From an uncultured Helicobacter sp. (lineage in GTDB: Bacteria > Campylobacterota > Campylobacteria > Campylobacterales > Helicobacteraceae): DNA of 64,000 bases. The translations under genes were made by a program, and so were the position numbers. The notes beneath the pieces are model-generated. The model was not told where the DNA came from. It ran no database searches and was given only the letters and a program-made list of their open reading frames with translations. Position 1 is the stretch's first letter; every line of letters starts with the position of its first letter. The stretch is taken from assembly GCF_910577135.1 (NCBI RefSeq), contig NZ_CAJTLL010000005.1, forward strand, positions 68,154 to 132,153, in the 5' to 3' direction. Positions 1 through 64,000 of the stretch are shown here, one piece after another.

Positions 1-1
1 T

Positions 2-1375
2 GCCTTTCTAGCGTTTATAGGAACAATCGCCCTCAATGGCTTTGCCCCCTCTATCTCGCACATTAGTGATACGCAAAGCCACTACTACACATTAATGCAC
101 AATTATGGCATTATGCAGATGTCCTGCCGTTTATGGCAGGAGCTTTTTGGCTTTGTGTTGCTTAAAAAGGCATTGCTTGATACATTATATATTAATATCG
201 CCGATACTTACTTGCATATCGCCCTTGATGTGTTATTTGCCTGTGGGTATTTCGCGGCATTTGCGAGTTTTGCATTACTTTGCATAGGAAGTGTATCGCC
301 TAAAGCATCTGCCCCTAAGGATTCTGCCCTTACAAAAGAGGAATATGCTTCTACTACATTCACAGAATCTCGTTCTTTTAAACAATTCTTTACTATGGTG
401 TTTTTTCTCATTTTTGTATATATTGCCTTTAATATCAGTATTCACCTGCAGCCATTAGCTAAGAATCAGCCCTATCCGCCGCTTTTAAGCACACAGATTT
501 TAAAACATAATCAATCCTATATCCAAGTGAGTATGCAAGGGGTGGATAGCCTTATACGTATGAATGATTTACCCGCATTAGAAGCAAAAATCAAAGCAAA
601 TCTCACAGATTTTGAATCTCAGCTCAATACTGATATAGAATCTATCCTCAATGAATACTTGGTCCAAAAAGAGATGATTATAGACCAGTATTCACAATGG
701 TATTTTAGCGTTTATGGCGAATACACAAGGCTTTTTTATGCGGCTATTGGCAAGGGTGAGGATATAGCTCAAGAGCAATTTATATTTTTACTCAAAGCTC
801 ATACACCCTATGATTTGCAAGAACATCTTAACGCCCTTTATGATAAACATTTCCAAGCACTCAAAACGCGCCTAGAGCAGAGCTTTAGCTTTTTTAAAGT
901 GCATAAAAATGCAAATAATATCCCTATCGCTCAAGTGCTTTCTTTTGATGAATTTACCCAAAAGCTCAATTTGCTTAATCCTCGTGCTACTGATGGTGTA
1001 GCAGCACTTCTAAGTGCAAGTGTGGCAGGGGCGATGATACTTAAGGCTTCAGGTAAAGCCATTGCTAAGACAAGTGCAAAGGTTGTGAGTAAAAGTGTAG
1101 CGAAAAAGGGATTGGGAGGGGCGATTAGCGCAGGGGGAGGCTCACTTTTATGCGGGGGATTTGCTCCCTTATGTGCGATAGGCTTTTTTGTCGCGAGCGA
1201 TTATGCGATTAATAGCGTTGATGAGGCTATTAATCAAGATGAGTTTAAAAGGGAAATGCGCGAAGGATTTAACTCTTGGGAACTTCAGCTAAAAAACAGC
1301 CTGATTAGCTATAATTCGCAACTTTCACATCAAATCTTAGAACAGCTAAGTTTAACTGATGAGATAAAGGAGTAG
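2..1375 (+). CDS. Membrane protein of unknown function, 5' end cut by the window
   Basis: The reading frame is open from base 2 and runs without a start codon into the ATG at 95, so the gene begins before the window. The visible 457 residues hold hydrophobic segments near the N-terminus, another around bases 385-440, a helical middle part with several Gln/Glu-rich stretches, and a Gly/Ala-rich hydrophobic stretch near the C-terminus (bases about 1000-1210) that resembles a glycine-zipper membrane segment. The stop is five bases before the next gene, so the two are probably cotranscribed. I do not recognise the family and assign no function. Confidence 0.75.
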   Translation, partial: AFLAFIGTIALNGFAPSISHISDTQSHYYTLMHNYGIMQMSCRLWQELFGFVLLKKALLDTLYINIADTYLHIALDVLFACGYFAAFASFALLCIGSVSPKASAPKDSALTKEEYASTTFTESRSFKQFFTMVFFLIFVYIAFNISIHLQPLAKNQPYPPLLSTQILKHNQSYIQVSMQGVDSLIRMNDLPALEAKIKANLTDFESQLNTDIESILNEYLVQKEMIIDQYSQWYFSVYGEYTRLFYAAIGKGEDIAQEQFIFLLKAHTPYDLQEHLNALYDKHFQALKTRLEQSFSFFKVHKNANNIPIAQVLSFDEFTQKLNLLNPRATDGVAALLSASVAGAMILKASGKAIAKTSAKVVSKSVAKKGLGGAISAGGGSLLCGGFAPLCAIGFFVASDYAINSVDEAINQDEFKREMREGFNSWELQLKNSLISYNSQLSHQILEQLSLTDEIKE

Positions 1376-1380
1376 GCAAG

Positions 1381-1938
1381 GTGAAAGCAATGAACTTTTG
1401 GGTGTTTGCAGGTGCAGCGATACTTTTTGCTTGTATTGTTGTGTTAGCAAATTACACCGTGCAGTATCCTGTGCTTGGGACCCCTCTTACTTATGGTGCA
1501 CTGACTTATCCGCTAAGCTTTTTGTTGATGGATATTTTGAGCGAAAAATATAACAAGCCACAGGTGCTTAAAACGCTTTGGGTGGGGCTACTTCTCGCCT
1601 TTATTCCCTCGCTTTTAGCAAGTGAAGCACGTATTGCTATTGCAAGTGTGTGTGCGTTTTTTATCTCACAGAATCTTGATGTGCATCTCTTTTACTATCT
1701 TAAAAACTGCTTTCCTAGCCTTTGGTGGCTACGTAATAACGCAAGCACAATGATTTCACAATTTATCGATACGATGATTTTCTTTCATATCGCCTTTTTA
1801 TTTATTTATCCGTGGGAGCAGGTTATGGCTATGTTACTAGCTGATTTTTGCATTAAGGCATTTCTTGCTTTATGCGATACACCATTTTTCTATGTCTTTG
1901 CCATACGCAAAAGTAAGCCCAAAATCCATACTAAATAA
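1381..1938 (+). CDS. Queuosine precursor transporter, YhhQ/VUT family
   Basis: This 185-residue integral membrane protein starts with GTG right after the preceding stop. It has about six hydrophobic segments. The conserved family signature is visible as a run of arginine, two asparagines and alanine-serine-threonine followed by ISQFIDT around residues 115-130. Family members import 7-cyano- or 7-aminomethyl-7-deazaguanine for tRNA queuosine synthesis. No queuosine-synthesis gene lies next to it here. The assignment rests on family resemblance (formerly DUF165); the exact substrate is inferred. Confidence 0.8.
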   Translation: MKAMNFWVFAGAAILFACIVVLANYTVQYPVLGTPLTYGALTYPLSFLLMDILSEKYNKPQVLKTLWVGLLLAFIPSLLASEARIAIASVCAFFISQNLDVHLFYYLKNCFPSLWWLRNNASTMISQFIDTMIFFHIAFLFIYPWEQVMAMLLADFCIKAFLALCDTPFFYVFAIRKSKPKIHTK

Positions 1939-1947
1939 GGAGCTAAG

Positions 1948-2733
1948 ATGTATTTTTCCAATAAAGTTTCGCGACTTTTTGGTCGTTTCGCCTCTTATGA
2001 GTTTTTTTCCCCATTGCAAACCTTCATTAATACCGTATATGTCAAAATCTTTCATATTGAGCTTGATGAGTTTGCTCCTGCATCCTCTTATCCATCGCTT
2101 AATGCGCTTTTTACTCGTGCTTTGAGTGTTAAGCGAAGCATTAATCCTAATCCTATCGTGCTTATCTCTCCGTGTGATTCGCTGATTACACAAATAGGCA
2201 AAACAAGTGAAAAAAATGCCCTACAAATCAAGGGTATGGAATATTCTGTTGAAGAACTTCTAGGGCAAAAGCTTGATAGGGAGCTGCATTATATTAATTT
2301 CTACCTTTCTCCAAGGGATTATCATCGCTATCACGCCCCTTGTGATATGGAAATTTATGAGGTGCGGTATTTTGGTGGAGAATTGCTCCCTGTAAATACG
2401 CCATCATTGCGCAAAAATCAAGATTTGTTTGTGAGAAATGAACGTGTGGTAGTAGTAGCCAAGACTTCTAGTGGCAAGTGGGTATATTTTGTCGCTATAG
2501 GTGCGCTCAATGTGGGCAGTATGGTAATGCACTTTGAAAGCAAGATTCAAAGTAATGCTAAAGCACATAATATCTGCTATACCTATCGCACACCTATTGC
2601 GATTAGAAAGGGTGAGGAGCTGGGTATGTTTAAGATGGGTTCTACTATCGTGCTATTTATGGAACAGATGATTCCAGATATTAACATTGGACAAAAGGTG
2701 AAATTTGCCCAAGATATAGGCACATACGCATAA
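1948..2733 (+). CDS. psd: Phosphatidylserine decarboxylase proenzyme
   Basis: Psd converts phosphatidylserine to phosphatidylethanolamine at the inner membrane. The 261-residue length fits the short Helicobacter form. The self-cleavage site is visible as MGSTIV at residues 230-235, where the Ser of GST (residue 232) becomes the pyruvoyl group. The upstream conserved block around SPRDYHRYHAP (121-131) is also present. An AAGGAG ribosome site precedes the ATG. The gene sits between the YhhQ-like transporter and nadA in a plus-strand run. Confidence 0.93.
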   Translation: MYFSNKVSRLFGRFASYEFFSPLQTFINTVYVKIFHIELDEFAPASSYPSLNALFTRALSVKRSINPNPIVLISPCDSLITQIGKTSEKNALQIKGMEYSVEELLGQKLDRELHYINFYLSPRDYHRYHAPCDMEIYEVRYFGGELLPVNTPSLRKNQDLFVRNERVVVVAKTSSGKWVYFVAIGALNVGSMVMHFESKIQSNAKAHNICYTYRTPIAIRKGEELGMFKMGSTIVLFMEQMIPDINIGQKVKFAQDIGTYA

Positions 2734-2769
2734 GATTCTATAAAATCACTACATTTAAGGAAAGATAAG

Positions 2770-3783
2770 ATGTCGGCTCATATTTATAATGAAATCAAGG
2801 ATTTGCTCCATAAGCTCGATGGGCTTTTGGTAGCGCATTATTATCAAAAAGATGAGATTGTAGCCCTAGCAGATTTATGCGGTGATAGCCTAGAGCTATC
2901 GCGTAAGGCAAGTATGAGTGAAAAGCCCCTTATTGTATTTTGCGGTGTGGCTTTTATGGGGCAGAGTGTAAAAGTCCTAGCTCCGCAAAAACGCGTCATA
3001 ATGCCCCGTTTAGCGTGCTGCTCAATGGCAAGAATGATAGATAGCGATTATTATGATGAGAGTATTAAAACCTTAGAATCTTATGGCATAGACAAAGATT
3101 CTATCTTTCCTATTACCTATATCAACTCAAATGCCGATGTCAAGGCGAAAGTCGCGCAAATGGGTGGGCTTGTCTGCACGAGTGCGAATGCGCAAAAGAT
3201 TTTTGACTTCGCCTTGCAAAAGGGCAAAAAAATCTTTTTTCTGCCCGATAGATGTTTAGGAGAGAATCTCGCTCGGGCAAGTGGCAAAAGCTCTGCCTTA
3301 CTTGGCAGGGATAGCCAAGAGCAGATGAGGGAAGCACAAGTGATTTGCTATGATGGATTCTGCTCTGTGCATCAGCTTTTCACGCCCGATGATGTGCGAT
3401 TCTACCGCAATAAGTTTGCAGATATTAAAATCGCCCTTCACCCTGAATGCGACCCTAGTGTCGTAGAAATGGCGGATTTTGTAGGCTCGACTAGTCAAAT
3501 TATCAAATATGTCCAAGATTTGCCACTAGAGCAGAGAGTAGCCGTAGGGACGGAGTTTAACCTCGTTAATCGTCTGCGCCCTAAATATAATGGCAAACAA
3601 ACAACCTTTGTGCTAAGTGCGAGTAAGCCCCAATGCCCTACGATGAATGAAACCACCTTAGAGGACATACGCGATGTGCTTTTAGCCTATGAGGATAAAA
3701 AGCCTATAAATGAGGTGTTTTTAGACAATGAGATTCAAAAATGGGCAAAAATCGCCCTAGATAGAATGCTAGAGCTATCATAG
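2770..3783 (+). CDS. nadA: Quinolinate synthase A
   Basis: NadA condenses iminoaspartate with dihydroxyacetone phosphate to quinolinate in de novo NAD synthesis, using a 4Fe-4S cluster. The 337 residues begin with the family's [13 protein letters not shown] block (about residues 18-30). They contain the three spaced cysteine regions expected for the cluster (near CCSMARM, CTSAN and CPTMNE) and the HPECDP motif. AAGGA lies upstream of the ATG. nadC and nadB are not in the window. A rho-independent hairpin follows about 90 bases downstream. Confidence 0.95.
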
Positions 3784-3873
3784 GGCAGTGGCATTATTTT
3801 AACCCTTCTTTTATGGAGATTGCTTTAAATTTCTTTGCATAAGAGGTTATTTCTTTTCTCTCCTTGGTAGAAT

Positions 3874-3906
3874 CTGCTTTTGCACCCCTTCAAAAGCAGG
3901 GTTTTA
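3874..3906 (+). terminator. Rho-independent terminator after nadA
   Basis: Inverted arms CTGCTTTTG (3874-3882) and CAAAAGCAG (3891-3899) form a perfect 9-bp stem with an 8-base loop, followed by a T-rich run. It lies about 90 bases after the nadA stop and would end the upstream plus-strand transcript. Confidence 0.7.
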
Positions 3907-4029
3907 TTCGTTTCCCACTCAATTCTTTTTTCTTTTTTTGTGGATTTGGCTCCTACTCATTCCCCCTCTCTCGCGGAAAATTACTTTATCTCTCACCCTT
4001 TTTTTGCGGAAGGTGAGCTCATCTCTTAT

Positions 4030-4050
4030 CCCCCCCCCCCCTTTTTTTTT
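4030..4050 (+). repeat. C12-T9 homopolymer tract in a gene-free stretch
   Basis: Twelve C followed by nine T sit in the 350-base gap between the nadA terminator and the secreted-peptide gene. Around it are Gly/Pro-coding low-complexity words but no convincing gene. Tracts of this length slip readily in Helicobacter. Here it lies about 205 bases upstream of the peptide gene and could alter promoter spacing or be a relic of a former coding region. Confidence 0.6.
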
Positions 4051-4255
4051 GGCGGTGGTAAGTATTGCAGGGGGTTAGGGGGAGGGCAAAGTTTCTATAT
4101 ATTATAAAAAGCCTAAAGTTAGAAAATACTTTACTTTTTGTAACTTTAATATACAAATTCGTTTTTTTAATCATAATATTAGGAATTATTACTAATAATG
4201 TAATCATTTCCTTTGAAACATCAAGGTGAAACAAAATTTTTTTAGGAGGTCTGTT

Positions 4256-4522
4256 ATGAGACAGATTTGTGCTTTATTGTTGGTGTCAGTTTTATTTGGA
4301 GCGACTAGCCTAGCGGCTGTTGAGGGTATAGCTTCCAACGCAGGGGAATTGCAAAAAAGTGAAAAAGCTTTGCTTTTTGGTGATAATGTGCAAAATCTCA
4401 ATGTAGAGACTTTGAGCGAAAAAGAAATGCAAGAAACTCAAGGTGAGTTTTGGGGTGGATTAACCGCTGGACTTATCGTTTTAGCAGTAGAAAAAATCGG
4501 CGATAAAAATGGGTGGTGGTAA
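4256..4522 (+). CDS. Small secreted peptide with a bacteriocin-like leader motif
   Basis: The ATG at 4256 is chosen because a perfect AGGAGG lies eight bases upstream; a longer in-frame ATG at 4226 has no such site. The 88-residue product has an N-terminal Sec-like signal (about residues 1-20), a middle acidic part, then LSEKEMQETQGEFWGG followed by a hydrophobic tail ending in GWW. The LSEKE(M/L)...G-GG pattern is that of double-glycine leaders of class II bacteriocins and ComC-like peptides, but here it follows a signal peptide. The next gene is an outer-membrane protein. Function is unknown; the toxin or signal idea is inference. Confidence 0.7.
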   Translation: MRQICALLLVSVLFGATSLAAVEGIASNAGELQKSEKALLFGDNVQNLNVETLSEKEMQETQGEFWGGLTAGLIVLAVEKIGDKNGWW

Positions 4523-4531
4523 AAACCACCC
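4511..4531 (+). promoter_or_regulatory. Hairpin over the peptide stop codon
   Basis: Arms GGGTGGT (4511-4517) and ACCACCC (4525-4531) are perfectly complementary with a 7-base loop that contains the stop codon. No T-run follows, and a strong AAGGAGG for the next gene lies about 20 bases downstream. It may set the ratio of peptide to outer-membrane protein by processing or attenuation. Confidence 0.45.
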
Positions 4532-4557
4532 CACCTATATAAAAAGGAGGGTATCTT

Positions 4558-5193
4558 ATGTTTGCTTTCAAATCAAAATCTTTGTTTTCTTTGGGAATCT
4601 TAGCATTACTCCCTTGCCTTATCTTTGCCACGGACTGCACTGATTCAAATTGCAAAAACTTCCGCATAGGGCTTGGAGGAGCCTATCATAATCTAGATTC
4701 TAAAGATGCGCAAATAAGCAGTGTAGGAGGATATCTCGCCTTTAGTGCACGTGGCACTCTTAAGAACCGTCTTGCTTCCGAACTTGGTGGCAAAGTAGGG
4801 TTAGGCAGTGCTACAGCCTCTGGAGCTTACTTTGAATCTGATCTATACAGCAAAAGTAATCTTTCGCTATTCACTGATTTTTATTTTAAGATTGGGGTGA
4901 ATATCGCAAGTGCAAAAATGCCTTTATTTATCAATGCTGTTTATGGCTGGGATAATTTCTCTACAAATCTAAAAAGCAAGGGAATAGGGCTTTCCCGTCA
5001 TTTTGCTGGAGGAGAGTTAGAGGGCTTCCTTCCTATGGGCGACACTTCAAGTATAGAATATCTCGCGGGATTTTATACCTTTTTAAATGGCGATTATGTA
5101 TTTGCTAATACCAATACTGCCTCAAAGCTACGAGGGACAAACTTTATGGCAAAAGTCAGCGTGGGCTACACAAAGGATATTAATCCGCAATAG
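4558..5193 (+). CDS. Outer-membrane beta-barrel protein
   Basis: The 211-residue product has a signal peptide ending near ATDC, then alternating hydrophobic/aromatic strands separated by Gly/Ser-rich turns, typical of small Helicobacter outer-membrane proteins. A strong AAGGAGG precedes the ATG. It follows the small secreted peptide gene after 35 bases and is probably cotranscribed with it. The reading frame ends in DINPQ without the usual terminal phenylalanine, and DNA directly downstream resembles a displaced copy of one of its own segments, so the C-terminus may be truncated. Confidence 0.75.
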   Translation: MFAFKSKSLFSLGILALLPCLIFATDCTDSNCKNFRIGLGGAYHNLDSKDAQISSVGGYLAFSARGTLKNRLASELGGKVGLGSATASGAYFESDLYSKSNLSLFTDFYFKIGVNIASAKMPLFINAVYGWDNFSTNLKSKGIGLSRHFAGGELEGFLPMGDTSSIEYLAGFYTFLNGDYVFANTNTASKLRGTNFMAKVSVGYTKDINPQ

Positions 5194-5300
5194 GTATGCT
5201 AGAATTTGGAATCTCCCTTTAGCGTTGCCATTAAGGCACAAAATCGCTAGGCAAGTTTTGGCGATTGTGCCTGATGGGCGATACTTCACAAATGGCTAAA
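5194..5300 (+). pseudogene. Degenerate duplicate of part of the upstream barrel gene
   Basis: Bases about 5267-5295 resemble bases about 5030-5058 of the upstream gene: the first copy encodes LPMGDTSS and the second MGDTSQ in another frame. No start or ribosome site is present. This is best read as a leftover of a tandem paralogue or of the original C-terminus after an internal rearrangement. Confidence 0.4.
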
Positions 5301-5339
5301 CTCGCGCAAAGTAGAGTAGGATAGAGTAGGCAAAACAAA

Positions 5340-5633
5340 TTATAAAATAAACCATAGACTGATTATTAAAAGTAAGCCTAACAGAAGTGCCATTACCTCA
5401 CTATCTGTAATTTTTTTTCTTTTATGTTTCTTTCTCTTGTAAAAAATGCCTTTTATTTCTGTACCTTTACTATCTACTTTAATGATTCCGTAGATATTTT
5501 TCTCCAATTTTTTATTCCTAAGTGCCCTTTTAGCTGCATTTTGAGCCTCTTTTACACTATTGAATGGAGAGCGGTTTATGATTTTTTTATTATTCGTGTT
5601 TGGGTCTATTTCTGCTAGGTAAATATTTTTCAT
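5340..5633 (-). CDS. Small lysine-rich protein with a C-terminal membrane segment
   Basis: A 97-residue product with a basic N-terminal domain of alternating charged and hydrophobic residues, a KRKKHKRKK cluster around residues 66-74 and one hydrophobic helix at the very C-terminus (about 80-97). The layout suggests a cytoplasmic domain anchored by its tail. The start has only a weak purine-rich site. No family is recognised. It is convergent with the barrel gene and upstream-facing to nothing obvious. Confidence 0.55.
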   Translation of the reverse strand: MKNIYLAEIDPNTNNKKIINRSPFNSVKEAQNAAKRALRNKKLEKNIYGIIKVDSKGTEIKGIFYKRKKHKRKKITDSEVMALLLGLLLIISLWFIL

Positions 5634-5684
5634 TATTGCATTCTTTTTGATTTGGTTTTGCTTAAATTAAGGAAATTTAAAATT

Positions 5685-6254
5685 TTAGAGATATGCTTTT
5701 AAAAGAGGTAATTGCAATTCCTCGTAGAGTTCCTTTGCCTTTGCTTTGCCACATAGCTCCTCGACAATGCTAAGGGCAAATACCCCAGCCGTAGCCGGAG
5801 CTGCTGATGTGATAATATTGCCATTTTTTACAACAGCTTTTGTGTTTTTTGTCTTACCTTGCATATTGATTTCGCTCTCACAGCCCGGATAACAAGTAAA
5901 ATCCCCTTCAAGCACCCCAGCCTTATCAAGCACGATAGGGGAAGCGCAAATAGCAGCTATGAGCTTTTGCTCTTGCTTGAAAGTGGTAAGCCAGAGCTTG
6001 ATAAGCTCATTACTAGCGAGATTCTGCATACCATTATAGCCTCCAGCTAAAGCAATTGCGTCAAAATCCTCCATATCAAGCTCGGGTAGGACAGAATCTG
6101 CTTCTATCACAATATGATGTGCTCCAAGTATGCGTTTATGAGAATCTAAACTTGCCATCACTACACGCACTCCAGCTCGACGCAAAATATCGACTATACT
6201 TACAAGTTCTATCTCCTCAAATCCCCTTGCAACAGGCACTAAAACATTTTTCAC
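5685..6254 (-). CDS. DJ-1/PfpI family protein
   Basis: The 189-residue protein has the DJ-1/PfpI fold signature: the acidic nucleophile partner in GFEEIE (residues 11-16), the DAIALAGGYNG loop (65-75) and the nucleophile-elbow cysteine in ICASP (C103). Relatives act as glyoxalase/deglycase-like enzymes, chaperones or stress proteins; the exact reaction cannot be told from sequence. The gene's promoter side faces the left attachment site of the integrated element, so before integration it would have stood directly beside dif and xerH. Confidence 0.88.
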   Translation of the reverse strand: MKNVLVPVARGFEEIELVSIVDILRRAGVRVVMASLDSHKRILGAHHIVIEADSVLPELDMEDFDAIALAGGYNGMQNLASNELIKLWLTTFKQEQKLIAAICASPIVLDKAGVLEGDFTCYPGCESEINMQGKTKNTKAVVKNGNIITSAAPATAGVFALSIVEELCGKAKAKELYEELQLPLLKAYL

Positions 6255-6403
6255 TTAAACACTCCTTGATGTGATTTTGTCCTTATTAAAAAACGCACAG
6301 ATTCTAACATTTTTTAATGTAAGAACAGATTAGACTTAATAGATATTTTTTGATTTTGGTAAATTTTATATGCAAATGCAGTAGAAAGTAGGGCTAGTGC
6401 CTT

Positions 6404-6619
6404 TTATATAAAAGTTTGAAAAGTATAGTTTTCAGTAGAAGTTGTTTCAGTCTTTATTGCTTTAAGTGTAAATCTTTTGTGTAGTCTTAGTGCAGCCGAG
6501 GCGGTGCAAATGCCACGTAAGGTATCGATTTTAAGCATTTGTGTGTCGATTTTGTCTAAAAAGAGATGTTCATAACTTGACTTTAGAGCTTCAAAATCAT
6601 ATAATGCGCCCTGAAACAT
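6404..6619 (-). CDS. N-terminal part of the replication initiator, cut by integration
   Basis: This 71-codon frame starts at an ATG with AAAGGA about eight bases upstream and crosses the left att core; its last four residues are host-derived. If the two att cores are joined as in the excised circle, codon 67 (the F of ENYTF) continues without a frame change into NVFRVGRGVLKL at 16672 and on into the rep frame that ends at 16071. On its own the fragment has no recognised domain. The fusion inference rests on exact coordinate and frame matching that I checked base by base. Confidence 0.75.
   Translation of the reverse strand: MFQGALYDFEALKSSYEHLFLDKIDTQMLKIDTLRGICTASAALRLHKRFTLKAIKTETTSTENYTFQTFI
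6411..6437 (+). other. attL: left XerH dif half-site of the integrated element
   Basis: The 15-base core AAAGTATAGTTTTCA at 6420-6434 recurs exactly at 16674-16688. Left of the core, AAAGTTTGAA matches the known Helicobacter difH arm as I remember it; right of the core the sequence departs from dif, as expected for a host-arm/phage-arm hybrid. The core lies inside the 3' end of the left rep fragment. Confidence 0.85.
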
Positions 6620-6659
6620 TGCTAATTCCTTTGTCTTTGTTTCCTGATTTTTACCTACC

Positions 6660-6689
6660 CCTTGCAGGTTTTAACTTGCAAGGTTTTTT
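6660..6689 (+). promoter_or_regulatory. Hairpin upstream of rep: terminator or candidate double-strand origin
   Basis: Arms CCTTGCA (6660-6666) and TGCAAGG (6677-6683) form a perfect 7-bp stem, followed on the plus strand by six T. It would terminate plus-strand transcription, but no plus-strand element gene leads into it. It lies 41 bases upstream of the rep start, where rolling-circle elements often keep an origin hairpin. Confidence 0.4.
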
Positions 6690-6726
6690 ATGCCTTGAAT
6701 CTTACATTAAAAAACTTAAAAACCTT

Positions 6727-7017
6727 TTAAACCAAAAAAACCCCTAGTTTATCTCTTAGTTGCTGTGCCTGTGCGTTGTATTTGTTTGTCTGGGCTGGAG
6801 CCTGTGGGTAAGTAATGTGAGTAGTGTATGTGTAATACTTGCTTACTTTAATGCCCAAAAAGCGCCGCCAGTGCGTATGCTGCACCGAGTGTTTTATGTT
6901 GATTCTACTTTTCCATAGGTTGTAACTACTCATAGCCGCGTTATACGCTCTTATGTCTTTATCAATGTCAATCACCATTAAGAAAAAGCCAAAGTCGGGC
7001 GTGTGTGCGGTTTGCAT
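6727..7017 (-). CDS. Element protein of unknown function downstream of the holin
   Basis: The 96-residue frame starts one base after the holin stop, which indicates translational coupling. It is rich in Tyr, His and Gln, with HTHWRRFLGIKVSKYY in the middle and a Gln/Ala-rich C-terminus. No membrane segment or known motif is seen. In the circular form it is the last gene before rep. Function is unknown; a lysis accessory or structural role is possible from position only. Confidence 0.6.
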   Translation of the reverse strand: MQTAHTPDFGFFLMVIDIDKDIRAYNAAMSSYNLWKSRINIKHSVQHTHWRRFLGIKVSKYYTYTTHITYPQAPAQTNKYNAQAQQLRDKLGVFLV

Positions 7018-7018
7018 T

Positions 7019-7411
7019 CTATTTCTTTACTAGCTTAAAAATTTCTGCCGTTTTTTCAAACGTCTTGCCACCAAAGTAGAATCCATAAATAAGCATAGCG
7101 ATAGTAGAGTATAAGTCCATTATGTGCAGTGGCACTTTATTAATGAATGGTAGCACTATCACTATAACGGTATAGATAAGCATTATAATAGCTCGTATGT
7201 GGCGGTTAAGCCAAGAGCCGCTCTCTAAGTCTTTTTGATACCTTAGCGTGGCTTCACTCATTACCGCCTTGTCAAACTCTACCTCTAGTAAGGCAAATTC
7301 CTTTGTAATCTCACCCCTTATCATCTCTCGCTCGCTATCGCTAGGGATTTTGCTTATTGCCCGCTCGGCGGTTTTAAAGATATTTCGAAATACTGATAAT
7401 GCGCTACTCAT
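7019..7411 (-). CDS. Holin-like protein with membrane segments (3TM holin family)
   Basis: A 130-residue protein with an N-terminal helical, charged cytoplasmic part (residues 1-60), then GSWLNRHIRAI leading into two or three hydrophobic helices up to residue 115, and a basic end. This order and the SWL-R-R signature match the 3TM holin family of phages and gene-transfer agents (GTA_holin_3TM). AAAAGGGGGG lies upstream of the ATG. Downstream of the transglycosylase gene, it completes a lysis module. Holins form pores that release the muralytic enzyme. Confidence 0.75.
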   Translation of the reverse strand: MSSALSVFRNIFKTAERAISKIPSDSEREMIRGEITKEFALLEVEFDKAVMSEATLRYQKDLESGSWLNRHIRAIIMLIYTVIVIVLPFINKVPLHIMDLYSTIAMLIYGFYFGGKTFEKTAEIFKLVKK

Positions 7412-7475
7412 TTATGCCCCCTTTTCTTTCTTTTGCGTGGGATATTTCGCATATACCCCCTGACACAATAGCCCT

Positions 7476-7637
7476 TTACCTTAACTCTACCCTTTTTATT
7501 AAGGGCTTTTTTAGCACTTTTTTACGCGCGTTGCGTTGCGCTTGTGCTTTCTTTGTATTCCTTACATTTTGCGCGTATTCCCGCGCCCTTTCGTGTTCCC
7601 CAAATAAAGCTAAAAACTCTTTTTCCCAATCTTGCAT
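7476..7637 (-). CDS. Small basic protein between transglycosylase and holin
   Basis: A 53-residue frame starting with ATG directly after the transglycosylase stop. The N-terminus is acidic/aromatic (MQDWEKEFLALFGEHE) and the C-terminus strongly basic (KKAQAQRNARKKVLKK). A TAAAGG site lies about eight bases upstream. No membrane segment. It may be a lysis regulator or a small DNA/capsid-binding protein; its position within a tight operon supports that it is real. Confidence 0.6.
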   Translation of the reverse strand: MQDWEKEFLALFGEHERAREYAQNVRNTKKAQAQRNARKKVLKKPLIKRVELR

Positions 7638-8411
7638 TTATACACCTTTACGCACGGCTTTGTATGCCATATAGATTAAAGCCACCTTCCACGCTAAAGC
7701 GAGAATCGCCCCTGTGGTAAAGACTATCCCCGCGCCCTTAAAAATCATCTTTACGTCCTCTTTAGCTGCCCTTATGGGATTTTTGTATTCCACTATGCTG
7801 TTAAAAGCATACTTGCTTATACCTACGATGCTTAAGGCAAAGCCTTGCAAAGAGGGCATAGAATCAAACATTCTTACTAGCGCGTTTTGATTAAGTAGCT
7901 CGGCTTTAACCTGCTCCCACGATTTCCCCGCGTATCTTGGTGCGTTTGAGATATTTATCACGTCTGCTTCGCTTAATACGCGTTCATCGCTTAACGCCTC
8001 GCCCCCAGCTGTCTTTAACGCCTCACTTAGTTTGAATATTCCTAAGCTTGTAGTTAAAGACAAGAGACGAATTTTATTTAATTGCCCTTTAGATTCTGCC
8101 ACTAGTAGGGCTTGCTTCATTCCTATAGAGTCAAACTGAAACGCCCCGTATCCAAACCCGCGCTTATTGTTGTAAATCGCCCTGCCATAGTTAGATTCTG
8201 TAATGGCTGTCTCTCTTAGCATAGCCCTTAAGTTATCTACATTTGCCCCCATAGCGAAGTTTTGCACCGCGTATTCTATGGCGGCGGTGAGCTCCGCGTC
8301 GCTATTAATACCGTAGCATTTAAATCTATCACTTTGACTCATAATCACACCTCCTGTAAATCCTAAAATTAAACATATTCCAAACATTCCAAATACCACA
8401 AAAAGCCCCAC
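7638..8411 (-). CDS. Membrane-anchored lytic transglycosylase-like protein
   Basis: The long form starts at a GTG (8411) and gives 257 residues with an uncharged hydrophobic N-terminal helix of 22 residues. An in-frame ATG at 8342 has a perfect AGGAGG seven bases upstream and gives 234 residues without that helix; both starts may be used. The core has ETAITESNYG and GFGYGAFQFD, the Glu-containing and GxGxFQ-like motifs of the goose-lysozyme/SLT fold. A C-terminal hydrophobic helix follows. Tailless membrane phages carry such enzymes in the virion to open peptidoglycan at entry or exit. It sits upstream of the holin. Confidence 0.7.
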   Translation of the reverse strand: MGLFVVFGMFGICLILGFTGGVIMSQSDRFKCYGINSDAELTAAIEYAVQNFAMGANVDNLRAMLRETAITESNYGRAIYNNKRGFGYGAFQFDSIGMKQALLVAESKGQLNKIRLLSLTTSLGIFKLSEALKTAGGEALSDERVLSEADVINISNAPRYAGKSWEQVKAELLNQNALVRMFDSMPSLQGFALSIVGISKYAFNSIVEYKNPIRAAKEDVKMIFKGAGIVFTTGAILALAWKVALIYMAYKAVRKGV

Positions 8412-8414
8412 GTC

Positions 8415-8777
8415 TTAGCTCTCATAGATGATAAAGTCGGCTTGCGCTAGCCAATGCGTGCTTGAGCTTACATTTCTTCTTGTCATAAACCATATTATTA
8501 AGCCTGTATTTTCCTCTCTATCCCTGCTTATCAAATTATCCAAGATAAAATCACCGCTAAACTCTAGCGTTTCGTTTGAATCCTTAAAAGTGGCAAGGTT
8601 GTTATAGTTCGCCCCGTAAGCCGTGCCTAGGCTATAACCGCCCCTATGTAAATAGGCGGTAAACTGGTAAAAGTCCCCTGATAAAAATTGCCCCCAGTGG
8701 AGGCTATGCGCACTTTTGCCGCCCCGCCTTTGGAATCTTGCAAGTTGGTTATATGCCCTCTGTCCATAGATAGACAT
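8415..8777 (-). CDS. Putative virion protein, unknown
   Basis: A 120-residue protein rich in Tyr, Gly, Asn and Arg, with a beta-type pattern (GYSLGTAYGANYNN, then LEFSGDFILDNLI and GLIIWFMTRRN). Its start overlaps the end of the preceding gene by 29 bases, so translation is probably coupled. No membrane segment. By position between membrane proteins and transglycosylase, and by composition, a minor capsid, vertex or spike role is plausible, but no family is recognised. Confidence 0.65.
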   Translation of the reverse strand: MSIYGQRAYNQLARFQRRGGKSAHSLHWGQFLSGDFYQFTAYLHRGGYSLGTAYGANYNNLATFKDSNETLEFSGDFILDNLISRDREENTGLIIWFMTRRNVSSSTHWLAQADFIIYES

Positions 8778-9048
8778 TTTGCACTTGTGCGGGCACGCCC
8801 TCGCGGGTATATACGTCTGTAATTCTAAAGCCCGTATTGCGATTATCTACCAAAAAGGCGTCCTTACGCTCGGGATTGAGTGAGATATACACCTTTACAT
8901 CCACGGGGTAGTCAAGGAGCAAAAAATACGCGCACGCCCCTAAATTGACTTGATTATATTCCCTATCGCAAGGCAATTCTAAACTTTGCAATGGATTTTG
9001 TTGCTTTGCAAAGCTTGTATTTTGTTTGCTAAAAAGTAAGTTACTCAT
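8749..9048 (-). CDS. Putative beta-rich minor virion protein
   Basis: A 99-residue protein with an unstructured Gln/Asn-rich first third, then alternating hydrophobic strands (ACAYFLLLDYPVDVKVYIS, GFRITDVY, VQNVYLWTEG) that fit a small single jelly-roll. The ATG overlaps the upstream stop by four bases (8749-9048 against 9045-9425). Such small beta proteins serve as penton or spike parts in membrane-containing phages; that role is inference. Confidence 0.65.
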   Translation of the reverse strand: MSNLLFSKQNTSFAKQQNPLQSLELPCDREYNQVNLGACAYFLLLDYPVDVKVYISLNPERKDAFLVDNRNTGFRITDVYTREGVPAQVQNVYLWTEGI

Positions 9049-9425
9049 TTACGCCCCTTTATTTTAAAAACTATAAGTAAAACTCCTAATAAAACACACC
9101 ACATATAAGGCGTTTTAAACATATTACTTATTTGAATGCCTAAGCTGCAGTTGCCCTTTGTGGCTTCTATAACCGCCTCTTTATTCTGTGCGGTAATCCC
9201 TAAAATCGCGCTAAAAGCATTATTTGTAATACCACTGATAGTATTTCCTATGGCGTGTAAATCCTCTCCCATAAGCCCTAATTTCGTGCTTGTATCAAGT
9301 ATCGCGCCGCTTAAGTCTAGGTTTATCCCATTATCTACATAATAGGAATTATCCCCTATTGTAGCCGCTGAGCTGCTTTGACTGCTGTCTGTTTGACTTA
9401 AGTCTAATCCAAAATTACTTGCCAT
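9045..9425 (-). CDS. Tail-anchored virion membrane protein candidate A
   Basis: A 126-residue protein with a Ser/Gln-rich polar N-terminus, an amphipathic middle part with alternating Asn/Ile, and one C-terminal hydrophobic helix ending in KIKGRK. It is the third of three consecutive proteins with this layout (9045-10113). The start has GGAGGGATTCT before ATG. PM2-like virions contain several such proteins in the internal membrane. Confidence 0.7.
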   Translation of the reverse strand: MASNFGLDLSQTDSSQSSSAATIGDNSYYVDNGINLDLSGAILDTSTKLGLMGEDLHAIGNTISGITNNAFSAILGITAQNKEAVIEATKGNCSLGIQISNMFKTPYMWCVLLGVLLIVFKIKGRK

Positions 9426-9453
9426 AGAATCCCTCCAACATTACAAATAATGC

Positions 9454-9876
9454 CTATTTGCGCTTACCTAACATAAGCGCTGCCATTACACCGATTAAGG
9501 CTAGAGGTATTAACGGGCTTGATAAGCCGCCCCCTTGAGATATGCCCCCGCCTATGCTATCGCTCCCGCCGCTTAAGCCTGTGGAGGCACTGCCTGCGCT
9601 GCCACTCCCTCCACCTACGCTCGCACTGAATCCTAACTCATCTCTTTGTGAGGTCGTGTTTGAGTTTGTGGCGGTATTATGCGGGCTGGTAGTAGTGCTA
9701 CCGCCTCCGAAACCTCCGTTTGCCTCATTATATACGCTCCCACTGCTCCCTATGTTAAAGGTATTGCCCCCGCCAAAGAGATTTGAGAGGTTGCTCCCCG
9801 TTACCGCGCCATATGACGTGTTTTGATAGAGATTAGTTGTGTTGTTTGTAGTTTTTTTGCTTGACCACCACCCCAT
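9454..9876 (-). CDS. Tail-anchored Gly/Ser-rich virion membrane protein candidate B
   Basis: A 140-residue protein that is dominated by Gly, Ser, Asn and Thr, with repeated GGG runs, and ends with the hydrophobic helix PLIPLALIGVMAALML followed by GKRK. Very low complexity suggests a flexible linker or fibre-like exposed part anchored in the phage membrane. It lies between two other tail-anchored proteins in the structural block. Confidence 0.7.
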   Translation of the reverse strand: MGWWSSKKTTNNTTNLYQNTSYGAVTGSNLSNLFGGGNTFNIGSSGSVYNEANGGFGGGSTTTSPHNTATNSNTTSQRDELGFSASVGGGSGSAGSASTGLSGGSDSIGGGISQGGGLSSPLIPLALIGVMAALMLGKRK

Positions 9877-9882
9877 AGTGCC

Positions 9883-10113
9883 CTACTTACGATTAAAGAT
9901 AAAAAGCGCCGTGCCAATAGCAAGTATGACGCCACCAATAAGCATTAGCTTTGCATTGCTTAAGTTGATTTTGTTTTGCGTCTCGGTCGCGTGCCAGTTT
10001 GCATTAGCTTGTTGCCTTGCTATGTCGTTTGCTGTCTGGTTACTTGAGTAGCTATTGTAGATATTTACGCCCTTATCTACCAAACTACCGATAGAATCAA
10101 AATTCCAATCCAT
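9883..10113 (-). CDS. Tail-anchored virion membrane protein candidate C
   Basis: A 76-residue protein with a polar Asn/Gln/Ala-rich N-terminal half and a C-terminal hydrophobic helix (LMLIGGVILAIGTALFIF) ending NRK. The GGGGGATTCT-ATG start context is the same as for several other element genes. It lies 59 bases downstream of the capsid gene and heads the set of three tail-anchored proteins. Confidence 0.7.
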   Translation of the reverse strand: MDWNFDSIGSLVDKGVNIYNSYSSNQTANDIARQQANANWHATETQNKINLSNAKLMLIGGVILAIGTALFIFNRK

Positions 10114-10172
10114 AGAATCCCCCTTATTAGATTAACCCATTTTGCACGGCTCTGTGTTATGCCGTGTCTTTT

Positions 10173-11381
10173 TTAGCCTTGTGCTTGTGCAGTACGGTTT
10201 GCCTCTGCTAGTGCCACTTGTTGTAAAAGCTGTGGTAAATCCTCGTAGTTTTGATATACCTCTACTAGGATTTCCTCCGTCGCACCATTAAGCACGCTTG
10301 CAAATTTATTGTTAAAGTCGATAGTCAAGCGCATTTGATTGAAACTCATAAATACTAAAGAGTTGTTCATATCGCCAAAGTAGTTACTCGCTATATGATA
10401 CACTCCATAGAATACGCCTTTACCATCTGGGCTGTCGCTTAGCTCTTTGCCAAATAGCATTTGCGAGAGGCTAAACTTTTGTAGCATTTCATTTTTAAGA
10501 ATTTCTGGCGTGGTATCCACTAGGATATTATTTCCATCTGCAATTTTAATCCTGTCTATCATACCATCTAGTCGCTCGTTGGTTTGAGAGTTTCTAAATA
10601 CTATGATAAAGTCCTTTATCCATAGGTTGGGGGTAAGTTCAATATATTGCCCCTTACCGCCACCGCTAAAGCCCTTTGAGATAACCTTTTGCACATAGAG
10701 ATTACCCATTTGAGACAAGAATTGTTCTTGTCTGTTTGCTTGAATCTCGCTTGTTATCCAATACTTGCTACTGCAATTGACATAGGTATTAGCAAGGGAT
10801 AGAGTAGCCGCGCCCTCATTATCATCACTTGCCCCCTCTGCTCTTGCTAGCATAGATTTGAAACATACTTCTTGCGGCTCGTTCTTATAGGTAAGTTGGA
10901 AGCTATTAAAGAGCCAAGTGCAGATGTTTGTTTGTGTAGCCCCTATCTGGTCAAACATTGCAAAAGGTATAGTGATTACGAGCTTAAACTCTGCTACCCC
11001 TTGAGTTTGCCCCGCTTTTATGCTTACACTCTCTGGGATTTCCATATATTCAAACTTACCGCGATTTTGCAAGGTGTTAATAAATCTAAAAATAGCAAGT
11101 GAAGTAACGTTTTTTACCTCGGTGTTACCATTTAGCTTTATTTGCACGTTGCTAAAGAGATTGTAAATGTGGTCGTCTGCATAATTGATTGTGTATGCTG
11201 TGTCGCTTGCTGGGGCAGTAGTTACCTTAGCTACGATTTGCCCTGTGATGGTTAAAATCATTGCCAATGCGCGCTTATTGCGATACCGCCCTAAGTCTAT
11301 AACCACATTTCCATTTGGTTGCCACTGCGCCCCTGTGCCGTCTGGTTCGATATTCTTACGTCCGTTAAATACGCCTGCCAT
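10173..11381 (-). CDS. Major capsid protein, double jelly-roll type
   Basis: The ATG at 11381 is chosen because AAGGAGG lies just upstream; a longer frame to 11429 lacks a site. The product has 402 residues, close to PRD1 P3. It shows no membrane segment and a long alternating beta pattern in two halves: VVIDLGRYRNKRALAMILTI near the N-terminus and ELTPNLWIKDFIIVFRN starting the second half, later GVYHIASNYFGD and LRLTIDFNN-like strands. This two-barrel layout, the length and the adjacent packaging ATPase and membrane proteins indicate a DJR capsid protein of tailless phages. A structure prediction would be decisive. Confidence 0.8.
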   Translation of the reverse strand: MAGVFNGRKNIEPDGTGAQWQPNGNVVIDLGRYRNKRALAMILTITGQIVAKVTTAPASDTAYTINYADDHIYNLFSNVQIKLNGNTEVKNVTSLAIFRFINTLQNRGKFEYMEIPESVSIKAGQTQGVAEFKLVITIPFAMFDQIGATQTNICTWLFNSFQLTYKNEPQEVCFKSMLARAEGASDDNEGAATLSLANTYVNCSSKYWITSEIQANRQEQFLSQMGNLYVQKVISKGFSGGGKGQYIELTPNLWIKDFIIVFRNSQTNERLDGMIDRIKIADGNNILVDTTPEILKNEMLQKFSLSQMLFGKELSDSPDGKGVFYGVYHIASNYFGDMNNSLVFMSFNQMRLTIDFNNKFASVLNGATEEILVEVYQNYEDLPQLLQQVALAEANRTAQAQG

Positions 11382-11391
11382 AGAATCCTCC

Positions 11392-11481
11392 TTATAGATT
11401 TGGTTTTTTGAGTTTTGAGAGTTTAGCAAATACGATACTTGCTACCAATGCCGTAACGACTGTTTCTAAAATCGCTTTCAT
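11392..11481 (-). CDS. Tiny single-pass membrane peptide upstream of the capsid gene
   Basis: A 29-residue frame starts at ATG 11481 with AAAAGGGGG upstream and stops eleven bases before the capsid start; the SD of the capsid gene lies right after its stop. The sequence is a hydrophobic helix (AILETVVTALVASIVFA) with a basic tail. It resembles the next peptide upstream (KAI-hydrophobic-K), suggesting tandem duplication. PM2-type virions carry comparable tiny membrane proteins. Confidence 0.65.
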   Translation of the reverse strand: MKAILETVVTALVASIVFAKLSKLKKPNL

Positions 11482-11493
11482 ATACTCCCCCTT

Positions 11494-11608
11494 TTAGCTA
11501 ATTTGTGGAATCTTAGTCTTGATAAGATTAAACAATACGATACCGACTACTACGCCGATAATTGCCTTTAACGTTTAGCCCCGCTTTGATTGTGAATTTT
11601 AAGCTCAT
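11494..11608 (-). pseudogene. Tiny membrane peptide gene with frameshift or ACG start
   Basis: ATG at 11608 overlaps the ATPase stop (ATGA), but its frame runs into an unrelated short end. A different frame in the same stretch encodes KAIIGVVVGIVLFNLIK, clearly similar to the neighbouring 29-residue peptide. Removing one A from the AAA in CTAAACG joins both into a 37-residue protein. Alternatively translation starts at ACG after a GGGG site. Either a lesion or an unusual start. Confidence 0.5.
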
Positions 11609-12228
11609 TGTAGCCCCTTTTCTAGTTGATGTATTAAGGTTTGAGATAACCTTATGCGAGTAGCCTTGTTATCCCCTAAAGCTACCCGCATAAAATCACC
11701 TCGCGGCAAGTATTGTGAATCCTCGGCGATGTCTTTATCTAACGTCTTGCGTATATACTCATAATCCGTATAACTTTTCCCTATGCGCCCTATGTAGAAT
11801 ACGTCCGTTTGAGACACTATCGCCTTTGGTGTATCTTGCAAACGCCTTGCCATCACGATTAAGTCTATCTCTCTATGCCGACCGTAGTTGATAAGCTTAT
11901 AGAGTTCTAACTCTTTGTCTAGCATATTCTTATAGTAGAAGTCTATTTCATCTATCACTATGCAAATATTTTCCATCGTGGCTATGCTACCTAAAAGCTC
12001 CTCTAAGGCGTTAAAATCATTCAAGTAATAGATATAGCTTACCCCGCTATAAAAATCCTCTTGTAACTCGCTTTGATTGACTTTATCTCTAAAGTGTGTA
12101 GGGATAGAGTGCATAATGGGGCTTATAAAGATAACGGGCTTACTTTGTGCTAAACCTAACGCCGTGGCTAGCATAGTTTTACCGCTACCCTTATTTGCAA
12201 AGATGGTAGTAATTGTGTTTTGTTTCAA
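11605..12228 (-). CDS. Packaging ATPase (FtsK/HerA/A32-like)
   Basis: A 207-residue P-loop NTPase. Walker A is FANKGSGKT (residues 10-18), Walker B is CIVIDEIDF (about 112-120). A following NYGRHREIDLIVMARRLQD with SQTDVFYIG downstream is the sensor region typical of DJR-phage genome-packaging ATPases. The start is TTG with AAAGGGGG upstream; it overlaps the stop of a tiny peptide gene. This gene next to a DJR capsid gene is the hallmark pair of tailless membrane phages. A Zot-type filamentous-phage ATPase is the alternative but would lack such a capsid gene. Confidence 0.85.
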   Translation of the reverse strand: MKQNTITTIFANKGSGKTMLATALGLAQSKPVIFISPIMHSIPTHFRDKVNQSELQEDFYSGVSYIYYLNDFNALEELLGSIATMENICIVIDEIDFYYKNMLDKELELYKLINYGRHREIDLIVMARRLQDTPKAIVSQTDVFYIGRIGKSYTDYEYIRKTLDKDIAEDSQYLPRGDFMRVALGDNKATRIRLSQTLIHQLEKGLQ

Positions 12229-12314
12229 AACAAGCCCCCTTTACATATCTCTATGACAAGCAAGCTTAAGCAAAAGGCTATGCTAAAAAGTGAAACTACT
12301 TTCCAATTAATCAT
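12225..12314 (-). CDS. Tiny single-pass membrane peptide
   Basis: A 29-residue frame with AAGGGGGATTCTAA before ATG. It is almost entirely one hydrophobic helix (VVSLFSIAFCLSLLVIEI) and its TGA overlaps the TTG start of the ATPase. Too short for most gene finders, but spacing, SD and overlaps on both sides support it. It is probably a virion membrane component. Confidence 0.65.
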   Translation of the reverse strand: MINWKVVSLFSIAFCLSLLVIEICKGGLF

Positions 12315-12847
12315 TTAGAATCCCCCTTGTTTTGATTATCTTTACGCGGCTCTTTGTTACGCTTTAGTTTTTCAAAGCCAATTGCAGAATCTATTATCAT
12401 TGCAATACTTGAGAGTATAAGCAGGATTAGCCCTACCTTGCCCCCCGCCCCTACGCTTATATACTCGGCTAGCGCGCTTTGGTTACTTTCTACCATTACC
12501 TTAATGCCCGGGTTAAGCGGTTCATTTACCCGCGCCTTTTTGAGAGCCTCGCACGTTGAGACAAAGCCTTTGACTATCTCTTTGCTGGATTCTATGGTTT
12601 TGCGGCTTAGCTCGTCTTTTTGCGGGTCGCGCTTTTCTCTTAAGATAAAGTCTAACTCTTGAGAACTTAGCCGTTCAAGTGTGCTAAGGCTTCTTTGAGA
12701 GTAGCCTAAGTCGTGGATTTTTTGCGCTTTTGCAAGGTTAGAATCCCCGCTTTTACCCCCGCTTGAATCTCCGCTCGGGATTCCGCCCGTGATACCGCTT
12801 TTAGATTCCGCTTGCGGATTCTGTGGCTTTTTGTGCGTTAGTTTCAT
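12311..12847 (-). CDS. Membrane protein with long polar N-terminal domain
   Basis: A 178-residue protein: a Gly/Ser/Lys-rich unstructured start (1-45), a charged helical middle part (45-130), one hydrophobic helix around 138-158 (VGLILLILSSIAMIID) and a basic tail. The start lies within the end of the overlapping 50-residue gene. Layout suggests a membrane-attached assembly or DNA-delivery protein. No known family. Confidence 0.65.
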   Translation of the reverse strand: MKLTHKKPQNPQAESKSGITGGIPSGDSSGGKSGDSNLAKAQKIHDLGYSQRSLSTLERLSSQELDFILREKRDPQKDELSRKTIESSKEIVKGFVSTCEALKKARVNEPLNPGIKVMVESNQSALAEYISVGAGGKVGLILLILSSIAMIIDSAIGFEKLKRNKEPRKDNQNKGDSK

Positions 12848-12953
12848 TTTTCTTTTCCTTGTTTAAGAGATAGAATCCATAAACTGCAATTCCTACCCCC
12901 ACCATTCCCACTAAAGCTACTACACTTTGCAAAAGTGAGGGCGTCTTATCCAT
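12801..12953 (-). CDS. Small single-pass membrane protein
   Basis: A 50-residue frame: MDKTPSLLQS, then a hydrophobic helix (VVALVGMVGVGIAVYGFYLL) and a polar Lys/Glu/Asn tail. It overlaps the gene before it by 34 bases and the gene after it by 47 bases in different frames, typical of compact phage genomes. AAGGAAAAG for the next gene lies inside it. Confidence 0.6.
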   Translation of the reverse strand: MDKTPSLLQSVVALVGMVGVGIAVYGFYLLNKEKKNETNAQKATESASGI

Positions 12954-13192
12954 AAAATCAAGATTTTTATAGCTTCTTTGTGCGCTTTTTTATCGATTTT
13001 TTCCTGTTTGCGCCCCGCATAGAGCTTTTTTTGCAGCCTTGCTTCGACTTGAGATTCTATTTTGTTTATAAAATCATTATCATATTGCACGGGCTCACGC
13101 GCGCTTTCTAACGGCTCCTGTGGCGTTAGAGTAATGTTTCCCTCGCTTGCTGGCTCTACGTTAGCATTTTGTGCATTTTGTGTGCTATCCAT
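12920..13192 (-). CDS. Small charged protein, unknown
   Basis: A 90-residue protein with a polar acidic first half (Gln/Asn/Glu/Pro-rich) and a helical basic second half (IESQVEARLQKKLYAGRKQEKIDKK is its central charged stretch, residues about 46-69), ending in a short hydrophobic-basic tail. No known motif. It could be a small nucleoprotein or scaffold; position is between early genes and the structural block. Confidence 0.55.
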   Translation of the reverse strand: MDSTQNAQNANVEPASEGNITLTPQEPLESAREPVQYDNDFINKIESQVEARLQKKLYAGRKQEKIDKKAHKEAIKILILWIRRPHFCKV

Positions 13193-13246
13193 TAGTAAAG
13201 CTCACTTTTTGGGATTTTGGGCGCGTTTTGTGCCTTTTTGATACTC

Positions 13247-13384
13247 TCACCCTTGAGAGAGAAAAAGCTGTGCTAATTCCTGCTTACTTTTGCGGTTTAG
13301 CTCACTGGCTTTGCGTTCATTACTTGTAAGCAATTCCACTAAATGCGCTTTAGTGTATGTGTCCATTATAGAATCTAGGTTCAT
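13247..13384 (-). CDS. Small helical protein at the head of the late operon
   Basis: A 45-residue frame with GAGGGG upstream of ATG 13384. The sequence (YTKAHLVELLTS, then KSKQELAQLFL) resembles a small helix-extension-helix of the SAP/Rho-N kind, which binds nucleic acid; the resemblance is weak. It is the first gene after the 390-base gene-free stretch and thus probably the first of the late transcript. Confidence 0.5.
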   Translation of the reverse strand: MNLDSIMDTYTKAHLVELLTSNERKASELNRKSKQELAQLFLSQG

Positions 13385-13778
13385 TTGTTACCCCTCGTTT
13401 TAAATTTCAAGGGGCATTCTAACGCAAAGCAAAAAGTGCCCTAAAAAGCGTCATATTGGATTATAAGCGCGATTATGTGATAATATGAGATTTTGCGTTT
13501 TTCGTGGTTTTAAGTTTGTTTGTGTATTTGTGGATTGTTTAAAAGTTCATTTTGATAAAAGCACTTAAGGGATTATTTGAGATAAACCCCTTAAGTTTAG
13601 CCTCTAAAACTTGCCTTTTAAGAGTTAAATAACAATCGCTAAAAAGTAAAATTTTAAACTCTATGTTACTTAATGACACAAATCTATTAAAATTTGCAAG
13701 GCAATGGGTATTATAAAGCCCCTATAAACATATGCTTGAATTTTGCTCTCCGTCCATTGTACGCCTCCTTTACGCGGT
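13385..13778. promoter_or_regulatory. Gene-free control region with an inverted repeat
   Basis: This AT-rich 390-base stretch separates the early block from the structural block. It holds a perfect inverted repeat CTTAAGGG (13564-13571) / CCCTTAAG (13588-13595) with a 16-base loop. A second pair, AACGCAAA near 13431 and TTTGCGTT near 13490, flanks the late-gene start. An 11-codon frame with AAAGGAGG (start near 13764) lies just after the recombinase and may be a leader or a broken gene. Likely contents are the late promoter and possibly a replication origin or resolution site. Confidence 0.45.
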
Positions 13779-14346
13779 TTATGGTGTGCTCTTTTGCCCT
13801 TGTAGCCATTTGTAAAGCTTCGTGCGTGAGATTTTCATTAGCTTTGCCGTTTTAGTAATGCTACCACCGCTGGCAAAGAATGCCTCATCAAACGCCGCTT
13901 TATCTACATTGATAAACGGGCGCCCGCTTTTGAGTGTGCCCTTTGCCTTTTGTATCGCTATGCCCTCTAGTTGCCGCTCTTTGATATGCGCTAGATCCAT
14001 TTGCGCCACGTATCCTAGAATGCTAATAAGCATATCCGTAACCACGCCCTTGCTGGTATCTAATCCTTGAGAGAGAAAGCGCACAATCACGCCCTTATCC
14101 TTGCAAATGTTGAGAATCTCGCATAGGTCCCTATGATTACGCGCTAATCTATCTATGCTGTGACAAATGATAGTATCGCCCTCGCGCACATAGTCTAGCA
14201 TTGCGTTAAGCTGGGGGGCGGTTTTCTGCCTTGCTACCGCTTAACTTTTCTATAAATACCTTGTTGCACTGCTCCTGTTTGATAAGCTCTAGCTGCCTTG
14301 CCTCGTTTTGTAGTATCGTGCTTACTCTTACATATGCTACTATCAT
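13779..14346 (-). pseudogene. Serine recombinase (resolvase/invertase), frameshifted
   Basis: The ATG at 14346 (GTAAGGAGG upstream) opens MIVAYVRVSTILQNEARQ, the catalytic N-terminus of a small serine recombinase with S9. The frame stops after 46 codons. The rest, from CHSIDRLARNHRDL to a C-terminal helix-turn-helix (GGSITKTAKLMKISRTKLYKWL), is in another frame. Shortening the six-C run (six G on the plus strand, 14213-14218) by one base joins both into a normal 188-residue enzyme. It may resolve phage dimers or invert DNA. The indel may be a true lesion, slippage or an assembly error. Confidence 0.75.
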
Positions 14347-14668
14347 AGAATCCTCCTTACTCTACTACTATGAATCGGACGGGCTCCTAGCTCTGCGTTA
14401 CTGACGCACTCATCTAAAAACGCCTCTAAATGCCCGTGCTCTAACTGCGCGCGCTCTATCTCACCCTCGGCGATGTCGAATGTTTGCGGTTCGCCCTCGT
14501 TATCGCGCTCCCATAGCAGCGCATAGAGTTTGTAATCGCATTTGATAGAATCTACATTGCTTATTTGCAAGTAAAAATCCGCCTTTATATCCTCGCGCGC
14601 CTTGTAGAGTAAAGGCTCGTGCGTGCCCGCTTGCCCTGTATGCCATTTACATATTGTGCTATGTTCAT
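14343..14668 (-). pseudogene. Small early gene, probably frameshifted
   Basis: A well-formed start (AGGAGGGCTAAA-ATG at 14668) leads into a 27-codon frame, while an overlapping open frame without start continues to 14343 and reads as a normal acidic protein (HEPLLYKAREDIKADFYLQ..., ending RVRRIL). Adding one A to GTAAATGG joins them into 108 residues. The TGA overlaps the recombinase ATG. Family unknown; a TTG at 14570 could start a 75-residue version. Confidence 0.5.
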
Positions 14669-14787
14669 TTTAGCCCTCCTGTTATTTCTAAAAATGCCAT
14701 TGTAAAGAGCATTCCTAAGATAAAGTTCAAATTGAATACATTATCTATCCACCACCGCCAATTTTTCTTATTGTTATTCTTTTTCAT
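14665..14787 (-). CDS. Small membrane protein in the early block
   Basis: A 40-residue frame with ATGGAGG seven bases upstream of the ATG. A Lys/Asn-rich basic head and KNWRWWIDNVF precede a hydrophobic helix (FILGMLFTMAFLEI). The TGA overlaps the ATG of the next gene (ATGA). It may anchor an early complex to the membrane; function unknown. Confidence 0.6.
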   Translation of the reverse strand: MKKNNNKKNWRWWIDNVFNLNFILGMLFTMAFLEITGGLK

Positions 14788-14862
14788 AAAGCCTCCATTG
14801 TAAATTTATCTCTAAATTTTATCCTTTTGTAAATCAATATGCAAGCACAACTTTTTTTTACT

Positions 14863-15021
14863 TCAAATGTTACACTTGCACGATGTACATTTAACTACAC
14901 ATTTATTTACACTCGGTTCCTTACGCTTTTTATGTAATGCCTTAAGTTCATTATTACGTTGTCTGCCTCTACCTCGTCGTGTTTTTTTGTAGATTTTTGC
15001 TTCTATAAAGTGATAATCCAT
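14863..15021 (-). CDS. Small basic protein with a C-terminal cysteine cluster
   Basis: The start at 15021 has GGAG six bases upstream; an in-frame ATG twelve bases earlier is possible. The 52 residues are very basic (KKTRRGRGRQRNNELKALHKK) and end in NKCVVKCTSCKCNI, four cysteines that could bind zinc. A small nucleic-acid binding regulator is the natural guess. Confidence 0.55.
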   Translation of the reverse strand: MDYHFIEAKIYKKTRRGRGRQRNNELKALHKKRKEPSVNKCVVKCTSCKCNI

Positions 15022-15086
15022 AAAGCACTCCATATCCCGCGCGATAAGCCTACCTGTTTTTTTTTTGCTATGTGTTTATTAGCTAT
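15003..15086 (-). CDS. Short frame with perfect SD but ATA as start
   Basis: AAAGGAGG lies six bases before ATA GCT AAT, in the same context (GGAGGCAAACA) that precedes the true ATG of the gene starting at 15519. The frame encodes 27 residues, basic then hydrophobic/aromatic (GIWSALWIITL). It includes a ten-A run. Either an AUA start is used, or ATG mutated to ATA and the gene is dead. Confidence 0.35.
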   Translation of the reverse strand: MANKHIAKKKQVGLSRGIWSALWIITL

Positions 15087-15099
15087 TGTTTGCCTCCTT

Positions 15100-15519
15100 T
15101 TATTTCAATTCTAAAGCGCTTTGCGTTTGTGCTAGCTTTTTGCGCTCTCTAAAGCGCGCTTGCCTTATGCGATTATCTATCCTTTTTTGCTGTGCCTTTT
15201 GCTCGGCTTTGTCTTTAGCCCTTGCCTCACGCGCCTTTTGGGCTTCTAACTCTTTTGCCCTTTGTGCCTTAGCTTGAAGCGCGGCGCGTATGTCCGCTTC
15301 ACATCGCTTCCTTTGTGCATAGAGACGCGCGTTATACTTGCTAAAGTTGTTATTATCCCTATATGCCCTTAAGTTTCGCACGATTTCATAGATATACTGC
15401 CTTTTAGCGATATAGAGATGTGCGTTATTTTGCATTTCATAGGGGTATTGCGTGTTTCGCTCGTTATACCATTCCTTTAATGTCTGTGTGTAAAGCTCTA
15501 TGTTATTTGCTGCACTCAT
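15100..15519 (-). CDS. Alanine/lysine-rich coiled-coil protein
   Basis: A 139-residue early-block protein: an aromatic/Asn-rich first half (YTQTLKEWYNERNTQYPYE) and a long highly charged helix rich in Ala, Lys, Glu, Arg and Gln (about residues 70-135) that should form a coiled coil. AGGAGG lies upstream of ATG. It overlaps the previous gene by 17 bases. No family recognised; nucleic-acid binding or scaffold role possible. Confidence 0.65.
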   Translation of the reverse strand: MSAANNIELYTQTLKEWYNERNTQYPYEMQNNAHLYIAKRQYIYEIVRNLRAYRDNNNFSKYNARLYAQRKRCEADIRAALQAKAQRAKELEAQKAREARAKDKAEQKAQQKRIDNRIRQARFRERKKLAQTQSALELK

Positions 15520-15796
15520 TGTTTGCCTCCTTAAATTCTGTTATGTGTGCTGCTGTGGCTGTGATTGCCTTGCCTTGCTGCTCTATGTCGGGTATTTCTA
15601 TGATGTCTATATCGCATAAGCTTAAGCTAGCGGCTTTTACCAGTGCCTTAGCCTCTGAATCTGCTTTGATTATCATCACATAGAATCCTGCGTCTGTGAT
15701 TTCTTGAAGGCTACAAGTTAAAGTCTCTAGTCTCTCACTCTGTGCTAATACCTTTAAGTGGCTATTGCCAATTTTTACGATTAAGTAAAACTTCAT
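15503..15796 (-). CDS. Small early-block protein, unknown
   Basis: A 97-residue acidic alpha/beta protein: a strand-like start (MKFYLIVKIGNSHLKVLA), then alternating helices and strands (GFYVMIIKADSEAKALVKAA, DIDIIEIPD). No membrane segment or known motif. It overlaps both neighbours by a few bases, so it belongs to one translationally coupled early operon. Confidence 0.6.
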   Translation of the reverse strand: MKFYLIVKIGNSHLKVLAQSERLETLTCSLQEITDAGFYVMIIKADSEAKALVKAASLSLCDIDIIEIPDIEQQGKAITATAAHITEFKEANNECSK

Positions 15797-16017
15797 TTCA
15801 AGTCCTTTCGTGTGCTACTGCTAAGCGCTGCATAGGTAAAGAGTGTTTGCTGTGCCGCCTCTCTCTTAAGCTGTGCGAGTTCCTCTTTATCGATTATCGC
15901 ATATTGATTACCCGTGGCATTGCCTACGATTTCGCTTATATACTTTAAGGGGATAAAGCCTTGCGTCCCTGTCGTGTAGCGCACTACAAGGTTAGTGTCT
16001 TTGTATGGATTGTGCAT
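15793..16017 (-). CDS. Small early-block protein after rep
   Basis: A 74-residue protein with an N-terminal beta-like part (NLVVRYTTGTQGFIPLKYI) and a helical C-terminus. Its end overlaps the next gene by four bases (ATGA type). GGAGCAG precedes the ATG. In the circular genome it is the first gene after rep. Function unknown; a replication accessory or repressor is possible by position. Confidence 0.55.
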   Translation of the reverse strand: MHNPYKDTNLVVRYTTGTQGFIPLKYISEIVGNATGNQYAIIDKEELAQLKREAAQQTLFTYAALSSSTRKDLK

Positions 16018-16070
16018 AACTGCTCCTTTGTTTTAAGATTTCACATTCTAGTTTGTAAGGTCGCTTACCC

Positions 16071-16687
16071 TTAAGGGCTTGCTCCCTTAGCTAGAATGTG
16101 TTTTGCAAAATGTCTCATTGATACTTTTTGCTTTTTGTTGATAGAGAGATACTTAAAGAATTCTTTTGTAGAATATTTCAAGTATTGAGAGTCACGTTTA
16201 AGATTCTTAGATATTTTCTTATTATGGGGGCTTGATGGCTTACGTTTTCCTTGCTGTGTGGCTTTTGGTCGGTTTAGTGTTGTATGGTTTTTACTTAATT
16301 TTAAGGTTGCTTCATAACGTAATGTGCCATATTGTGTGGGGCATTTCATATTCCTTTGTCTATCTTTTATCGCTTTATTATAGATGCAAAGCTGCCCCGC
16401 CTCGCCAAAGTCTAGGTAGTTTGTCCCCTTATACTGCTTTGTTTTGTGTGCTTTTTGTGTTTTTAGTAGCTGTGTGGTGTCTAAGCACACGTCCGCTTGT
16501 GTAAAATTGAAACTTTTTTTGTAAGTAAATATTTGAGTAGCTCTTTATGCTGCTTTTGCTGTCTCTGCGTTAGCTTGTAGTTTTGTGCTAAAGCATAGAT
16601 TTCAATGCTAAATCTATTTGCTTTTGGGATTTTTCGTAACTTTAATACACCCCTCCCCACCCGAAAAACATTGAAAGTATAGTTTTC
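16071..16687 (-). pseudogene. C-terminal part of the rolling-circle-type replication initiator, frameshifted
   Basis: The frame enters from the right att core (ENYTF at 16673-16687) and reads NVFRVGRGVLKLRKIPKAN... to LLTKK, then stops at 16481 because of a run of seven A (plus-strand T7, 16514-16520). With eight A it continues as SFNFTQADVCLDTTQ into the frame ending at 16071. That part has LDFGEAGQLCIYNKAIKD and YGTLRYEATLKL, the C-terminal signature of phage gpII/gpX-like rolling-circle initiators (Phage_X type), where a conserved strand with Y/N-K precedes R-E. Joined with 6404-6619 the protein is about 270 residues. Confidence 0.65.
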
Positions 16688-16690
16688 AAA
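16671..16690 (+). other. attR: right XerH dif half-site of the integrated element
   Basis: The 15-base core AAAGTATAGTTTTCA (16674-16688) repeats attL. To its right AAAT continues the host arm. Joining the left arm of attL with the right arm of attR gives arms TTTGAAAA and TTTTCAAA around GTATAG, a perfect dyad. It lies about 70 bases upstream of xerH. Confidence 0.85.
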
Positions 16691-16760
16691 TTGGATATTA
16701 CAAAACTATGCTATGCTTACAGCTCTACATAAGGGCTTTAAAGCTCTCTAAGGTGCAATT

Positions 16761-17837
16761 ATGAAATATCCATTGCGTTATAAAGATGACTTTTCTGCAA
16801 ATATGCTGTTTTGGATTACGCGCTTCATACGTTACAAGCTCACTACATTATCCAATCATCAAGTTTATGATAAAGAGCGCATTTTAGAAGCGATAAATGC
16901 CCTAAACAACGATGAAATAAACTCTTTAGAATCTTTAGAATCCCTCTGCAAAAGCGTAAGAAAAGCAGGAATGATAGGGATTAATACCTACGCCACTCCC
17001 CTACTCAAGCTCTATACATTCCTCGCACAAAGTAATATTCACACAATGGAAGAAATCGATGAAGAGGTGCTAAGCGATTTTTTGAGCGTGGAGACAAGCT
17101 TCCTTTCAAATGCGAGTAAAAAAAATTATAGAATTGCACTCATTGGGCTATTTGGCTATATTGATAAACAAAATGAGAACGAAGGCAAATCTTATGTGTA
17201 TAACATCACACTTAAAATCGGTGCCCTACAAGGCAAAAGTGGGCAAAAGTTGCCCGCATATTTAAATCAAAATGAACTTGAGCGGTTTTTACAAGGCATT
17301 GACGAAATGCCCTTTGGCGAGAAAATCGCTGCACGCAATAAACTCATCATCAAACTCATTGTCTATACGGGCATACGCGTGAGCGAGGCGCTCAACCTCC
17401 GCCGCAAGGATATATTCCCTATGCAAGACTGCTATCTCGTGCAGATTCGCGGCAAGGGCAATAAGCCTAGAGTAGCGATGATACGCAAAAGCCATATAGA
17501 GAATCTGCTCGGCGTATGGCTCACGCAACGTGAAGCTTTTGCCCCGCAGCACGATTTGCTCTTTTGCAATGCTAAAGGCAAGGCGCTCACACAAAGCTAT
17601 ATCTATAAAAATGTAGAAAATATACTGATGTCAGTGGGTCTCCGCAAGGAAAAGAATGGCGCGCATATGCTGCGACATTCTTTTGCTACACTACTCTATC
17701 AGCAAAAGCACGATTTGGTAATGGTGCAAGAAGCTCTAGGACACGCAGATTTGAATACAAGCCGTATTTACACGCATTTTGATAAAGAAAGACTGCAAGA
17801 AGTCGTCAATGCAATGGATAGTATTGGGAAATCTTAG
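16761..17837 (+). CDS. xerH: Tyrosine recombinase XerH
   Basis: The single Xer recombinase of Campylobacterota, which resolves chromosome dimers at dif. The 358 residues agree closely with the Helicobacter pylori protein as I know it, including KKNYRIALIGLFGYIDKQN and GAHMLRHSFATLLYQ. Catalytic residues are R206, K232, H302, R305, H328 and Y337. AAGGTG precedes the ATG. The gene is host-like rather than phage-like: it points away from the element and lies outside the att repeats. It is very probably the enzyme that integrated the element. Confidence 0.93.
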   Translation: MKYPLRYKDDFSANMLFWITRFIRYKLTTLSNHQVYDKERILEAINALNNDEINSLESLESLCKSVRKAGMIGINTYATPLLKLYTFLAQSNIHTMEEIDEEVLSDFLSVETSFLSNASKKNYRIALIGLFGYIDKQNENEGKSYVYNITLKIGALQGKSGQKLPAYLNQNELERFLQGIDEMPFGEKIAARNKLIIKLIVYTGIRVSEALNLRRKDIFPMQDCYLVQIRGKGNKPRVAMIRKSHIENLLGVWLTQREAFAPQHDLLFCNAKGKALTQSYIYKNVENILMSVGLRKEKNGAHMLRHSFATLLYQQKHDLVMVQEALGHADLNTSRIYTHFDKERLQEVVNAMDSIGKS

Positions 17838-18061
17838 ATTTATTATAGCTATACTATCCCGATACTTGTCACGTAGTCTTACAATCAGTGCTTACAAATG
17901 TGTTTCTACTCCTGCTTGTGCGCCCAAAAAATACACTTACAATTAAAGCTAGTGTTTTTTATTTATCATACGTACGAAGTGTTGGCTGGATTACCCCCCT
18001 CACTCCACACTTGCAAAGTGTGTTAAAGGTCTCGATTCTATAATTTTAAAGGAGAATAGCA

Positions 18062-18625
18062 ATGAATCGTATCAAAAATCAATACATAGTGCTATGTCTC
18101 ATCGCTCTACTCGCACTTGGGCTATGGCTCTATAATGCCGAGCTTTATGGCGATGTGTTCCGCCTTATGCTTATTCCACTTGGTTTGTGGTGGCTCTCAC
18201 AGAAGCAATATAGACTTATGGCATACTTTGTTTGCGTTGTTGCAGTCATTTTAGGCATAGCCTTTGTGTGTAAGCTCACATTTACATATATAGCAAGTCA
18301 TTATGGAGATTTACAATCCGTGCAAGATATTATAGAAATCGCCAAACGCCCTATTAATGGCGAGTTTAAGGGATTCCCTAGCGGACACACTACTGCCGCA
18401 TTCACAGCAGCTGCATTAATGTGGTATTTTATGGGTAAGCAATGGGGCATACTCGCCTTTATTTTAGCTCTATTTGTGGGCTATTCGCGTATCATAAGCC
18501 TATGGCACACGCCCATGCAAGTATGTGCAGGAGCATTTTTAGGTTTTGTGGGGAGCTTGGCTCTTATAATGCTACTAAACAAAATTGACAAAACGTGCAA
18601 AAAAGACTATAATCCCCGCCCTTAA
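18062..18625 (+). CDS. PAP2-family phosphatase
   Basis: A 187-residue membrane protein with about five or six hydrophobic helices. The three PAP2 motifs are present: KRP (95-97), PSGH (106-109) and SR-x5-H (142-149). Relatives dephosphorylate undecaprenyl pyrophosphate, phosphatidylglycerophosphate or lipid A at the periplasmic face. Which lipid is used cannot be read from sequence. AAAGGAGAATAGCA lies before the ATG. ssrA follows 26 bases downstream. Confidence 0.88.
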   Translation: MNRIKNQYIVLCLIALLALGLWLYNAELYGDVFRLMLIPLGLWWLSQKQYRLMAYFVCVVAVILGIAFVCKLTFTYIASHYGDLQSVQDIIEIAKRPINGEFKGFPSGHTTAAFTAAALMWYFMGKQWGILAFILALFVGYSRIISLWHTPMQVCAGAFLGFVGSLALIMLLNKIDKTCKKDYNPRP

Positions 18626-18651
18626 AGATTCTAAGAATCTTTATAGAATCT

Positions 18652-19018
18652 GGGGCTGACTTGGCTTTCGACAGGAGTGGCGAGGCTTAAGTGCATGTGA
18701 GCCGGTAAGCTCTCAAACTGCCACTTTTTATTAAACGCAAACAACGCGAATTACGCTCCAGCTTACGCAAAAGTAGCGTAGGTTTATCACTCTTTAGGAG
18801 CCGATTTTAGCTTTCTTATCTAGCGAGGAGTTAGAATCGTCATCTTTGCCTAGATGCTCTTTTACCTTACCTGTGGCAAAAGAAAAGACTAAGGTTGCTT
18901 GTGGATTCTATCTTGAGGTATTGGATAGCCACAAAAAGATTGCAATGCCTACTAAGCATGTAGATTCTTAAGAAGCTCTCATTTTTGGACTGGGGTTCAA
19001 CTCCCCACAGCTCCACCA
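18652..19018 (+). ncRNA. ssrA: Transfer-messenger RNA
   Basis: The 5' end GGGGCTG pairs with CAGCTCC before the ACCA end at 19015-19018. The T-arm reads GGGTTCAACTCCC. The tag frame GCA AAC AAC at 18737 encodes ANNANYAPAYAKVA with a TAG stop at 18779-18781, close to other Campylobacterota tags. tmRNA rescues stalled ribosomes with SmpB. Confidence 0.95.
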
Positions 19019-19056
19019 TTACTTTTTCTTTTGTTTTTAAAATTTTATGAATGCTC

Positions 19057-20187
19057 TCAATCTGCATAAAGCTGCATAGTAACGCAATGTAAGCTCCCGT
19101 GCCATAAAATCAACGAGCGGCAAGGCACACCTACTACCTTATAATGAGGCAAAGCACGTGATAGAATAGCTAGGGCTTTGCTATCGTTTTTATCATCATA
19201 GGTTGGCACAAGCAGCGCGTTATTCACAAATAAAAAATTCGCATAGCTTGATGGAAGCCTCTGCTTATGCTCATCATATATTGCTTGTGTAAAAGGCAAG
19301 GCGATAAGCTTATAAGGCTCTCCATTGGGCTGTTTAAGGGCTTTAAGCTCGGTCTCCATACATTTCAAGGCTTCAAAATGTGAATCTTCCCTATCTGCAC
19401 AAGCAATATATGCGATAGTATCAGGCGTGATAAAACGCGCTAATGTATCAATATGGCTATCGGTATCATCGCCCTCAAGATAGCCATTGTGAAGCCATAG
19501 CACCTGCTTTAATCCAAAATATGCCTTAAGCTTAGATTCTATATCGCTTTGTGCTAAATGCGGATTGCGATTAGGCTCAAGGAGGCATTGCGTATTGGTA
19601 AGCAGCACCCCTGCCCCATTACTCTCAATGCTCCCACCCTCTAGCACCATATCAGCTTGTGTCATATATTGCGGTGTGAAGATATCTCTCACAATGCGAT
19701 TATCATAATTGGCAGGATACTTTAGTCCCCAGCCATTAAACATAAACTTGAGCATTTCGCCATTCCCTGCTTTCTCTATGCCTATACCGCCAAAATCCCT
19801 AGCCCAAGTATCATTGCTGTGGATTCTCACAATATGCAGGGTAAAATGAGAATCTAGCATAAAATGTGGAAGAAAAGGATTAGTAATGCTTACTTGAGGC
19901 ACATCATCGCGTATATGAGTACGGATATAGGCTGATATAGCGCTAGATTCTGTATTTTTCACATTACTAGAGGGCTTAAAATAATCACACAAAAGCTCTA
20001 TACCCTCATTATCGCGCACATCTATGCAGAGAATCACCGATTCAAAACACAAAATATGCTCGATTATACGTATAAAGCACTCTCTCGCCCTATCTATATG
20101 CAAAGCCCAATCGCTATTTATATGTGGAAAAGCCATCAATATCGCCACTTGCTCTTCCCACTCCGCCTTTAAACGCACCCTATCCAT
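19057..20187 (-). CDS. aguA: Agmatine deiminase family protein
   Basis: A 376-residue member of the guanidino-modifying enzyme superfamily (PAD_porph). Visible are NDTWARDFGGIGIE, GYLEGDDTDSHIDTLARF (His and Asp of the active site) and the catalytic cysteine in GSLHCVTMQ near the C-terminus (C368). Family members hydrolyse agmatine to N-carbamoylputrescine and ammonia for putrescine synthesis. H. pylori has a homologue. Peptidyl-arginine deiminase activity is the alternative but the length favours agmatine deiminase. Confidence 0.87.
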   Translation of the reverse strand: MDRVRLKAEWEEQVAILMAFPHINSDWALHIDRARECFIRIIEHILCFESVILCIDVRDNEGIELLCDYFKPSSNVKNTESSAISAYIRTHIRDDVPQVSITNPFLPHFMLDSHFTLHIVRIHSNDTWARDFGGIGIEKAGNGEMLKFMFNGWGLKYPANYDNRIVRDIFTPQYMTQADMVLEGGSIESNGAGVLLTNTQCLLEPNRNPHLAQSDIESKLKAYFGLKQVLWLHNGYLEGDDTDSHIDTLARFITPDTIAYIACADREDSHFEALKCMETELKALKQPNGEPYKLIALPFTQAIYDEHKQRLPSSYANFLFVNNALLVPTYDDKNDSKALAILSRALPHYKVVGVPCRSLILWHGSLHCVTMQLYAD

Positions 20188-20254
20188 CGCACATATCCTT
20201 TAAACTTCTTTTGTATAATTTTGACATTTTCCATTTTAAAATGAGGTTATAGAG

Positions 20255-21379
20255 ATGATTTTAAGCATAGAATCAAGCTGTGATGATAGCTCCATTGCCC
20301 TAACACACATTGATAGCGGGATTCTCATATATCATTTGAAAATCTCACAAGATGAAGCCCATAGCCACTATGGTGGCGTAGTGCCAGAGATTGCCTCAAG
20401 GCTGCATTGCCAAAAACTGCCCGAGATTCTAAACAAACTTGCACTTTTTGTAAATGATGATTTCTCACATATCAAAGCCATTGCAGTAACCACACGTCCG
20501 GGCTTAAGCGTAACGCTCATTGAGGGCTTAATGATGGCAAAGGCTCTCTCTCTTTCTTTGCAAGTGCCGCTTATTTGCGTGAATCACCTCAAGGGGCATA
20601 TTTATTCGCTTTTTATTAGAGATACCCTACCCCACTTGCCTAAAATCCCTCCTTATGCAGAAATACAAGCCCTAACCTCTACACAAACAGATTTAGAATC
20701 TACCATCACTTCGCATTTACCACTAGGTATTTTGCTTGTATCTGGCGGACATACGCAAATCCTCTCTATGCGTGGTATTGATGTTATAAGCATTATCGCG
20801 CAAAGCCTTGATGATAGCTTTGGTGAGAGTTTTGATAAGGTAGCAAAATATCTTGGTCTAGGCTATCCGGGTGGTCCTTTGGTAGAATCTTACGCAGCTG
20901 AATTTATGCGCTTATACCCTCACGACACACCCCATAGCTTCCCTGTGCCACTTTTGCACAATCATCAATTAGAATTTAGCTTTTCAGGACTAAAAAATGC
21001 TGTAAGAATCGCCACTCTAACCCTAGAAAAGCCTTTTTCGCAAAAGGACATAGGGAGCATTTGTGCGGGATTCCAAAAAAGCGCGTGTGAGCATATCGTG
21101 CGTAAAGTGAGATTATTTTTTCAAAGCAATGAAGGGCGGGATTTGCCACATTTTGCCATTGTAGGCGGTGCGAGTGCAAACACACATTTAAGAACAGCTC
21201 TTGCAGAGCTTTGCAAGGAATACAACAAACAATTACATCTAGCGCCATTAGCATTTTGTGCCGATAATGCGGCGATGATAGGTATGGCAGCGATTTGGCA
21301 ATACACAAGCAATGATTTCACACCTCTGCATGAAGCACAAATCGCTCCTAAAAGTTTGCCTAGCGATTTTTGTATCTAG
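20255..21379 (+). CDS. tsaD: tRNA threonylcarbamoyladenosine transferase subunit TsaD
   Basis: TsaD transfers the threonylcarbamoyl group to A37 of ANN-decoding tRNAs with TsaB/TsaE. The 374 residues begin with SIESSCDDSSIAL, contain the HxxxH metal pair in VNHLKGHIYS, the glycine-rich VSGGHTQ and VGGASAN motifs of the ASKHA fold, and end with DNAAMIGMAA. It carries a longer insertion around residues 125-155 than E. coli TsaD, usual in Helicobacter. Confidence 0.95.
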   Translation: MILSIESSCDDSSIALTHIDSGILIYHLKISQDEAHSHYGGVVPEIASRLHCQKLPEILNKLALFVNDDFSHIKAIAVTTRPGLSVTLIEGLMMAKALSLSLQVPLICVNHLKGHIYSLFIRDTLPHLPKIPPYAEIQALTSTQTDLESTITSHLPLGILLVSGGHTQILSMRGIDVISIIAQSLDDSFGESFDKVAKYLGLGYPGGPLVESYAAEFMRLYPHDTPHSFPVPLLHNHQLEFSFSGLKNAVRIATLTLEKPFSQKDIGSICAGFQKSACEHIVRKVRLFFQSNEGRDLPHFAIVGGASANTHLRTALAELCKEYNKQLHLAPLAFCADNAAMIGMAAIWQYTSNDFTPLHEAQIAPKSLPSDFCI

Positions 21380-21436
21380 ACTTTGATATCTCCTCGTATT
21401 TATAAGATTCTATGCTGCGCTTCAAAGGCTTAGAAT

Positions 21437-22846
21437 CTATGAATGTTTATGAGCAAAATATGCCTTTACTATTTCTCTATCATCAAAATGTAGCTTCTGT
21501 GTGCCGATGATTTGATAGTCCTCATCGCCTTTCCCTAAAATCAGTAGTACTTCATCATTTTGCAGCTCATCTAATGCCCTGCAAATCGCATTTTTGCGCT
21601 CAACTTCTACAAATACGCGCTCCTGCCTAGTAATACCGCTCAATATATCCTCTATAATAGATTGTGCAGATTCTGTTCGAGGATTATCACTTGTAACATA
21701 TATCTTATGTGCGAACTGCTGGGCGCACTCTCCCATTTTAGGACGCTTAGTTTTATCTCTATCACCTCCTGCGCCAAATACCACTACAATTTTTTGATGT
21801 CTAAAGCTTTCAAAAATTTGACGCATACCGTCGTATGTATGAGCAAAATCCACTATCACAAGCGGCGATGTATGCACGACCTCCATACGTCCGCTCACAC
21901 CGCCAAAATGTCCCAAAGCTTGCGCGATAGATTCTAAGCCTTTAGATGTGAGAATCTTCACCGCTCCAACAGCAGCAAGGGCATTATAAAGATTATGCTT
22001 TCCATATAAATGTGCTTCTATCGTGCTATGCTCCACATCGCCATTGTGTCCTCGCCACGAGATATGTGCGTCAATGCCATTTTCCAGCGCGTAGGCATCT
22101 ACACTCAAATGCCCTTTTTTCTCAATCCCATAATAAAATGCTTTTTTATCACTGCAATGTGCGTATGGCTCATCTGCGTTGATAAGCTTTGCCCCACTGC
22201 CCTCAAAAAAGCTATTTTTGATACGTCTATATTCCTCTATACTTTTATGATAATCTAAATGATCGCTTGTAATATTACTAAGAATCTTCAAAGCAAACTC
22301 AAGCCCTGCGATACGTTCTTGCTCGATAGCGTGAGAGCTTACCTCCATAATGAAAAAATCACTTTTTGCCTCTCGTGCAATACATAGATTTTCATAAAGC
22401 TCAAGCAAACTCGGCGTTGTTAGCCCCTTAGGCTTTATCATTTTATCATTCATAAAAAAGCCCCTTGTGCCAAGCAAGGCTACTTTATATCCCAAATCAA
22501 GCAGTATGGAATAAATAATCGCCGCTGTGGTTGTCTTACCATTTGTGCCAGTAATCCCCACTATGCGCATTTGCTCCTGCATTGCATTGCCTAGAAGTAT
22601 TTTTATAAGCTGGGTAGATTCTATAATATGAATCTGCCTAGATGATGTATCTTTTATAGAATCTTGTAAGCGTTCTACAAAAGTGGCATTTTGCTTACAT
22701 CTCACAAGCAGGAGGGAATCTAACTCTATGGGGTGCTCATCTTGGCTTATGCTCTCTCCTTTCAAAAGAGAGGCGACAACGCGAGTATCATCAGTGATAG
22801 CAGTATAAAGCTTATCGCTATGTTTTATGGTTTTTATGATTATCAT
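21437..22846 (-). CDS. murE: UDP-N-acetylmuramoyl-tripeptide synthetase MurE
   Basis: MurE adds diaminopimelate to UDP-MurNAc-L-Ala-D-Glu in the cytoplasm. The 469-residue protein has the ATP loop GITGTNGKTTTAA, the central HTSPLVIVDFAHT block, and SDNPRTE, the DNPR motif that selects meso-diaminopimelate. It overlaps the upstream TPR-like gene by 29 bases; nfu precedes that. The same three-gene order occurs in H. pylori. Confidence 0.95.
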   Translation of the reverse strand: MIIIKTIKHSDKLYTAITDDTRVVASLLKGESISQDEHPIELDSLLLVRCKQNATFVERLQDSIKDTSSRQIHIIESTQLIKILLGNAMQEQMRIVGITGTNGKTTTAAIIYSILLDLGYKVALLGTRGFFMNDKMIKPKGLTTPSLLELYENLCIAREAKSDFFIMEVSSHAIEQERIAGLEFALKILSNITSDHLDYHKSIEEYRRIKNSFFEGSGAKLINADEPYAHCSDKKAFYYGIEKKGHLSVDAYALENGIDAHISWRGHNGDVEHSTIEAHLYGKHNLYNALAAVGAVKILTSKGLESIAQALGHFGGVSGRMEVVHTSPLVIVDFAHTYDGMRQIFESFRHQKIVVVFGAGGDRDKTKRPKMGECAQQFAHKIYVTSDNPRTESAQSIIEDILSGITRQERVFVEVERKNAICRALDELQNDEVLLILGKGDEDYQIIGTQKLHFDDREIVKAYFAHKHS

Positions 22847-23447
22847 CAGTTACCTTTTGTAAAATTTTTTCTATTTCACTATCATAAACAATATTTTTCC
22901 TTAATGATTCTATATATTCAAGCGACATATCTTGATAGCCATTTTCTATAAGCTGATTAAGAAATTCGTAAAATTCATACTTATTAAGAAAAATAATCTT
23001 TGTGCTAAAAATCAAATCCTCAAATATCTCCTTAAAGCTTTTCTCCGCTGTTAAACGCTTAAAATCTTGATATAAAATCCCATCAATAGAATCTGCACGT
23101 AAATTCTCAATACCCTTTACTAAAGAAAAAATATCATTTGTGCTTTTGTCAAAGTTTTTAATAGCCTTTAGGATCTGTTTTCTTGCCTTGACTTTGCTTA
23201 TTTCTTGTGAGAGCAGAATTTGATAGTATTCATACAAGCCAAGAGCCTGTTCTTCAAAGTCTTGTGCAATATCAGCGAGTAATATACCAATAAGTGATTC
23301 AGTATTATTAGGCTCTAAGTGGAGATTGTGAGCGAAGAGCTCAAATGCTTGTTTGTATTCCTTAGCACTAAAAAGCGCAAAGGCTCTTTTATTATTTTTG
23401 TTAATCACTTGTCTTGTGCGAGTATCTGTCAATTTTACACTTTCCAT
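22818..23447 (-). CDS. Conserved TPR-like protein between nfu and murE
   Basis: A 209-residue mostly helical protein; residues 20-65 ([12 protein letters not shown] start, EYKQAFELFAHNLHLEPNN) look like a degenerate tetratricopeptide repeat. Begins six bases after the nfu stop and overlaps murE. It corresponds by position to the unnamed gene between nfu and murE in H. pylori. Role unknown; the cell-wall link is only by operon position. Confidence 0.8.
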   Translation of the reverse strand: MESVKLTDTRTRQVINKNNKRAFALFSAKEYKQAFELFAHNLHLEPNNTESLIGILLADIAQDFEEQALGLYEYYQILLSQEISKVKARKQILKAIKNFDKSTNDIFSLVKGIENLRADSIDGILYQDFKRLTAEKSFKEIFEDLIFSTKIIFLNKYEFYEFLNQLIENGYQDMSLEYIESLRKNIVYDSEIEKILQKVTDDNHKNHKT

Positions 23448-23453
23448 AGGAAT

Positions 23454-23726
23454 TTACCAATTAAAATGTGATTCTTCCCCGTGAGGCACATTAACAATAG
23501 CAATATCCGGGTGGATTTCCTCTTTTAAGCGATTTTCAATAGCGTATTTAAGCGTATTTGCAGAGCTTGGGCAGCCTTTACACGCTCCCTCAAGCCGAAC
23601 ATATACCTTTGCATCTCTAATGCCTAGTAGAGTAATGTCTCCACCATCAAGTGTTAGTGTTGGACGCACCTTTTGCATAACCATTTCAACGGGTATTTTC
23701 AGCTCTTCATCACTAAAGGGAAACAC
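23454..23726 (-). CDS. NifU C-terminal-like Fe-S scaffold (Nfu)
   Basis: A 90-residue Nfu domain with the CxxC pair in EGACKGCPSS (C49, C52) and the LDGGDITL block ahead of it. Such proteins carry a 4Fe-4S cluster to client enzymes; NadA in this window would be one natural client. AGGGAGGTAATGG lies before the ATG. First gene of the nfu / TPR-like / murE operon. Confidence 0.92.
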   Translation of the reverse strand: MFPFSDEELKIPVEMVMQKVRPTLTLDGGDITLLGIRDAKVYVRLEGACKGCPSSANTLKYAIENRLKEEIHPDIAIVNVPHGEESHFNW

Positions 23727-23887
23727 GCCATTACCTCCCTAGAACTTTATATCCCCATATTTTAGCCTATTTTTTCAAATGTTATATACGAAATACACTT
23801 AAGCCTCCAAACTCGCTCTACAATGCGTATAACATAGCATATTAAGCAGCTGCAAGGCTATGGATTCTTTAGGCAGGGTAAGAAAAG

Positions 23888-24796
23888 CTACACCTTCCTT
23901 GCAACCAGCAATAATGAGCCGCCAAAAGGCATACCAAAAGGAAGTAAGGGCAATAGTGCATTTTCTAAGCGACATAGCCCAAGCAATGCACTATTTAGAA
24001 TCTTAGGAGGTGGCACATCGCGCAAAGCCTCTTTAGATAGCTTTTGTGCCTTTTTAGCAGGGCTTAACAAGGCTCGTGCAAACAAAAGCGGCGTGAGCGC
24101 GACGAAGAAATATTGCGCCATCTCTATATATAAACCGCATTCTTTAAATAGATTCATAAGCTTACCTTTGGTGTAGCGGCGTTTATGATGCACTAAGACA
24201 TCGTGTGCATTCCATAGCCATTGATGTGCGGGGACACTCACGCACAAAAGGCTTTTTGCATTGTTTTTAAGCATTTTTTTCATATTTATAATGGATTCTT
24301 TGTCATTCTCGATATGCTCTATCACATCAAAGGCAAAAATACAATCAAACTCATCTTCAAAAGGCACATCAAGCAAATCCATACAAAAAAGCTTAGAAAT
24401 GCCATAAGTTTTAGCATATTCCAAGCCTTGTGAGTGAATCTCACCCAATGCCATATCCTCAAATCCTTGCGAGAGAAAATATCGCGTAACGCTCCCTGTC
24501 CCCGCTCCTACATCAAGTATATATTGCTGCTTGAAGTGTTCCTTACCATATAAACGCACAAGCTGCTTACTCACCTGCTGGTAGATAAACTCCACCCTAC
24601 TCCTATGCCAAAAATGCACCTTTTCAGCCAAATAGAGCATATCCATACCTTCAAGTGGAAAATGCGTATTTGAATATGAAGTGTGAGGCGATATCTGGGA
24701 ATTATAAGAATCTATATTGCTAAAAGAGGGATTATCTAATGGGGGGGGGGCAAAGAATACAATGCCATTTTGGATATATGAGGGCTTTATCTGCAT
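23888..24796 (-). CDS. Class I SAM methyltransferase, probably phase-variable
   Basis: The ATG at 24796 has AAAAGGAG upstream; an open frame extends further but without a site. The 302-residue product has the SAM-binding YILDVGAGTGS motif, DVIEHIEND and a C-terminal hydrophobic stretch (FFVALTPLLFARALL). A ten-C run (24741-24750 on the plus strand as G10) encodes three prolines at residues 16-18, so slippage would switch the gene off; in this sequence it is on. The neighbouring divergent gene is a glycosyltransferase, suggesting a surface-glycan or lipid methylase. Confidence 0.82.
   Translation of the reverse strand: MQIKPSYIQNGIVFFAPPPLDNPSFSNIDSYNSQISPHTSYSNTHFPLEGMDMLYLAEKVHFWHRSRVEFIYQQVSKQLVRLYGKEHFKQQYILDVGAGTGSVTRYFLSQGFEDMALGEIHSQGLEYAKTYGISKLFCMDLLDVPFEDEFDCIFAFDVIEHIENDKESIINMKKMLKNNAKSLLCVSVPAHQWLWNAHDVLVHHKRRYTKGKLMNLFKECGLYIEMAQYFFVALTPLLFARALLSPAKKAQKLSKEALRDVPPPKILNSALLGLCRLENALLPLLPFGMPFGGSLLLVARKV
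24741..24750 (+). repeat. G10 slippage tract in the methyltransferase gene
   Basis: Ten consecutive G on the plus strand within the first 60 coding bases of a minus-strand gene. Tracts of eight or more G/C in Helicobacter coding regions are established contingency loci. The present length keeps the frame open. Confidence 0.75.
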
Positions 24797-25034
24797 AAGA
24801 CTCCTTTTGTAAAAAATGAAAGATTTATGAAAATTATACCTTGAAAAACCCACTTTACAAATGTGGAGAGAGGTATTTCCAAACAATCATTAAGGCGCGA
24901 ATATAACACAAAATACAATGATAAAAGAATCTGGATTAGAATGTTGATTGCAATATACACTAAAATAATAGATTATCATTCTCAATTGATATTTGTGCTA
25001 CAATCATAACTTTTAACCCGCATAAAGGATTTTT

Positions 25035-26417
25035 ATGAATCGTAGCTCAAGTAATACTCATATCACAGGAGTAATCACCCTCTTTTTGCTCATTGTCTTA
25101 TGGAATATTAATCGCGAATCATTTTGGGGAGATGAAGCATTTAGCGTATATTCTATTATGGGGGGGGGGCATAGCACAAGCCTAAATACTTGGGATTTTA
25201 GGAGCTTTTGGCATAATCCTAAATGACAATCACCCTTTTTTTACAATCTCCTTCTTAAAATCTACTCACATATCTTTGGTACTTTTGATTTTACGCTGCG
25301 CTTTTTTAGCACTTTATGGATACTTTTTGGCGCTATTACTAGCTATATCCTCCTCTATAAACATCATCTTGAAAAACTCGCGCTCATATATTTTGTTTTA
25401 TTTCTCTTTAGCTCCAAATACTATTTATTACGCACAAGAATCCCGAAATTACGCTATGCTCCTTGCATTAGCAAGTATTTTTTGCACCCTTTTGTATTGC
25501 GTTTTTGAATCTATGTATTACAGATTAACACTCAAACGCCCTATGTATTATTTTGTAGGTATATTGATATGCGGGGTTGCAATGGTTCTAACGCATTACT
25601 ACGCATATATTTTTGTGTTTTCTACGGGTATGATTGCACTTATTCAGGCTTGGCGCACGAAGCAATATTTCATACCCCTATTTATCATTTTTACCCTTAT
25701 GGGTGCGATGGGGGTTATGTGGATTGGCATTCATCACTACTATGGAGACTTTTTACATCGTATGAATAGTGAATGGGTATATGATAAAAGTCTCTATTTT
25801 CTGCTTTTATCTATTCCACTCTCGGCATTGGGGAAGTTTGGCTGGATTTTCGTCATACTTTTTTACGCCTTTTGTTTTAAGCAAATCCCTCTTAAAGTAT
25901 ATAGGCAATACGCACCTCTGCTTTATATTGTAGGCTTAGAGCTATGTATCATCATTGCTATTTTTATGAGTATATCTCAAACGATAACAACACGCTATTT
26001 TGTGGAACTTTATCCGCTTATCTATTTATTTCTTGCAAGTATTTTGGTATACGCCTCTAGGTATGCTGTATTTTACATACCTGCCCTTACTCTTATCCTT
26101 GTAGCACATATCACAGCGCCACATATCATAAGGAGGATTTACGCGCAGCGAGTGCCTCCATCGCCACACATTTTGATTCACAAAATTGCAAACTGCCTCT
26201 CGCTTGAATAGCTTATAAGCGGTATTTACCTCAATTTGAAGCCATAGAAACACTCCTAGAACAAAAAGACTGGGACTTAATCCTTTTGTCCACACACAAC
26301 AAAGATGACAAATCTTTTACCCGCATTCATAGCTTTTTAGAACAGCATAACATCAGTACAACATACAAGATTCTTTCATTTAATGGAGCGGTCGTAGTGG
26401 TAAAAAGCAATCAATAA
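25035..26417 (+). pseudogene. GT-C glycosyltransferase (ArnT/PMT-like), three frameshifts
   Basis: The gene opens with a membrane helix and NRESFWGDEAFS, the acidic motif of GT-C transferases that use polyprenyl-phosphate sugars. A G10 tract (25160-25169) follows and is in the open phase. Three one-base lesions break the frame: one T too many at 25196-25199, one T too many at 25401-25403, and one A missing near 26208. Corrected, it reads on through NDNHPFFYNLLLKIYSHIFG, LAPNTIYYAQESRNYAMLL and many membrane helices to a soluble C-terminus ending VVVVKSNQ, about 460 residues. A surface-glycan transferase that is now dead or misassembled. Confidence 0.8.
25160..25169 (+). repeat. G10 slippage tract in the GT-C gene
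   Basis: Ten G encode MGGG after SVYSI. It is 410 bases from the G10 tract of the divergent methyltransferase gene, so two contingency tracts stand back to back around one promoter region. Confidence 0.7.
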
Positions 26418-26448
26418 TCAAAACTTAGCGATGGAACTATCCTGCCTT

Positions 26449-28002
26449 TTAAAGAGGCAAGATTTGTAATATACTTTGTATCACCACAGCATTGATTAAA
26501 TCAATAAAGAACGCTCCTACCAAAGGCACGACAATAAATGCCATATGACTTGGTCCATAATGTGAAGTAACCGTCTGCATATTCACCATAGCTGTAGGTG
26601 TCGCGCCTAAGCCAAAGCCACAATGCCCCGCTGCCAATACAGCCGCGTCATAATCCCTCCCACAGAATCTAAAGGTAACAAACACGGCAAAAAGCACCAT
26701 ACATACTGCCTGTGCGGTCAAAATCACTATCATAGGTAATGCCAATGCCACAAGCTCCCATAGATTCAAAGTCATCATCGCAAAGGCAAGAAAAAGCGAG
26801 AGCGAGACATTCCCTAGCACAGAGACTTCCCTATCAAAGACTTGATGAATATTGAGCGCACTTAGCACATTACGCAAAATCACGCCCATAAAGAGACAAT
26901 ACACAAATGTAGGGAGATTAAATGAGGGAAATGCACTCTTACTATAATCGCTAAGCAATGTCCCTATGAGGAGGCACATCGCAATGAGTGCTAAAGATTC
27001 TATAAAGCTAATGGGTGTAATAAGCCGCTCTTTATTGGGCGTCTCAAAGCCGTGAGAATCCTTGCTAATATGCTCTTTACCCGGAATCTTAAGATTATGC
27101 TTTTTAATCAAATAACGCGCAGTAGGTCCGCCTATAAGCCCTCCCATCACAAGCCCAAAGGTCGCACACGCCATAGCCACCTCCGTAGCTGCACCAAAAT
27201 TATAAGGTGGATTTTTAAATATATCTGCCCACGCTGCACCTGTGCCATGTCCTCCACTCATCGTAATAGAACCGCCAAGCATTCCAAGCAGTGGATTTTG
27301 TCCCATTGCATAGCTCACGCCCACGCCGATGATGTTTTGCAAAAAGAGTAGTCCTACTACAACGCCTAAAAATATCACTAGCATTTTACCGCCTTTTTTT
27401 AGCGAGGCAAAATCCGCACTCAAGCCAATCGAAGAGAAAAAGGCAAGCATTAGCGGGTCTTTAAGTGAAGTATCAAACTTAAATTCAATATGCAAGAATT
27501 GATACACACAGAGGATAAAAATCGCCGCTAAGATTCCACCTACGACGGGCTCGGGAATATTGTAATCCCGTAAAACCTTTACCTTAGAGATGATATATCG
27601 CCCAGTGAGTAACACAAATACCATACATACCAGAGTGAAATAAAAATCAAAAGAGAATGCTCCAAGACGTGCAGAATCCCCCTTGATATAAAAATGTTTA
27701 ATTCCCTCATTTTCGCTCTGTGTCTCTACATATAAAAATTCTAAAAATTCATCATTGCTTGCAAGAGCTTTAATCTTCTGCCCTCGATTAAGGGTATTGC
27801 CTAATATGCAGGATTCAAAAGGAGCACTATATACATTAGTATCATCTGCATTCACTATATAGTCATTCGCCCACGATGAGATGGGGTGCATAACTGATGA
27901 AGTAGCGTTAGTGCAAGGGCTCCCCCCACCCCATTGCGCCACCTCTGCATGAAGCGATGAAAACAAGCAAAGTGCGAGAAATAAAATGAGTTTGCCAAAC
28001 AT
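26449..28002 (-). CDS. gltS: Sodium/glutamate symporter with an extra periplasmic N-terminal domain
   Basis: Residues about 115-517 form a complete GltS-type Na+/glutamate carrier (YNIPEPVVGGILAA, GGSITMSGGHGTGAAW, AAGHCGFGLGATPTAMVNM). Ahead of it lie a signal peptide (residues 1-19) and about 95 residues with two cysteines and a VYSAPFESCILGNTLNRG segment like a bacterial SH3 domain. Ordinary GltS proteins have about 400 residues and lack this part. The reading frame is continuous, so the fusion is real unless a start inside is used. Confidence 0.88.
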   Translation of the reverse strand: MFGKLILFLALCLFSSLHAEVAQWGGGSPCTNATSSVMHPISSWANDYIVNADDTNVYSAPFESCILGNTLNRGQKIKALASNDEFLEFLYVETQSENEGIKHFYIKGDSARLGAFSFDFYFTLVCMVFVLLTGRYIISKVKVLRDYNIPEPVVGGILAAIFILCVYQFLHIEFKFDTSLKDPLMLAFFSSIGLSADFASLKKGGKMLVIFLGVVVGLLFLQNIIGVGVSYAMGQNPLLGMLGGSITMSGGHGTGAAWADIFKNPPYNFGAATEVAMACATFGLVMGGLIGGPTARYLIKKHNLKIPGKEHISKDSHGFETPNKERLITPISFIESLALIAMCLLIGTLLSDYSKSAFPSFNLPTFVYCLFMGVILRNVLSALNIHQVFDREVSVLGNVSLSLFLAFAMMTLNLWELVALALPMIVILTAQAVCMVLFAVFVTFRFCGRDYDAAVLAAGHCGFGLGATPTAMVNMQTVTSHYGPSHMAFIVVPLVGAFFIDLINAVVIQSILQILPL

Positions 28003-28201
28003 AAATTATTCCTTTATTTTGAATTTGCAAAAATTATAATTCGCATATTTTAATCTTCACGTAATAACATTGTATAATTTCTATTTAATCATTCTTGCAG
28101 AAGACTTAAGAAAATGTAAATAAATGCTTGGGTAGAATCCACCCTCTAACAACTACTTAAGCTTCAAATGCCTGAATGATAAGGATTGCAGAGTACAGAG
28201 A

Positions 28202-28276
28202 GTTCGCGTAGCTCAGTGGTAGAGCACTACCTTGACATGGTAGGGGTCGCTGGTTCAAATCCAGTCGTGAACACCA
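28202..28276 (+). tRNA. tRNA-Val (anticodon GAC)
   Basis: A 75-base cloverleaf with CCA encoded. The acceptor GTTCGCG pairs with CGTGAAC, the D-arm has AGCTCAGTGG, the anticodon loop is CTTGACATG (GAC) and the T-arm contains GGTTCAAATCC. It reads GUC and GUU valine codons. Confidence 0.95.
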
Positions 28277-28368
28277 TCTAGTGCAACATATTATTGCTTT
28301 AATATAAGGTATTTATGCGTATTTTTACACTTTAATTTTTTACTTGTAGTGGATAAATATTGAGTATC

Positions 28369-28866
28369 TTAAGTCTTAGAGTGCTTCTCCCTCAACATCT
28401 GCCAGATAATCAGCACTACGCTTATATCAATCATTACATCGGCTAAATTAAAAATCGCGAAATCAAACCAATAATGCCAATACACATAATCCACCACGCC
28501 CTCATACATAAACCTATCAAGAATATTTGAAACCCCCGCACCCACTAAGATTCCTAGTGTCACATAATGCTTTAAGAAAAAGTCGCTGCATAGTGCAAAA
28601 AGTAGCAAAAAGCACAAAAATAAAATCTGCAGATATTTTAAATACTCGCTCAAAAAACTAAACATCGAAAACGCCACACCTTTATTATATACTAACGCCC
28701 TCCCGCCTATGCTTAACACCTCGCTATCCCAAGCAAAGCCCTCAATCATAATAATTTTCACCCATTGATCAAGAGCTATACTGAATATAAAAAGTGCGGC
28801 AAACACAAGCAAATGCCGCTTACTAAGCTGATGGATATATTGTAAAGATAGCATTTGCTCACACAT
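28369..28866 (-). CDS. lspA: Lipoprotein signal peptidase
   Basis: LspA cleaves prolipoprotein signal peptides in the inner membrane. The 165-residue protein has four hydrophobic helices and both catalytic aspartates in SNILDRF (D117) and FNLADVMID (D143). The start overlaps the end of glmM by eight bases. The glmM-lspA order with rpsT-prfA divergent is as in H. pylori. Confidence 0.95.
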
Positions 28867-30217
28867 TGAGTTGCTTTTGAAAAAACTCTACAAGCATTTT
28901 AACCTGCCTCTCGACTATTTTAGAATCCTTACCCTCGACCAAGATTCTAAGCTTATTTTCCGTGCCAGAGTAGCGCACTAAGTGACGATTGCCACTTTGA
29001 GTAATAGAATCTAGCTTCTCTTGCAGCCCCTTAATATTTTCAAGGGGCTTTTTATGCGCTACTTTGAGGTTAAAAAGCTCACTTGGGTAGAGCTCAAAAG
29101 GATTAAGCACATCTTTTGAGCTTTGCTTACTTTGTAACAAAAGAGCTAAAACTTGCAAGGCACTCACCAAGCCATCGCCTGTTTTAGCATAATCGCTAAA
29201 AATGATATGTCCGCTATTTTCCCCACCAAAATTGAGGTTATGCTCTTGCATCATATCCCACACATATTTATCACCAACATTACAGCGATACAGGCTTATT
29301 TTATGCGATTTGAGAAACTCCTCAAGTGCCAGATTACTCATCAGTGTCGCCACAATGGCATTATTTTTTAATACACCCATTTGCTTTTGATAAAGCGCAA
29401 GTGCACCGATAAGCTTATCGCCATTGACGATATTGCCCTCGCTATCCACCACAACAAGCCTATCCGCATCGCCATCAAGGGCAAAACCCACATCAGCGCG
29501 ATATGTCCGCACCTTTTGCGCTAAATCCTCTGGGTGCATAGCCCCGCACTGCTTATTGATATTGAATCCATCGGGTTCGTCATTAATCGCAATCACATCA
29601 GCCCCAAGCTCACTAAGCACGATAGGGGCGACCCGATACGCCGCGCCATTGGCACAATCGCACACAATTCTAAGCCCTCTTAACGTAAGGTGTTTGGGAA
29701 ATGAATTTTTAATATGCACAATATAGCGCCCCACGACATCATCGATACGTTTTGAGCTACCAATCTCCTGTCCGCTTTTGAGTGCAGCTTGTAGGGCGGC
29801 ATTATCGTGGTAGTAAGATTCTATACTCTCCTCCTCTTGCGGGGCAAGTTTGTAGCCGCAATGATTGAAGAATTTAATGCCATTGTCATCATAGGGATTA
29901 TGACTAGCACTAATCATCACTCCTGCATCGCAGCGCATATCTTCAGTGAGGAAAGCCACTGCAGGAGTAGGCATAGGACCAATTTGTATCACATCATAGC
30001 CCACAGAAGTAAGGCTTGAGACAAGTGCATTTTCTATCATATAGCCGCTGCGGCGTGTATCTTTACCTACTAGAATCTTATTTGTAAGGGAATGTTGGCG
30101 GAAGTGTATCCCCGCACTCGCACCTAGGGCAATCACACTTGAAGGCGTGATAACTTCTCCGGCTCGTCCTCTCACGCCATCAGTGCCAAAAAGCTTTATA
30201 TCCTTCGAGTTCATCAT
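28859..30217 (-). CDS. glmM: Phosphoglucosamine mutase
   Basis: GlmM interconverts glucosamine 6- and 1-phosphate for peptidoglycan and LPS precursors. The 452-residue protein shows the catalytic serine in [13 protein letters not shown] (S104), the metal-binding DGDADR loop and the sugar-binding GENSGH motif, and ends with the phosphate-binding [16 protein letters not shown] precedes the ATG. It is transcribed divergently from rpsT. Confidence 0.96.
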
Positions 30218-30301
30218 ATCTCCTTAATGGCTTTAAACTGCATTTAATCAAACTTTTGGCACAATTTTGCCTTAATTTTTTTTAAAAAGGACTAATAGGA
30301 A

Positions 30302-30574
30302 ATGGCAAATCATAAATCCGCACAAAAACGCATTCGACAGACAAAAACACGAACCGAGCGTAATCGATACTACAAAACGCGCATTAAAAATATTGTCCGT
30401 AATCTTAGAGAAGCAGTAGTAAATAAAGACCTTGCAAAAGCGCAAGAAGCCTTTAAAATTGCCAATAAAGAGCTACACAAATATGTAAGTAAGGGCATTT
30501 TAACAAAAAATACAGCCGCAAGAAAAGTATCGCGCCTCAATGCAAGTGTGAAAAAACTCGCACAATCTGCCTAA
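30302..30574 (+). CDS. rpsT: 30S ribosomal protein S20
   Basis: A 90-residue basic helical protein that starts [20 protein letters not shown], the S20 signature, and ends with [12 protein letters not shown]. It binds 16S rRNA early in 30S assembly. AAAGGACTAATAGGAA lies upstream. prfA follows 24 bases later and is probably cotranscribed. Confidence 0.97.
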
Positions 30575-30598
30575 TCACCATTTTTACAAAGGCTTGAA

Positions 30599-31663
30599 AT
30601 GCTTGTCGATAAGCTTAAGCCCATTGTGGCGCATTATGATGAGATTTCAAACCTCCTTACTTTAGAATCCACTCTCTCTAACATCCAGCAATTAACACAA
30701 CTTAGCAAAGAACAAAGCGATATAGAATCTATCGTGCAAAAGGCTAGAGCATATTTTGCCACACTTGAGGGCATTGCTGAAAATAAGACATTACTAGAGG
30801 ATAAGGAGCTAGGTGAGCTTGCCAAAGAAGAGCTCAAAGATTTAGAATCTCAAAAAATCATATTAGAGGAGGAAATTAAGATTCTCCTTATCCCTAAAGA
30901 TCCTAATGATGGTAAAAATATTTATCTTGAAATCCGCGCTGGGACAGGCGGTGATGAGGCGGGAATCTTTGTAGGAGACTTGTTTAAGGCGTATTGCCGC
31001 TATGCGGATTTGCAAAAATGGAAAGTGGAGATAATGAGCGCGAGTGAAAATAATGTGGGTGGCTATAAGGAGGTGATTGCACTTATCAAAGGTAATGGCG
31101 CATACTCGCGGCTCAAATATGAGGGCGGCACTCATCGAGTGCAGCGTGTCCCCGAGACAGAATCTCAAGGGCGGATTCACACTTCTGCCATCACCGTGGC
31201 GATTATGCCTGAGGTTGATGATGTAAGCGTCGATATTAATCCAAATGATTTGAAAATCGAAGTTTTCCGCAGCGGCGGGCACGGAGGGCAAAGTGTCAAT
31301 ACAACTGATTCTGCAGTGAGGATTACCCATATCCCTACAGGCATTAGCGTATCAATGCAAGATGAAAAATCTCAACATAAAAATAAAGACAAGGCACTAA
31401 AGATTCTCAAAGCGAGGCTGTATGAAGCCGAGATTGAAGCCCAAAATGCCCAAAATAAAGAGGTACGCAAAACACAAGTAGGGAGTGGCGATAGAAGTGA
31501 ACGAATCCGCACTTATAACTATCCGCAAAATCGCCTTACAGACCATCGCATCGGCTTAACGCTTTATAGCCTTGAAGAGATTATGCTAGGTGGGCTGCTT
31601 GATGAGATTATAAATCCCCTTATCGCCCACGCCCAAAGTCAAGCAATGGGAACGACTGAATAA
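30599..31663 (+). CDS. prfA: Peptide chain release factor 1
   Basis: RF1 reads UAA and UAG. The 354-residue protein has the PET variant of the codon-reading tripeptide region ([14 protein letters not shown]) and the peptidyl-release GGQ in [16 protein letters not shown]. The TAA stop overlaps the ATG of the broken fucosyltransferase gene by one base, indicating an operon. Confidence 0.96.
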
Positions 31664-33014
31664 TGCCACAAAAGCCGACAAAAAAGGTGTATTTTTGCGA
31701 TGGGGCGGTGGAAGGGAAGATTCTAGAAATCCTCCGCAAACATTATAAGCTCATCTTTACCGACAAAAATCCTGATTATATCTCTTATTCTGTGATGGGA
31801 GATAATGTAACCCCTCGCGTAAAATCAAAGTCATTTTGCGTTTGAAATCAAAGTGAGGGATTTTACTTTGATTTCAAACATTAAATTTAAGTAAATTTAA
31901 TAATCCCCAGCAGTAAAACTAGCCCTTTAAGCCTCTTATCCCCAACCTTTAAAAAAGCTCTATAATCTCTCTTAAGTTCTCTTGCCTTATCTTATCTCCC
32001 AGCCATTAGCCCCATCATATACTACTCATTCAAATTTGAGCGCACTTTGATTTTTCAAATATCCCTCATTCTCTCGCACTTTGCTTTATTTGCTTAGCTT
32101 CTCTCTCACTTTGATTCCTGACAAAACTATACAGATAAGATATTGAATATGATGGGATTAGAATCTTTTCCTGTGGGGAGAATGTTCGGGCGGATTTTAA
32201 TTTTTGTGATTATGCGATTGGATATGATTATATGGAGTTTGAGGATAGATATATGCGCTATCCGCTCTACTTGCATTATAAAGGAGTCATGGAAAAAGCT
32301 ATGAGCAAACATCAAAGCATCACTCCGCAGTTACTCAAGGAGAAAACGCGATTTTGCACCTTTGTAGTGAGTAATGGCAAGGCAGATGAGCTACGGGCGC
32401 AGTTTTTTGACTATCTTTCTCAATATGATCATATAGATAGCGGTGGAGGCTATAAAAATAATATTGGCAAACGCGTAGCAGATAAATATGCCTTTCTCAA
32501 AACAGGCAAATTCAACATCACCTTTGAAAATTCAAGCACAAATGGCTATACGACAGAAAAGTTGATTGAGGCACTCGCCGCCCAAAGCATACCTATCTAT
32601 TGGGGTGATGAAAGAGTGAGCTTGCCTTTAGAATCAAGCGGGGGTGGGGTGAATGCAAAGGCTTTTATCCATTGCCGCTCACATACAGATTTCGCAGCAG
32701 TGTTAGAGCAGATTAAATATCTTAATAAAAATGATGAAGCCTACCTTGCTATGCTTTCCCAGCCTAGTTTTCTAAATAGCAATCACCAAGAAATTTTTGA
32801 CAAAAAGCTTGAAGACTTTTTGCTTCATATTTTTAATCAACCTTTAGAAAAGGCTTATCGCAGAGGCTTTGGGCAATGGCGATGTAACCTAGAGAGACGT
32901 TATAAAAAAATTCAAAGAGCACGTAGATTAGCTAATAACTTTGCTCATATCTTTCAAAAGCCTATTCGAGCAATAAAATCTACCTTTCGCAAGATTCTAT
33001 TGCCCTTAAAGTAA
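31663..33014 (+). pseudogene. GT10 alpha-1,3-fucosyltransferase split by a ~330-base insertion
   Basis: The 5' part (31663-31845) reads like the start of a GT10 enzyme (HYKLIFTDKNPDYISYS). It stops inside an inverted repeat. The family frame resumes near 32140 with YDGIRIFSCGENVRADFN, then CDYAIGYDYMEFEDRYMR, FENSSTNGYTTEKLIEAL and IPIYWG, and runs to 33014. Between lie about 330 bases of unrelated AT-rich DNA. GT10 enzymes add fucose to O-antigen to make Lewis-type epitopes. A start at ATG 32232 would lack the donor-site N-terminal part, so activity is unlikely. Confidence 0.82.
31805..32140. repeat. Insertion in the fucosyltransferase gene with repeats and a hairpin
   Basis: A perfect 14-bp inverted repeat, TTTGAAATCAAAGT (31841-31854) and ACTTTGATTTCAAA (31865-31878), has a 10-base loop. 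The word ACTTTGATT or its complement AATCAAAGT recurs about five times across the insert, in both orientations. No transposase gene is present; it resembles a small palindromic repeat or miniature element remnant. Confidence 0.6.
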
Positions 33015-33027
33015 ATCAAAATGAGTA

Positions 33028-33064
33028 ATAATGGATAGCCTATTATAAAAAAGCTATCCATTAT
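33028..33064. terminator. Bidirectional terminator between convergent genes
   Basis: Arms ATAATGGATAGC (33028-33039) and GCTATCCATTAT (33053-33064) form a perfect 12-bp stem with a 13-base A/T loop, between the fucosyltransferase remnant and the converging TraF-like gene. Confidence 0.75.
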
Positions 33065-33070
33065 CAAGGC

Positions 33071-34252
33071 TTAGAAATTCAAACCACCACCAATTTTAAT
33101 AGCTACATAATTAGGGATAGCCACGCCTCCCATATCTGTCTTGCCTGTGGAGTATGACAGAGCAATACCAATCAAACCTAAACCAAATCCACCACTAAAG
33201 GTTAAACCATTATCTAAGCCAAAATCCTTTGCTATACCTAGATTTAAATCCACATTTTCAAATCTTGTGCTGTGGAATCTCATCCCACCACCAACAACTT
33301 GAGAATGCACGGTCTTGGAAGCAAGAGGAAGCAACTTATTTGATGTCAAATCTGCATCGAAGGTAAATGTCAGCCAATCTAATGGGTCAAGCGACATACC
33401 CAAACGCACTTGAGGATTAAGGGAAATTTTTTCATTTGTGCTAACACCATTGCTAATATGTTTCATCGTAAAGCTTGGTGCATTGAGATTTTTAACAACC
33501 AATCCTATGCCTAAACGATTATTTATAATGTTAGGACTATAGTATGCGCCCAAATCTAGCCCAACATTAAAGCTTGAAGCTGCATTTTCTACTGAAAGTG
33601 TATCTTTGATAAGATCAGTTATATTCCCATTAAGATCCATACTATGCCTTCCACCAGCGCCAAACATAAACTTCACACTCGCACCCATGCTTATCTCTCC
33701 CGCAGATGTGCTAAAACGATATGCATAACCAATAGGTAGCTCATCAATAGCTAACAAGTGTGCATCAAACCCAGCATTGTCTGTTACATCATTAAGATTA
33801 GTGGAATTATCGGGTATATTTCCCCAACCACTCAAAGAAGTATAAATATTTTTAAAATAACCAATGCTTAGATTATGTCCTTGCGATATAGGTAGCAATT
33901 GAAATACGATACCACTTTGAAAGGTAAGATTAGCACCTCGATTTAGTGCCTCATTCAAAGATTGAGTATTCTTAATTGTATCTTGTTCCAAAATGGAGTC
34001 GTCAAACATCGTGAAAAGCCCACTATCCATAAGTGTTGCACCCACATTCCAACCAACTTTAGCGTGTTTTGCAGGTTCTGCTGCAAGTAATGCAGGATTA
34101 TAATATAAACCCCATTGTGTTTGCTTCAGAGCCACACCAGCGCCACCCAAAGCGGCAGAGCGAATCCCCTGCCCTCCAAACTCCACAGCACAACTCAATA
34201 AAGGTGCAAGCAACATTGTGCCCGAACCTATTTTCTTATAAACTCTATTCAT
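33071..34252 (-). CDS. TraF-like outer-membrane protein (PF13729 type)
   Basis: A 393-residue protein with a signal sequence and the N-terminal signature GGQGIRSAALGGAGVAL...YNPALLA found in the TraF_2/FadL-like barrels. The rest alternates beta strands with Gly-rich turns and ends in IKIGGGLNF with a terminal aromatic residue, as for barrel insertion by BamA. Despite the conjugal name of the family no transfer genes are nearby; a transport or adhesion role is likely. Confidence 0.8.
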   Translation of the reverse strand: MNRVYKKIGSGTMLLAPLLSCAVEFGGQGIRSAALGGAGVALKQTQWGLYYNPALLAAEPAKHAKVGWNVGATLMDSGLFTMFDDSILEQDTIKNTQSLNEALNRGANLTFQSGIVFQLLPISQGHNLSIGYFKNIYTSLSGWGNIPDNSTNLNDVTDNAGFDAHLLAIDELPIGYAYRFSTSAGEISMGASVKFMFGAGGRHSMDLNGNITDLIKDTLSVENAASSFNVGLDLGAYYSPNIINNRLGIGLVVKNLNAPSFTMKHISNGVSTNEKISLNPQVRLGMSLDPLDWLTFTFDADLTSNKLLPLASKTVHSQVVGGGMRFHSTRFENVDLNLGIAKDFGLDNGLTFSGGFGLGLIGIALSYSTGKTDMGGVAIPNYVAIKIGGGLNF

Positions 34253-34326
34253 AGCGTCTCCTTATTACTTAATGTTAATGGATTCTCCTAATTTTACATA
34301 AAATCTATATGTAAAGCAATAAATTT

Positions 34327-36702
34327 CTACTGGCAATTCACACATTCTACACTTCTATCCATAATCTGCTCTTCTGCTTCTGGGCTTTGAGAGCGCAGAT
34401 AATAGGTGCTTTTTAAGCCTAATTTCCACGCAAGCATATAAACATCATTGAGCATTTTACCACTTGCCTTATCAAGCCGCACAAAAATATTTGTGCTTTG
34501 CCCCTGATCAATCCATTTTTGTCGCACAGCAGCAGCCTTAATAAGCAATGTTTGGTCAATATCATAAGCAGACACATAATAATTCCACGTATCCAAATTA
34601 AGATGTGGCACAACTGTGGGAATAAGCCCGCTTAAATTTTCTTCATACCATTTTTTGCGATAAATAGGTTCAATAGTTTGTGTTGTCCCTACTAAAATGC
34701 TGATGGAACTTGTAGGGGCGATTGCCATTAAATAGCCATTGCGCATACCTTGTGTTTTTACCTTTGCTCTTAGAGATTCCCAATCGCATTGTTGTGAGAA
34801 AAGCCCTCCTCTATCAACAAGCTTTAGCGCTTCTTTATTAGCTAAATCAATAGGAAAAACTCCCTTGCTCCAATTACTCCCTTCAAACTGCGGATATATG
34901 CCTTTTTCTTGAGCCAAATCTGCGCTTGAATTGATTGCATAGAAACTAACAATTTCCATTACTTCATCAATTTTAGCTAAATGCTCTTCGCTTCCCCATT
35001 CAATTCCAGCTCGTGCTAACATCTCTGCTTCACCCATTACACCAAGCCCAATAGCACGATTACGCATATTAGTAACCTTTACCTTACGATTGGGATAGAA
35101 ATTCAAATCAATTACATTATCAAGCATTCTAATGGCAATAGGCAGCACACGCTCAATATCCTCTTTAGCGTGGATTTTGCTTAAATTAATACTTGCTAGA
35201 TTACACACAGCTGTATCACCTCCTTGCGCAATACGAGAGGTAATAAATACCTTTTTGCCATTAACAGAATCTATACTTGTAAGCTTATTTGCTCTTTTTG
35301 AAATGCCACTATCAACCTGTATCTTTTCTTGTTCATCATAGATACTCTTGCTTCCATCTTCAAACTCCACTTCCACCACGTAATGATTAGGATTAGTATT
35401 TTGAAAAATCTCCGTACAAAGATTGCTACTTCTAATAATACCAACATGCGCATTAGGATTCGCACGATTAGCATTATCTTTAAAGCACAAAAATGGCAAA
35501 CCAGATTCAAAATAATTAGTAAGAATCTTCTTCCATAAATCTTTAGCTAAAACACAGGTTTTTAGTATTGAATCTGATTGCTCGTATTCGATATATTTAG
35601 CCTCAAATGCCTCTCCGTAGAGTTCTGTGAGTTCAGGACATTGATAGGGGTCAAAAAGTGTCCAAAACTCATTTGCCTCAACGCGTTTCATAAATAAGTC
35701 ACAAATCCACACAGCAGGGAACAGATCGTGTGTTCGCCTACGTTCTTCACCGCTATTTTTACGTAAATCAATAAAATCATTAATATCATTATGCCATATC
35801 TCTAAATACGTAGCAATAGCCCCCTTGCGTGTGCCTAGCTGATCCACAGCAATAGCCACATCATTGGCAATTTTTAAAAACGGCACAACACCACCTGCTG
35901 CATTTTTATGCCCATCAATATAGCTTCCTAGCCCTCTCACACGGCTAAAATCCCAGCCAATCCCTCCACCATACTTGCTTAAAAGTGCCATTTCCTTATA
36001 CGCATCAAAAATACCCTCAATATTATCAGGTGTGCTTCCCACAAAGCAAGAGCTCAACTGATGTCGCGTAGTACGTGCATTTGCTAAAGTGGGAGTAGCA
36101 CAAATGACCTCAAAAGAGGAAATCATATCGTAGAATTTCACTGCCCACGCATTACAATCAGTCTCATTTTGCGCTAAAAACATAGCAATCGCCATAAACA
36201 TATGCTGAGGTAACTCAATGGGGTGGTTATTTGCATCTTTAAGCAAATATCTATCATAAAGTGTCTTGATACCTAAATAATTAAATTGCAAGTCGCGCTC
36301 GGGCTTAATATGAGAATCCAAAAATGCTAAATCATATTTTTCTTTAATTCCGCATATGAGCTTACCCTCTTTTTCACCTTGTATAAAGTAATCTTCAAGC
36401 TTCTTGTATCCCGTCCAACCCGTTACTTTATGATACAAATCATACAAAAATAATCGTGCCGCGACAAAAGTCCAATTAGGTGTATCTACATCGATTTTAT
36501 CCACAGCTGTTTTAATCAATGTCTGCTGAATTTCTTCAGTGGTGATTTTATCCTTAAACAAAATCTTTGCATCAACCTCTAGCTCACTTTGGCTTACGCC
36601 CTCTAAGCCCTCTACTGCCGCGTGAGTATGCTTTTGTATCTTTGAAATATCAAGTGGCTCAATGCGCCCATTTCTTTTAGTAACTGTGATTGTATCTAGC
36701 AT
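34327..36702 (-). CDS. nrdA: Ribonucleoside-diphosphate reductase, large subunit (class Ia)
   Basis: NrdA makes dNDPs. The 791-residue protein has an N-terminal ATP-cone (TVTKRNGRIEPLDISKI), the substrate cysteine block QLSSCFVGSTPDN, the NLC..EI active-site strand (SNLCTEIFQN), and the C-terminal redox pair in ECVNCQ (C787, C790). No nrdB lies next to it. A weak ribosome site precedes the ATG. The nitroreductase-like gene is transcribed just upstream in the same direction. Confidence 0.96.
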   Translation of the reverse strand: MLDTITVTKRNGRIEPLDISKIQKHTHAAVEGLEGVSQSELEVDAKILFKDKITTEEIQQTLIKTAVDKIDVDTPNWTFVAARLFLYDLYHKVTGWTGYKKLEDYFIQGEKEGKLICGIKEKYDLAFLDSHIKPERDLQFNYLGIKTLYDRYLLKDANNHPIELPQHMFMAIAMFLAQNETDCNAWAVKFYDMISSFEVICATPTLANARTTRHQLSSCFVGSTPDNIEGIFDAYKEMALLSKYGGGIGWDFSRVRGLGSYIDGHKNAAGGVVPFLKIANDVAIAVDQLGTRKGAIATYLEIWHNDINDFIDLRKNSGEERRRTHDLFPAVWICDLFMKRVEANEFWTLFDPYQCPELTELYGEAFEAKYIEYEQSDSILKTCVLAKDLWKKILTNYFESGLPFLCFKDNANRANPNAHVGIIRSSNLCTEIFQNTNPNHYVVEVEFEDGSKSIYDEQEKIQVDSGISKRANKLTSIDSVNGKKVFITSRIAQGGDTAVCNLASINLSKIHAKEDIERVLPIAIRMLDNVIDLNFYPNRKVKVTNMRNRAIGLGVMGEAEMLARAGIEWGSEEHLAKIDEVMEIVSFYAINSSADLAQEKGIYPQFEGSNWSKGVFPIDLANKEALKLVDRGGLFSQQCDWESLRAKVKTQGMRNGYLMAIAPTSSISILVGTTQTIEPIYRKKWYEENLSGLIPTVVPHLNLDTWNYYVSAYDIDQTLLIKAAAVRQKWIDQGQSTNIFVRLDKASGKMLNDVYMLAWKLGLKSTYYLRSQSPEAEEQIMDRSVECVNCQ

Positions 36703-36716
36703 TTATCCCTCCATTT

Positions 36717-37340
36717 TTACTTATATTGCACAAACTCATCTATTCCGATTCGAAAACGTTGCTGCTGTTCTTTTCCTCTATATCCAAAGCACACTATAAG
36801 ACTTACTTGTTCTTTAAAGGTATCCAAACCATAAAGCTCTTCAACCTTATTTTTCTCAAAACCCTCAATATAGCAAGTATCGATATTAAGATAACTGGCA
36901 TACGCTACCATATAAGTAGCTGTAATATAAGCCTGCAATGCACTCCAATACGCAATTTTCTCATCGACAAACCCACGAGATTTGAGATAGTCTCCCAATC
37001 GCTTAGAAAAAGTCTCGTACTTACTCAAATCTATCTTACGCCTTAAAGCATTTTGTTTAGCGTATTCACTTGGCGGCACTAAATCATTTTGCAAACTCTT
37101 AAATACCACTACTTCACTCGCAGTAGTGATTTGTGGCTGGTCCCAACACAAAGGACGCAACGCCTCTTTTGCCGCTTCACTACGCACTACAATAAGCCTT
37201 GTAGGCTCCATACCAAAGGAGCTAGGAGCCATTCGCCCTACTTCTAATATCTCATCAAATTGTTCTTGAGGAATTTTCTTTTTGTCATCAAAAAGTTTAC
37301 ACGCGTGGCGAAAATAAATAGATTCTAAAAAATGATTCAT
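36717..37340 (-). CDS. NAD(P)H nitroreductase, FrxA-like
   Basis: The start at 37340 (GGGAGC upstream) fits better than the longer frame to 37379. The 207-residue flavoprotein has RHACKLFDD and EVGRMAPSSFGMEP for FMN binding, and IDTCYIEGFEKNKVEEL plus CFGYRGKEQQ in the C-terminal half. This pattern is nearer to H. pylori FrxA than to RdxA. Such enzymes reduce nitro compounds including metronidazole; loss gives resistance in H. pylori. Confidence 0.85.
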   Translation of the reverse strand: MNHFLESIYFRHACKLFDDKKKIPQEQFDEILEVGRMAPSSFGMEPTRLIVVRSEAAKEALRPLCWDQPQITTASEVVVFKSLQNDLVPPSEYAKQNALRRKIDLSKYETFSKRLGDYLKSRGFVDEKIAYWSALQAYITATYMVAYASYLNIDTCYIEGFEKNKVEELYGLDTFKEQVSLIVCFGYRGKEQQQRFRIGIDEFVQYK

Positions 37341-37419
37341 AATATGCTCCCTTGTTCTTTTGAAAGAAATATGTTTCAAGGAGAGCTACTCCTTGAAAAA
37401 GGAATATCGACTTTTTGAT

Positions 37420-39219
37420 TTATTTTTTTGATCTTTTCCTCATATTTGGTTCTAAAATTTTCTTGCGAATTCGAATATTTTGGGGCGTTACTTCTAAAAT
37501 CTCATCATCTTCTATCCATTCTAGTGCCCTCTCTAACGTTAAATCTCGCGGTGGCACAAGCTTAATCGCCTCATCAGCCCCGCTGCTGCGCATATTTGTG
37601 AGATGTTTTGCCTTAATGGGATTAACATCTAAATCATTATCCCTGCTATGCTCCCCGATAACCATTCCCACATAAACTTTGGTTTGCGGCGTGATGAAAA
37701 GCACTCCTCGCTCTTGGATATTAAAAAGTGAAAATCCTGTCGCTTCGCCATTTTCCATACTTACAAGCGCACCATTCTTACGAGATTCTACATTGCCACT
37801 AAAAGCGCGGAAATCTAAAAAGCTATGATTCATCACACCCTCACCCTTTGTATCTGTTAAAAACTCGCTACGATAACCAATCAGCCCACGCGCGGGAATC
37901 TCAAATTCAAGCCTTGTATAGCCATCATTCATAGGATTCATCGCTTTCATCTCTGCCTTTCTGCGCCCTAACCGCTCAATAATTGCCCCGCTAAAGTCTT
38001 GCGGCGTATCAATGACTAAATGCTCGAAAGGTTCACATTTCACGCCATCAATATCTTTGATAATTACTTCAGGGCGCGAGATACTAAACTCAAAGCCCTC
38101 ACGTCGCAAATTCTCCGCCAAAATAGTGATTTGTAGCTCCCCGCGCCCACTCACGCGGAATTTCCCTTCCCCCATCTCCTCGCAACGCATAGCGATATTA
38201 GTTTGCATTTCCTTAAGTAGTCTATCTTTGAGCTTATTTGCCGTTACGTGCTTACCCTCTAGCCCGGCTAATGGGCTATCATTAACCGCAAAATATACAC
38301 TCATTGTTGGCTCTTCAAGGTGCATAGGATCAAGGGGCATAGGATTACTAGGATCAACAATAGAATCCCCCACATCAATGGCATTGAATCCCGCAATCGC
38401 CACAATGTCCCCAGCCTGTGCAGATTCTATCTCTGTGCGCGCTAAGCCTAAGAATCCTATGAGCTTGGTAATGCGCCCTGTCTCTTTCTCGCCATCACTT
38501 TTTGCAAGCATTACATTTTCATTCTTTTTTACACGTCCATTAAACACCCTCGCAATGCCAATTTTGCCCACATAGTTATCATAATCAAGTGTGAAAATCT
38601 GCATTTGCAGCGGACTTTCACTATTGCCGCTAGGCGCAGGGACATATTCTAAAATCGCCTCAAAAAGCGGCTGCAAATCTTTCTTTTCATCATTTAAATC
38701 TTTTATCGCATAGCCATCTCGTGCAGCAGCGTAAATCACGGGAAAATCAAGCTGAAAATCACTCGCTTCCATTGCTACAAATAAATCAAAGACTTCATCT
38801 ACTACCCTATCTGGCTCGGCAGCAGGTTTGTCAATCTTATTTACTACGACAATGGGGCGGATTCCAAAGCTTAGAGCCTTTTTGACGACAAATTTTGTCT
38901 GCGGCATTACGCCCTCTTGCGCATCTACAAGCAATAGCACACCATCGACCATTTTTAGCACCCGCTCGACCTCTCCGCCAAAGTCCGCGTGTCCGGGCGT
39001 GTCTATGATATTGATTTTTGTGCCTTTGTAGTTGATAGCGGTATTTTTAGAGAGTATCGTAATACCTCGCTCTTTTTCTAAATCATTGCTATCCATTACA
39101 CGCTCATCAATTTGCTCCCTCTCGCTAAAAGTACCTGATTGCGTGAGTAAACCATCTACAAGCGTTGTTTTGCCATGATCTACGTGGGCTATAACTGCGA
39201 TATTTCGTATGTTTTGCAT
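37420..39219 (-). CDS. typA: Ribosome-associated GTPase TypA/BipA
   Basis: The start [19 protein letters not shown] at 39219 is chosen over the longer frame to 39294 because it matches the family. The 599 residues contain G1 [10 protein letters not shown]2/G3 ([18 protein letters not shown]), G4 NKID, EF-G-like domains and a C-terminal BipA domain. It assists 50S assembly and stress growth. Intact and of normal length. Confidence 0.95.
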
Positions 39220-39382
39220 AGGATTTCTACTTTCAAAATGGAGATTAAAAGCGGGATTATAGCAAAAAATATGTCTCCAACAATAAATAGGCACATTTCA
39301 CTTAAATCAAATCTACACTGAATATAAAACTCTCTCATTCAAGTGATTTGAAACATAAAGCATTAATCTCCAATAAGCAAAG

Positions 39383-39907
39383 CTACCACTCCTCCCCAAT
39401 GCCTAGCATAATGCACTTGTCAAATCGCGGCAATACACAATAAGCAAAGATTTCCTTCCCTATACCAAAAGATTCTATATCTGTCAAATACCGCCCATCA
39501 AAATTGAGATAAAAGCTCATTTTGTCATCTAGATTCATTTTTGCCCCTATGCCTACACCGCCCAAATGGCTATACTTAATAAATTCAGCTATATACGCCC
39601 TTATAAGCACTATCCACTCCCGCATAGTTTCTTTATCTACCTGTTTCAAACCGCGATACACGCTATATTCAATAATGGGACGTGAGGAATAAAAGGGATA
39701 GTTTTTTTCTAAAGATTGCTTCCGTACCACCTCGACATAATCGCGCAGTATGGGAGCATCTTGCTCTAAATAGTAGCTACCATCTTTAGGAAATCTAAAA
39801 GGATTAGGAGGCTCATTGACCACAGCATTACCTCCTGCATAGCACATAGCACAACCCAAGCTCCACATAAAGCCACAAATGCACAGGCGGCTTAGGATTC
39901 TATACAT
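39383..39907 (-). CDS. Secreted protein of unknown function
   Basis: A 174-residue protein with an N-terminal signal ([20 protein letters not shown], cleavage after about residue 24), a proline-rich [10 protein letters not shown] segment, a helical centre ([19 protein letters not shown]) and a beta-rich C-terminus. Its start overlaps the end of purL by eight bases. No family is recognised; probably periplasmic. Confidence 0.7.
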
Positions 39908-42140
39908 CTTGATTAATCATTGCTTCAAAGCTTGTGAAGTATAACTCACTGATTTCTTGTAAAGAGAGGTTTATCTCATCACAGCAGAAATGGTCTCCGC
40001 CAACGCAGCCAATCTCGTGTAGAGGTATTTTATGCTTCTTTGCCATTTGTGTAAGCAGAGCGAGATTCTCAACTGCAATTTCCACGATAATACAGCTTTG
40101 AGATGGTGCAAAAAGCACTTGTGATGGCAAACTCGTATGCACATTACAGCCCATAGGCCTATGCTCTCCATTGCCTAATGCCATTTGCGCTAAAGTAATG
40201 GCTAAGCCCCCCTCACCTATATCTTTTGCCGCTTTGAGAATCTCCAAACTCACCGCCTCTAACATAAGATTCCACAATGCTGATTCCTTATCTAAATCAA
40301 TGCTTGGGATACAGCCATAAATGCGCCCCTCACAAAGCTTTTGTGCCAAAGAGCCTCCAAATTCCGCTTTTGCCTCCCCTAGTAGCACGATCACATTACC
40401 TTGTGCTTGAAAAGATGAGGGGATTACCCTCGAGACATCATCTATTAGCCCCACACTCACAATGCTTGGCGTAGGATAAATATCTATGCCATCGCTTTGA
40501 TTATATAAAGACACATTACCGCTTACCACAGGGGTATTAAGTGCCTTACACGCTTCTTTAATGCCCTCACATACTTCTTTAAACGCCCACATCACTTCAG
40601 GATTCTGCGGTGAGCCAAAGTTAAGGCAATCGCTGATTGCTAAAGGTTTTGCACCATTAACAATAGAATTGCGTCCAGAGGTAGCCACGGCGATTTTCGC
40701 GCCGTTTTTTGGATTAAGATAACAATATCGCATATTGCAATCCACACTCATACTTATGCCTACTTTGCTATTCTTGATGCGTATCATACTCGCATCGCCA
40801 CTTCCTGCGGAAGTAATAGTATTACTCTGCACACTGCTATCATATTGGCTATATACCCATTTTTTATTAGCGATTTCCACACTGCCAAGCAACATAAGGA
40901 AAATCTCTTGTGTATTTAAATGTGTCTCAAGGTGATTTGCCTTGTGTGTTTGAGGTGGCTTTGCCCTCACAGGCATATCAAGCACAGGCATATTCTCGTT
41001 TAGCTCAGCGATAGGAATCTCCGCACATTTCTCCCCCTCCCAAAATAATTCCATAATGCCACTTTTTGTAACCTCTCCAATAATCGCCGCGTCAATCTCC
41101 CATTTTTCAAATATGCTCAGCACTCGCTCCTCACAGCCTTTTTTCGCACAGATGAGCATTCTCTCTTGGGATTCACTCAGCATTAACTCATAAGGATTCA
41201 TACCTGCTTCACGCATAGGCACTTTATCAAGATGAAGTATCATACCGCTTCTGCTACGTCCTGCCATTTCAAAGCTAGAGCTTGTAAGCCCCGCTGCGCC
41301 CATATCCTGAATCCCCACGATTAAATCCTGTTTAAAAAGCTCCAAACACGCTTCAAGCAAAAGCTTTTCTGCAAATGGGTCTCCCACCTGCACGGCTGAA
41401 CGCATAGCCTTTGCTTGAGAGCTAAAGCTATTAGAGCTCATCACTGCGCCGCCTAGCCCATCTCTGCCGGTTTTACTCCCTACATAAATGACAGGATTCC
41501 CCACACCCTCTGCTCGTCCGTAGAAAATCTCATTTTTCTTTGCCAAGCCTAAACAAAAGGCATTAACCAAAATATTGCCATTATAGCAAGATTCAAAGCT
41601 CATCTCCCCACCGATAGTAGGCACACCCATACAATTCCCATAGCTACCTATGCCTTCTACCACGCCACGCAGTAAATAACGATGTTTGCGCCCTAGTGCG
41701 CCATTGTCATTAATATCGCCAAATCGTATGGAGTTTAGAGAAGCCACAGGACGCGCGCCCATAGTGAAAATATCGCGCATTATGCCCCCTACTCCCGTAG
41801 CTGCCCCCGCGTGAGGCTCGATAAAGCTTGGGTGATTGTGAGATTCTATCTTAAACACGGCACAGAGGTTATTACCTATATCTATTATACCGGCATTTTC
41901 CCCCGGTCCTTGTACCACCCAAGGCGCAGATGTAGGGAATCCTTGCAAATATTTCTTGCTTGATTTATAGCTGCAATGCTCACTCCACATCGCCGAAAAA
42001 ATACCCAATTCAATGAGATTAGGAGGGCGTTTAAGAATTTTCACAATCGCTTCATAATCACTCTGTGTGAGCTTGTGTGCTTTAAGTGCTTCATCAATAT
42101 CTTTGATTTCACCAAGAATATGTGTAATATCTACCGCCAT
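39900..42140 (-). CDS. purL: Phosphoribosylformylglycinamidine synthase II
   Basis: Small-type PurL of 746 residues. It has the active-site [14 protein letters not shown] near the N-terminus, [21 protein letters not shown] for ATP/Mg, and [15 protein letters not shown]. It converts FGAR to FGAM with PurS and PurQ, neither of which is in the window. No internal lesion. Confidence 0.96.
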
Positions 42141-42359
42141 TATTACCTCTTTTTACTGATTTGACTTTTAATTTAATTACTGCTTTGAAATTTTGAAATA
42201 AAGCAGGTTTGGGAAAACGCGGATTCTATCACAAGTTACCCTTTTTTTTGCTTTACACAAAAAGAAGCAACGAAGTTTATTATTTTAAGTTTGCGATAAA
42301 CTTTGATTAACTACAATGTGCGCTTTAATACAACTATAAAATGAGGAGAAAGCGCGGAT

Positions 42360-44786
42360 ATGAAATATATCAAGTTTTTCAAGGAACTCAACAATAAAGA
42401 TGTGCCTATTGTCGGTGGTAAAAATGCAAGTATTGGCGAGATGTTTCAAGAGCTTGTAAGTGAAGGGATTAAAGTCCCCAATGGATTTGCAATCACAAGC
42501 GATGCGTATTGGTATTTGCTTGATTCTGGCGGCATTAGAGAGAAAATCGTAGAGTTACTTGATGGCGTTGATGTAACCGAAATCGATGTGCTTAAAACCC
42601 GATCAAAAAAAATCCGCGAACTCATCTTTGGGACACCATTCCCCGCAGATTTGCGTGAAGAGATTTTTAAAGCCTATGAAATACTTAGTGCGGAATATGG
42701 TATGAAAGATGCCGATGTGGCTGTGCGGAGTTCCGCTACTGCAGAGGATTTACCCGATGCAAGTTTTGCCGGACAGCAAGATACATACTTAAGCATTAAG
42801 GGCAAAACGGAGTTAATCCATTATGTAAAATCCTGCCTTGCCTCACTCTTTACCGATAGAGCCGTGAGCTATCGTGCTTCAAGAGGATTTGACCACTTTA
42901 AGGTCGCACTTTCCGTGGGAGTACAGAAGATGGTGCGCGCAGATAAGGGTAGCGCGGGAGTGATGTTTAGTATCGATACAGAAACAGGTTTTAAAGACGC
43001 GGTATTCATTACTTCAAGCTGGGGACTTGGGGAAAATGTCGTAGGAGGGACGGTGAATCCAGATGAATTTTATGTATTTAAACCTACTCTCAAAGAGGGC
43101 AAACGTCCTATTATCAAGCGACAGCTAGGGTATAAACATCAAAAAATGGTATATGCCCCACGCGGAAGCGAACACCCTACAAAAAATATCAAAACCACGC
43201 AACGTGAGATGAAAAGTTTTTCTATCACTGATGCAGATATTCTTACTCTTGCGCGTTACGCGATAAAAATCGAGGAACACTACACTAAAGAAGCCGGAGA
43301 GTATCGCCCTATGGATATGGAATGGGCAAAAGATGGTGATAGCGGGGAGATTTACATCGTCCAAGCTCGTCCTGAAACCGTGCAAAGCCAAAAAAACAAA
43401 AAAGGTGATGGGCAAAGGCTTGAAAAATTTAAATTTGTGAATCCTGAAATCAAAAAAGAAATAATCCTTACAGGCAAAGCTATCGGTGGAAAGATAGGTT
43501 CGGGCAAGGTGCGGATTATTAATGATATAGAGCATATGGATAGCTTTAAGGAAGGGGAGATTCTCGTAACGGATAATACTGACCCAGATTGGGAACCCGC
43601 GATGAAAAAAGCAGCAGCGGTAATTACTAATCGTGGCGGACGCACCTGCCACGCAGCAATTGTCGCTAGGGAAATCGGCGTCCCTGCTATTGTCGGGGCT
43701 ATTGGTGCGACAGATAGACTTTATAGTGGTATGGAAGTAACCGTCTCTTGTGCCGAAGGCGAGGAAGGCTATATCTATGATGGAATCCACGAATATGAGA
43801 TTGAAAGCATTGAATTAAGCAATCTAGGGAATCCTAAAACAAAAATCTATATGAATGTGGGAAATCCCGAAAAAGCCTTTAGTTTCTCACAGATTCCCAG
43901 TCACGGAGTGGGTTTAGCGCGTATGGAGCTTATCGTGCTCAATCAAATCAAAGCTCACCCCCTTGCCTTGCTTGATATTCAAAATGGTAATGCAAAGGGA
44001 CTAAAAGAACGCGCAGAGATTGAGAAGATTATGTCCGGTTATGAAAACCCTAAAGACTTTTTTACTAAAAAAATCGCTGAAGGTATTGGTATGATTTGCT
44101 CTGCTTTCTATCCTAATCCCGTGATTGTCCGCACGAGCGATTTTAAATCAAATGAATATCGCGGAATGCTAGGCGGCACAGGATATGAGTCACATGAGGA
44201 AAATCCTATGCTAGGCTATCGAGGTGCGAGCAGGTATTATTCCGAACAGTATCGCACGGCATTTGAGTGGGAATGTCAGGCTTTAGCAATGGTGCGCGAT
44301 GAGATGGGGCTTACCAATATGAAAGTGATGATTCCATTCCTACGCACACCTGAGGAAGGTAAAAAGGTGCTTGAGATTATGCGCCGCAATGGCTTGGAGG
44401 GTGGTAAAAATGGTTTAGAAATTTATGTGATGTGTGAATTGCCTGTAAATGTGATTTTAGCCGATGAGTTTTTGAGTATGTTTGATGGATTCTCCATTGG
44501 CTCAAACGACTTGACACAGCTTACTTTGGGTGTAGATAGAGATGGACAGCTTGTAAGCCACGTCTTTGATGAACGTAATCCTGCTATGTTTGTAATGTTT
44601 AAGAAAGCCATTGAAGCTTGTAAGCGCCTTAATAAATATTGCGGTATATGCGGACAAGCCCCAAGCGATTATCCAGAAGTAACTGAATTTTTAGTGAAAG
44701 AGGGCATTAGCTCTATTTCTCTTAATCCCGATTCGGTAATCGCCACTTGGCAAAAAGTCGTAGAGGTAGAAAAAACGCTAAAATAA
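42360..44786 (+). CDS. ppsA: Phosphoenolpyruvate synthase
   Basis: PpsA makes PEP from pyruvate and ATP for gluconeogenesis. The 808-residue protein has the ATP-grasp N-domain ([31 protein letters not shown]), the swivelling phosphohistidine domain ([18 protein letters not shown]) and the PEP-binding C-domain ([24 protein letters not shown]). TGAGGAG precedes the ATG. A strong terminator follows. Confidence 0.96.
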
Positions 44787-44790
44787 CTTC

Positions 44791-44810
44791 TAGAGGCTTT
44801 TAAGCCTCTA
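44791..44810 (+). terminator. Terminator after ppsA
   Basis: A perfect palindrome with 9-bp arms TAGAGGCTT and AAGCCTCTA separated by TT, seven bases downstream of ppsA. A second hairpin, CCCCCTTT (44942-44949) with AAAGGGGG (44954-44961), lies 130 bases further on in the gene-free stretch. Confidence 0.7.
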
Positions 44811-45071
44811 TCTTCTCATTATATTTTTAAATCTTTCAAGTATTTATACCTTACAAGGATACTTTATTCCTGCATTTGCCCACCCCGTTTGAAAGATATG
44901 CCTTCCCTCCCTCATAGGCAAAGAAAGTTCTTTATATAGTTCCCCCTTTAAAAAAAGGGGGGCATCCTTGAAACAGAGGGGGATATAAAATCTGTAAGCA
45001 GAAACCAAATATATAAACAAAGAAATATAAGACTACGGGCGATATTAGCTACAATAGAGTAGCTTAATATG

Positions 45072-45263
45072 TTAGTGAATCTGCGCTGCCTTGCGGATTC
45101 TATATGCTTTTGAGCGGCATGCACTCGAGCAAGTCTTCGCACTTTTGCTCCCAATAAAAGGCTTGTGGCATACTTCACAATCCTTTTTTGTTTTATCTAA
45201 ACTTTTGAGTAAGCTCACAACTTCGCTATGAGACAGCGTATGTTTACAATAAGGACATTCCAT
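45072..45263 (-). CDS. Small zinc-ribbon protein
   Basis: A 63-residue protein with CPYCKH at the start and CEVCHKPF plus CSSACRSKAYR at the end, giving two pairs of zinc-binding cysteines. A perfect GGGAGGAG lies before the ATG. It is probably a nucleic-acid or protein binding finger of Campylobacterota. It stands divergent to the TonB receptor. Confidence 0.7.
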   Translation of the reverse strand: MECPYCKHTLSHSEVVSLLKSLDKTKKDCEVCHKPFIGSKSAKTCSSACRSKAYRIRKAAQIH

Positions 45264-45339
45264 ATCGAACTCCTCCCTTAAGAAATGGCTTTGTTTTATG
45301 CTGATTCTAGCAAAATAATATTATGAATTATCAAATTTC

Positions 45340-45383
45340 ATCACATTTTAGAAAGTGTATTGCTACATTTTATAAAATGTGAT
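45340..45383 (+). promoter_or_regulatory. Candidate metal-regulator operator upstream of the TonB receptor
   Basis: ATCACATTTTA (45340-45350) and TAAAATGTGAT (45373-45383) are a perfect 11-bp inverted repeat spaced by 22 bases. The inner part holds the 16-base palindrome ACATTTTATAAAATGT (45365-45380). It lies 40 bases before the receptor start, where Fur or NikR would repress. Confidence 0.55.
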
Positions 45384-45421
45384 ACACTTCAAACTTTATT
45401 TTTTGCATAAAGGTTTTTGCA

Positions 45422-47491
45422 ATGATACGTTCTCCTATATTTCCAAACATATCTCTTTGCACTACATATTTGCTTTTAGGAGTTAGCGGACTTTTTGGAG
45501 AGGAAGTTTCCAGTGCGAAGCTCTCTCCTCTTGTCTCTGTGGCTCACCCTATAAGTAATGCCAACATAAGTATCATAGATGATGCTTTCATCGCTAATAC
45601 TCAAGCACAAAATTTGCGTGAGATTTTCAACAAAAATGCCGAGATTCAAGTTGGAGGAAGCACACAAATCGCGCAAAAGCTCTACATACGCGGTTTTGAG
45701 GATAGAATGTATCGCGTCCGCCTTAATGGTATCACACAATCAGGGAATCTCTTCCACCATCAAGGCAACTTAGTGCTTGACTCATTTTTGATAAAAGATA
45801 TTGAGATAGAAAAAGGACTTGCTAAGGCAGAGGATGGCGCAGGGGCATTAGCCGGTGGGATTAATATCACTACCAAAAATGCCTTTGACATACTGCAGAA
45901 TCGCGATTATGGGGCGCATTTCGTACTCAGCGGACAAAGCAATAAAGGCGTGAATACCTCCCTTGCTGCCTATGGTAAATTCTCAAAGAATCTCGGGCTA
46001 CTCGCTGCCTATAGCTTTGATAACATACCTTATTACCGCGATGGCAATGGTGATAAAGTCCTCTCCTCTAAAACCCAAACACAGAACGCAAGTTTCACGC
46101 TTACCTTTCTCCCTGCAAAAAATCACAGCATAAACGTGCATTATCACTTTAATCACATCACTTCAGTCGCACCCTATGCCGCAAATGTCATCACTAGCAC
46201 AACACCAGAGCTTTTTAATAATACTCTCAACGCCCACAATGCAGCATTGCGCTATGATTATAGTGCAAATGATAGCTTTATGTTATCGTGGAATAACTAT
46301 TTCTCACACAAATCTCTTAAACTCTCCCCCACAGATGTAAATCATAGCGATATTACAACCACACACGACCCAGAAGGAGCTATGGACTTAAGTCTTATGA
46401 ATCTTGGGAGTGATTTAGGTTTCAAACATTACTTTGGCGCTTCAGGGCATTTGTTTAAATATGGACTTAATTACCAACTCATCGCTACAAAGGCTTATGA
46501 CCTTGACGCTCATAGCCTCGCACACGGGAATCTAGGACATGAATTAGGCGCGATATATGGAGGATACCTAGGCGCGAGTTTCAATCTACTTGATAGCCTT
46601 AGCTTTGATTTAGGCTCACGATATGACTACTTTACATACCGCGATAAATTTAATGCCACGCATTATACGCAAGGATTTAGTCCCTATGCTTCCTTGCTTT
46701 ATGTACCCATCGATGATTTAAGCTTCAAGCTTACTGCAAATTATAACACACGCGGGGCTATACCACTTGATGCCTCACTACTTAGCAATTCTCACGCTTA
46801 TATCCGCTCCTTACGTCCGGAGGGTATGTATAATGCGGAATTAGACATAGATTATGACAATAGTGTTTTTAGTGCCTATATAGGTGTGTATTATCAATAT
46901 TTAAAAAACTTTATCAATAGCTACACAAATGCAGGAGAGGAGCATAATCATAACAGTAACGCAGATGACCATAACCACGAGGATATGTATAGGCAAAATA
47001 TGGCAAATGGCATACAATTTGTAGGATATGAGGCAAATGTAGGGCTAGACTTTGATTTTATAGATGCGCATATCGGTATCGCACAGCATTTCCCCACATA
47101 TAAAAATCATTTTATCACCGACACCTTTGAACTTGGCGCATTGAGCGGACAAAGCTATTATTTAAGCGTAGGTTTGCGTCCTTTTAGTGCCTTACCGCAA
47201 TTTCAAATGCTCTATCTTGGACGTTTTGTAGAATCTATGAGCTATCAAGGCTATAATTTGTATTATGATACCTTAGAATCTGTAAGCAAAAAGGGCTATG
47301 ATGTGCATAATATTTATCTCACTTATGATGTAAAGTCTTATCTTAGTCTGCATCTAGCATTTTTAAATATCACAAACAAAACGTATGCAAATCCATATAG
47401 CCCACTTAAAGAGCTATTTGCACGAGGTAGTGGCACAGCACTTTATGAGCCGGGCTTTAATGTCAAGGCACAAATCGCATTTTTCTTTTAA
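45422..47491 (+). CDS. TonB-dependent outer-membrane receptor with a His-rich loop
   Basis: A 689-residue receptor: signal peptide, plug domain (LREIFNKNAEIQVGGSTQIAQKLYIRGFE and GALAGGINITTKNAF are at its centre in separate segments), and a 22-strand-type barrel ending in IAFFF. A loop around residue 505-520 reads EEHNHNSNADDHNHED, able to bind zinc, nickel or copper. In H. pylori FrpB4 imports nickel by TonB; this receptor may likewise take up a metal chelate. Regulated probably by the operator upstream. Confidence 0.88.
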   Translation: MIRSPIFPNISLCTTYLLLGVSGLFGEEVSSAKLSPLVSVAHPISNANISIIDDAFIANTQAQNLREIFNKNAEIQVGGSTQIAQKLYIRGFEDRMYRVRLNGITQSGNLFHHQGNLVLDSFLIKDIEIEKGLAKAEDGAGALAGGINITTKNAFDILQNRDYGAHFVLSGQSNKGVNTSLAAYGKFSKNLGLLAAYSFDNIPYYRDGNGDKVLSSKTQTQNASFTLTFLPAKNHSINVHYHFNHITSVAPYAANVITSTTPELFNNTLNAHNAALRYDYSANDSFMLSWNNYFSHKSLKLSPTDVNHSDITTTHDPEGAMDLSLMNLGSDLGFKHYFGASGHLFKYGLNYQLIATKAYDLDAHSLAHGNLGHELGAIYGGYLGASFNLLDSLSFDLGSRYDYFTYRDKFNATHYTQGFSPYASLLYVPIDDLSFKLTANYNTRGAIPLDASLLSNSHAYIRSLRPEGMYNAELDIDYDNSVFSAYIGVYYQYLKNFINSYTNAGEEHNHNSNADDHNHEDMYRQNMANGIQFVGYEANVGLDFDFIDAHIGIAQHFPTYKNHFITDTFELGALSGQSYYLSVGLRPFSALPQFQMLYLGRFVESMSYQGYNLYYDTLESVSKKGYDVHNIYLTYDVKSYLSLHLAFLNITNKTYANPYSPLKELFARGSGTALYEPGFNVKAQIAFFF

Positions 47492-47547
47492 GAAAGCAAG
47501 AAACTTTTGATATAATCGGCTTTATCCAATACACAAAGGAGCATACA

Positions 47548-48066
47548 ATGGATTTAAATAAAATATCTGCGGGTGAAAACCCTAATAAAGTCAATGCGAT
47601 TATTGAAATTCCTTATGGTTCAAATATTAAATATGAAGTTGATAAGGAAAGCGGCTTGGTTGTCGTAGATAGAGTGATGTATGGCGCGATATTTTATCCT
47701 GCAAACTATGGCTTCGTGCCAAACACACTTGCTGATGATGGCGACCCAGCAGACATTCTCGTGCTCAATACTTATCCATTACAAGCGGGAAGTATGATTG
47801 CCACTCGACTCATTGGTGTGCTAGTAATGGAAGATGAAAGCGGAATGGATGAAAAGCTCATCGCCGTGCCTGTCTCTAAAATCGACCCCTCATTTGATAA
47901 GGTTCAATCCCTAGCAGACCTGCCGCAAATTACATTGGATAGAATCAAAAATTTCTTTGAGACATACAAAACCCTAGAACCAAACAAGTGGGTAAAAGTC
48001 AAAGAATATAAAGACGTGGCCGCTGCCACTGCCATTTTAGAAAAAGCCATTAAAGCGTATAAATGA
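47548..48066 (+). CDS. ppa: Inorganic pyrophosphatase
   Basis: A 172-residue family I soluble pyrophosphatase. The metal-binding signature DDGDPADILV (about residues 64-73), the VMYGAIFYPANYGFVP substrate block and EYKD near the C-terminus are present. It pulls biosynthetic reactions forward by removing pyrophosphate. AAAGGAG precedes the ATG. Intact. Confidence 0.97.
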   Translation: MDLNKISAGENPNKVNAIIEIPYGSNIKYEVDKESGLVVVDRVMYGAIFYPANYGFVPNTLADDGDPADILVLNTYPLQAGSMIATRLIGVLVMEDESGMDEKLIAVPVSKIDPSFDKVQSLADLPQITLDRIKNFFETYKTLEPNKWVKVKEYKDVAAATAILEKAIKAYK

Positions 48067-48099
48067 GTTGATGCAGTTGTGCTAGATACACCGCATAAA

Positions 48100-48560
48100 C
48101 TTATAATTTTACAAAACCCACCTTTTAGCATTTACTCTACTGAATAAATCTAATATTTCCTACCAAAATATACAGGATTATCTGCCCAAGGGGCTATTAG
48201 GATAATCTACTCCCGGTAGGGTGCCACTCTTTTAAGAATCTTTGCATCGCTTGGCACAAGATTTTTCTCAAATACGACACTTCTCATACTGGAGAAAAAG
48301 CAGATTTTTAGCAATATATGCCTCCATAATGCTTATGCTTGAAAAGGCGTATGGATAGGCATATAATGCTCTTTTAGCTTCTCTAGCATCGTTAAACACC
48401 TTTTTAGTAACTCAAAAAATATTTGGAATTGATATAGGCTACCATTTGAGCCGATATAAGCGTGTTTAACAGAGACTTTATACTCTCCACTTCATTATAG
48501 TCTTGTGAATCTTGATATGTAGTTTAAGTGTGTAAAAATAGTGGAGCATCTTCATTTTTG
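48100..48560 (-). pseudogene. Degenerate coding remnant in a 545-base gene-free stretch
   Basis: Between ppa and the NlpC gene no open gene exists. On the minus strand short in-frame pieces read like one broken protein: KHAYIGSNGSLYQFQIFFEL, LEKLKEHYMPIHTPF, SIMEAYIAKNLLFLQYEKC and YPNSPLG...NPVYFGRKY, spread over three frames. I cannot name the family. Confidence 0.4.
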
Positions 48561-48612
48561 CTCCTTGTGTTTTGCCACTTATCATAGCAGCATATATACA
48601 ATGAGCAAAAAC

Positions 48613-49351
48613 CTACAGATAGCTTCTTGCCCCTCTGTATGCCTTGCCCCAATAGCTAGAATCTAGCCGTGCCTTGCTCACTACCTTACCCCTACTTGGT
48701 GCGTGGATAAACTCATTATTGCCAATATAAATACCTACGTGATTAATTTTCTTACCCTTATCCGTAATGAAAAATACCAAATCCCCTTTCTGCAGCTTAG
48801 CTTTGCTCACAGAATCCCCCTCATTATATTGCTCATAGGACGCACGAGGGAGTGAAATACCATTAAGGAGATAAACCGCGCGGGTTAGCCCACTGCAGTC
48901 AAAGCCAGATTCTGTTGTGCCACCCCATTTGTATGGCACACCCATATATTGATGTGCGCTTTTGACAATATCCTCCCTCACATCACTTGCTTTTTGCTTT
49001 GATGAGCTTTTTTTATTGATAGCATATTTCTGTGGCGAGATGATGAAATATGCTCCAATAAGCCCATTTTTATAGTGTTTCTGTACTTTTAATTTCATAG
49101 CTTTGATAATTCCCAAAACGCACTTTATACGTATCTGATTCTTTAAACAAAAACGCATCAAGCCCCTTGCTATTAAGTGTATCAACAAACTTCCCTGCAT
49201 TTTCTATATTACTAAAGCTCCCTACTTGCACACTATACCCAAGAGACTTTTGCGTATTGAGATGAGCGCAGCCCGAAAACAGAAAGATTCCAAATAAACA
49301 CCAATATATAATTCTCACTCTATATTCCTCAATGCTTTTAAAATATCTCAA
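48613..49351 (-). pseudogene. SPOR-NlpC/P60 cell-wall hydrolase lipoprotein, one-base frameshift
   Basis: The 5' part (49351-49070) encodes a lipoprotein signal with FSGC, then a SPOR domain (YSVQVGSFSNIENAGKFVD). The 3' part encodes a NlpC/P60 domain with the catalytic cysteine in GGTTESGFDCSGL and the histidine in INHVGIYI. Deleting one A from the AAAA near 49085 joins them as FGNYQSYEIKVQKHYKNGL into a 245-residue protein. Such enzymes cut peptidoglycan stem peptides at the division site. The frameshift may be real or an error; the NlpC part alone could start downstream but would lose export. Confidence 0.78.
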
Positions 49352-50043
49352 AAAAATTCAGGACTCAAGAATCTTAAGCCCACAGATACCCAACTTCCTC
49401 CACCGCTAAAGGCATTGCCATAAGTGCTATCAAGCTGGATTTTATCTTGCAAGAGCCATATCCGCACACCCACTTGAAATTTTGTTTTCTCAAATCGCTC
49501 ATAAAGGGCTTCTCCCAAAAGCCATAGTCGCTGTGTAATCTGCTGCTCTAAGCCCAACCCAGCATAAAAAATATGCGGTTCATCGTTTCTACGCTGAAGC
49601 TTGTAGCCAAGATTAGAATGCAAAAGAAGCTTATTGTCAAAAAATACCATACTTGCGGGTATATAGAGATAATAATCATTGCTATATTTTGAATATAAAA
49701 AATTATACGCATTGCCCAAGGCTATGCCATAGCTATAACCTTGCGTTTCTAAGTCACTAAATACTCTCTTTGCGCTAAATATGAACTGCTGTGCCCTAAA
49801 TGACTCTTTTGCTTGATTAGCAGGTAGATTACTCATCATTGCACCCATACTGATTTCAATATCTAAGAAGAGATTACAACCGGGTATGACATAGTATTCA
49901 CCAATTTTTCCATCATATATGCCCCAAGTTTCTAACTGACACGAATGCCTATCTACCACACGCGCATCATCGGTAATCATAGGACGTGCAGCATATAGTG
50001 CAGCATAAGCAAAAAGCAGCATAAGGCAGATTCTATACATCAT
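49348..50043 (-). CDS. Outer-membrane protein, unknown
   Basis: The ATG at 50043 starts a clear signal peptide (YRICLMLLFAYAALYA); a longer frame to 50121 lies inside the PhoH gene and is less likely. The 231 residues alternate beta strands (GIALGNAYNFLYSKY, HSNLGYKLQ) and end in FLSPEFF. The downstream lipoprotein gene overlaps its end. Function unknown. Confidence 0.72.
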   Translation of the reverse strand: MMYRICLMLLFAYAALYAARPMITDDARVVDRHSCQLETWGIYDGKIGEYYVIPGCNLFLDIEISMGAMMSNLPANQAKESFRAQQFIFSAKRVFSDLETQGYSYGIALGNAYNFLYSKYSNDYYLYIPASMVFFDNKLLLHSNLGYKLQRRNDEPHIFYAGLGLEQQITQRLWLLGEALYERFEKTKFQVGVRIWLLQDKIQLDSTYGNAFSGGGSWVSVGLRFLSPEFF

Positions 50044-50044
50044 C

Positions 50045-51478
50045 TTAAAAATGTTCCCCAAACCAACTTGCCACATTGCTACGTATGGTTTGACGTAATT
50101 GAATCCCCGCAACGAAATCATCTTTTAGCGCCTTGCTTAAAAGGCTTAAAGCCCCATTGCGAAACTTGCTTAAATAGGGGTGGTCTATCTGCGCCCAATC
50201 CCCTAAAAACACAATCTTACTCCCCTCCCCTATACGTGTGCCTATAAGCTTAATAGTTGCATTTGAGGCATTTTGCACTTCATCAAAAATCACAAATTTA
50301 TTGCCTATGCTAATGCCTCGCGCGTGAGCGATATCAACCACTTCTATTTTATGCTTTTGCAGGAAATATTCCGTCGCATCCTGCTTTTGTATGCCATTGA
50401 CCTCACCACGATACTCGATACGTTTAGCAAGGCTCTGCTCTTGGAGTTTGTCAATAGTAAAATTTATCGCACCATAAAGTGGATACATAAAATAGGCAAG
50501 CTTTTGATTTTCATCACCCTTACGATAGCCCAGCTCGGCTTCTTTGTCATTAGCTGTAATCGTGTTTCTCATATAAATAATACCATCAACCACATTATTT
50601 TTGACTAGAGTAATCCCCGCTTGGAGTGCAATAAGTGTTTTGCCACTGCCTGTTGAGCCTGTGGCGATGGTAAGGTTATTTTGCGGGTGGGTAAGCAGGG
50701 CATAGAGCATTTTTTGCTCTAAATTAATAGGCATAATGTAGGGCTGATAATTTTTAAGAATCTCATCAAGATTTAGTTCTTCAAAGCCCTCGCCTACCTT
50801 TAGTCCAAAGGTCTTTTTACCCGTTTTATAGAGTGCGCTATCGGTATTATCCATTTCATTAACTTGTATCAAGCTCCATTGTGTAAGCTCTCTAAAGTTT
50901 TTTTCATCTTTTAAAAGTGTGAGCGGCTTGTCTTTATGCCATTCAAACAAAGCCCAAAAATCAATATCATTAGGATTCTCTACCCTATCGCGAAAAAGCG
51001 ATTGCGCAGGAATTCCTTGCGTTTGTGCGCGGATTTTAAGCGAAATATCATTGGTTAAAAGCACTAAATGATAATCCCTAGCAATCTCTATGAGCTTAGA
51101 ATCGTTATAGCTATGCTCTTGTGGTGTAAGGCTGTATTGAGGGCGATAGATGAGCGTAAGCGGGATATTCGTATGGTCAAAGCGGAAATAAAGCGTTTGG
51201 ACAAAGTCATTATGCTGAGCCAGATTCTGTGCTGTGTGTTGTGTATGTGTGCTCTTATTGTGCGAATCTAATGTATTAATATTATCACTATTAATGCAAC
51301 GGAAAAACTCACGCGCAAAAAAGCCCGTTTCATTCTGTAAATCCTTTTTCTTATCAAGCTCTTCAATCACCACTTCGGAGATAAAAAGCATATTTTGAGA
51401 ATCCTGCCATAGATAAATGATATTTTGTGTATCATCAAGAATAATAGAAGTGTCAAGTAGATAATGTTTGCCGTGCAA
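50045..51478 (-). CDS. PIN-PhoH family ATPase
   Basis: A 477-residue two-domain protein. Residues 1-140 form a PIN RNase-like domain (YLLDTSIILDD with the acidic site, LLTNDISLKIRA). Residues 240-477 form a PhoH ATPase with Walker A ATGSTGSGKT and Walker B NKFVIFDEVQNA. This is the YlaK/PhoH2 architecture, thought to be an RNA helicase-nuclease. Ends just before the outer-membrane gene. Confidence 0.9.
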   Translation of the reverse strand: MHGKHYLLDTSIILDDTQNIIYLWQDSQNMLFISEVVIEELDKKKDLQNETGFFAREFFRCINSDNINTLDSHNKSTHTQHTAQNLAQHNDFVQTLYFRFDHTNIPLTLIYRPQYSLTPQEHSYNDSKLIEIARDYHLVLLTNDISLKIRAQTQGIPAQSLFRDRVENPNDIDFWALFEWHKDKPLTLLKDEKNFRELTQWSLIQVNEMDNTDSALYKTGKKTFGLKVGEGFEELNLDEILKNYQPYIMPINLEQKMLYALLTHPQNNLTIATGSTGSGKTLIALQAGITLVKNNVVDGIIYMRNTITANDKEAELGYRKGDENQKLAYFMYPLYGAINFTIDKLQEQSLAKRIEYRGEVNGIQKQDATEYFLQKHKIEVVDIAHARGISIGNKFVIFDEVQNASNATIKLIGTRIGEGSKIVFLGDWAQIDHPYLSKFRNGALSLLSKALKDDFVAGIQLRQTIRSNVASWFGEHF

Positions 51479-51703
51479 ATCACTCCCCTTAATAAATATA
51501 GGGAAATTGTATCATATTATGTAAAAAATAAGAGTGTGTAATGAAGCTTTCTCATTCTGTCTTAATGTGCAAAAGTATATGAATATTTTAGCACTGCCAA
51601 ACTCAATCCCAAAAAAGGCTAAATGGAACCAAAGACACACTGCTTGTTCCTTGTAAAAAAAGACTATTAGCGGTCTAAACAAGTGGACAAGAGTAAAGCA
51701 AAT

Positions 51704-52198
51704 CTAAAGAACCCCTCCGCCATTAACGCTATCGACAAACTTCATTGTATTAACCACTGAATCTATCAATCCTTTCATTTCTTTGCTGTGATTATCATTT
51801 ACTGCGATTTTATCAAATTCATCAAAGCTTAACTTTGTGGCATTCTTTTTTAAATATTCCATAGCTACTTGTTCATTGCTACTGATTAAACCTTTTTTTC
51901 TTAACGTAGAGGCAAGATTCTCAAATGATGTTTTATCATTGAATCCTCCCTGCAGCTCACCACCAATCTCACGTGCTTTTTGAAGTTCTGCTGATGGAGA
52001 AAATTTGTCTTCAATACGTTTTGCAACATCTGCATATTGGAGAGAGTGCATACTTTTATCTTGACTATGAATGCTATCCACACCTTTGAGGTGCTGCTCG
52101 CTCTCTTTAGATTGAATATTTTGCGGCTGATTGGGAGCATTATAAATATTAGCAAGCAGTCCCTGTACACCACTATGATTGATTTTTGTAATATCCAC
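51704..52198 (-). CDS. Conserved hypothetical protein
   Basis: A 164-residue soluble, charged, mostly helical protein, Gln/Ser/Lys-rich, without signal or membrane segment. The second half reads NLASTLRKKGLISSNEQVAMEYLKK in pieces and ends NGGGVL. No motif recognised. A 220-base gene-free stretch separates it from the PhoH gene; the TerB/J gene lies upstream. Confidence 0.65.
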   Translation of the reverse strand: MDITKINHSGVQGLLANIYNAPNQPQNIQSKESEQHLKGVDSIHSQDKSMHSLQYADVAKRIEDKFSPSAELQKAREIGGELQGGFNDKTSFENLASTLRKKGLISSNEQVAMEYLKKNATKLSFDEFDKIAVNDNHSKEMKGLIDSVVNTMKFVDSVNGGGVL

Positions 52199-52312
52199 TT
52201 GACACCTCCATAAATAATAATGGACTTAAAGCAAATAGTATTCCTAAAAATCCCAACCCTTGAATACCTTATTTTCTCTTTGTATATTGGGCTGCGACTG
52301 AATCGTATCTTG

Positions 52313-53134
52313 TTAATTTGAATCTTGAGTGCTATTCAATGCTTGATTTAAGAGTATTTGATAAGCCTTATCAATCTCTTTAATACGTGTGAGCGAAGTA
52401 TCACGGAATGTTTTATTAATATTTTTATTATCAAAAATATTTTGCTTGGCGTCTTTAATAAGGCGATGATAGATTGTCTCAAGTTCCTCTTTGCTAGGAA
52501 TCTCTGTAATGCCAAAAAGATTCTTTGCATCTTTTTCATTCATACTGACTTCTTGTATATATACCTGTTCAAATTGCTCAAAAAGTGCATTAAAATCTTC
52601 ATTGGCAATCTCAAATAACGCGGCAATATCAATAATACAATCTTTCTCACTCTCTTCCAAAACACCATCAGCATATGCCAGAACAAATAAAAATTCCACT
52701 ACCTTCAGACGTTTTTTATACTCACCTTTTGTGAGTGTTACATATTCTTCACATAGCTCTTCAAGGGATATGGATGGATTTTCTTGTTCCATAAGAATCG
52801 TCTTCAACTCATCTTTGGATAATTTAGGGTTTTTAGATTCTATTGCCATATCTGTGAGCATTTCATCAAGGAGTTGCTCTTGTAATGAGCATACCTTTTT
52901 ATCACTCCACACTAAATATCCCAAGATTGCAGCTAAAACACCAAATTCACTTGACTTCACTTTGTCCGCTTGAGCCATCTCCTCATAAGGGTTTTGAAAA
53001 TCTATAGGTGCAGCATCTGTGCGATTTGTATAGTGTTGCTGATTGGGCTGAAGAGGGTTTTTAAGATATTCTTGCAACGTATTGTAGAGAAAATATACCA
53101 CTACTCCAGCTATAAGTAAGAGTACGATTTCCAT
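52313..53134 (-). CDS. DjlA-like membrane protein with TerB and degenerate J domain
   Basis: The 273 residues start with a membrane helix (VLLLIAGVVVYFLYNTL), then a polar linker, a TerB-like helical domain (about residues 65-190, with DEMLTDMA and YADGVLEESE) and a C-terminal J-like domain (KEELETIYHRLIKDAKQN...EIDKAYQILLNQ). The obligatory HPD tripeptide is replaced, so it cannot stimulate DnaK in the usual way. The TerB-J layout is that of DjlA co-chaperones. Confidence 0.8.
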   Translation of the reverse strand: MEIVLLLIAGVVVYFLYNTLQEYLKNPLQPNQQHYTNRTDAAPIDFQNPYEEMAQADKVKSSEFGVLAAILGYLVWSDKKVCSLQEQLLDEMLTDMAIESKNPKLSKDELKTILMEQENPSISLEELCEEYVTLTKGEYKKRLKVVEFLFVLAYADGVLEESEKDCIIDIAALFEIANEDFNALFEQFEQVYIQEVSMNEKDAKNLFGITEIPSKEELETIYHRLIKDAKQNIFDNKNINKTFRDTSLTRIKEIDKAYQILLNQALNSTQDSN

Positions 53135-53185
53135 TGTATATATGTCCTTTTTGTGATTTTGGGTGCGATTGTAGCAAAAATTACT

Positions 53186-53494
53186 TTAGTGTTTGTTAAT
53201 ACGCTTTTCAAACTCTTTTTTCAAACGCTCTTCTTGCTCCCTTGCGCTTTTTTTAAGCCGCTTTACTTCCTCCATACGCTCACTCTCAAGTGCAAGCTTA
53301 CGCTCTTTGCTATCTCGAATTTTTTGCATAAATGCTTCGCGTCTTTTAGGATCTTGATACCGAATAGGCTTCATAAAAAGCACACCCAAAATAATAAAGA
53401 AGAATACTAATCCCATAGCCGCATCTTCACCACCAAAATGATACCAAGTCGCTCCAATAATTGCAGCAAGAATAATTTTCCAAAATGCTCGCAT
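53186..53494 (-). CDS. Small membrane protein with a C-terminal coiled coil
   Basis: A 102-residue protein with two hydrophobic segments (residues 5-20 and 26-42), then a highly charged Lys/Glu/Arg helix (about 45-100). The start overlaps the stop of the next upstream gene by one base. Conserved position only; function unknown. Confidence 0.65.
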   Translation of the reverse strand: MRAFWKIILAAIIGATWYHFGGEDAAMGLVFFFIILGVLFMKPIRYQDPKRREAFMQKIRDSKERKLALESERMEEVKRLKKSAREQEERLKKEFEKRINKH

Positions 53495-54327
53495 TAAAAT
53501 ATCTCTACTTTCTGTTTATGGTGTGTAAAGCCAAGTTTCTTTTTATCTTTTTCTCCAAATGCCAAAAGCAATACTTGAGGTAAAAAGAGAATGGGCAAGG
53601 CGATATCATCGCGATTATAAGCTTTACAAAGCTGTGCGCGATGAGAATCTAGCATATCAAATTGACTCAAAGAATATGAGAGTATAAAATCTACCCCCAA
53701 ATCCGCTATATCAAAAAAATATTTCCCAGTATTATAATATGCGCTTTGCGGATTATTTGCCAATAAATGTGCATAATATTGATTGACAAATGGTAACTCA
53801 ACAGCTTTTAAACCAATTTGCTCGTAGATTCTATAATTTGTGCTTTTAGGCAAATGCCCATAATATGCCCCTCGTATCATTGCAAACAAGTAGGAATGAA
53901 ATTGTTTTTGAACTAAAGGTGTTATATCAAGGCTATTAAGCAAATCAGGCAAATAGCTCATCTGCACCTTACTATCATAGAGAAGATTAAAACGATGAAG
54001 ATATTGTGTCTCTATTTCGCGCATAAGGGAAGTGTGAGATTCTATAAGTGTTTTTGCATAAAAGGCATTCGCATAGGCATCTTCCTCTAAAAAAACAAGC
54101 GTAGCATTTGCTGCATTTGCCAAAGCCAAATTATAAGCAACATTACGCAACAAATCATCTTTTTGCACTAGCCTAGCCCAATACCCGCCACAATCAGCCA
54201 AACCAACAGAAGATACAACATCAGCAGAAAGTAACTCTAAGTCCAAGTATGCAAAAAGCATTTTTGTGCTAGAGATTAAGCTTTGAGCATTCGTGTTGTA
54301 ATATTTATCATATATCATATACTTCAT
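53494..54327 (-). CDS. HdrB-like conserved Campylobacterota protein
   Basis: A 277-residue soluble protein. It resembles the proteins annotated as HdrB-like next to DUF5644 genes in Helicobacter, though the cysteine-rich CCG motif is reduced to DCGGYW. Two bases separate it from the DUF5644-type gene upstream, and the small membrane gene overlaps its stop. The pair may belong to a fumarate/heterodisulfide-reductase-like system, but this is weak. Confidence 0.6.
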   Translation of the reverse strand: MKYMIYDKYYNTNAQSLISSTKMLFAYLDLELLSADVVSSVGLADCGGYWARLVQKDDLLRNVAYNLALANAANATLVFLEEDAYANAFYAKTLIESHTSLMREIETQYLHRFNLLYDSKVQMSYLPDLLNSLDITPLVQKQFHSYLFAMIRGAYYGHLPKSTNYRIYEQIGLKAVELPFVNQYYAHLLANNPQSAYYNTGKYFFDIADLGVDFILSYSLSQFDMLDSHRAQLCKAYNRDDIALPILFLPQVLLLAFGEKDKKKLGFTHHKQKVEIF

Positions 54328-54329
54328 AT

Positions 54330-55004
54330 TTATCCTTTACGTTGTGGCTTTAGCGTAGCTAGAAGCTGCCATTGCCTAGAATCATAGCTAAGTACAACAT
54401 CACGTATAAAATCCCACATCTCCTCATCAAGTGCAGTAGCACGGGGATAAACCATATCTGCAAGACTTACAAAGTTTAAAATACCTTTCCTAGGTTCAAT
54501 AAGCCATTGCATAATTTCTCTAATCTTTTCAGGGTGGCGAGAAATAAGCCATTTAAGATAGAGAAAAAATCCATCGCCCAGATAGTGTTCATCACTCATC
54601 GGGGTGATAAGATTTAGCATAAGATACTTACCCAACTCATTTTTTTCGTCTATATTTAAAAAATCAGCCCATTGAAAAAAGCCTTCATACTTTTTCCATA
54701 ATGCCTCTTTATTGAGCAATAAATCCTTAGTAGCATAATATATACTTAAAGGTTCAATCTGCCACTCTCTGCCAAATCGCTGCACAAGTTCGATAATAGG
54801 AAGATTCTCAAAAATAGCAATACCATTAATACGTAATGCGAGATATTTTTCATCATAGCCATAATTGTCAAGTTCATTTTGTAGCAAAATCAGCGTATCA
54901 ATAAGTGTTTGCTCCTGCGTGAAGGAAAAAGTGCATTTATTGTAATATGGTAGATAATCTACTCCTGCTTCAAATCTAAAGACCTCAATATTTACTTTAT
55001 CCAT
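54330..55004 (-). CDS. DUF5644-type protein
   Basis: A 224-residue protein whose first 90 residues (VEVFRFEAG-like start, TFSFTQEQTLIDTLILLQN, LRINGIAIFENLP) have the ferredoxin-like ubiquitin-fold pattern seen at the N-terminus of succinate dehydrogenase iron-sulfur subunits, without cysteines of a cluster. Forms an operon with the HdrB-like gene. Function unknown; family name from memory. Confidence 0.6.
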   Translation of the reverse strand: MDKVNIEVFRFEAGVDYLPYYNKCTFSFTQEQTLIDTLILLQNELDNYGYDEKYLALRINGIAIFENLPIIELVQRFGREWQIEPLSIYYATKDLLLNKEALWKKYEGFFQWADFLNIDEKNELGKYLMLNLITPMSDEHYLGDGFFLYLKWLISRHPEKIREIMQWLIEPRKGILNFVSLADMVYPRATALDEEMWDFIRDVVLSYDSRQWQLLATLKPQRKG

Positions 55005-55090
55005 TCACAACTCCTTGCCTTTAAGCTTAATCCTCTTAAATTGCAAAGAATCTTAGCATACTTCATCTGCATACTCTCTTAAAAGGTTAA

Positions 55091-55543
55091 TTATTTTTTG
55101 AAAAATTTACTATTTTCGGGATTTGATGTAAAGGCAAGTTTTGAATGCTCTAAGCCCTCTTCTTGAATAGAAGCGATATGTTCTAGCTCCTCATTAGAAA
55201 GGTTATGAAAGCAAGGGTGGCTTACATTTGTAAATAATAGAATCTCACGTAGCAAGTCATTATCGTGTAAGAGAATCTGCACAATACCCTCATAGTCAAT
55301 ATCTACAAATGCACCAATATTTTCATTCCCAAAACCCGCTTCAAAACTCATACCCTTATGCTTTAACTCAATGCTCTCAAACGTATAACCCGCCAAGACA
55401 AAAAGCGTAATATCAGTAAATGTATCGCTAATATGCCGAGGGAGGGGGGGTGTAAAATGCGTATATTTCATATCACATAGAATATTAAAGTTTATCCTCT
55501 CTTTAAGTAAAAAATCTAATATATCTCTTGTATGAGAAAGCAT
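55091..55543 (-). CDS. Conserved hypothetical protein downstream of pepF
   Basis: The ATG at 55543, with AAGAGA upstream, lies seven bases after the pepF stop and is preferred over the frame beginning inside pepF. The 150-residue protein is soluble, His- and Glu-rich with alternating strands (TLFVLAGYTFESIEL, GAFVDIDYEGIVQILL). No family recognised. Likely cotranscribed with pepF and hisS. Confidence 0.65.
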   Translation of the reverse strand: MLSHTRDILDFLLKERINFNILCDMKYTHFTPPLPRHISDTFTDITLFVLAGYTFESIELKHKGMSFEAGFGNENIGAFVDIDYEGIVQILLHDNDLLREILLFTNVSHPCFHNLSNEELEHIASIQEEGLEHSKLAFTSNPENSKFFKK

Positions 55544-55550
55544 AATTCTC

Positions 55551-57383
55551 TTAAATACCGGAGAAAATAGAATCTTGTGCATTCACTAACTCCTTAAATT
55601 CTTCAAGCATTTTTTGCACTTCACCCATACCAATGAGCCAAAACTTATCGCTCTCTAGATTTAATCCAAACGCACTAACAAGCTCCTTAGGGCTTTTGCT
55701 TCCCCCGAGTGAAAGGAATTGCGTATATTTTTGAATAAACTTTTCCCTGCTTTGAGGTGTTTGCTGTGATTTATATAAGCCAAAAAGTGCCAAAACAAGC
55801 AGCTGTCCATAGCTATACGCATAGCAATAAAAAGGTGAATGCACGAAATGCGGGATATAGCACCACCAGCCATCATAATTTTTGCTTAATTTGAGGCTGC
55901 TCCCAAACATCCGTTCATTTTCCTCACGCCATATTTCATCGAAATTTTCAGGCTTTAGCTCATCGCCTTGAGCGTGGATTCTGCGTTCAAAATGCGTCAT
56001 CACCACTTGACGAAAAAGTGTAGAAAAAATATCCTCTAGTTTTCCTGCATACAGAGGGATAAGATCCTCTTTACTAAGAGTATTCTTTAGCGTGTCAAAA
56101 AGTAACATTTCGGCAAATACAGAGGCGGTTTCAGCAGTGGTAAGAGGTGTATCCATATTGAGATAGCCTTGCGTTTTAGATAATTCTTGATGCACCATAT
56201 GCCCGAATTCGTGGGCGATTGTAAATACATCTCGCCGTGAATTTGTGTAATTAAGCAACACATAAGGATGTGCACTAGGCACACTTCCGTGGCTAAATGC
56301 CCCCCCTCGCTTATGTGGTGCAGGGTGAGAATCTACCCAACCCTTGTTTAATGCCTTCAATGCAATATCCTTAAAAGTTTTGCTAAAGTGCCCAAAGGAT
56401 TTTAAAACAAGCTTTAAGGCTTCATCATAGGGTAAATTACAGGCATTGCTTTCAAGTGGGGCATAGCGGTCATAATCTTTCAATGCCTTTAAGCCAAGTA
56501 GCTTTGCCTTTATTTGATAATATTCCCCTACAAAGCCATAATGTGCGCTTACCACATCTATGAGCTTATCTACACTCTTTTGTGTCGCGGCATTTGAGAT
56601 ATGGCGGAAAGATTCGGGGAGCTTGTATCCACGCAAATGCGTCATAATATGCAAATCTTTGCGCACCATATTCAGTATATAGGCTAGGAGATGGCGAGAT
56701 TGTTTAAGCTTTTGTGTAAAGATTTTTTGTGCTTCTTTACGCACCGCGCGTTTGGGATGATGGAGGAGGCTTAAAATCTCCTCTTCACTTATTTTTGCTT
56801 TTTTTGCTCTTTTATCTTGCTTGGATTCCATTTTAGAATCTGCTTTTTTTCTATCCATTTTGGGAGATTTAAATTGGAGATTAGCTAAATGTTCATCAAA
56901 AAGCCGTGAAAATGCTCCTACCCCCACAGGTGAAGTCGCTAAAAGTATTTTCTCTTCAGCTAAAGAAAGCTGATAGCTATCTTGCTCGATAAGCTTTTGC
57001 AAAAAATACTTATATTGTGGCACATTTGCAATAATCTCCTTTTGTTTTTGAGCGGGTAATTTACAAAATTCTAGCTCGAAAAACAGCACAAGATTCTGTG
57101 CCTGTGTAGTTTGCATTTCATACTTAGCATACATATCCCCTTGCGTTGTATCCTTTGCAAAACGCAAAAACACATACGTCATCACACGCCCAAAGCCTTC
57201 TAAAATCTCCTCATATTGCTTGATGACCTCACAAAACAAAGTAGGTTCGATGCTTTCAAGCTGCTGTTCATATTGCTTAGCAAACTGCTTTGCCTTGCGC
57301 GTATTTGCCACCATAAAACGTTCCATTTGCTCTTCACTCTTAAAAAGCGCGTTTAAATCCCACTGGCTAGATTCTCTATTCAT
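55551..57383 (-). CDS. pepF: Oligoendopeptidase F (M3 family)
   Basis: A 610-residue zinc peptidase. The metal site is AHEFGHMVHQ with the downstream glutamate in TTAETASVFAEML, both diagnostic of M3B. It cuts cytoplasmic oligopeptides. A Lys-rich insertion (DRKKADSKMESKQDKRAKK) around residue 178-196 is unusual for the family. Lies between hisS and a conserved small gene, same direction. Confidence 0.94.
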   Translation of the reverse strand: MNRESSQWDLNALFKSEEQMERFMVANTRKAKQFAKQYEQQLESIEPTLFCEVIKQYEEILEGFGRVMTYVFLRFAKDTTQGDMYAKYEMQTTQAQNLVLFFELEFCKLPAQKQKEIIANVPQYKYFLQKLIEQDSYQLSLAEEKILLATSPVGVGAFSRLFDEHLANLQFKSPKMDRKKADSKMESKQDKRAKKAKISEEEILSLLHHPKRAVRKEAQKIFTQKLKQSRHLLAYILNMVRKDLHIMTHLRGYKLPESFRHISNAATQKSVDKLIDVVSAHYGFVGEYYQIKAKLLGLKALKDYDRYAPLESNACNLPYDEALKLVLKSFGHFSKTFKDIALKALNKGWVDSHPAPHKRGGAFSHGSVPSAHPYVLLNYTNSRRDVFTIAHEFGHMVHQELSKTQGYLNMDTPLTTAETASVFAEMLLFDTLKNTLSKEDLIPLYAGKLEDIFSTLFRQVVMTHFERRIHAQGDELKPENFDEIWREENERMFGSSLKLSKNYDGWWCYIPHFVHSPFYCYAYSYGQLLVLALFGLYKSQQTPQSREKFIQKYTQFLSLGGSKSPKELVSAFGLNLESDKFWLIGMGEVQKMLEEFKELVNAQDSIFSGI

Positions 57384-57404
57384 TGTTGCTCCTTTTTTGG
57401 CTCT

Positions 57405-58754
57405 TTAAATTTTCATCTCCGCTTCCTCATCTTCTTGCACCAAAGTAAGCGCCTTAAGGAAGCTAATATTATCCATTTGCATTCCTGAAGTCATATTCTT
57501 AAGCGTGAGGGTTTTTGAGTTAAATTCACTCTCGCCAATCACCATCACAAATTCGTGTCCCTTTGTATTTGCATATCCAAATTGTTTTTTAAGCTTACTC
57601 ACTTCCGGATAGACCTCGATAGACACCTTTGAGCGGCGGAAAGATTCTGCAAGGGTATGGGCGTATCCAAAATATGCCATATCCATACATACGATGAGTG
57701 CACGGGCTGAAGTTGCCTTTTTATCAAGCAACTCTAACTCCTCTAATGCCGCTAAAAGCCTATCTATGCCGATACTTGCTCCCACACCACTCATTTTTTC
57801 CTTAGAAAATGTGCGCGTAAGATTATCATAACGCCCACCAGAGCATACGCTCCCAATACTCTTTAGCGCATTTAAAGTGCTTTCATACACTATCCCTGTG
57901 TAATATCCCAATCCACGAGCGATTGAGAAATTCACGCGATAGGTATCCCTATCCATTTGCAAAAGCGCAAGCACCTCATACAAGGCTTTTAAATCATCTA
58001 AACCTTTTTTGATAGAATCATTCCATTCAGCCATAAAGGCAATTTGTTTAAAAAAGCTTTCACTATCACCCTGTTGCTTGATTGAAGTATATTCTAGCAG
58101 TTTATCAACTTGAGTGCTATCTAATCGTAATTCCCGTTGCAATTCAGCCCCCACGCCATCTTTACCAATCTTATCAAGCTTATCAATAATACGCAAAGCG
58201 CTATTTATATCCTTTTGCCCACTCACGCCACAATACTCGCAGATTCCATTAAGGATACTGCGATGATTAAGCCAAATAGTAAATTCATCTATCCCAAGCC
58301 CCACAAGCGAAGCATAAATCACCTGCAGAATCTCCGCATCACAAGATATACTATCACTCCCTATAAAGTCAAAATCACATTGCGTAAATTCCCTATATCG
58401 CCCTCTTTGCGCCCTCTCCCCGCGAAACACATTCCCAATAGCAAATCGCTTAAAAGGCAAATCCACTTCGTTTTTATATTGCGATACAAAGCGCGCTAAA
58501 GGCACGGTCAAATCAAATCTCAAAGCAACATCCCGCCCCCCGTGGTCTTTGAAACGATATAGCTCTTTTTGTATCTCATCGCTGCCCTGCTTTACTAACA
58601 CATCGGCATATTCTAAATGTGGCGTTTCAATAGGCACAAAGCCAAAGCTCATAAATACAGCACTTAATTTGTTTAATAAAATAGTCTTTGCGAGTGCCTC
58701 TTTAGGCAATCTATCTCTGAATCCACTCAATGTGCGAGGGGTAACCAACGCCAT
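57405..58754 (-). CDS. hisS: Histidyl-tRNA synthetase
   Basis: A 449-residue class II synthetase with motif 2 ([20 protein letters not shown]), the histidine-A box ([13 protein letters not shown]), motif 3 ([12 protein letters not shown]) and a C-terminal anticodon domain. AGGAGG lies just upstream of the ATG. Downstream pepF follows 21 bases later. Confidence 0.96.
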
Positions 58755-58941
58755 TTACAAACCTCCTAGCAGTAATGCCTTTACTTCAAATTTTATAAAA
58801 GCTTTCATTCTACCTTAAAAATGTTTTATTTTAACTATATTCCAAAAGTAATTTAAGAAAATTATGCCTTTTGCTAACAGATTTTTAGCTTTTTAGCTTA
58901 CAATACGCTTATAATCAAAGTCTAAAATATCACTATACGGA

Positions 58942-60261
58942 GTGCAAGGAAAAGTGTTTTTTACAAAAGATATACACCATATCCACACATCTCAAGTTAA
59001 AAGCATTCTCTTACGCCTGCCAAATTGGCTAGGCGATAGTGTGATGGTATCTCCAGCATTTGAATGGCTTAAAAAAAGCTTTGAAACAGCGCAATTTACC
59101 CTTGTAGGCACGAAAGCGAGTTGTGGAATCTATGAGCGAGATAAACGCGTGAAAGCCATTTTTATAGACACTACCAAAGCCGCATCTTGTAGAATCATCG
59201 CTACAAAGGCACTTGCTAATAAAATAGGCACACACGATATTGCCATTAGTTTTAGTAATACCTTTTTTTCTGCCCTGCTTTTGTATTGGAGTAAAAGCCC
59301 TTTGCGTATAGGCTATGGTAAAAATGCCCGAAACTTCCTCCTCTCTCACCCACTTACTTTACACAAATATCATCAAAATAGACTCAAACACCAAGTGCTT
59401 TTATACCTTGAACTTATCACTCCACTATCACAAGTGCAAAATTATGCGATCAAAACCCAGAATAGCGCAGATTTTATACAAGATTTTGCATATAAAAATG
59501 ATAAACACAAAAAAGATTCTATAAATCTCTCTAATCACTCACATATAAAAATCTCGCACGATGAGATTCTTACCTACCTTGCCACACAGCCGCTTCATCT
59601 CATCTCCTCGCCTATCACGCTCCCTACAAAAAGTTATGCTATAGGGATTAATCCCGGAGCCGCTTTTGGCAGTGCAAAATGTTGGGAAAAATCATATTTT
59701 ATTGATATTATTAAGCATTTTCTCACACAAGGCTATGATGTCTATCTCTTTGGCTCAAGTGAGCAATCCCGCGCGAATGTAGAAATCGCCCAATCTTTTA
59801 TCAATCACCCACAGGCGCAGTTTTTTCATAATCTCACAGATAAAACAAGCCTCACGCAGCTTATTGACTACATCGGCGCGATGAATGTGTTTATCACTAA
59901 TGATAGCGGACCTATGCACATTGCTGCTGCCTTAAATGTCCCAATGATAGCTATCTTTGGACCCACAAATATTGATGAGACAGCCCCTTATAGCCCCGCT
60001 CCCCTGGCACAAAATCACACTTTAGAGATTCAAAGTGCTGCAAATATGCGAGATACGCAAGATTCTATATCCCCTCACATTATAGAAAATCCTCCACAAT
60101 GGGTGCTACTCTGCAAATATGTGCCTTGTGCGCCGTGCAAAAAGCGTGAATGTCCCCTCACTCATCATCGTTGTATGACACTTATCACACCACAGGAGGT
60201 TATCACTCACACTATGAATCTGCTAAAAAATAATGACAAAAGGCTAAATAATGATACTTGA
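58942..60261 (+). CDS. waaF: ADP-heptose:LPS heptosyltransferase II
   Basis: A GT9 transferase adding the second heptose to the LPS inner core. The 439-residue frame starts with GTG; a second GTG twelve bases on has AAGGAAAA upstream and may be the true start. Motifs: LPNWLGDSVMVSPAFEWLK, INPGAAFGSAKCWEKSYF and TNDSGPMHIAAALNVPMIAIFG in shorter pieces. An insertion around residue 165-210 and a Cys-rich C-terminus (CAPCKKRECPLTHHRC) are notable. Overlaps the next gene by 11 bases. Confidence 0.93.
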   Translation: MQGKVFFTKDIHHIHTSQVKSILLRLPNWLGDSVMVSPAFEWLKKSFETAQFTLVGTKASCGIYERDKRVKAIFIDTTKAASCRIIATKALANKIGTHDIAISFSNTFFSALLLYWSKSPLRIGYGKNARNFLLSHPLTLHKYHQNRLKHQVLLYLELITPLSQVQNYAIKTQNSADFIQDFAYKNDKHKKDSINLSNHSHIKISHDEILTYLATQPLHLISSPITLPTKSYAIGINPGAAFGSAKCWEKSYFIDIIKHFLTQGYDVYLFGSSEQSRANVEIAQSFINHPQAQFFHNLTDKTSLTQLIDYIGAMNVFITNDSGPMHIAAALNVPMIAIFGPTNIDETAPYSPAPLAQNHTLEIQSAANMRDTQDSISPHIIENPPQWVLLCKYVPCAPCKKRECPLTHHRCMTLITPQEVITHTMNLLKNNDKRLNNDT

Positions 60262-60877
60262 AGCACATTCAACCACACCCTTACAGCATTATAAAATTTT
60301 GAGTAATACGATCACGCCGCGACCTATTGCGTGGGTAAGCACGATTTTCCCCAATGGTGGAGTAAATCTCGCGCCTTTTAGCTTCTTTGCTCCCATTAGT
60401 GTGAATCCGCCTATTTTTTCTATCTGTATGATGCAAAAAAGCGATGGATTAGAAAAAGATAGTTTTAAAAATATCTTTCACACGCACAAAGCAAGTATCA
60501 GTATGTGCGAAATTTCGCATATTCAAGCATTGCATAATAGTAGCGCGGAGCTTGAGTTTAATATGAGTGAGGCAATTGAATTTGACATACCGCTTGAAAT
60601 CGTGCAATCAGGCTATCCTCCTATACCTAAAGGTGTAAAAGTCGCTTTTATGTGCGATTTGTATGATGTCTTAGAGCTAGGAGAAGCCAAAAGTGTGCTT
60701 TTAGAGGCTAAAATTTTTTATATAGATGATAGCATTTATAGGGAGGACTTGCACCTTAGCCCAAACTTCATTGGTCGTGTAGGGCGCATTTATAGGTCTT
60801 TAGGAGCGGAGATTATCCCTACACAGACAAATCCTACAGAATCTACAGCCCACAACCCAAAGGAGAGCGATGAATAA
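60251..60877 (+). CDS. Flavin reductase-like protein
   Basis: A 208-residue FMN-binding split-barrel protein of the flavoredoxin/flavin reductase family, with TPRPIAWVSTIFPNGGVNLAP and FAPISVNPPIFSICM near the N-terminus. It starts inside the end of waaF and its stop overlaps dapE by eight bases, so all three are cotranscribed. Substrate unknown. Confidence 0.85.
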   Translation: MILEAHSTTPLQHYKILSNTITPRPIAWVSTIFPNGGVNLAPFSFFAPISVNPPIFSICMMQKSDGLEKDSFKNIFHTHKASISMCEISHIQALHNSSAELEFNMSEAIEFDIPLEIVQSGYPPIPKGVKVAFMCDLYDVLELGEAKSVLLEAKIFYIDDSIYREDLHLSPNFIGRVGRIYRSLGAEIIPTQTNPTESTAHNPKESDE

Positions 60878-62108
60878 ACCCAAAACCTCTCTAAATAATC
60901 ATCATCAAGGATTGCCTATGCCTATTACATTCTTACAAGAATTGATTACCTATCCCACCATCACACCCAAAGAATGTGGGATTTACAAGCATATTTTAGA
61001 TAAGCTCCAACCCATCGTGCAAAGTAAAGGGCTTGATAGCCTCATCATCGAGCAAGAAAAAGCAGGAGTGAAAAATCTGTTTTTTGCCATAATGCCTAAA
61101 AATACTGATAAAAGCGCACTTTTTCATTTATGCTTTGCTGGGCATATTGACGTCGTGCCTACGGGAGAAAATTGGTCTTTTGAGCCATTTTCAGGCTTGG
61201 AAAAAGAGGGCTATATCTGCGGTCGTGGTGCACAAGATATGAAAGGCGGCATAAGTGCGTTTATTTGCGCGATTTGCGATTTTTTAGAATCTTCGTCTTT
61301 TGAAAATTCTACATTAATGCTTTCTATTTTACTTACAAGCGACGAGGAGGGTGAAGGCATTTATGGCACAAAATATATGCTTGAGCAGCTAGAGAGGGAA
61401 TCTTTGCTCCCTCATAGCTGTATTGTCGCCGAGCCTACGAGCATTCAACGCACGGGTGATATGTGTAAAATTGGCAGACGCGGCTCAATTAATGGCATAC
61501 TCACCATTCAAGGCAAGCAAGGGCACGTAGCCTATCCGGAAAAATGTATCAATCCCATAGAATTGCTAGGAGATAGGCTTGGTGCATTAGCCGGTGCAGC
61601 ACTAGATAATGGAAATGAGTATTTTACGCCCACACGTCTAGTCATAACAGACATTCGTGGCGGTATGGAGGTGGTAAATGTAACGCCGCAGAATCTTAAA
61701 ATAATGTTTAATGTGAGATATTCGCCTTTAAGTAATGTAGATTCTATTCGGGCTTATATTGATTCTGTGCTTAGCTCACTGCCTTATGAGCTAAGCCTTA
61801 AAGTTAGCTCATTACCCTTTATCACGCGGCAGGATAGCCCTCTCATACAAACACTTTGTGAGGCGATTAAGCATACAGCACAAATCACACCTACATTAAG
61901 CACAAGCGGGGGTACAAGTGATGCGCGATTTTTCGCACAATATGGGATAGATGTGATAGAACTTGGTGTGCCAAATGATAGAATCCACGCCATAGATGAA
62001 CGTGTATCCATAAAGGATATTCTTACTCTGCGCGATATTTTTCTTCATTTTTTACATTTAAAAGCAAAGAGTGCTAATCCTCTTATTGCAAAGGAGCATA
62101 GCACTTAA
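60870..62108 (+). CDS. dapE: Succinyl-diaminopimelate desuccinylase
   Basis: An M20-family enzyme giving LL-diaminopimelate for lysine and peptidoglycan. The frame has 412 residues; the family start is MPITFLQELITYPTITP (ATG at 60915). Metal ligands: H in CFAGHIDVVPTG, D in GRGAQDMKGG, E in TSDEEGEG, E in VAEPTS and H near the end in NDRIHAIDE. MurE in this window uses its product's epimer. Confidence 0.95.
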   Translation: MNKPKTSLNNHHQGLPMPITFLQELITYPTITPKECGIYKHILDKLQPIVQSKGLDSLIIEQEKAGVKNLFFAIMPKNTDKSALFHLCFAGHIDVVPTGENWSFEPFSGLEKEGYICGRGAQDMKGGISAFICAICDFLESSSFENSTLMLSILLTSDEEGEGIYGTKYMLEQLERESLLPHSCIVAEPTSIQRTGDMCKIGRRGSINGILTIQGKQGHVAYPEKCINPIELLGDRLGALAGAALDNGNEYFTPTRLVITDIRGGMEVVNVTPQNLKIMFNVRYSPLSNVDSIRAYIDSVLSSLPYELSLKVSSLPFITRQDSPLIQTLCEAIKHTAQITPTLSTSGGTSDARFFAQYGIDVIELGVPNDRIHAIDERVSIKDILTLRDIFLHFLHLKAKSANPLIAKEHST

Positions 62109-62179
62109 AAACGCAATGTGTGGCACTTACTTGTGAAGCACAAATCTATAGACACATAACCTACACAAAGGAGCAATAA

Positions 62180-62830
62180 ATGGCAATTATTGGTAAACTC
62201 ACCCAACTTGATTGGTTTTTTAAGGCTTATCCTATGCTTAAAGAAGCAAAAGACTATATGCTTAATGCTACAAACCCTACCCATAGCATACATAAAAGGA
62301 TTATTGAACTTGACTTAGCAGGGCAGGAACGCAAAGAAGTGAGCTATGCACTCTCACAAGGTGTGCGAGCCATCGAGCAAACCTATCATCTTAAAGAAGC
62401 TAAAAATGCGTTTTTTGAGACACATCGCGCATTTATTGACTTTCAACTTGTGGTAGAGGGATATGAATATATGTGTATTGGTGATAGGAGCGCGTTTGAT
62501 GTGAAGATTCCCTATGATGAAAGTAGAGATTTAATTGTATATGATAATGCCTTACCATACAGCTTATATTCGCATTACAAGGCTTTACATATAGAAACTA
62601 GCAATCATAAAACTACTTTGCCAAAAGTATGTCGCCCTTTTCCTATTGATGAATCTCTCAACACACCCTGTCGTAGCAATATACTTCTAACAAGTGGGGA
62701 TCTAGCGGTATTTTTCCCTAATGATGTGCATGCGGGAGGATTAGAATTAACGCCAAATATCAATCATAATGTTATGTCTCAAGTAAAAAAAAGTGTACTC
62801 AAGGTGCCCGTATCGCTCCTTGGGTTGTAA
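62180..62830 (+). CDS. YhcH/YjgK/YiaL (TabA) family protein
   Basis: A 216-residue cupin-like protein with the family core THRAFIDFQLVVEGYEYM and VFFPNDVHAGGLE (metal-binding histidines). Relatives include the TabA toxin-antitoxin biofilm regulator and sugar-processing proteins linked to sialic acid use. CAAAGGAG precedes the ATG. No sugar operon nearby. Confidence 0.85.
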   Translation: MAIIGKLTQLDWFFKAYPMLKEAKDYMLNATNPTHSIHKRIIELDLAGQERKEVSYALSQGVRAIEQTYHLKEAKNAFFETHRAFIDFQLVVEGYEYMCIGDRSAFDVKIPYDESRDLIVYDNALPYSLYSHYKALHIETSNHKTTLPKVCRPFPIDESLNTPCRSNILLTSGDLAVFFPNDVHAGGLELTPNINHNVMSQVKKSVLKVPVSLLGL

Positions 62831-62970
62831 CTCTTTTCACAAAAACAATAAACTTTTGTCTTATAGTTTCATAAAATAATATACTCAAAGTTAAATCTAT
62901 AACGCTATGTTATAGATTTAAGAGGTAAACATATATAAGATAAGCTCTAAAATGTAGACTTATAGTAAGG

Positions 62971-63546
62971 CTACACGCTAAAATATATAGCCAAGATAGT
63001 AACGATAAAGCCTATTCCCATTACTCCAAAGCCACTTTTACATTTGCCCTTGCAAAATGAAGTCATAATAAGCCCAGAGAGATAGAAAAGTATCATAGAT
63101 AGCCCAAAGCACACGGCAATAAAGTCAAAAAATGTGAATTTAAAGCCCCCGAGCTCAAATTTTGTCCCCCCGCTTTTGTGCATCATCATCAGCACACCAT
63201 AGAGGTTTCTATCTGCCACATTAAGTATCAAGCCTTCTTTTTGGTCATTCATTATCGTAGCTGAATACTTGACATTCCCCATACTTGGATTTCCTCGAGC
63301 CATTTTAATTTCTGTATTGCTTGGGATTCTAAGATTATTTTCTTCTAGCACATTGATGATAAAATCTCTTTCTTCACCTTTTTTAGGCTTTAAATCTAGA
63401 GGGATTTTAGTGATAGTCGCCCCTGAATTTTGCCGTATCTCAAAGATATAGAGTGCTCCTGTAATAGCATAAATCAATGCTGCAGGAAGAAAAAAAAGAC
63501 TAAGGTATAAATGGATTTGCATCCAAAGTTTGCGATGAAGTTTCAT
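62971..63546 (-). CDS. PepSY-associated membrane protein
   Basis: A 191-residue protein with four hydrophobic helices: one near the N-terminus following MKLHRKLWMQIHLYLSLFF, two in the middle and one at the C-terminus, with a periplasmic PepSY-like loop (residues 45-125). The Lys-His-rich start and layout are those of PepSY_TM proteins, often tied to iron-siderophore reduction. A Fur-box-like dyad lies about 100 bases upstream. Confidence 0.8.
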   Translation of the reverse strand: MKLHRKLWMQIHLYLSLFFLPAALIYAITGALYIFEIRQNSGATITKIPLDLKPKKGEERDFIINVLEENNLRIPSNTEIKMARGNPSMGNVKYSATIMNDQKEGLILNVADRNLYGVLMMMHKSGGTKFELGGFKFTFFDFIAVCFGLSMILFYLSGLIMTSFCKGKCKSGFGVMGIGFIVTILAIYFSV

Positions 63547-63648
63547 AATGGAGTTTCCTTTGAAATAATATAAATACTCACAATCTTATCTAAATAATGT
63601 GAGCTATGTGTGAAATTTATTATCAAATTACCTTAGAGCAATACCAAA

Positions 63649-63670
63649 ATAATGAATAAATTCTCATTAT
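63649..63670 (-). promoter_or_regulatory. Candidate Fur box upstream of the PepSY gene
   Basis: ATAATGA (63649-63655) and TCATTAT (63664-63670) form a perfect dyad spaced by eight A/T-rich bases, similar to Fur binding sites, upstream of an iron-type PepSY gene. Confidence 0.45.
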
Positions 63671-64000
63671 TTTTCGCGATGATGGGGAACTACAAGTTTT
63701 ATGTTGGTTGCCTCCATCCTATTCTAATTCTCATAATAACAAATGGATCGTCTCATCATTGCGAGGGTAATGCCCCCAAATAATCTATAAACAAAGACAG
63801 ATGGCTCTTCTAAGATTCCCTTGCAATCACAGGAAAATATAGATTTACTAGTGAGGACAAACGCTTCACATATATACTTTATTAGTCTTTGCTCTCGCCT
63901 CGCAATAACAAAGCAAAAAGTTACCAATCCGCCCTAAAACTTATCCAATATGCTCTTGCAGGCAAGATTCTTTGATAGGGATTAATATATGATGTGCCAC
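63671..64000. other. Gene-free right end of the window
   Basis: No gene is supported here. A minus-strand frame (63724-63927) starts with CFVIARREQRLI-like text and lacks a ribosome site; it looks like part of a dispersed noncoding repeat of Helicobacter rather than a protein gene. Confidence 0.4.

What the first reader, a model, noticed from the sequence alone, without database searches (positions are those of the whole stretch)
6404..16687. attP lies inside the replication initiator: integration cuts rep, excision restores it
The left-end frame (67 codons up to ENYTF) and the right-end frame (from NVFRVGRG) share the att core in the same phase. On circularisation they join into one initiator of about 270 residues. 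Integration would thus silence replication by splitting the gene, a built-in switch between dormant and replicating states.
Basis: seen in the sequence. Interest (0 to 1): 0.95.

Follow-up and report, generated by a model that had tools for sequence, protein, structure and literature searches.

The report
Phage integration splits its replication gene
A predicted tailless prophage sits beside the xerH gene of a Helicobacter-like chromosome with its dif-like attachment core inside its own probable replication-initiator gene, so that the gene lies as two in-phase pieces at opposite ends of the prophage; integration would thus likely switch phage replication off and excision would likely switch it back on.

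Summary
The core of the finding holds. A dif-type core is repeated at 6412-6439 and 16666-16693, and the ORFs running into it from both ends share one phase. They are two parts of one protein: a continuous 245-aa gene on a probably free 9.2-kb relative (G115:C33), used as the only query, hits the sister genome G001 at two places 10 kb apart, one at each prophage end. Continuous relatives of 237-286 aa match the left piece at their N-termini and the right piece downstream. The fold is nearest to RepD-type rolling-circle initiators; an HUH fold was not shown. The element has a double-jelly-roll capsid protein and lies at difH beside xerH. Limits: the window's own right piece is also frame-broken (an intact copy exists in G001), both att sites match the genus difH poorly on one arm, no circle was seen, and the pieces show little purifying selection. 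The split by integration is well supported; a working switch is inferred, and a one-way decaying prophage is the main rival. attP in a phage repressor (BPs) or regulator (XacF1) is known; attP in a replication initiator did not turn up in my ten literature searches.

The parts
6412..6439 (.). attL: dif-like 11-6-11 site, outer (host) arm identical to the genus difH arm
16666..16693 (.). attR: dif-like site, weaker match to difH on both arms
6404..6619 (-). left piece: N-terminal part of the probable replication initiator (67 phage codons, then four host-coded codons and a stop)
16481..16705 (-). right piece, first part: frame open through the core from 16705; first start codon GTG at 16660; ends early by a frame break that the G001 copy does not have
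16071..16490 (-). right piece, second part: C-terminal part of the initiator in another frame
16761..17837 (+). host xerH (single-recombinase Xer system), intact
10173..11429 (-). major capsid protein, double jelly-roll fold by model
11605..12228 (-). packaging-type ATPase (phrog_2666)
13779..14201 (-). small serine recombinase, shortened here (140 aa against 191 aa in G001)
7638..8411 (-). conserved phage ORF; in G001 two ORFs of 195 and 136 aa, the first matching phrog_3108 (function unknown)

Best explanation
The ORFs at the two ends of this prophage match the N-terminal and C-terminal parts of one gene that is continuous in relatives and predicted to encode a rolling-circle replication initiator, with the dif-like core lying inside that gene, so integration would likely leave the prophage without an intact initiator and excision by the host recombinase XerH would likely re-create it. 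Shown: the repeated core, its place beside xerH, the shared phase, the one-gene-in-relatives test. Predicted: the double-jelly-roll capsid fold and the initiator fold. Inferred: that XerH did the integration; that the pieces are inactive apart (the left piece ends after the first predicted strand and helix, the right piece has lost its native start); that an excised circle carries a working gene. Consequence if right: replication would need no repressor in the lysogen, because the initiator would exist as a whole gene only in the circle, and no rolling-circle origin could fire inside the chromosome.
Against: No circular form or empty site was seen; only cut-size proteins came up for this lineage (P0001, 20 members, and P0002). 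Both att sites differ from the genus difH at 4 of 11 positions of the xerH-side arm (sequence), and G001 has no site within 3 mismatches of difH. The window's right piece is frame-broken and other phage ORFs differ in length from G001. Rep pieces: 3 synonymous and 6 non-synonymous differences over 249 codons. Pfam, NCBIfam, PHROGs and PDB sequence searches gave no initiator match above cut-off; the initiator model has pLDDT 69.9 and unrelated folds tie with it on VIA-align.
Confidence: 0.7

Rival explanations
1. One-way trap: the split is real but incidental. The phage integrated at difH, so lost its initiator, and the prophage has been fixed and decaying since; there is no working switch.
For: Frame-broken right piece and other altered ORFs in the window; rep pieces 3 synonymous to 6 non-synonymous and the two genes beside the left piece 0 to 7, against 2 to 1 in three host neighbours; poor xerH-side arms at both att sites; no circle seen.
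Against: In G001 the pieces and most phage ORFs are intact; ATPase and a 178-aa protein differ mainly at synonymous sites (17 to 8, 6 to 1); the middle of the prophage differs more (96%) than its ends (99%) between the two strains, which suggests exchange with other phages. Counts are small.
Confidence: 0.27
2. The cut makes a new product: the 71-aa N-terminal fragment, which keeps the native start, acts in the lysogen (for example as an interfering fragment or immunity factor), as the shortened repressor of mycobacteriophage BPs does.
For: The left piece keeps its start and upstream region and has an open frame to a stop four host-coded codons past the phage part; gene cutting that activates a product is known for BPs (PMC4557955, passages).
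Against: The gene matches initiator-like proteins, not a repressor family; no expression data; only one amino-acid difference was available to judge selection.
Confidence: 0.1
3. The two ORFs are unrelated genes that meet the att core by chance, or an assembly artefact.
For: Short ORFs of 80, 53 and 56 aa overlap one att site in other prophages; phase agreement alone has a 1-in-3 chance.
Against: One continuous gene in relatives matches both pieces; the same structure in a second assembly.
Confidence: 0.02

Closest known systems
PhiCjT23-like ssDNA double-jelly-roll prophages of Flavobacterium (PMC9719478; passages read)
   Same: Small double-jelly-roll phage, dif-type sites at both prophage ends, initiator related to a Geobacillus rolling-circle initiator
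   Different: dif motifs reported in non-coding regions with the initiator gene near the start of the prophage; XerC/XerD host; the window's element also has a packaging-type ATPase
Inovirus XacF1 of Xanthomonas (PMC5666396; passages read)
   Same: attP of a dif-integrating phage lies inside a phage ORF, which integration splits into two pieces
   Different: The split ORF12 is a possible regulator, not a replication initiator; filamentous phage
Integration-dependent immunity of mycobacteriophage BPs (PMC4557955; passages read)
   Same: attP inside a phage life-cycle gene, so that integration changes the gene product
   Different: The gene is the repressor, integration shortens and activates it, and the phage has its own integrase; here an initiator would be inactivated
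Corticovirus PM2 and tailless Vibrio prophages (PMC11630473; passages read)
   Same: Double-jelly-roll capsid; a few tailless Vibrio prophages are reported at dif sites; genome near 10 kb (PM2 size recalled)
   Different: Other hosts and recombinases; attP inside a replication gene is not mentioned in the passages seen

Membership tests
Element that exploits host Xer/dif (IMEX) | Flanked by dif-like sites at the host dif locus | tested here: met
   Core repeats at both ends, genus difH beside xerH
Element that exploits host Xer/dif (IMEX) | No tyrosine integrase of its own | tested here: met
   No tyrosine-integrase match in 21 scanned element ORFs; a small serine recombinase is present
Element that exploits host Xer/dif (IMEX) | Integration and excision by host Xer recombinase | not testable with these tools
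   Needs an experiment or reads
Double-jelly-roll tailless phage | Major capsid protein with double jelly-roll fold | tested here: met
Double-jelly-roll tailless phage | Inner membrane and virion | not testable with these tools
   No virion data
Rep_trans / RepD-type rolling-circle initiator | Curated family match | tested here: inconclusive
   P0022 sub-threshold Rep_trans (E 0.014, 15.4 bits against cut-off 29.6); the other relatives scanned had none
Rep_trans / RepD-type rolling-circle initiator | Fold of RepD-type initiators | tested here: inconclusive
Rep_trans / RepD-type rolling-circle initiator | Catalytic tyrosine and nicking activity | not tested
   Conserved tyrosines seen in alignment A5, not assigned
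Integration-dependent immunity (BPs type) | attP inside the repressor gene | tested here: not met
   The cut gene matches initiator-like proteins; no repressor match

The most novel reading that the evidence does not exclude
A replication switch made of gene rearrangement: the dif core is built into the coding sequence of a rolling-circle initiator, so the host's chromosome-dimer recombinase takes the initiator gene apart on integration and puts it together on excision. Dormancy and replication are then set by XerH and FtsK, that is by the host cell cycle, with no replication repressor needed.
Probability: 0.42. Interest if true: 0.85.

Novelty: new variant of a known kind. Interest (0 to 1): 0.64.

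Why it matters
If the switch works, the phage solves two problems with one site: no rolling-circle initiation inside the chromosome, and no need for a replication repressor. It would tie phage activation to the cell's own Xer/FtsK step and give a clear test case of gene splitting as lysogeny control in tailless phages. The comparison also points to prophages with this ATPase, several with a double-jelly-roll type capsid, beside xerH in several Campylobacterota, which I did not find described in my searches.

Tried and rejected
Close relatives of the capsid or of the right piece in IMG/VR: none. In GenBank phages: none for capsid, right piece, P0021 or the L155 capsid. Capsid alignment in GTDB genome contigs: none. 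Weak right-piece hits in G016 and G018 were read: the ORFs there are 200-aa proteins that do not look like initiators; the other weak hits were not followed. Family libraries gave no initiator match above cut-off, nor did a PDB sequence profile. The plasmid collection had no match to the island protein of L135. A first codon count (row rep_right_a) included misaligned codons and was dropped. Single-strand folding of the att regions gave stems of -4.0 and -4.7 kcal/mol, z -2.4 and -1.2; no CTX-type folded attP is claimed. The profile search also finds both ends of G001, but the profile holds those rows, so it is not used as evidence. Unrelated genes and artefact were considered and rejected.

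Papers: 10 searches; 11 papers opened by passages only, none read whole. None of the listings or passages seen describes attP inside a replication initiator, or double-jelly-roll prophages at difH. The library holds open-licence papers only.

Full report
What is there. The window holds a prophage of 10,254 bp between two copies of a core (GTATAG at 6423-6428 and 16677-16682), with xerH starting at 16761. The window's own assembly is not held; the nearest genome, G001, carries the same prophage at the same place, 97.4% identical over 9,948 aligned bases. The best named XerH relatives are H. cinaedi (84%) and H. magdeburgensis (83%), so the host is a Helicobacter or close kin; the species is unknown.

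The site. In the genus, difH (AGTTTGAAAAGTATAGTTTTCATAACT) lies just upstream of xerH; 9 of 11 genus genomes have it within 3 mismatches, G001 and G010 do not. Of the 80 named Campylobacterota xerH loci I examined 29 for the site; a dif-like site (up to 7 substitutions) lay within 300 bp upstream in 24. The left junction of the window keeps the outer host arm exactly; the xerH-side arm differs from difH at 4 of 11 positions at both junctions (by eye). In H. pylori XerH needs one of the two difH arms, and sites with two copies of the other arm hardly recombine (PMC5241119, passages). Stable integration is therefore easy to understand, while excision from these junctions is uncertain.

The gene. 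On the minus strand the left ORF gives 67 codons through the core segment, then four host-coded codons and a stop; the right frame is open through the core up to 16705, with GTG at 16660 as its first start codon. The phase at the core is the same in both. In G001 the right piece is one 196-aa ORF; in the window a frame break leaves 59 and 139 aa. A sequencing error cannot be excluded; an intact copy exists in G001.

One gene in relatives. Searching 121 family genomes with the right piece gave matches at E <= 0.1 in 10; besides G001 only G115 is convincing (E 4e-12). It lies on contig C33 of 9,219 bp, where the ORF runs to 245 aa. That contig has a similar layout by ORF reading and an ATPase match; its capsid was not matched by the window's capsid at E <= 0.001, so the two phages are distant. 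It has no dif-like core within 3 mismatches and one site at 4 mismatches outside rep, and no exact terminal overlap, so it is probably free but closure is not proven. With G115's protein as the only query, G001 is hit at residues 68-231 (C1:50778-51308) and at residues 9-58 (C1:61135-61293), the two ends of the prophage; 4 of 121 genomes matched at E <= 0.01, G071 and G083 only weakly. Metagenome proteins P0017-P0022 (237-286 aa) are also continuous. Of nine continuous proteins the left piece matched seven at E 1e-12 to 2e-5, P0016 (a shorter start call of G115's protein) at 0.036 and the island protein of L133 at 0.11; the right piece of G001 matched nine of nine at E <= 2e-4. On P0021 the left piece covers residues 1-60 and the right piece begins at 84. 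None of the continuous phage proteins shows the att-coded residues, so the site was probably acquired inside the gene in this lineage. P0002 (73% identical) begins at nearly the same residue as the cut piece, which hints at a second cut lineage; its DNA could not be read.

Other prophages at the same place. An ATPase of this kind occurs in 10 of 397 Campylobacterota genomes. Of the eight besides G001 and G115 I fetched seven (not G284): a capsid match lay beside it in five, and xerH lay in the fetched stretch in four. dif-type repeats flank the element in three of those four (L150, L155, L156; not found in L154), and dif-like sites lie on both sides in L073. L156 had no capsid match. None of these eight loci holds a relative of this initiator at E <= 0.01. 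Just inside the site, L150, L155 and L156 have an intact ORF (213, 245 and 200 aa) with a helix-turn-helix match in L150 and a weak one in L156, none in L155; in L073 that frame is interrupted. Short ORFs of 80, 53 and 56 aa overlap one site in L150, L155 and L156, meaning unknown. In G006 a prophage that looks like a gokushovirus sits at difH with its replication-type ORF whole. Among the prophages looked at, only the window/G001 lineage cuts its initiator.

Is it a working switch? For: in G001 the pieces are intact and in phase; ATPase (17 synonymous, 8 non-synonymous) and a 178-aa protein (6, 1) show purifying selection; the middle of the prophage differs more between strains (96%) than its ends (99%), which suggests exchange with other phages. 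Against: the rep pieces show 3 synonymous and 6 non-synonymous differences over 249 codons, the two genes beside the left piece 0 and 7 over 226, three host neighbours 2 and 1 over 644. Numbers are small but fit relaxed selection at the prophage ends. No circle was observed. I put the gene cut by integration at about 0.95, its being an initiator at about 0.85, a working reversible switch at about 0.42; the best reading as worded gets 0.7.

Literature. attP inside a phage life-cycle gene is known for repressors (BPs, PMC4557955) and for a possible regulator at dif (XacF1, PMC5666396). In the nearest phage kind, PhiCjT23-like prophages, dif motifs lie in non-coding regions (PMC9719478). Tailless prophages at dif are reported in Vibrio (PMC11630473). 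The ten searches did not turn up attP in a replication initiator.

Noticed in passing
L073, L150, L155, L156 (and L154, repeats not found): Phages with this ATPase, most with a double-jelly-roll type capsid match, sit beside xerH in several Campylobacterota; a hot spot for small tailless prophages.
   Followed up: partly
L045:3868-8593 (G006; contig length equals the H. labetoulli contig): A 4.7-kb prophage that looks like a gokushovirus (recognised by eye, no family search) integrated at difH next to xerH.
   Followed up: partly
window 8046-15533 against G001: The middle of the prophage is 96-98% identical to G001 while the ends and host flanks are 99% or more, as if the middle had been exchanged.
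   Followed up: no
window 7638-9048 and 13779-14201: Several phage ORFs differ in length from G001 (recombinase 140 against 191 aa; 299-aa protein as two shorter ORFs; two ORFs fused to 257 aa), so this copy seems to be decaying or carries sequence errors.
   Followed up: partly
window 6660-6683: A 10-pair hairpin followed by T's on the plus strand, just upstream of the left piece's start; terminator or replication signal, not tested.
   Followed up: no
L132, L133, L135: Distant continuous homologues of the initiator-like protein lie near ORFs that look like tyrosine integrases (by eye) in other Campylobacterota families.
   Followed up: partly
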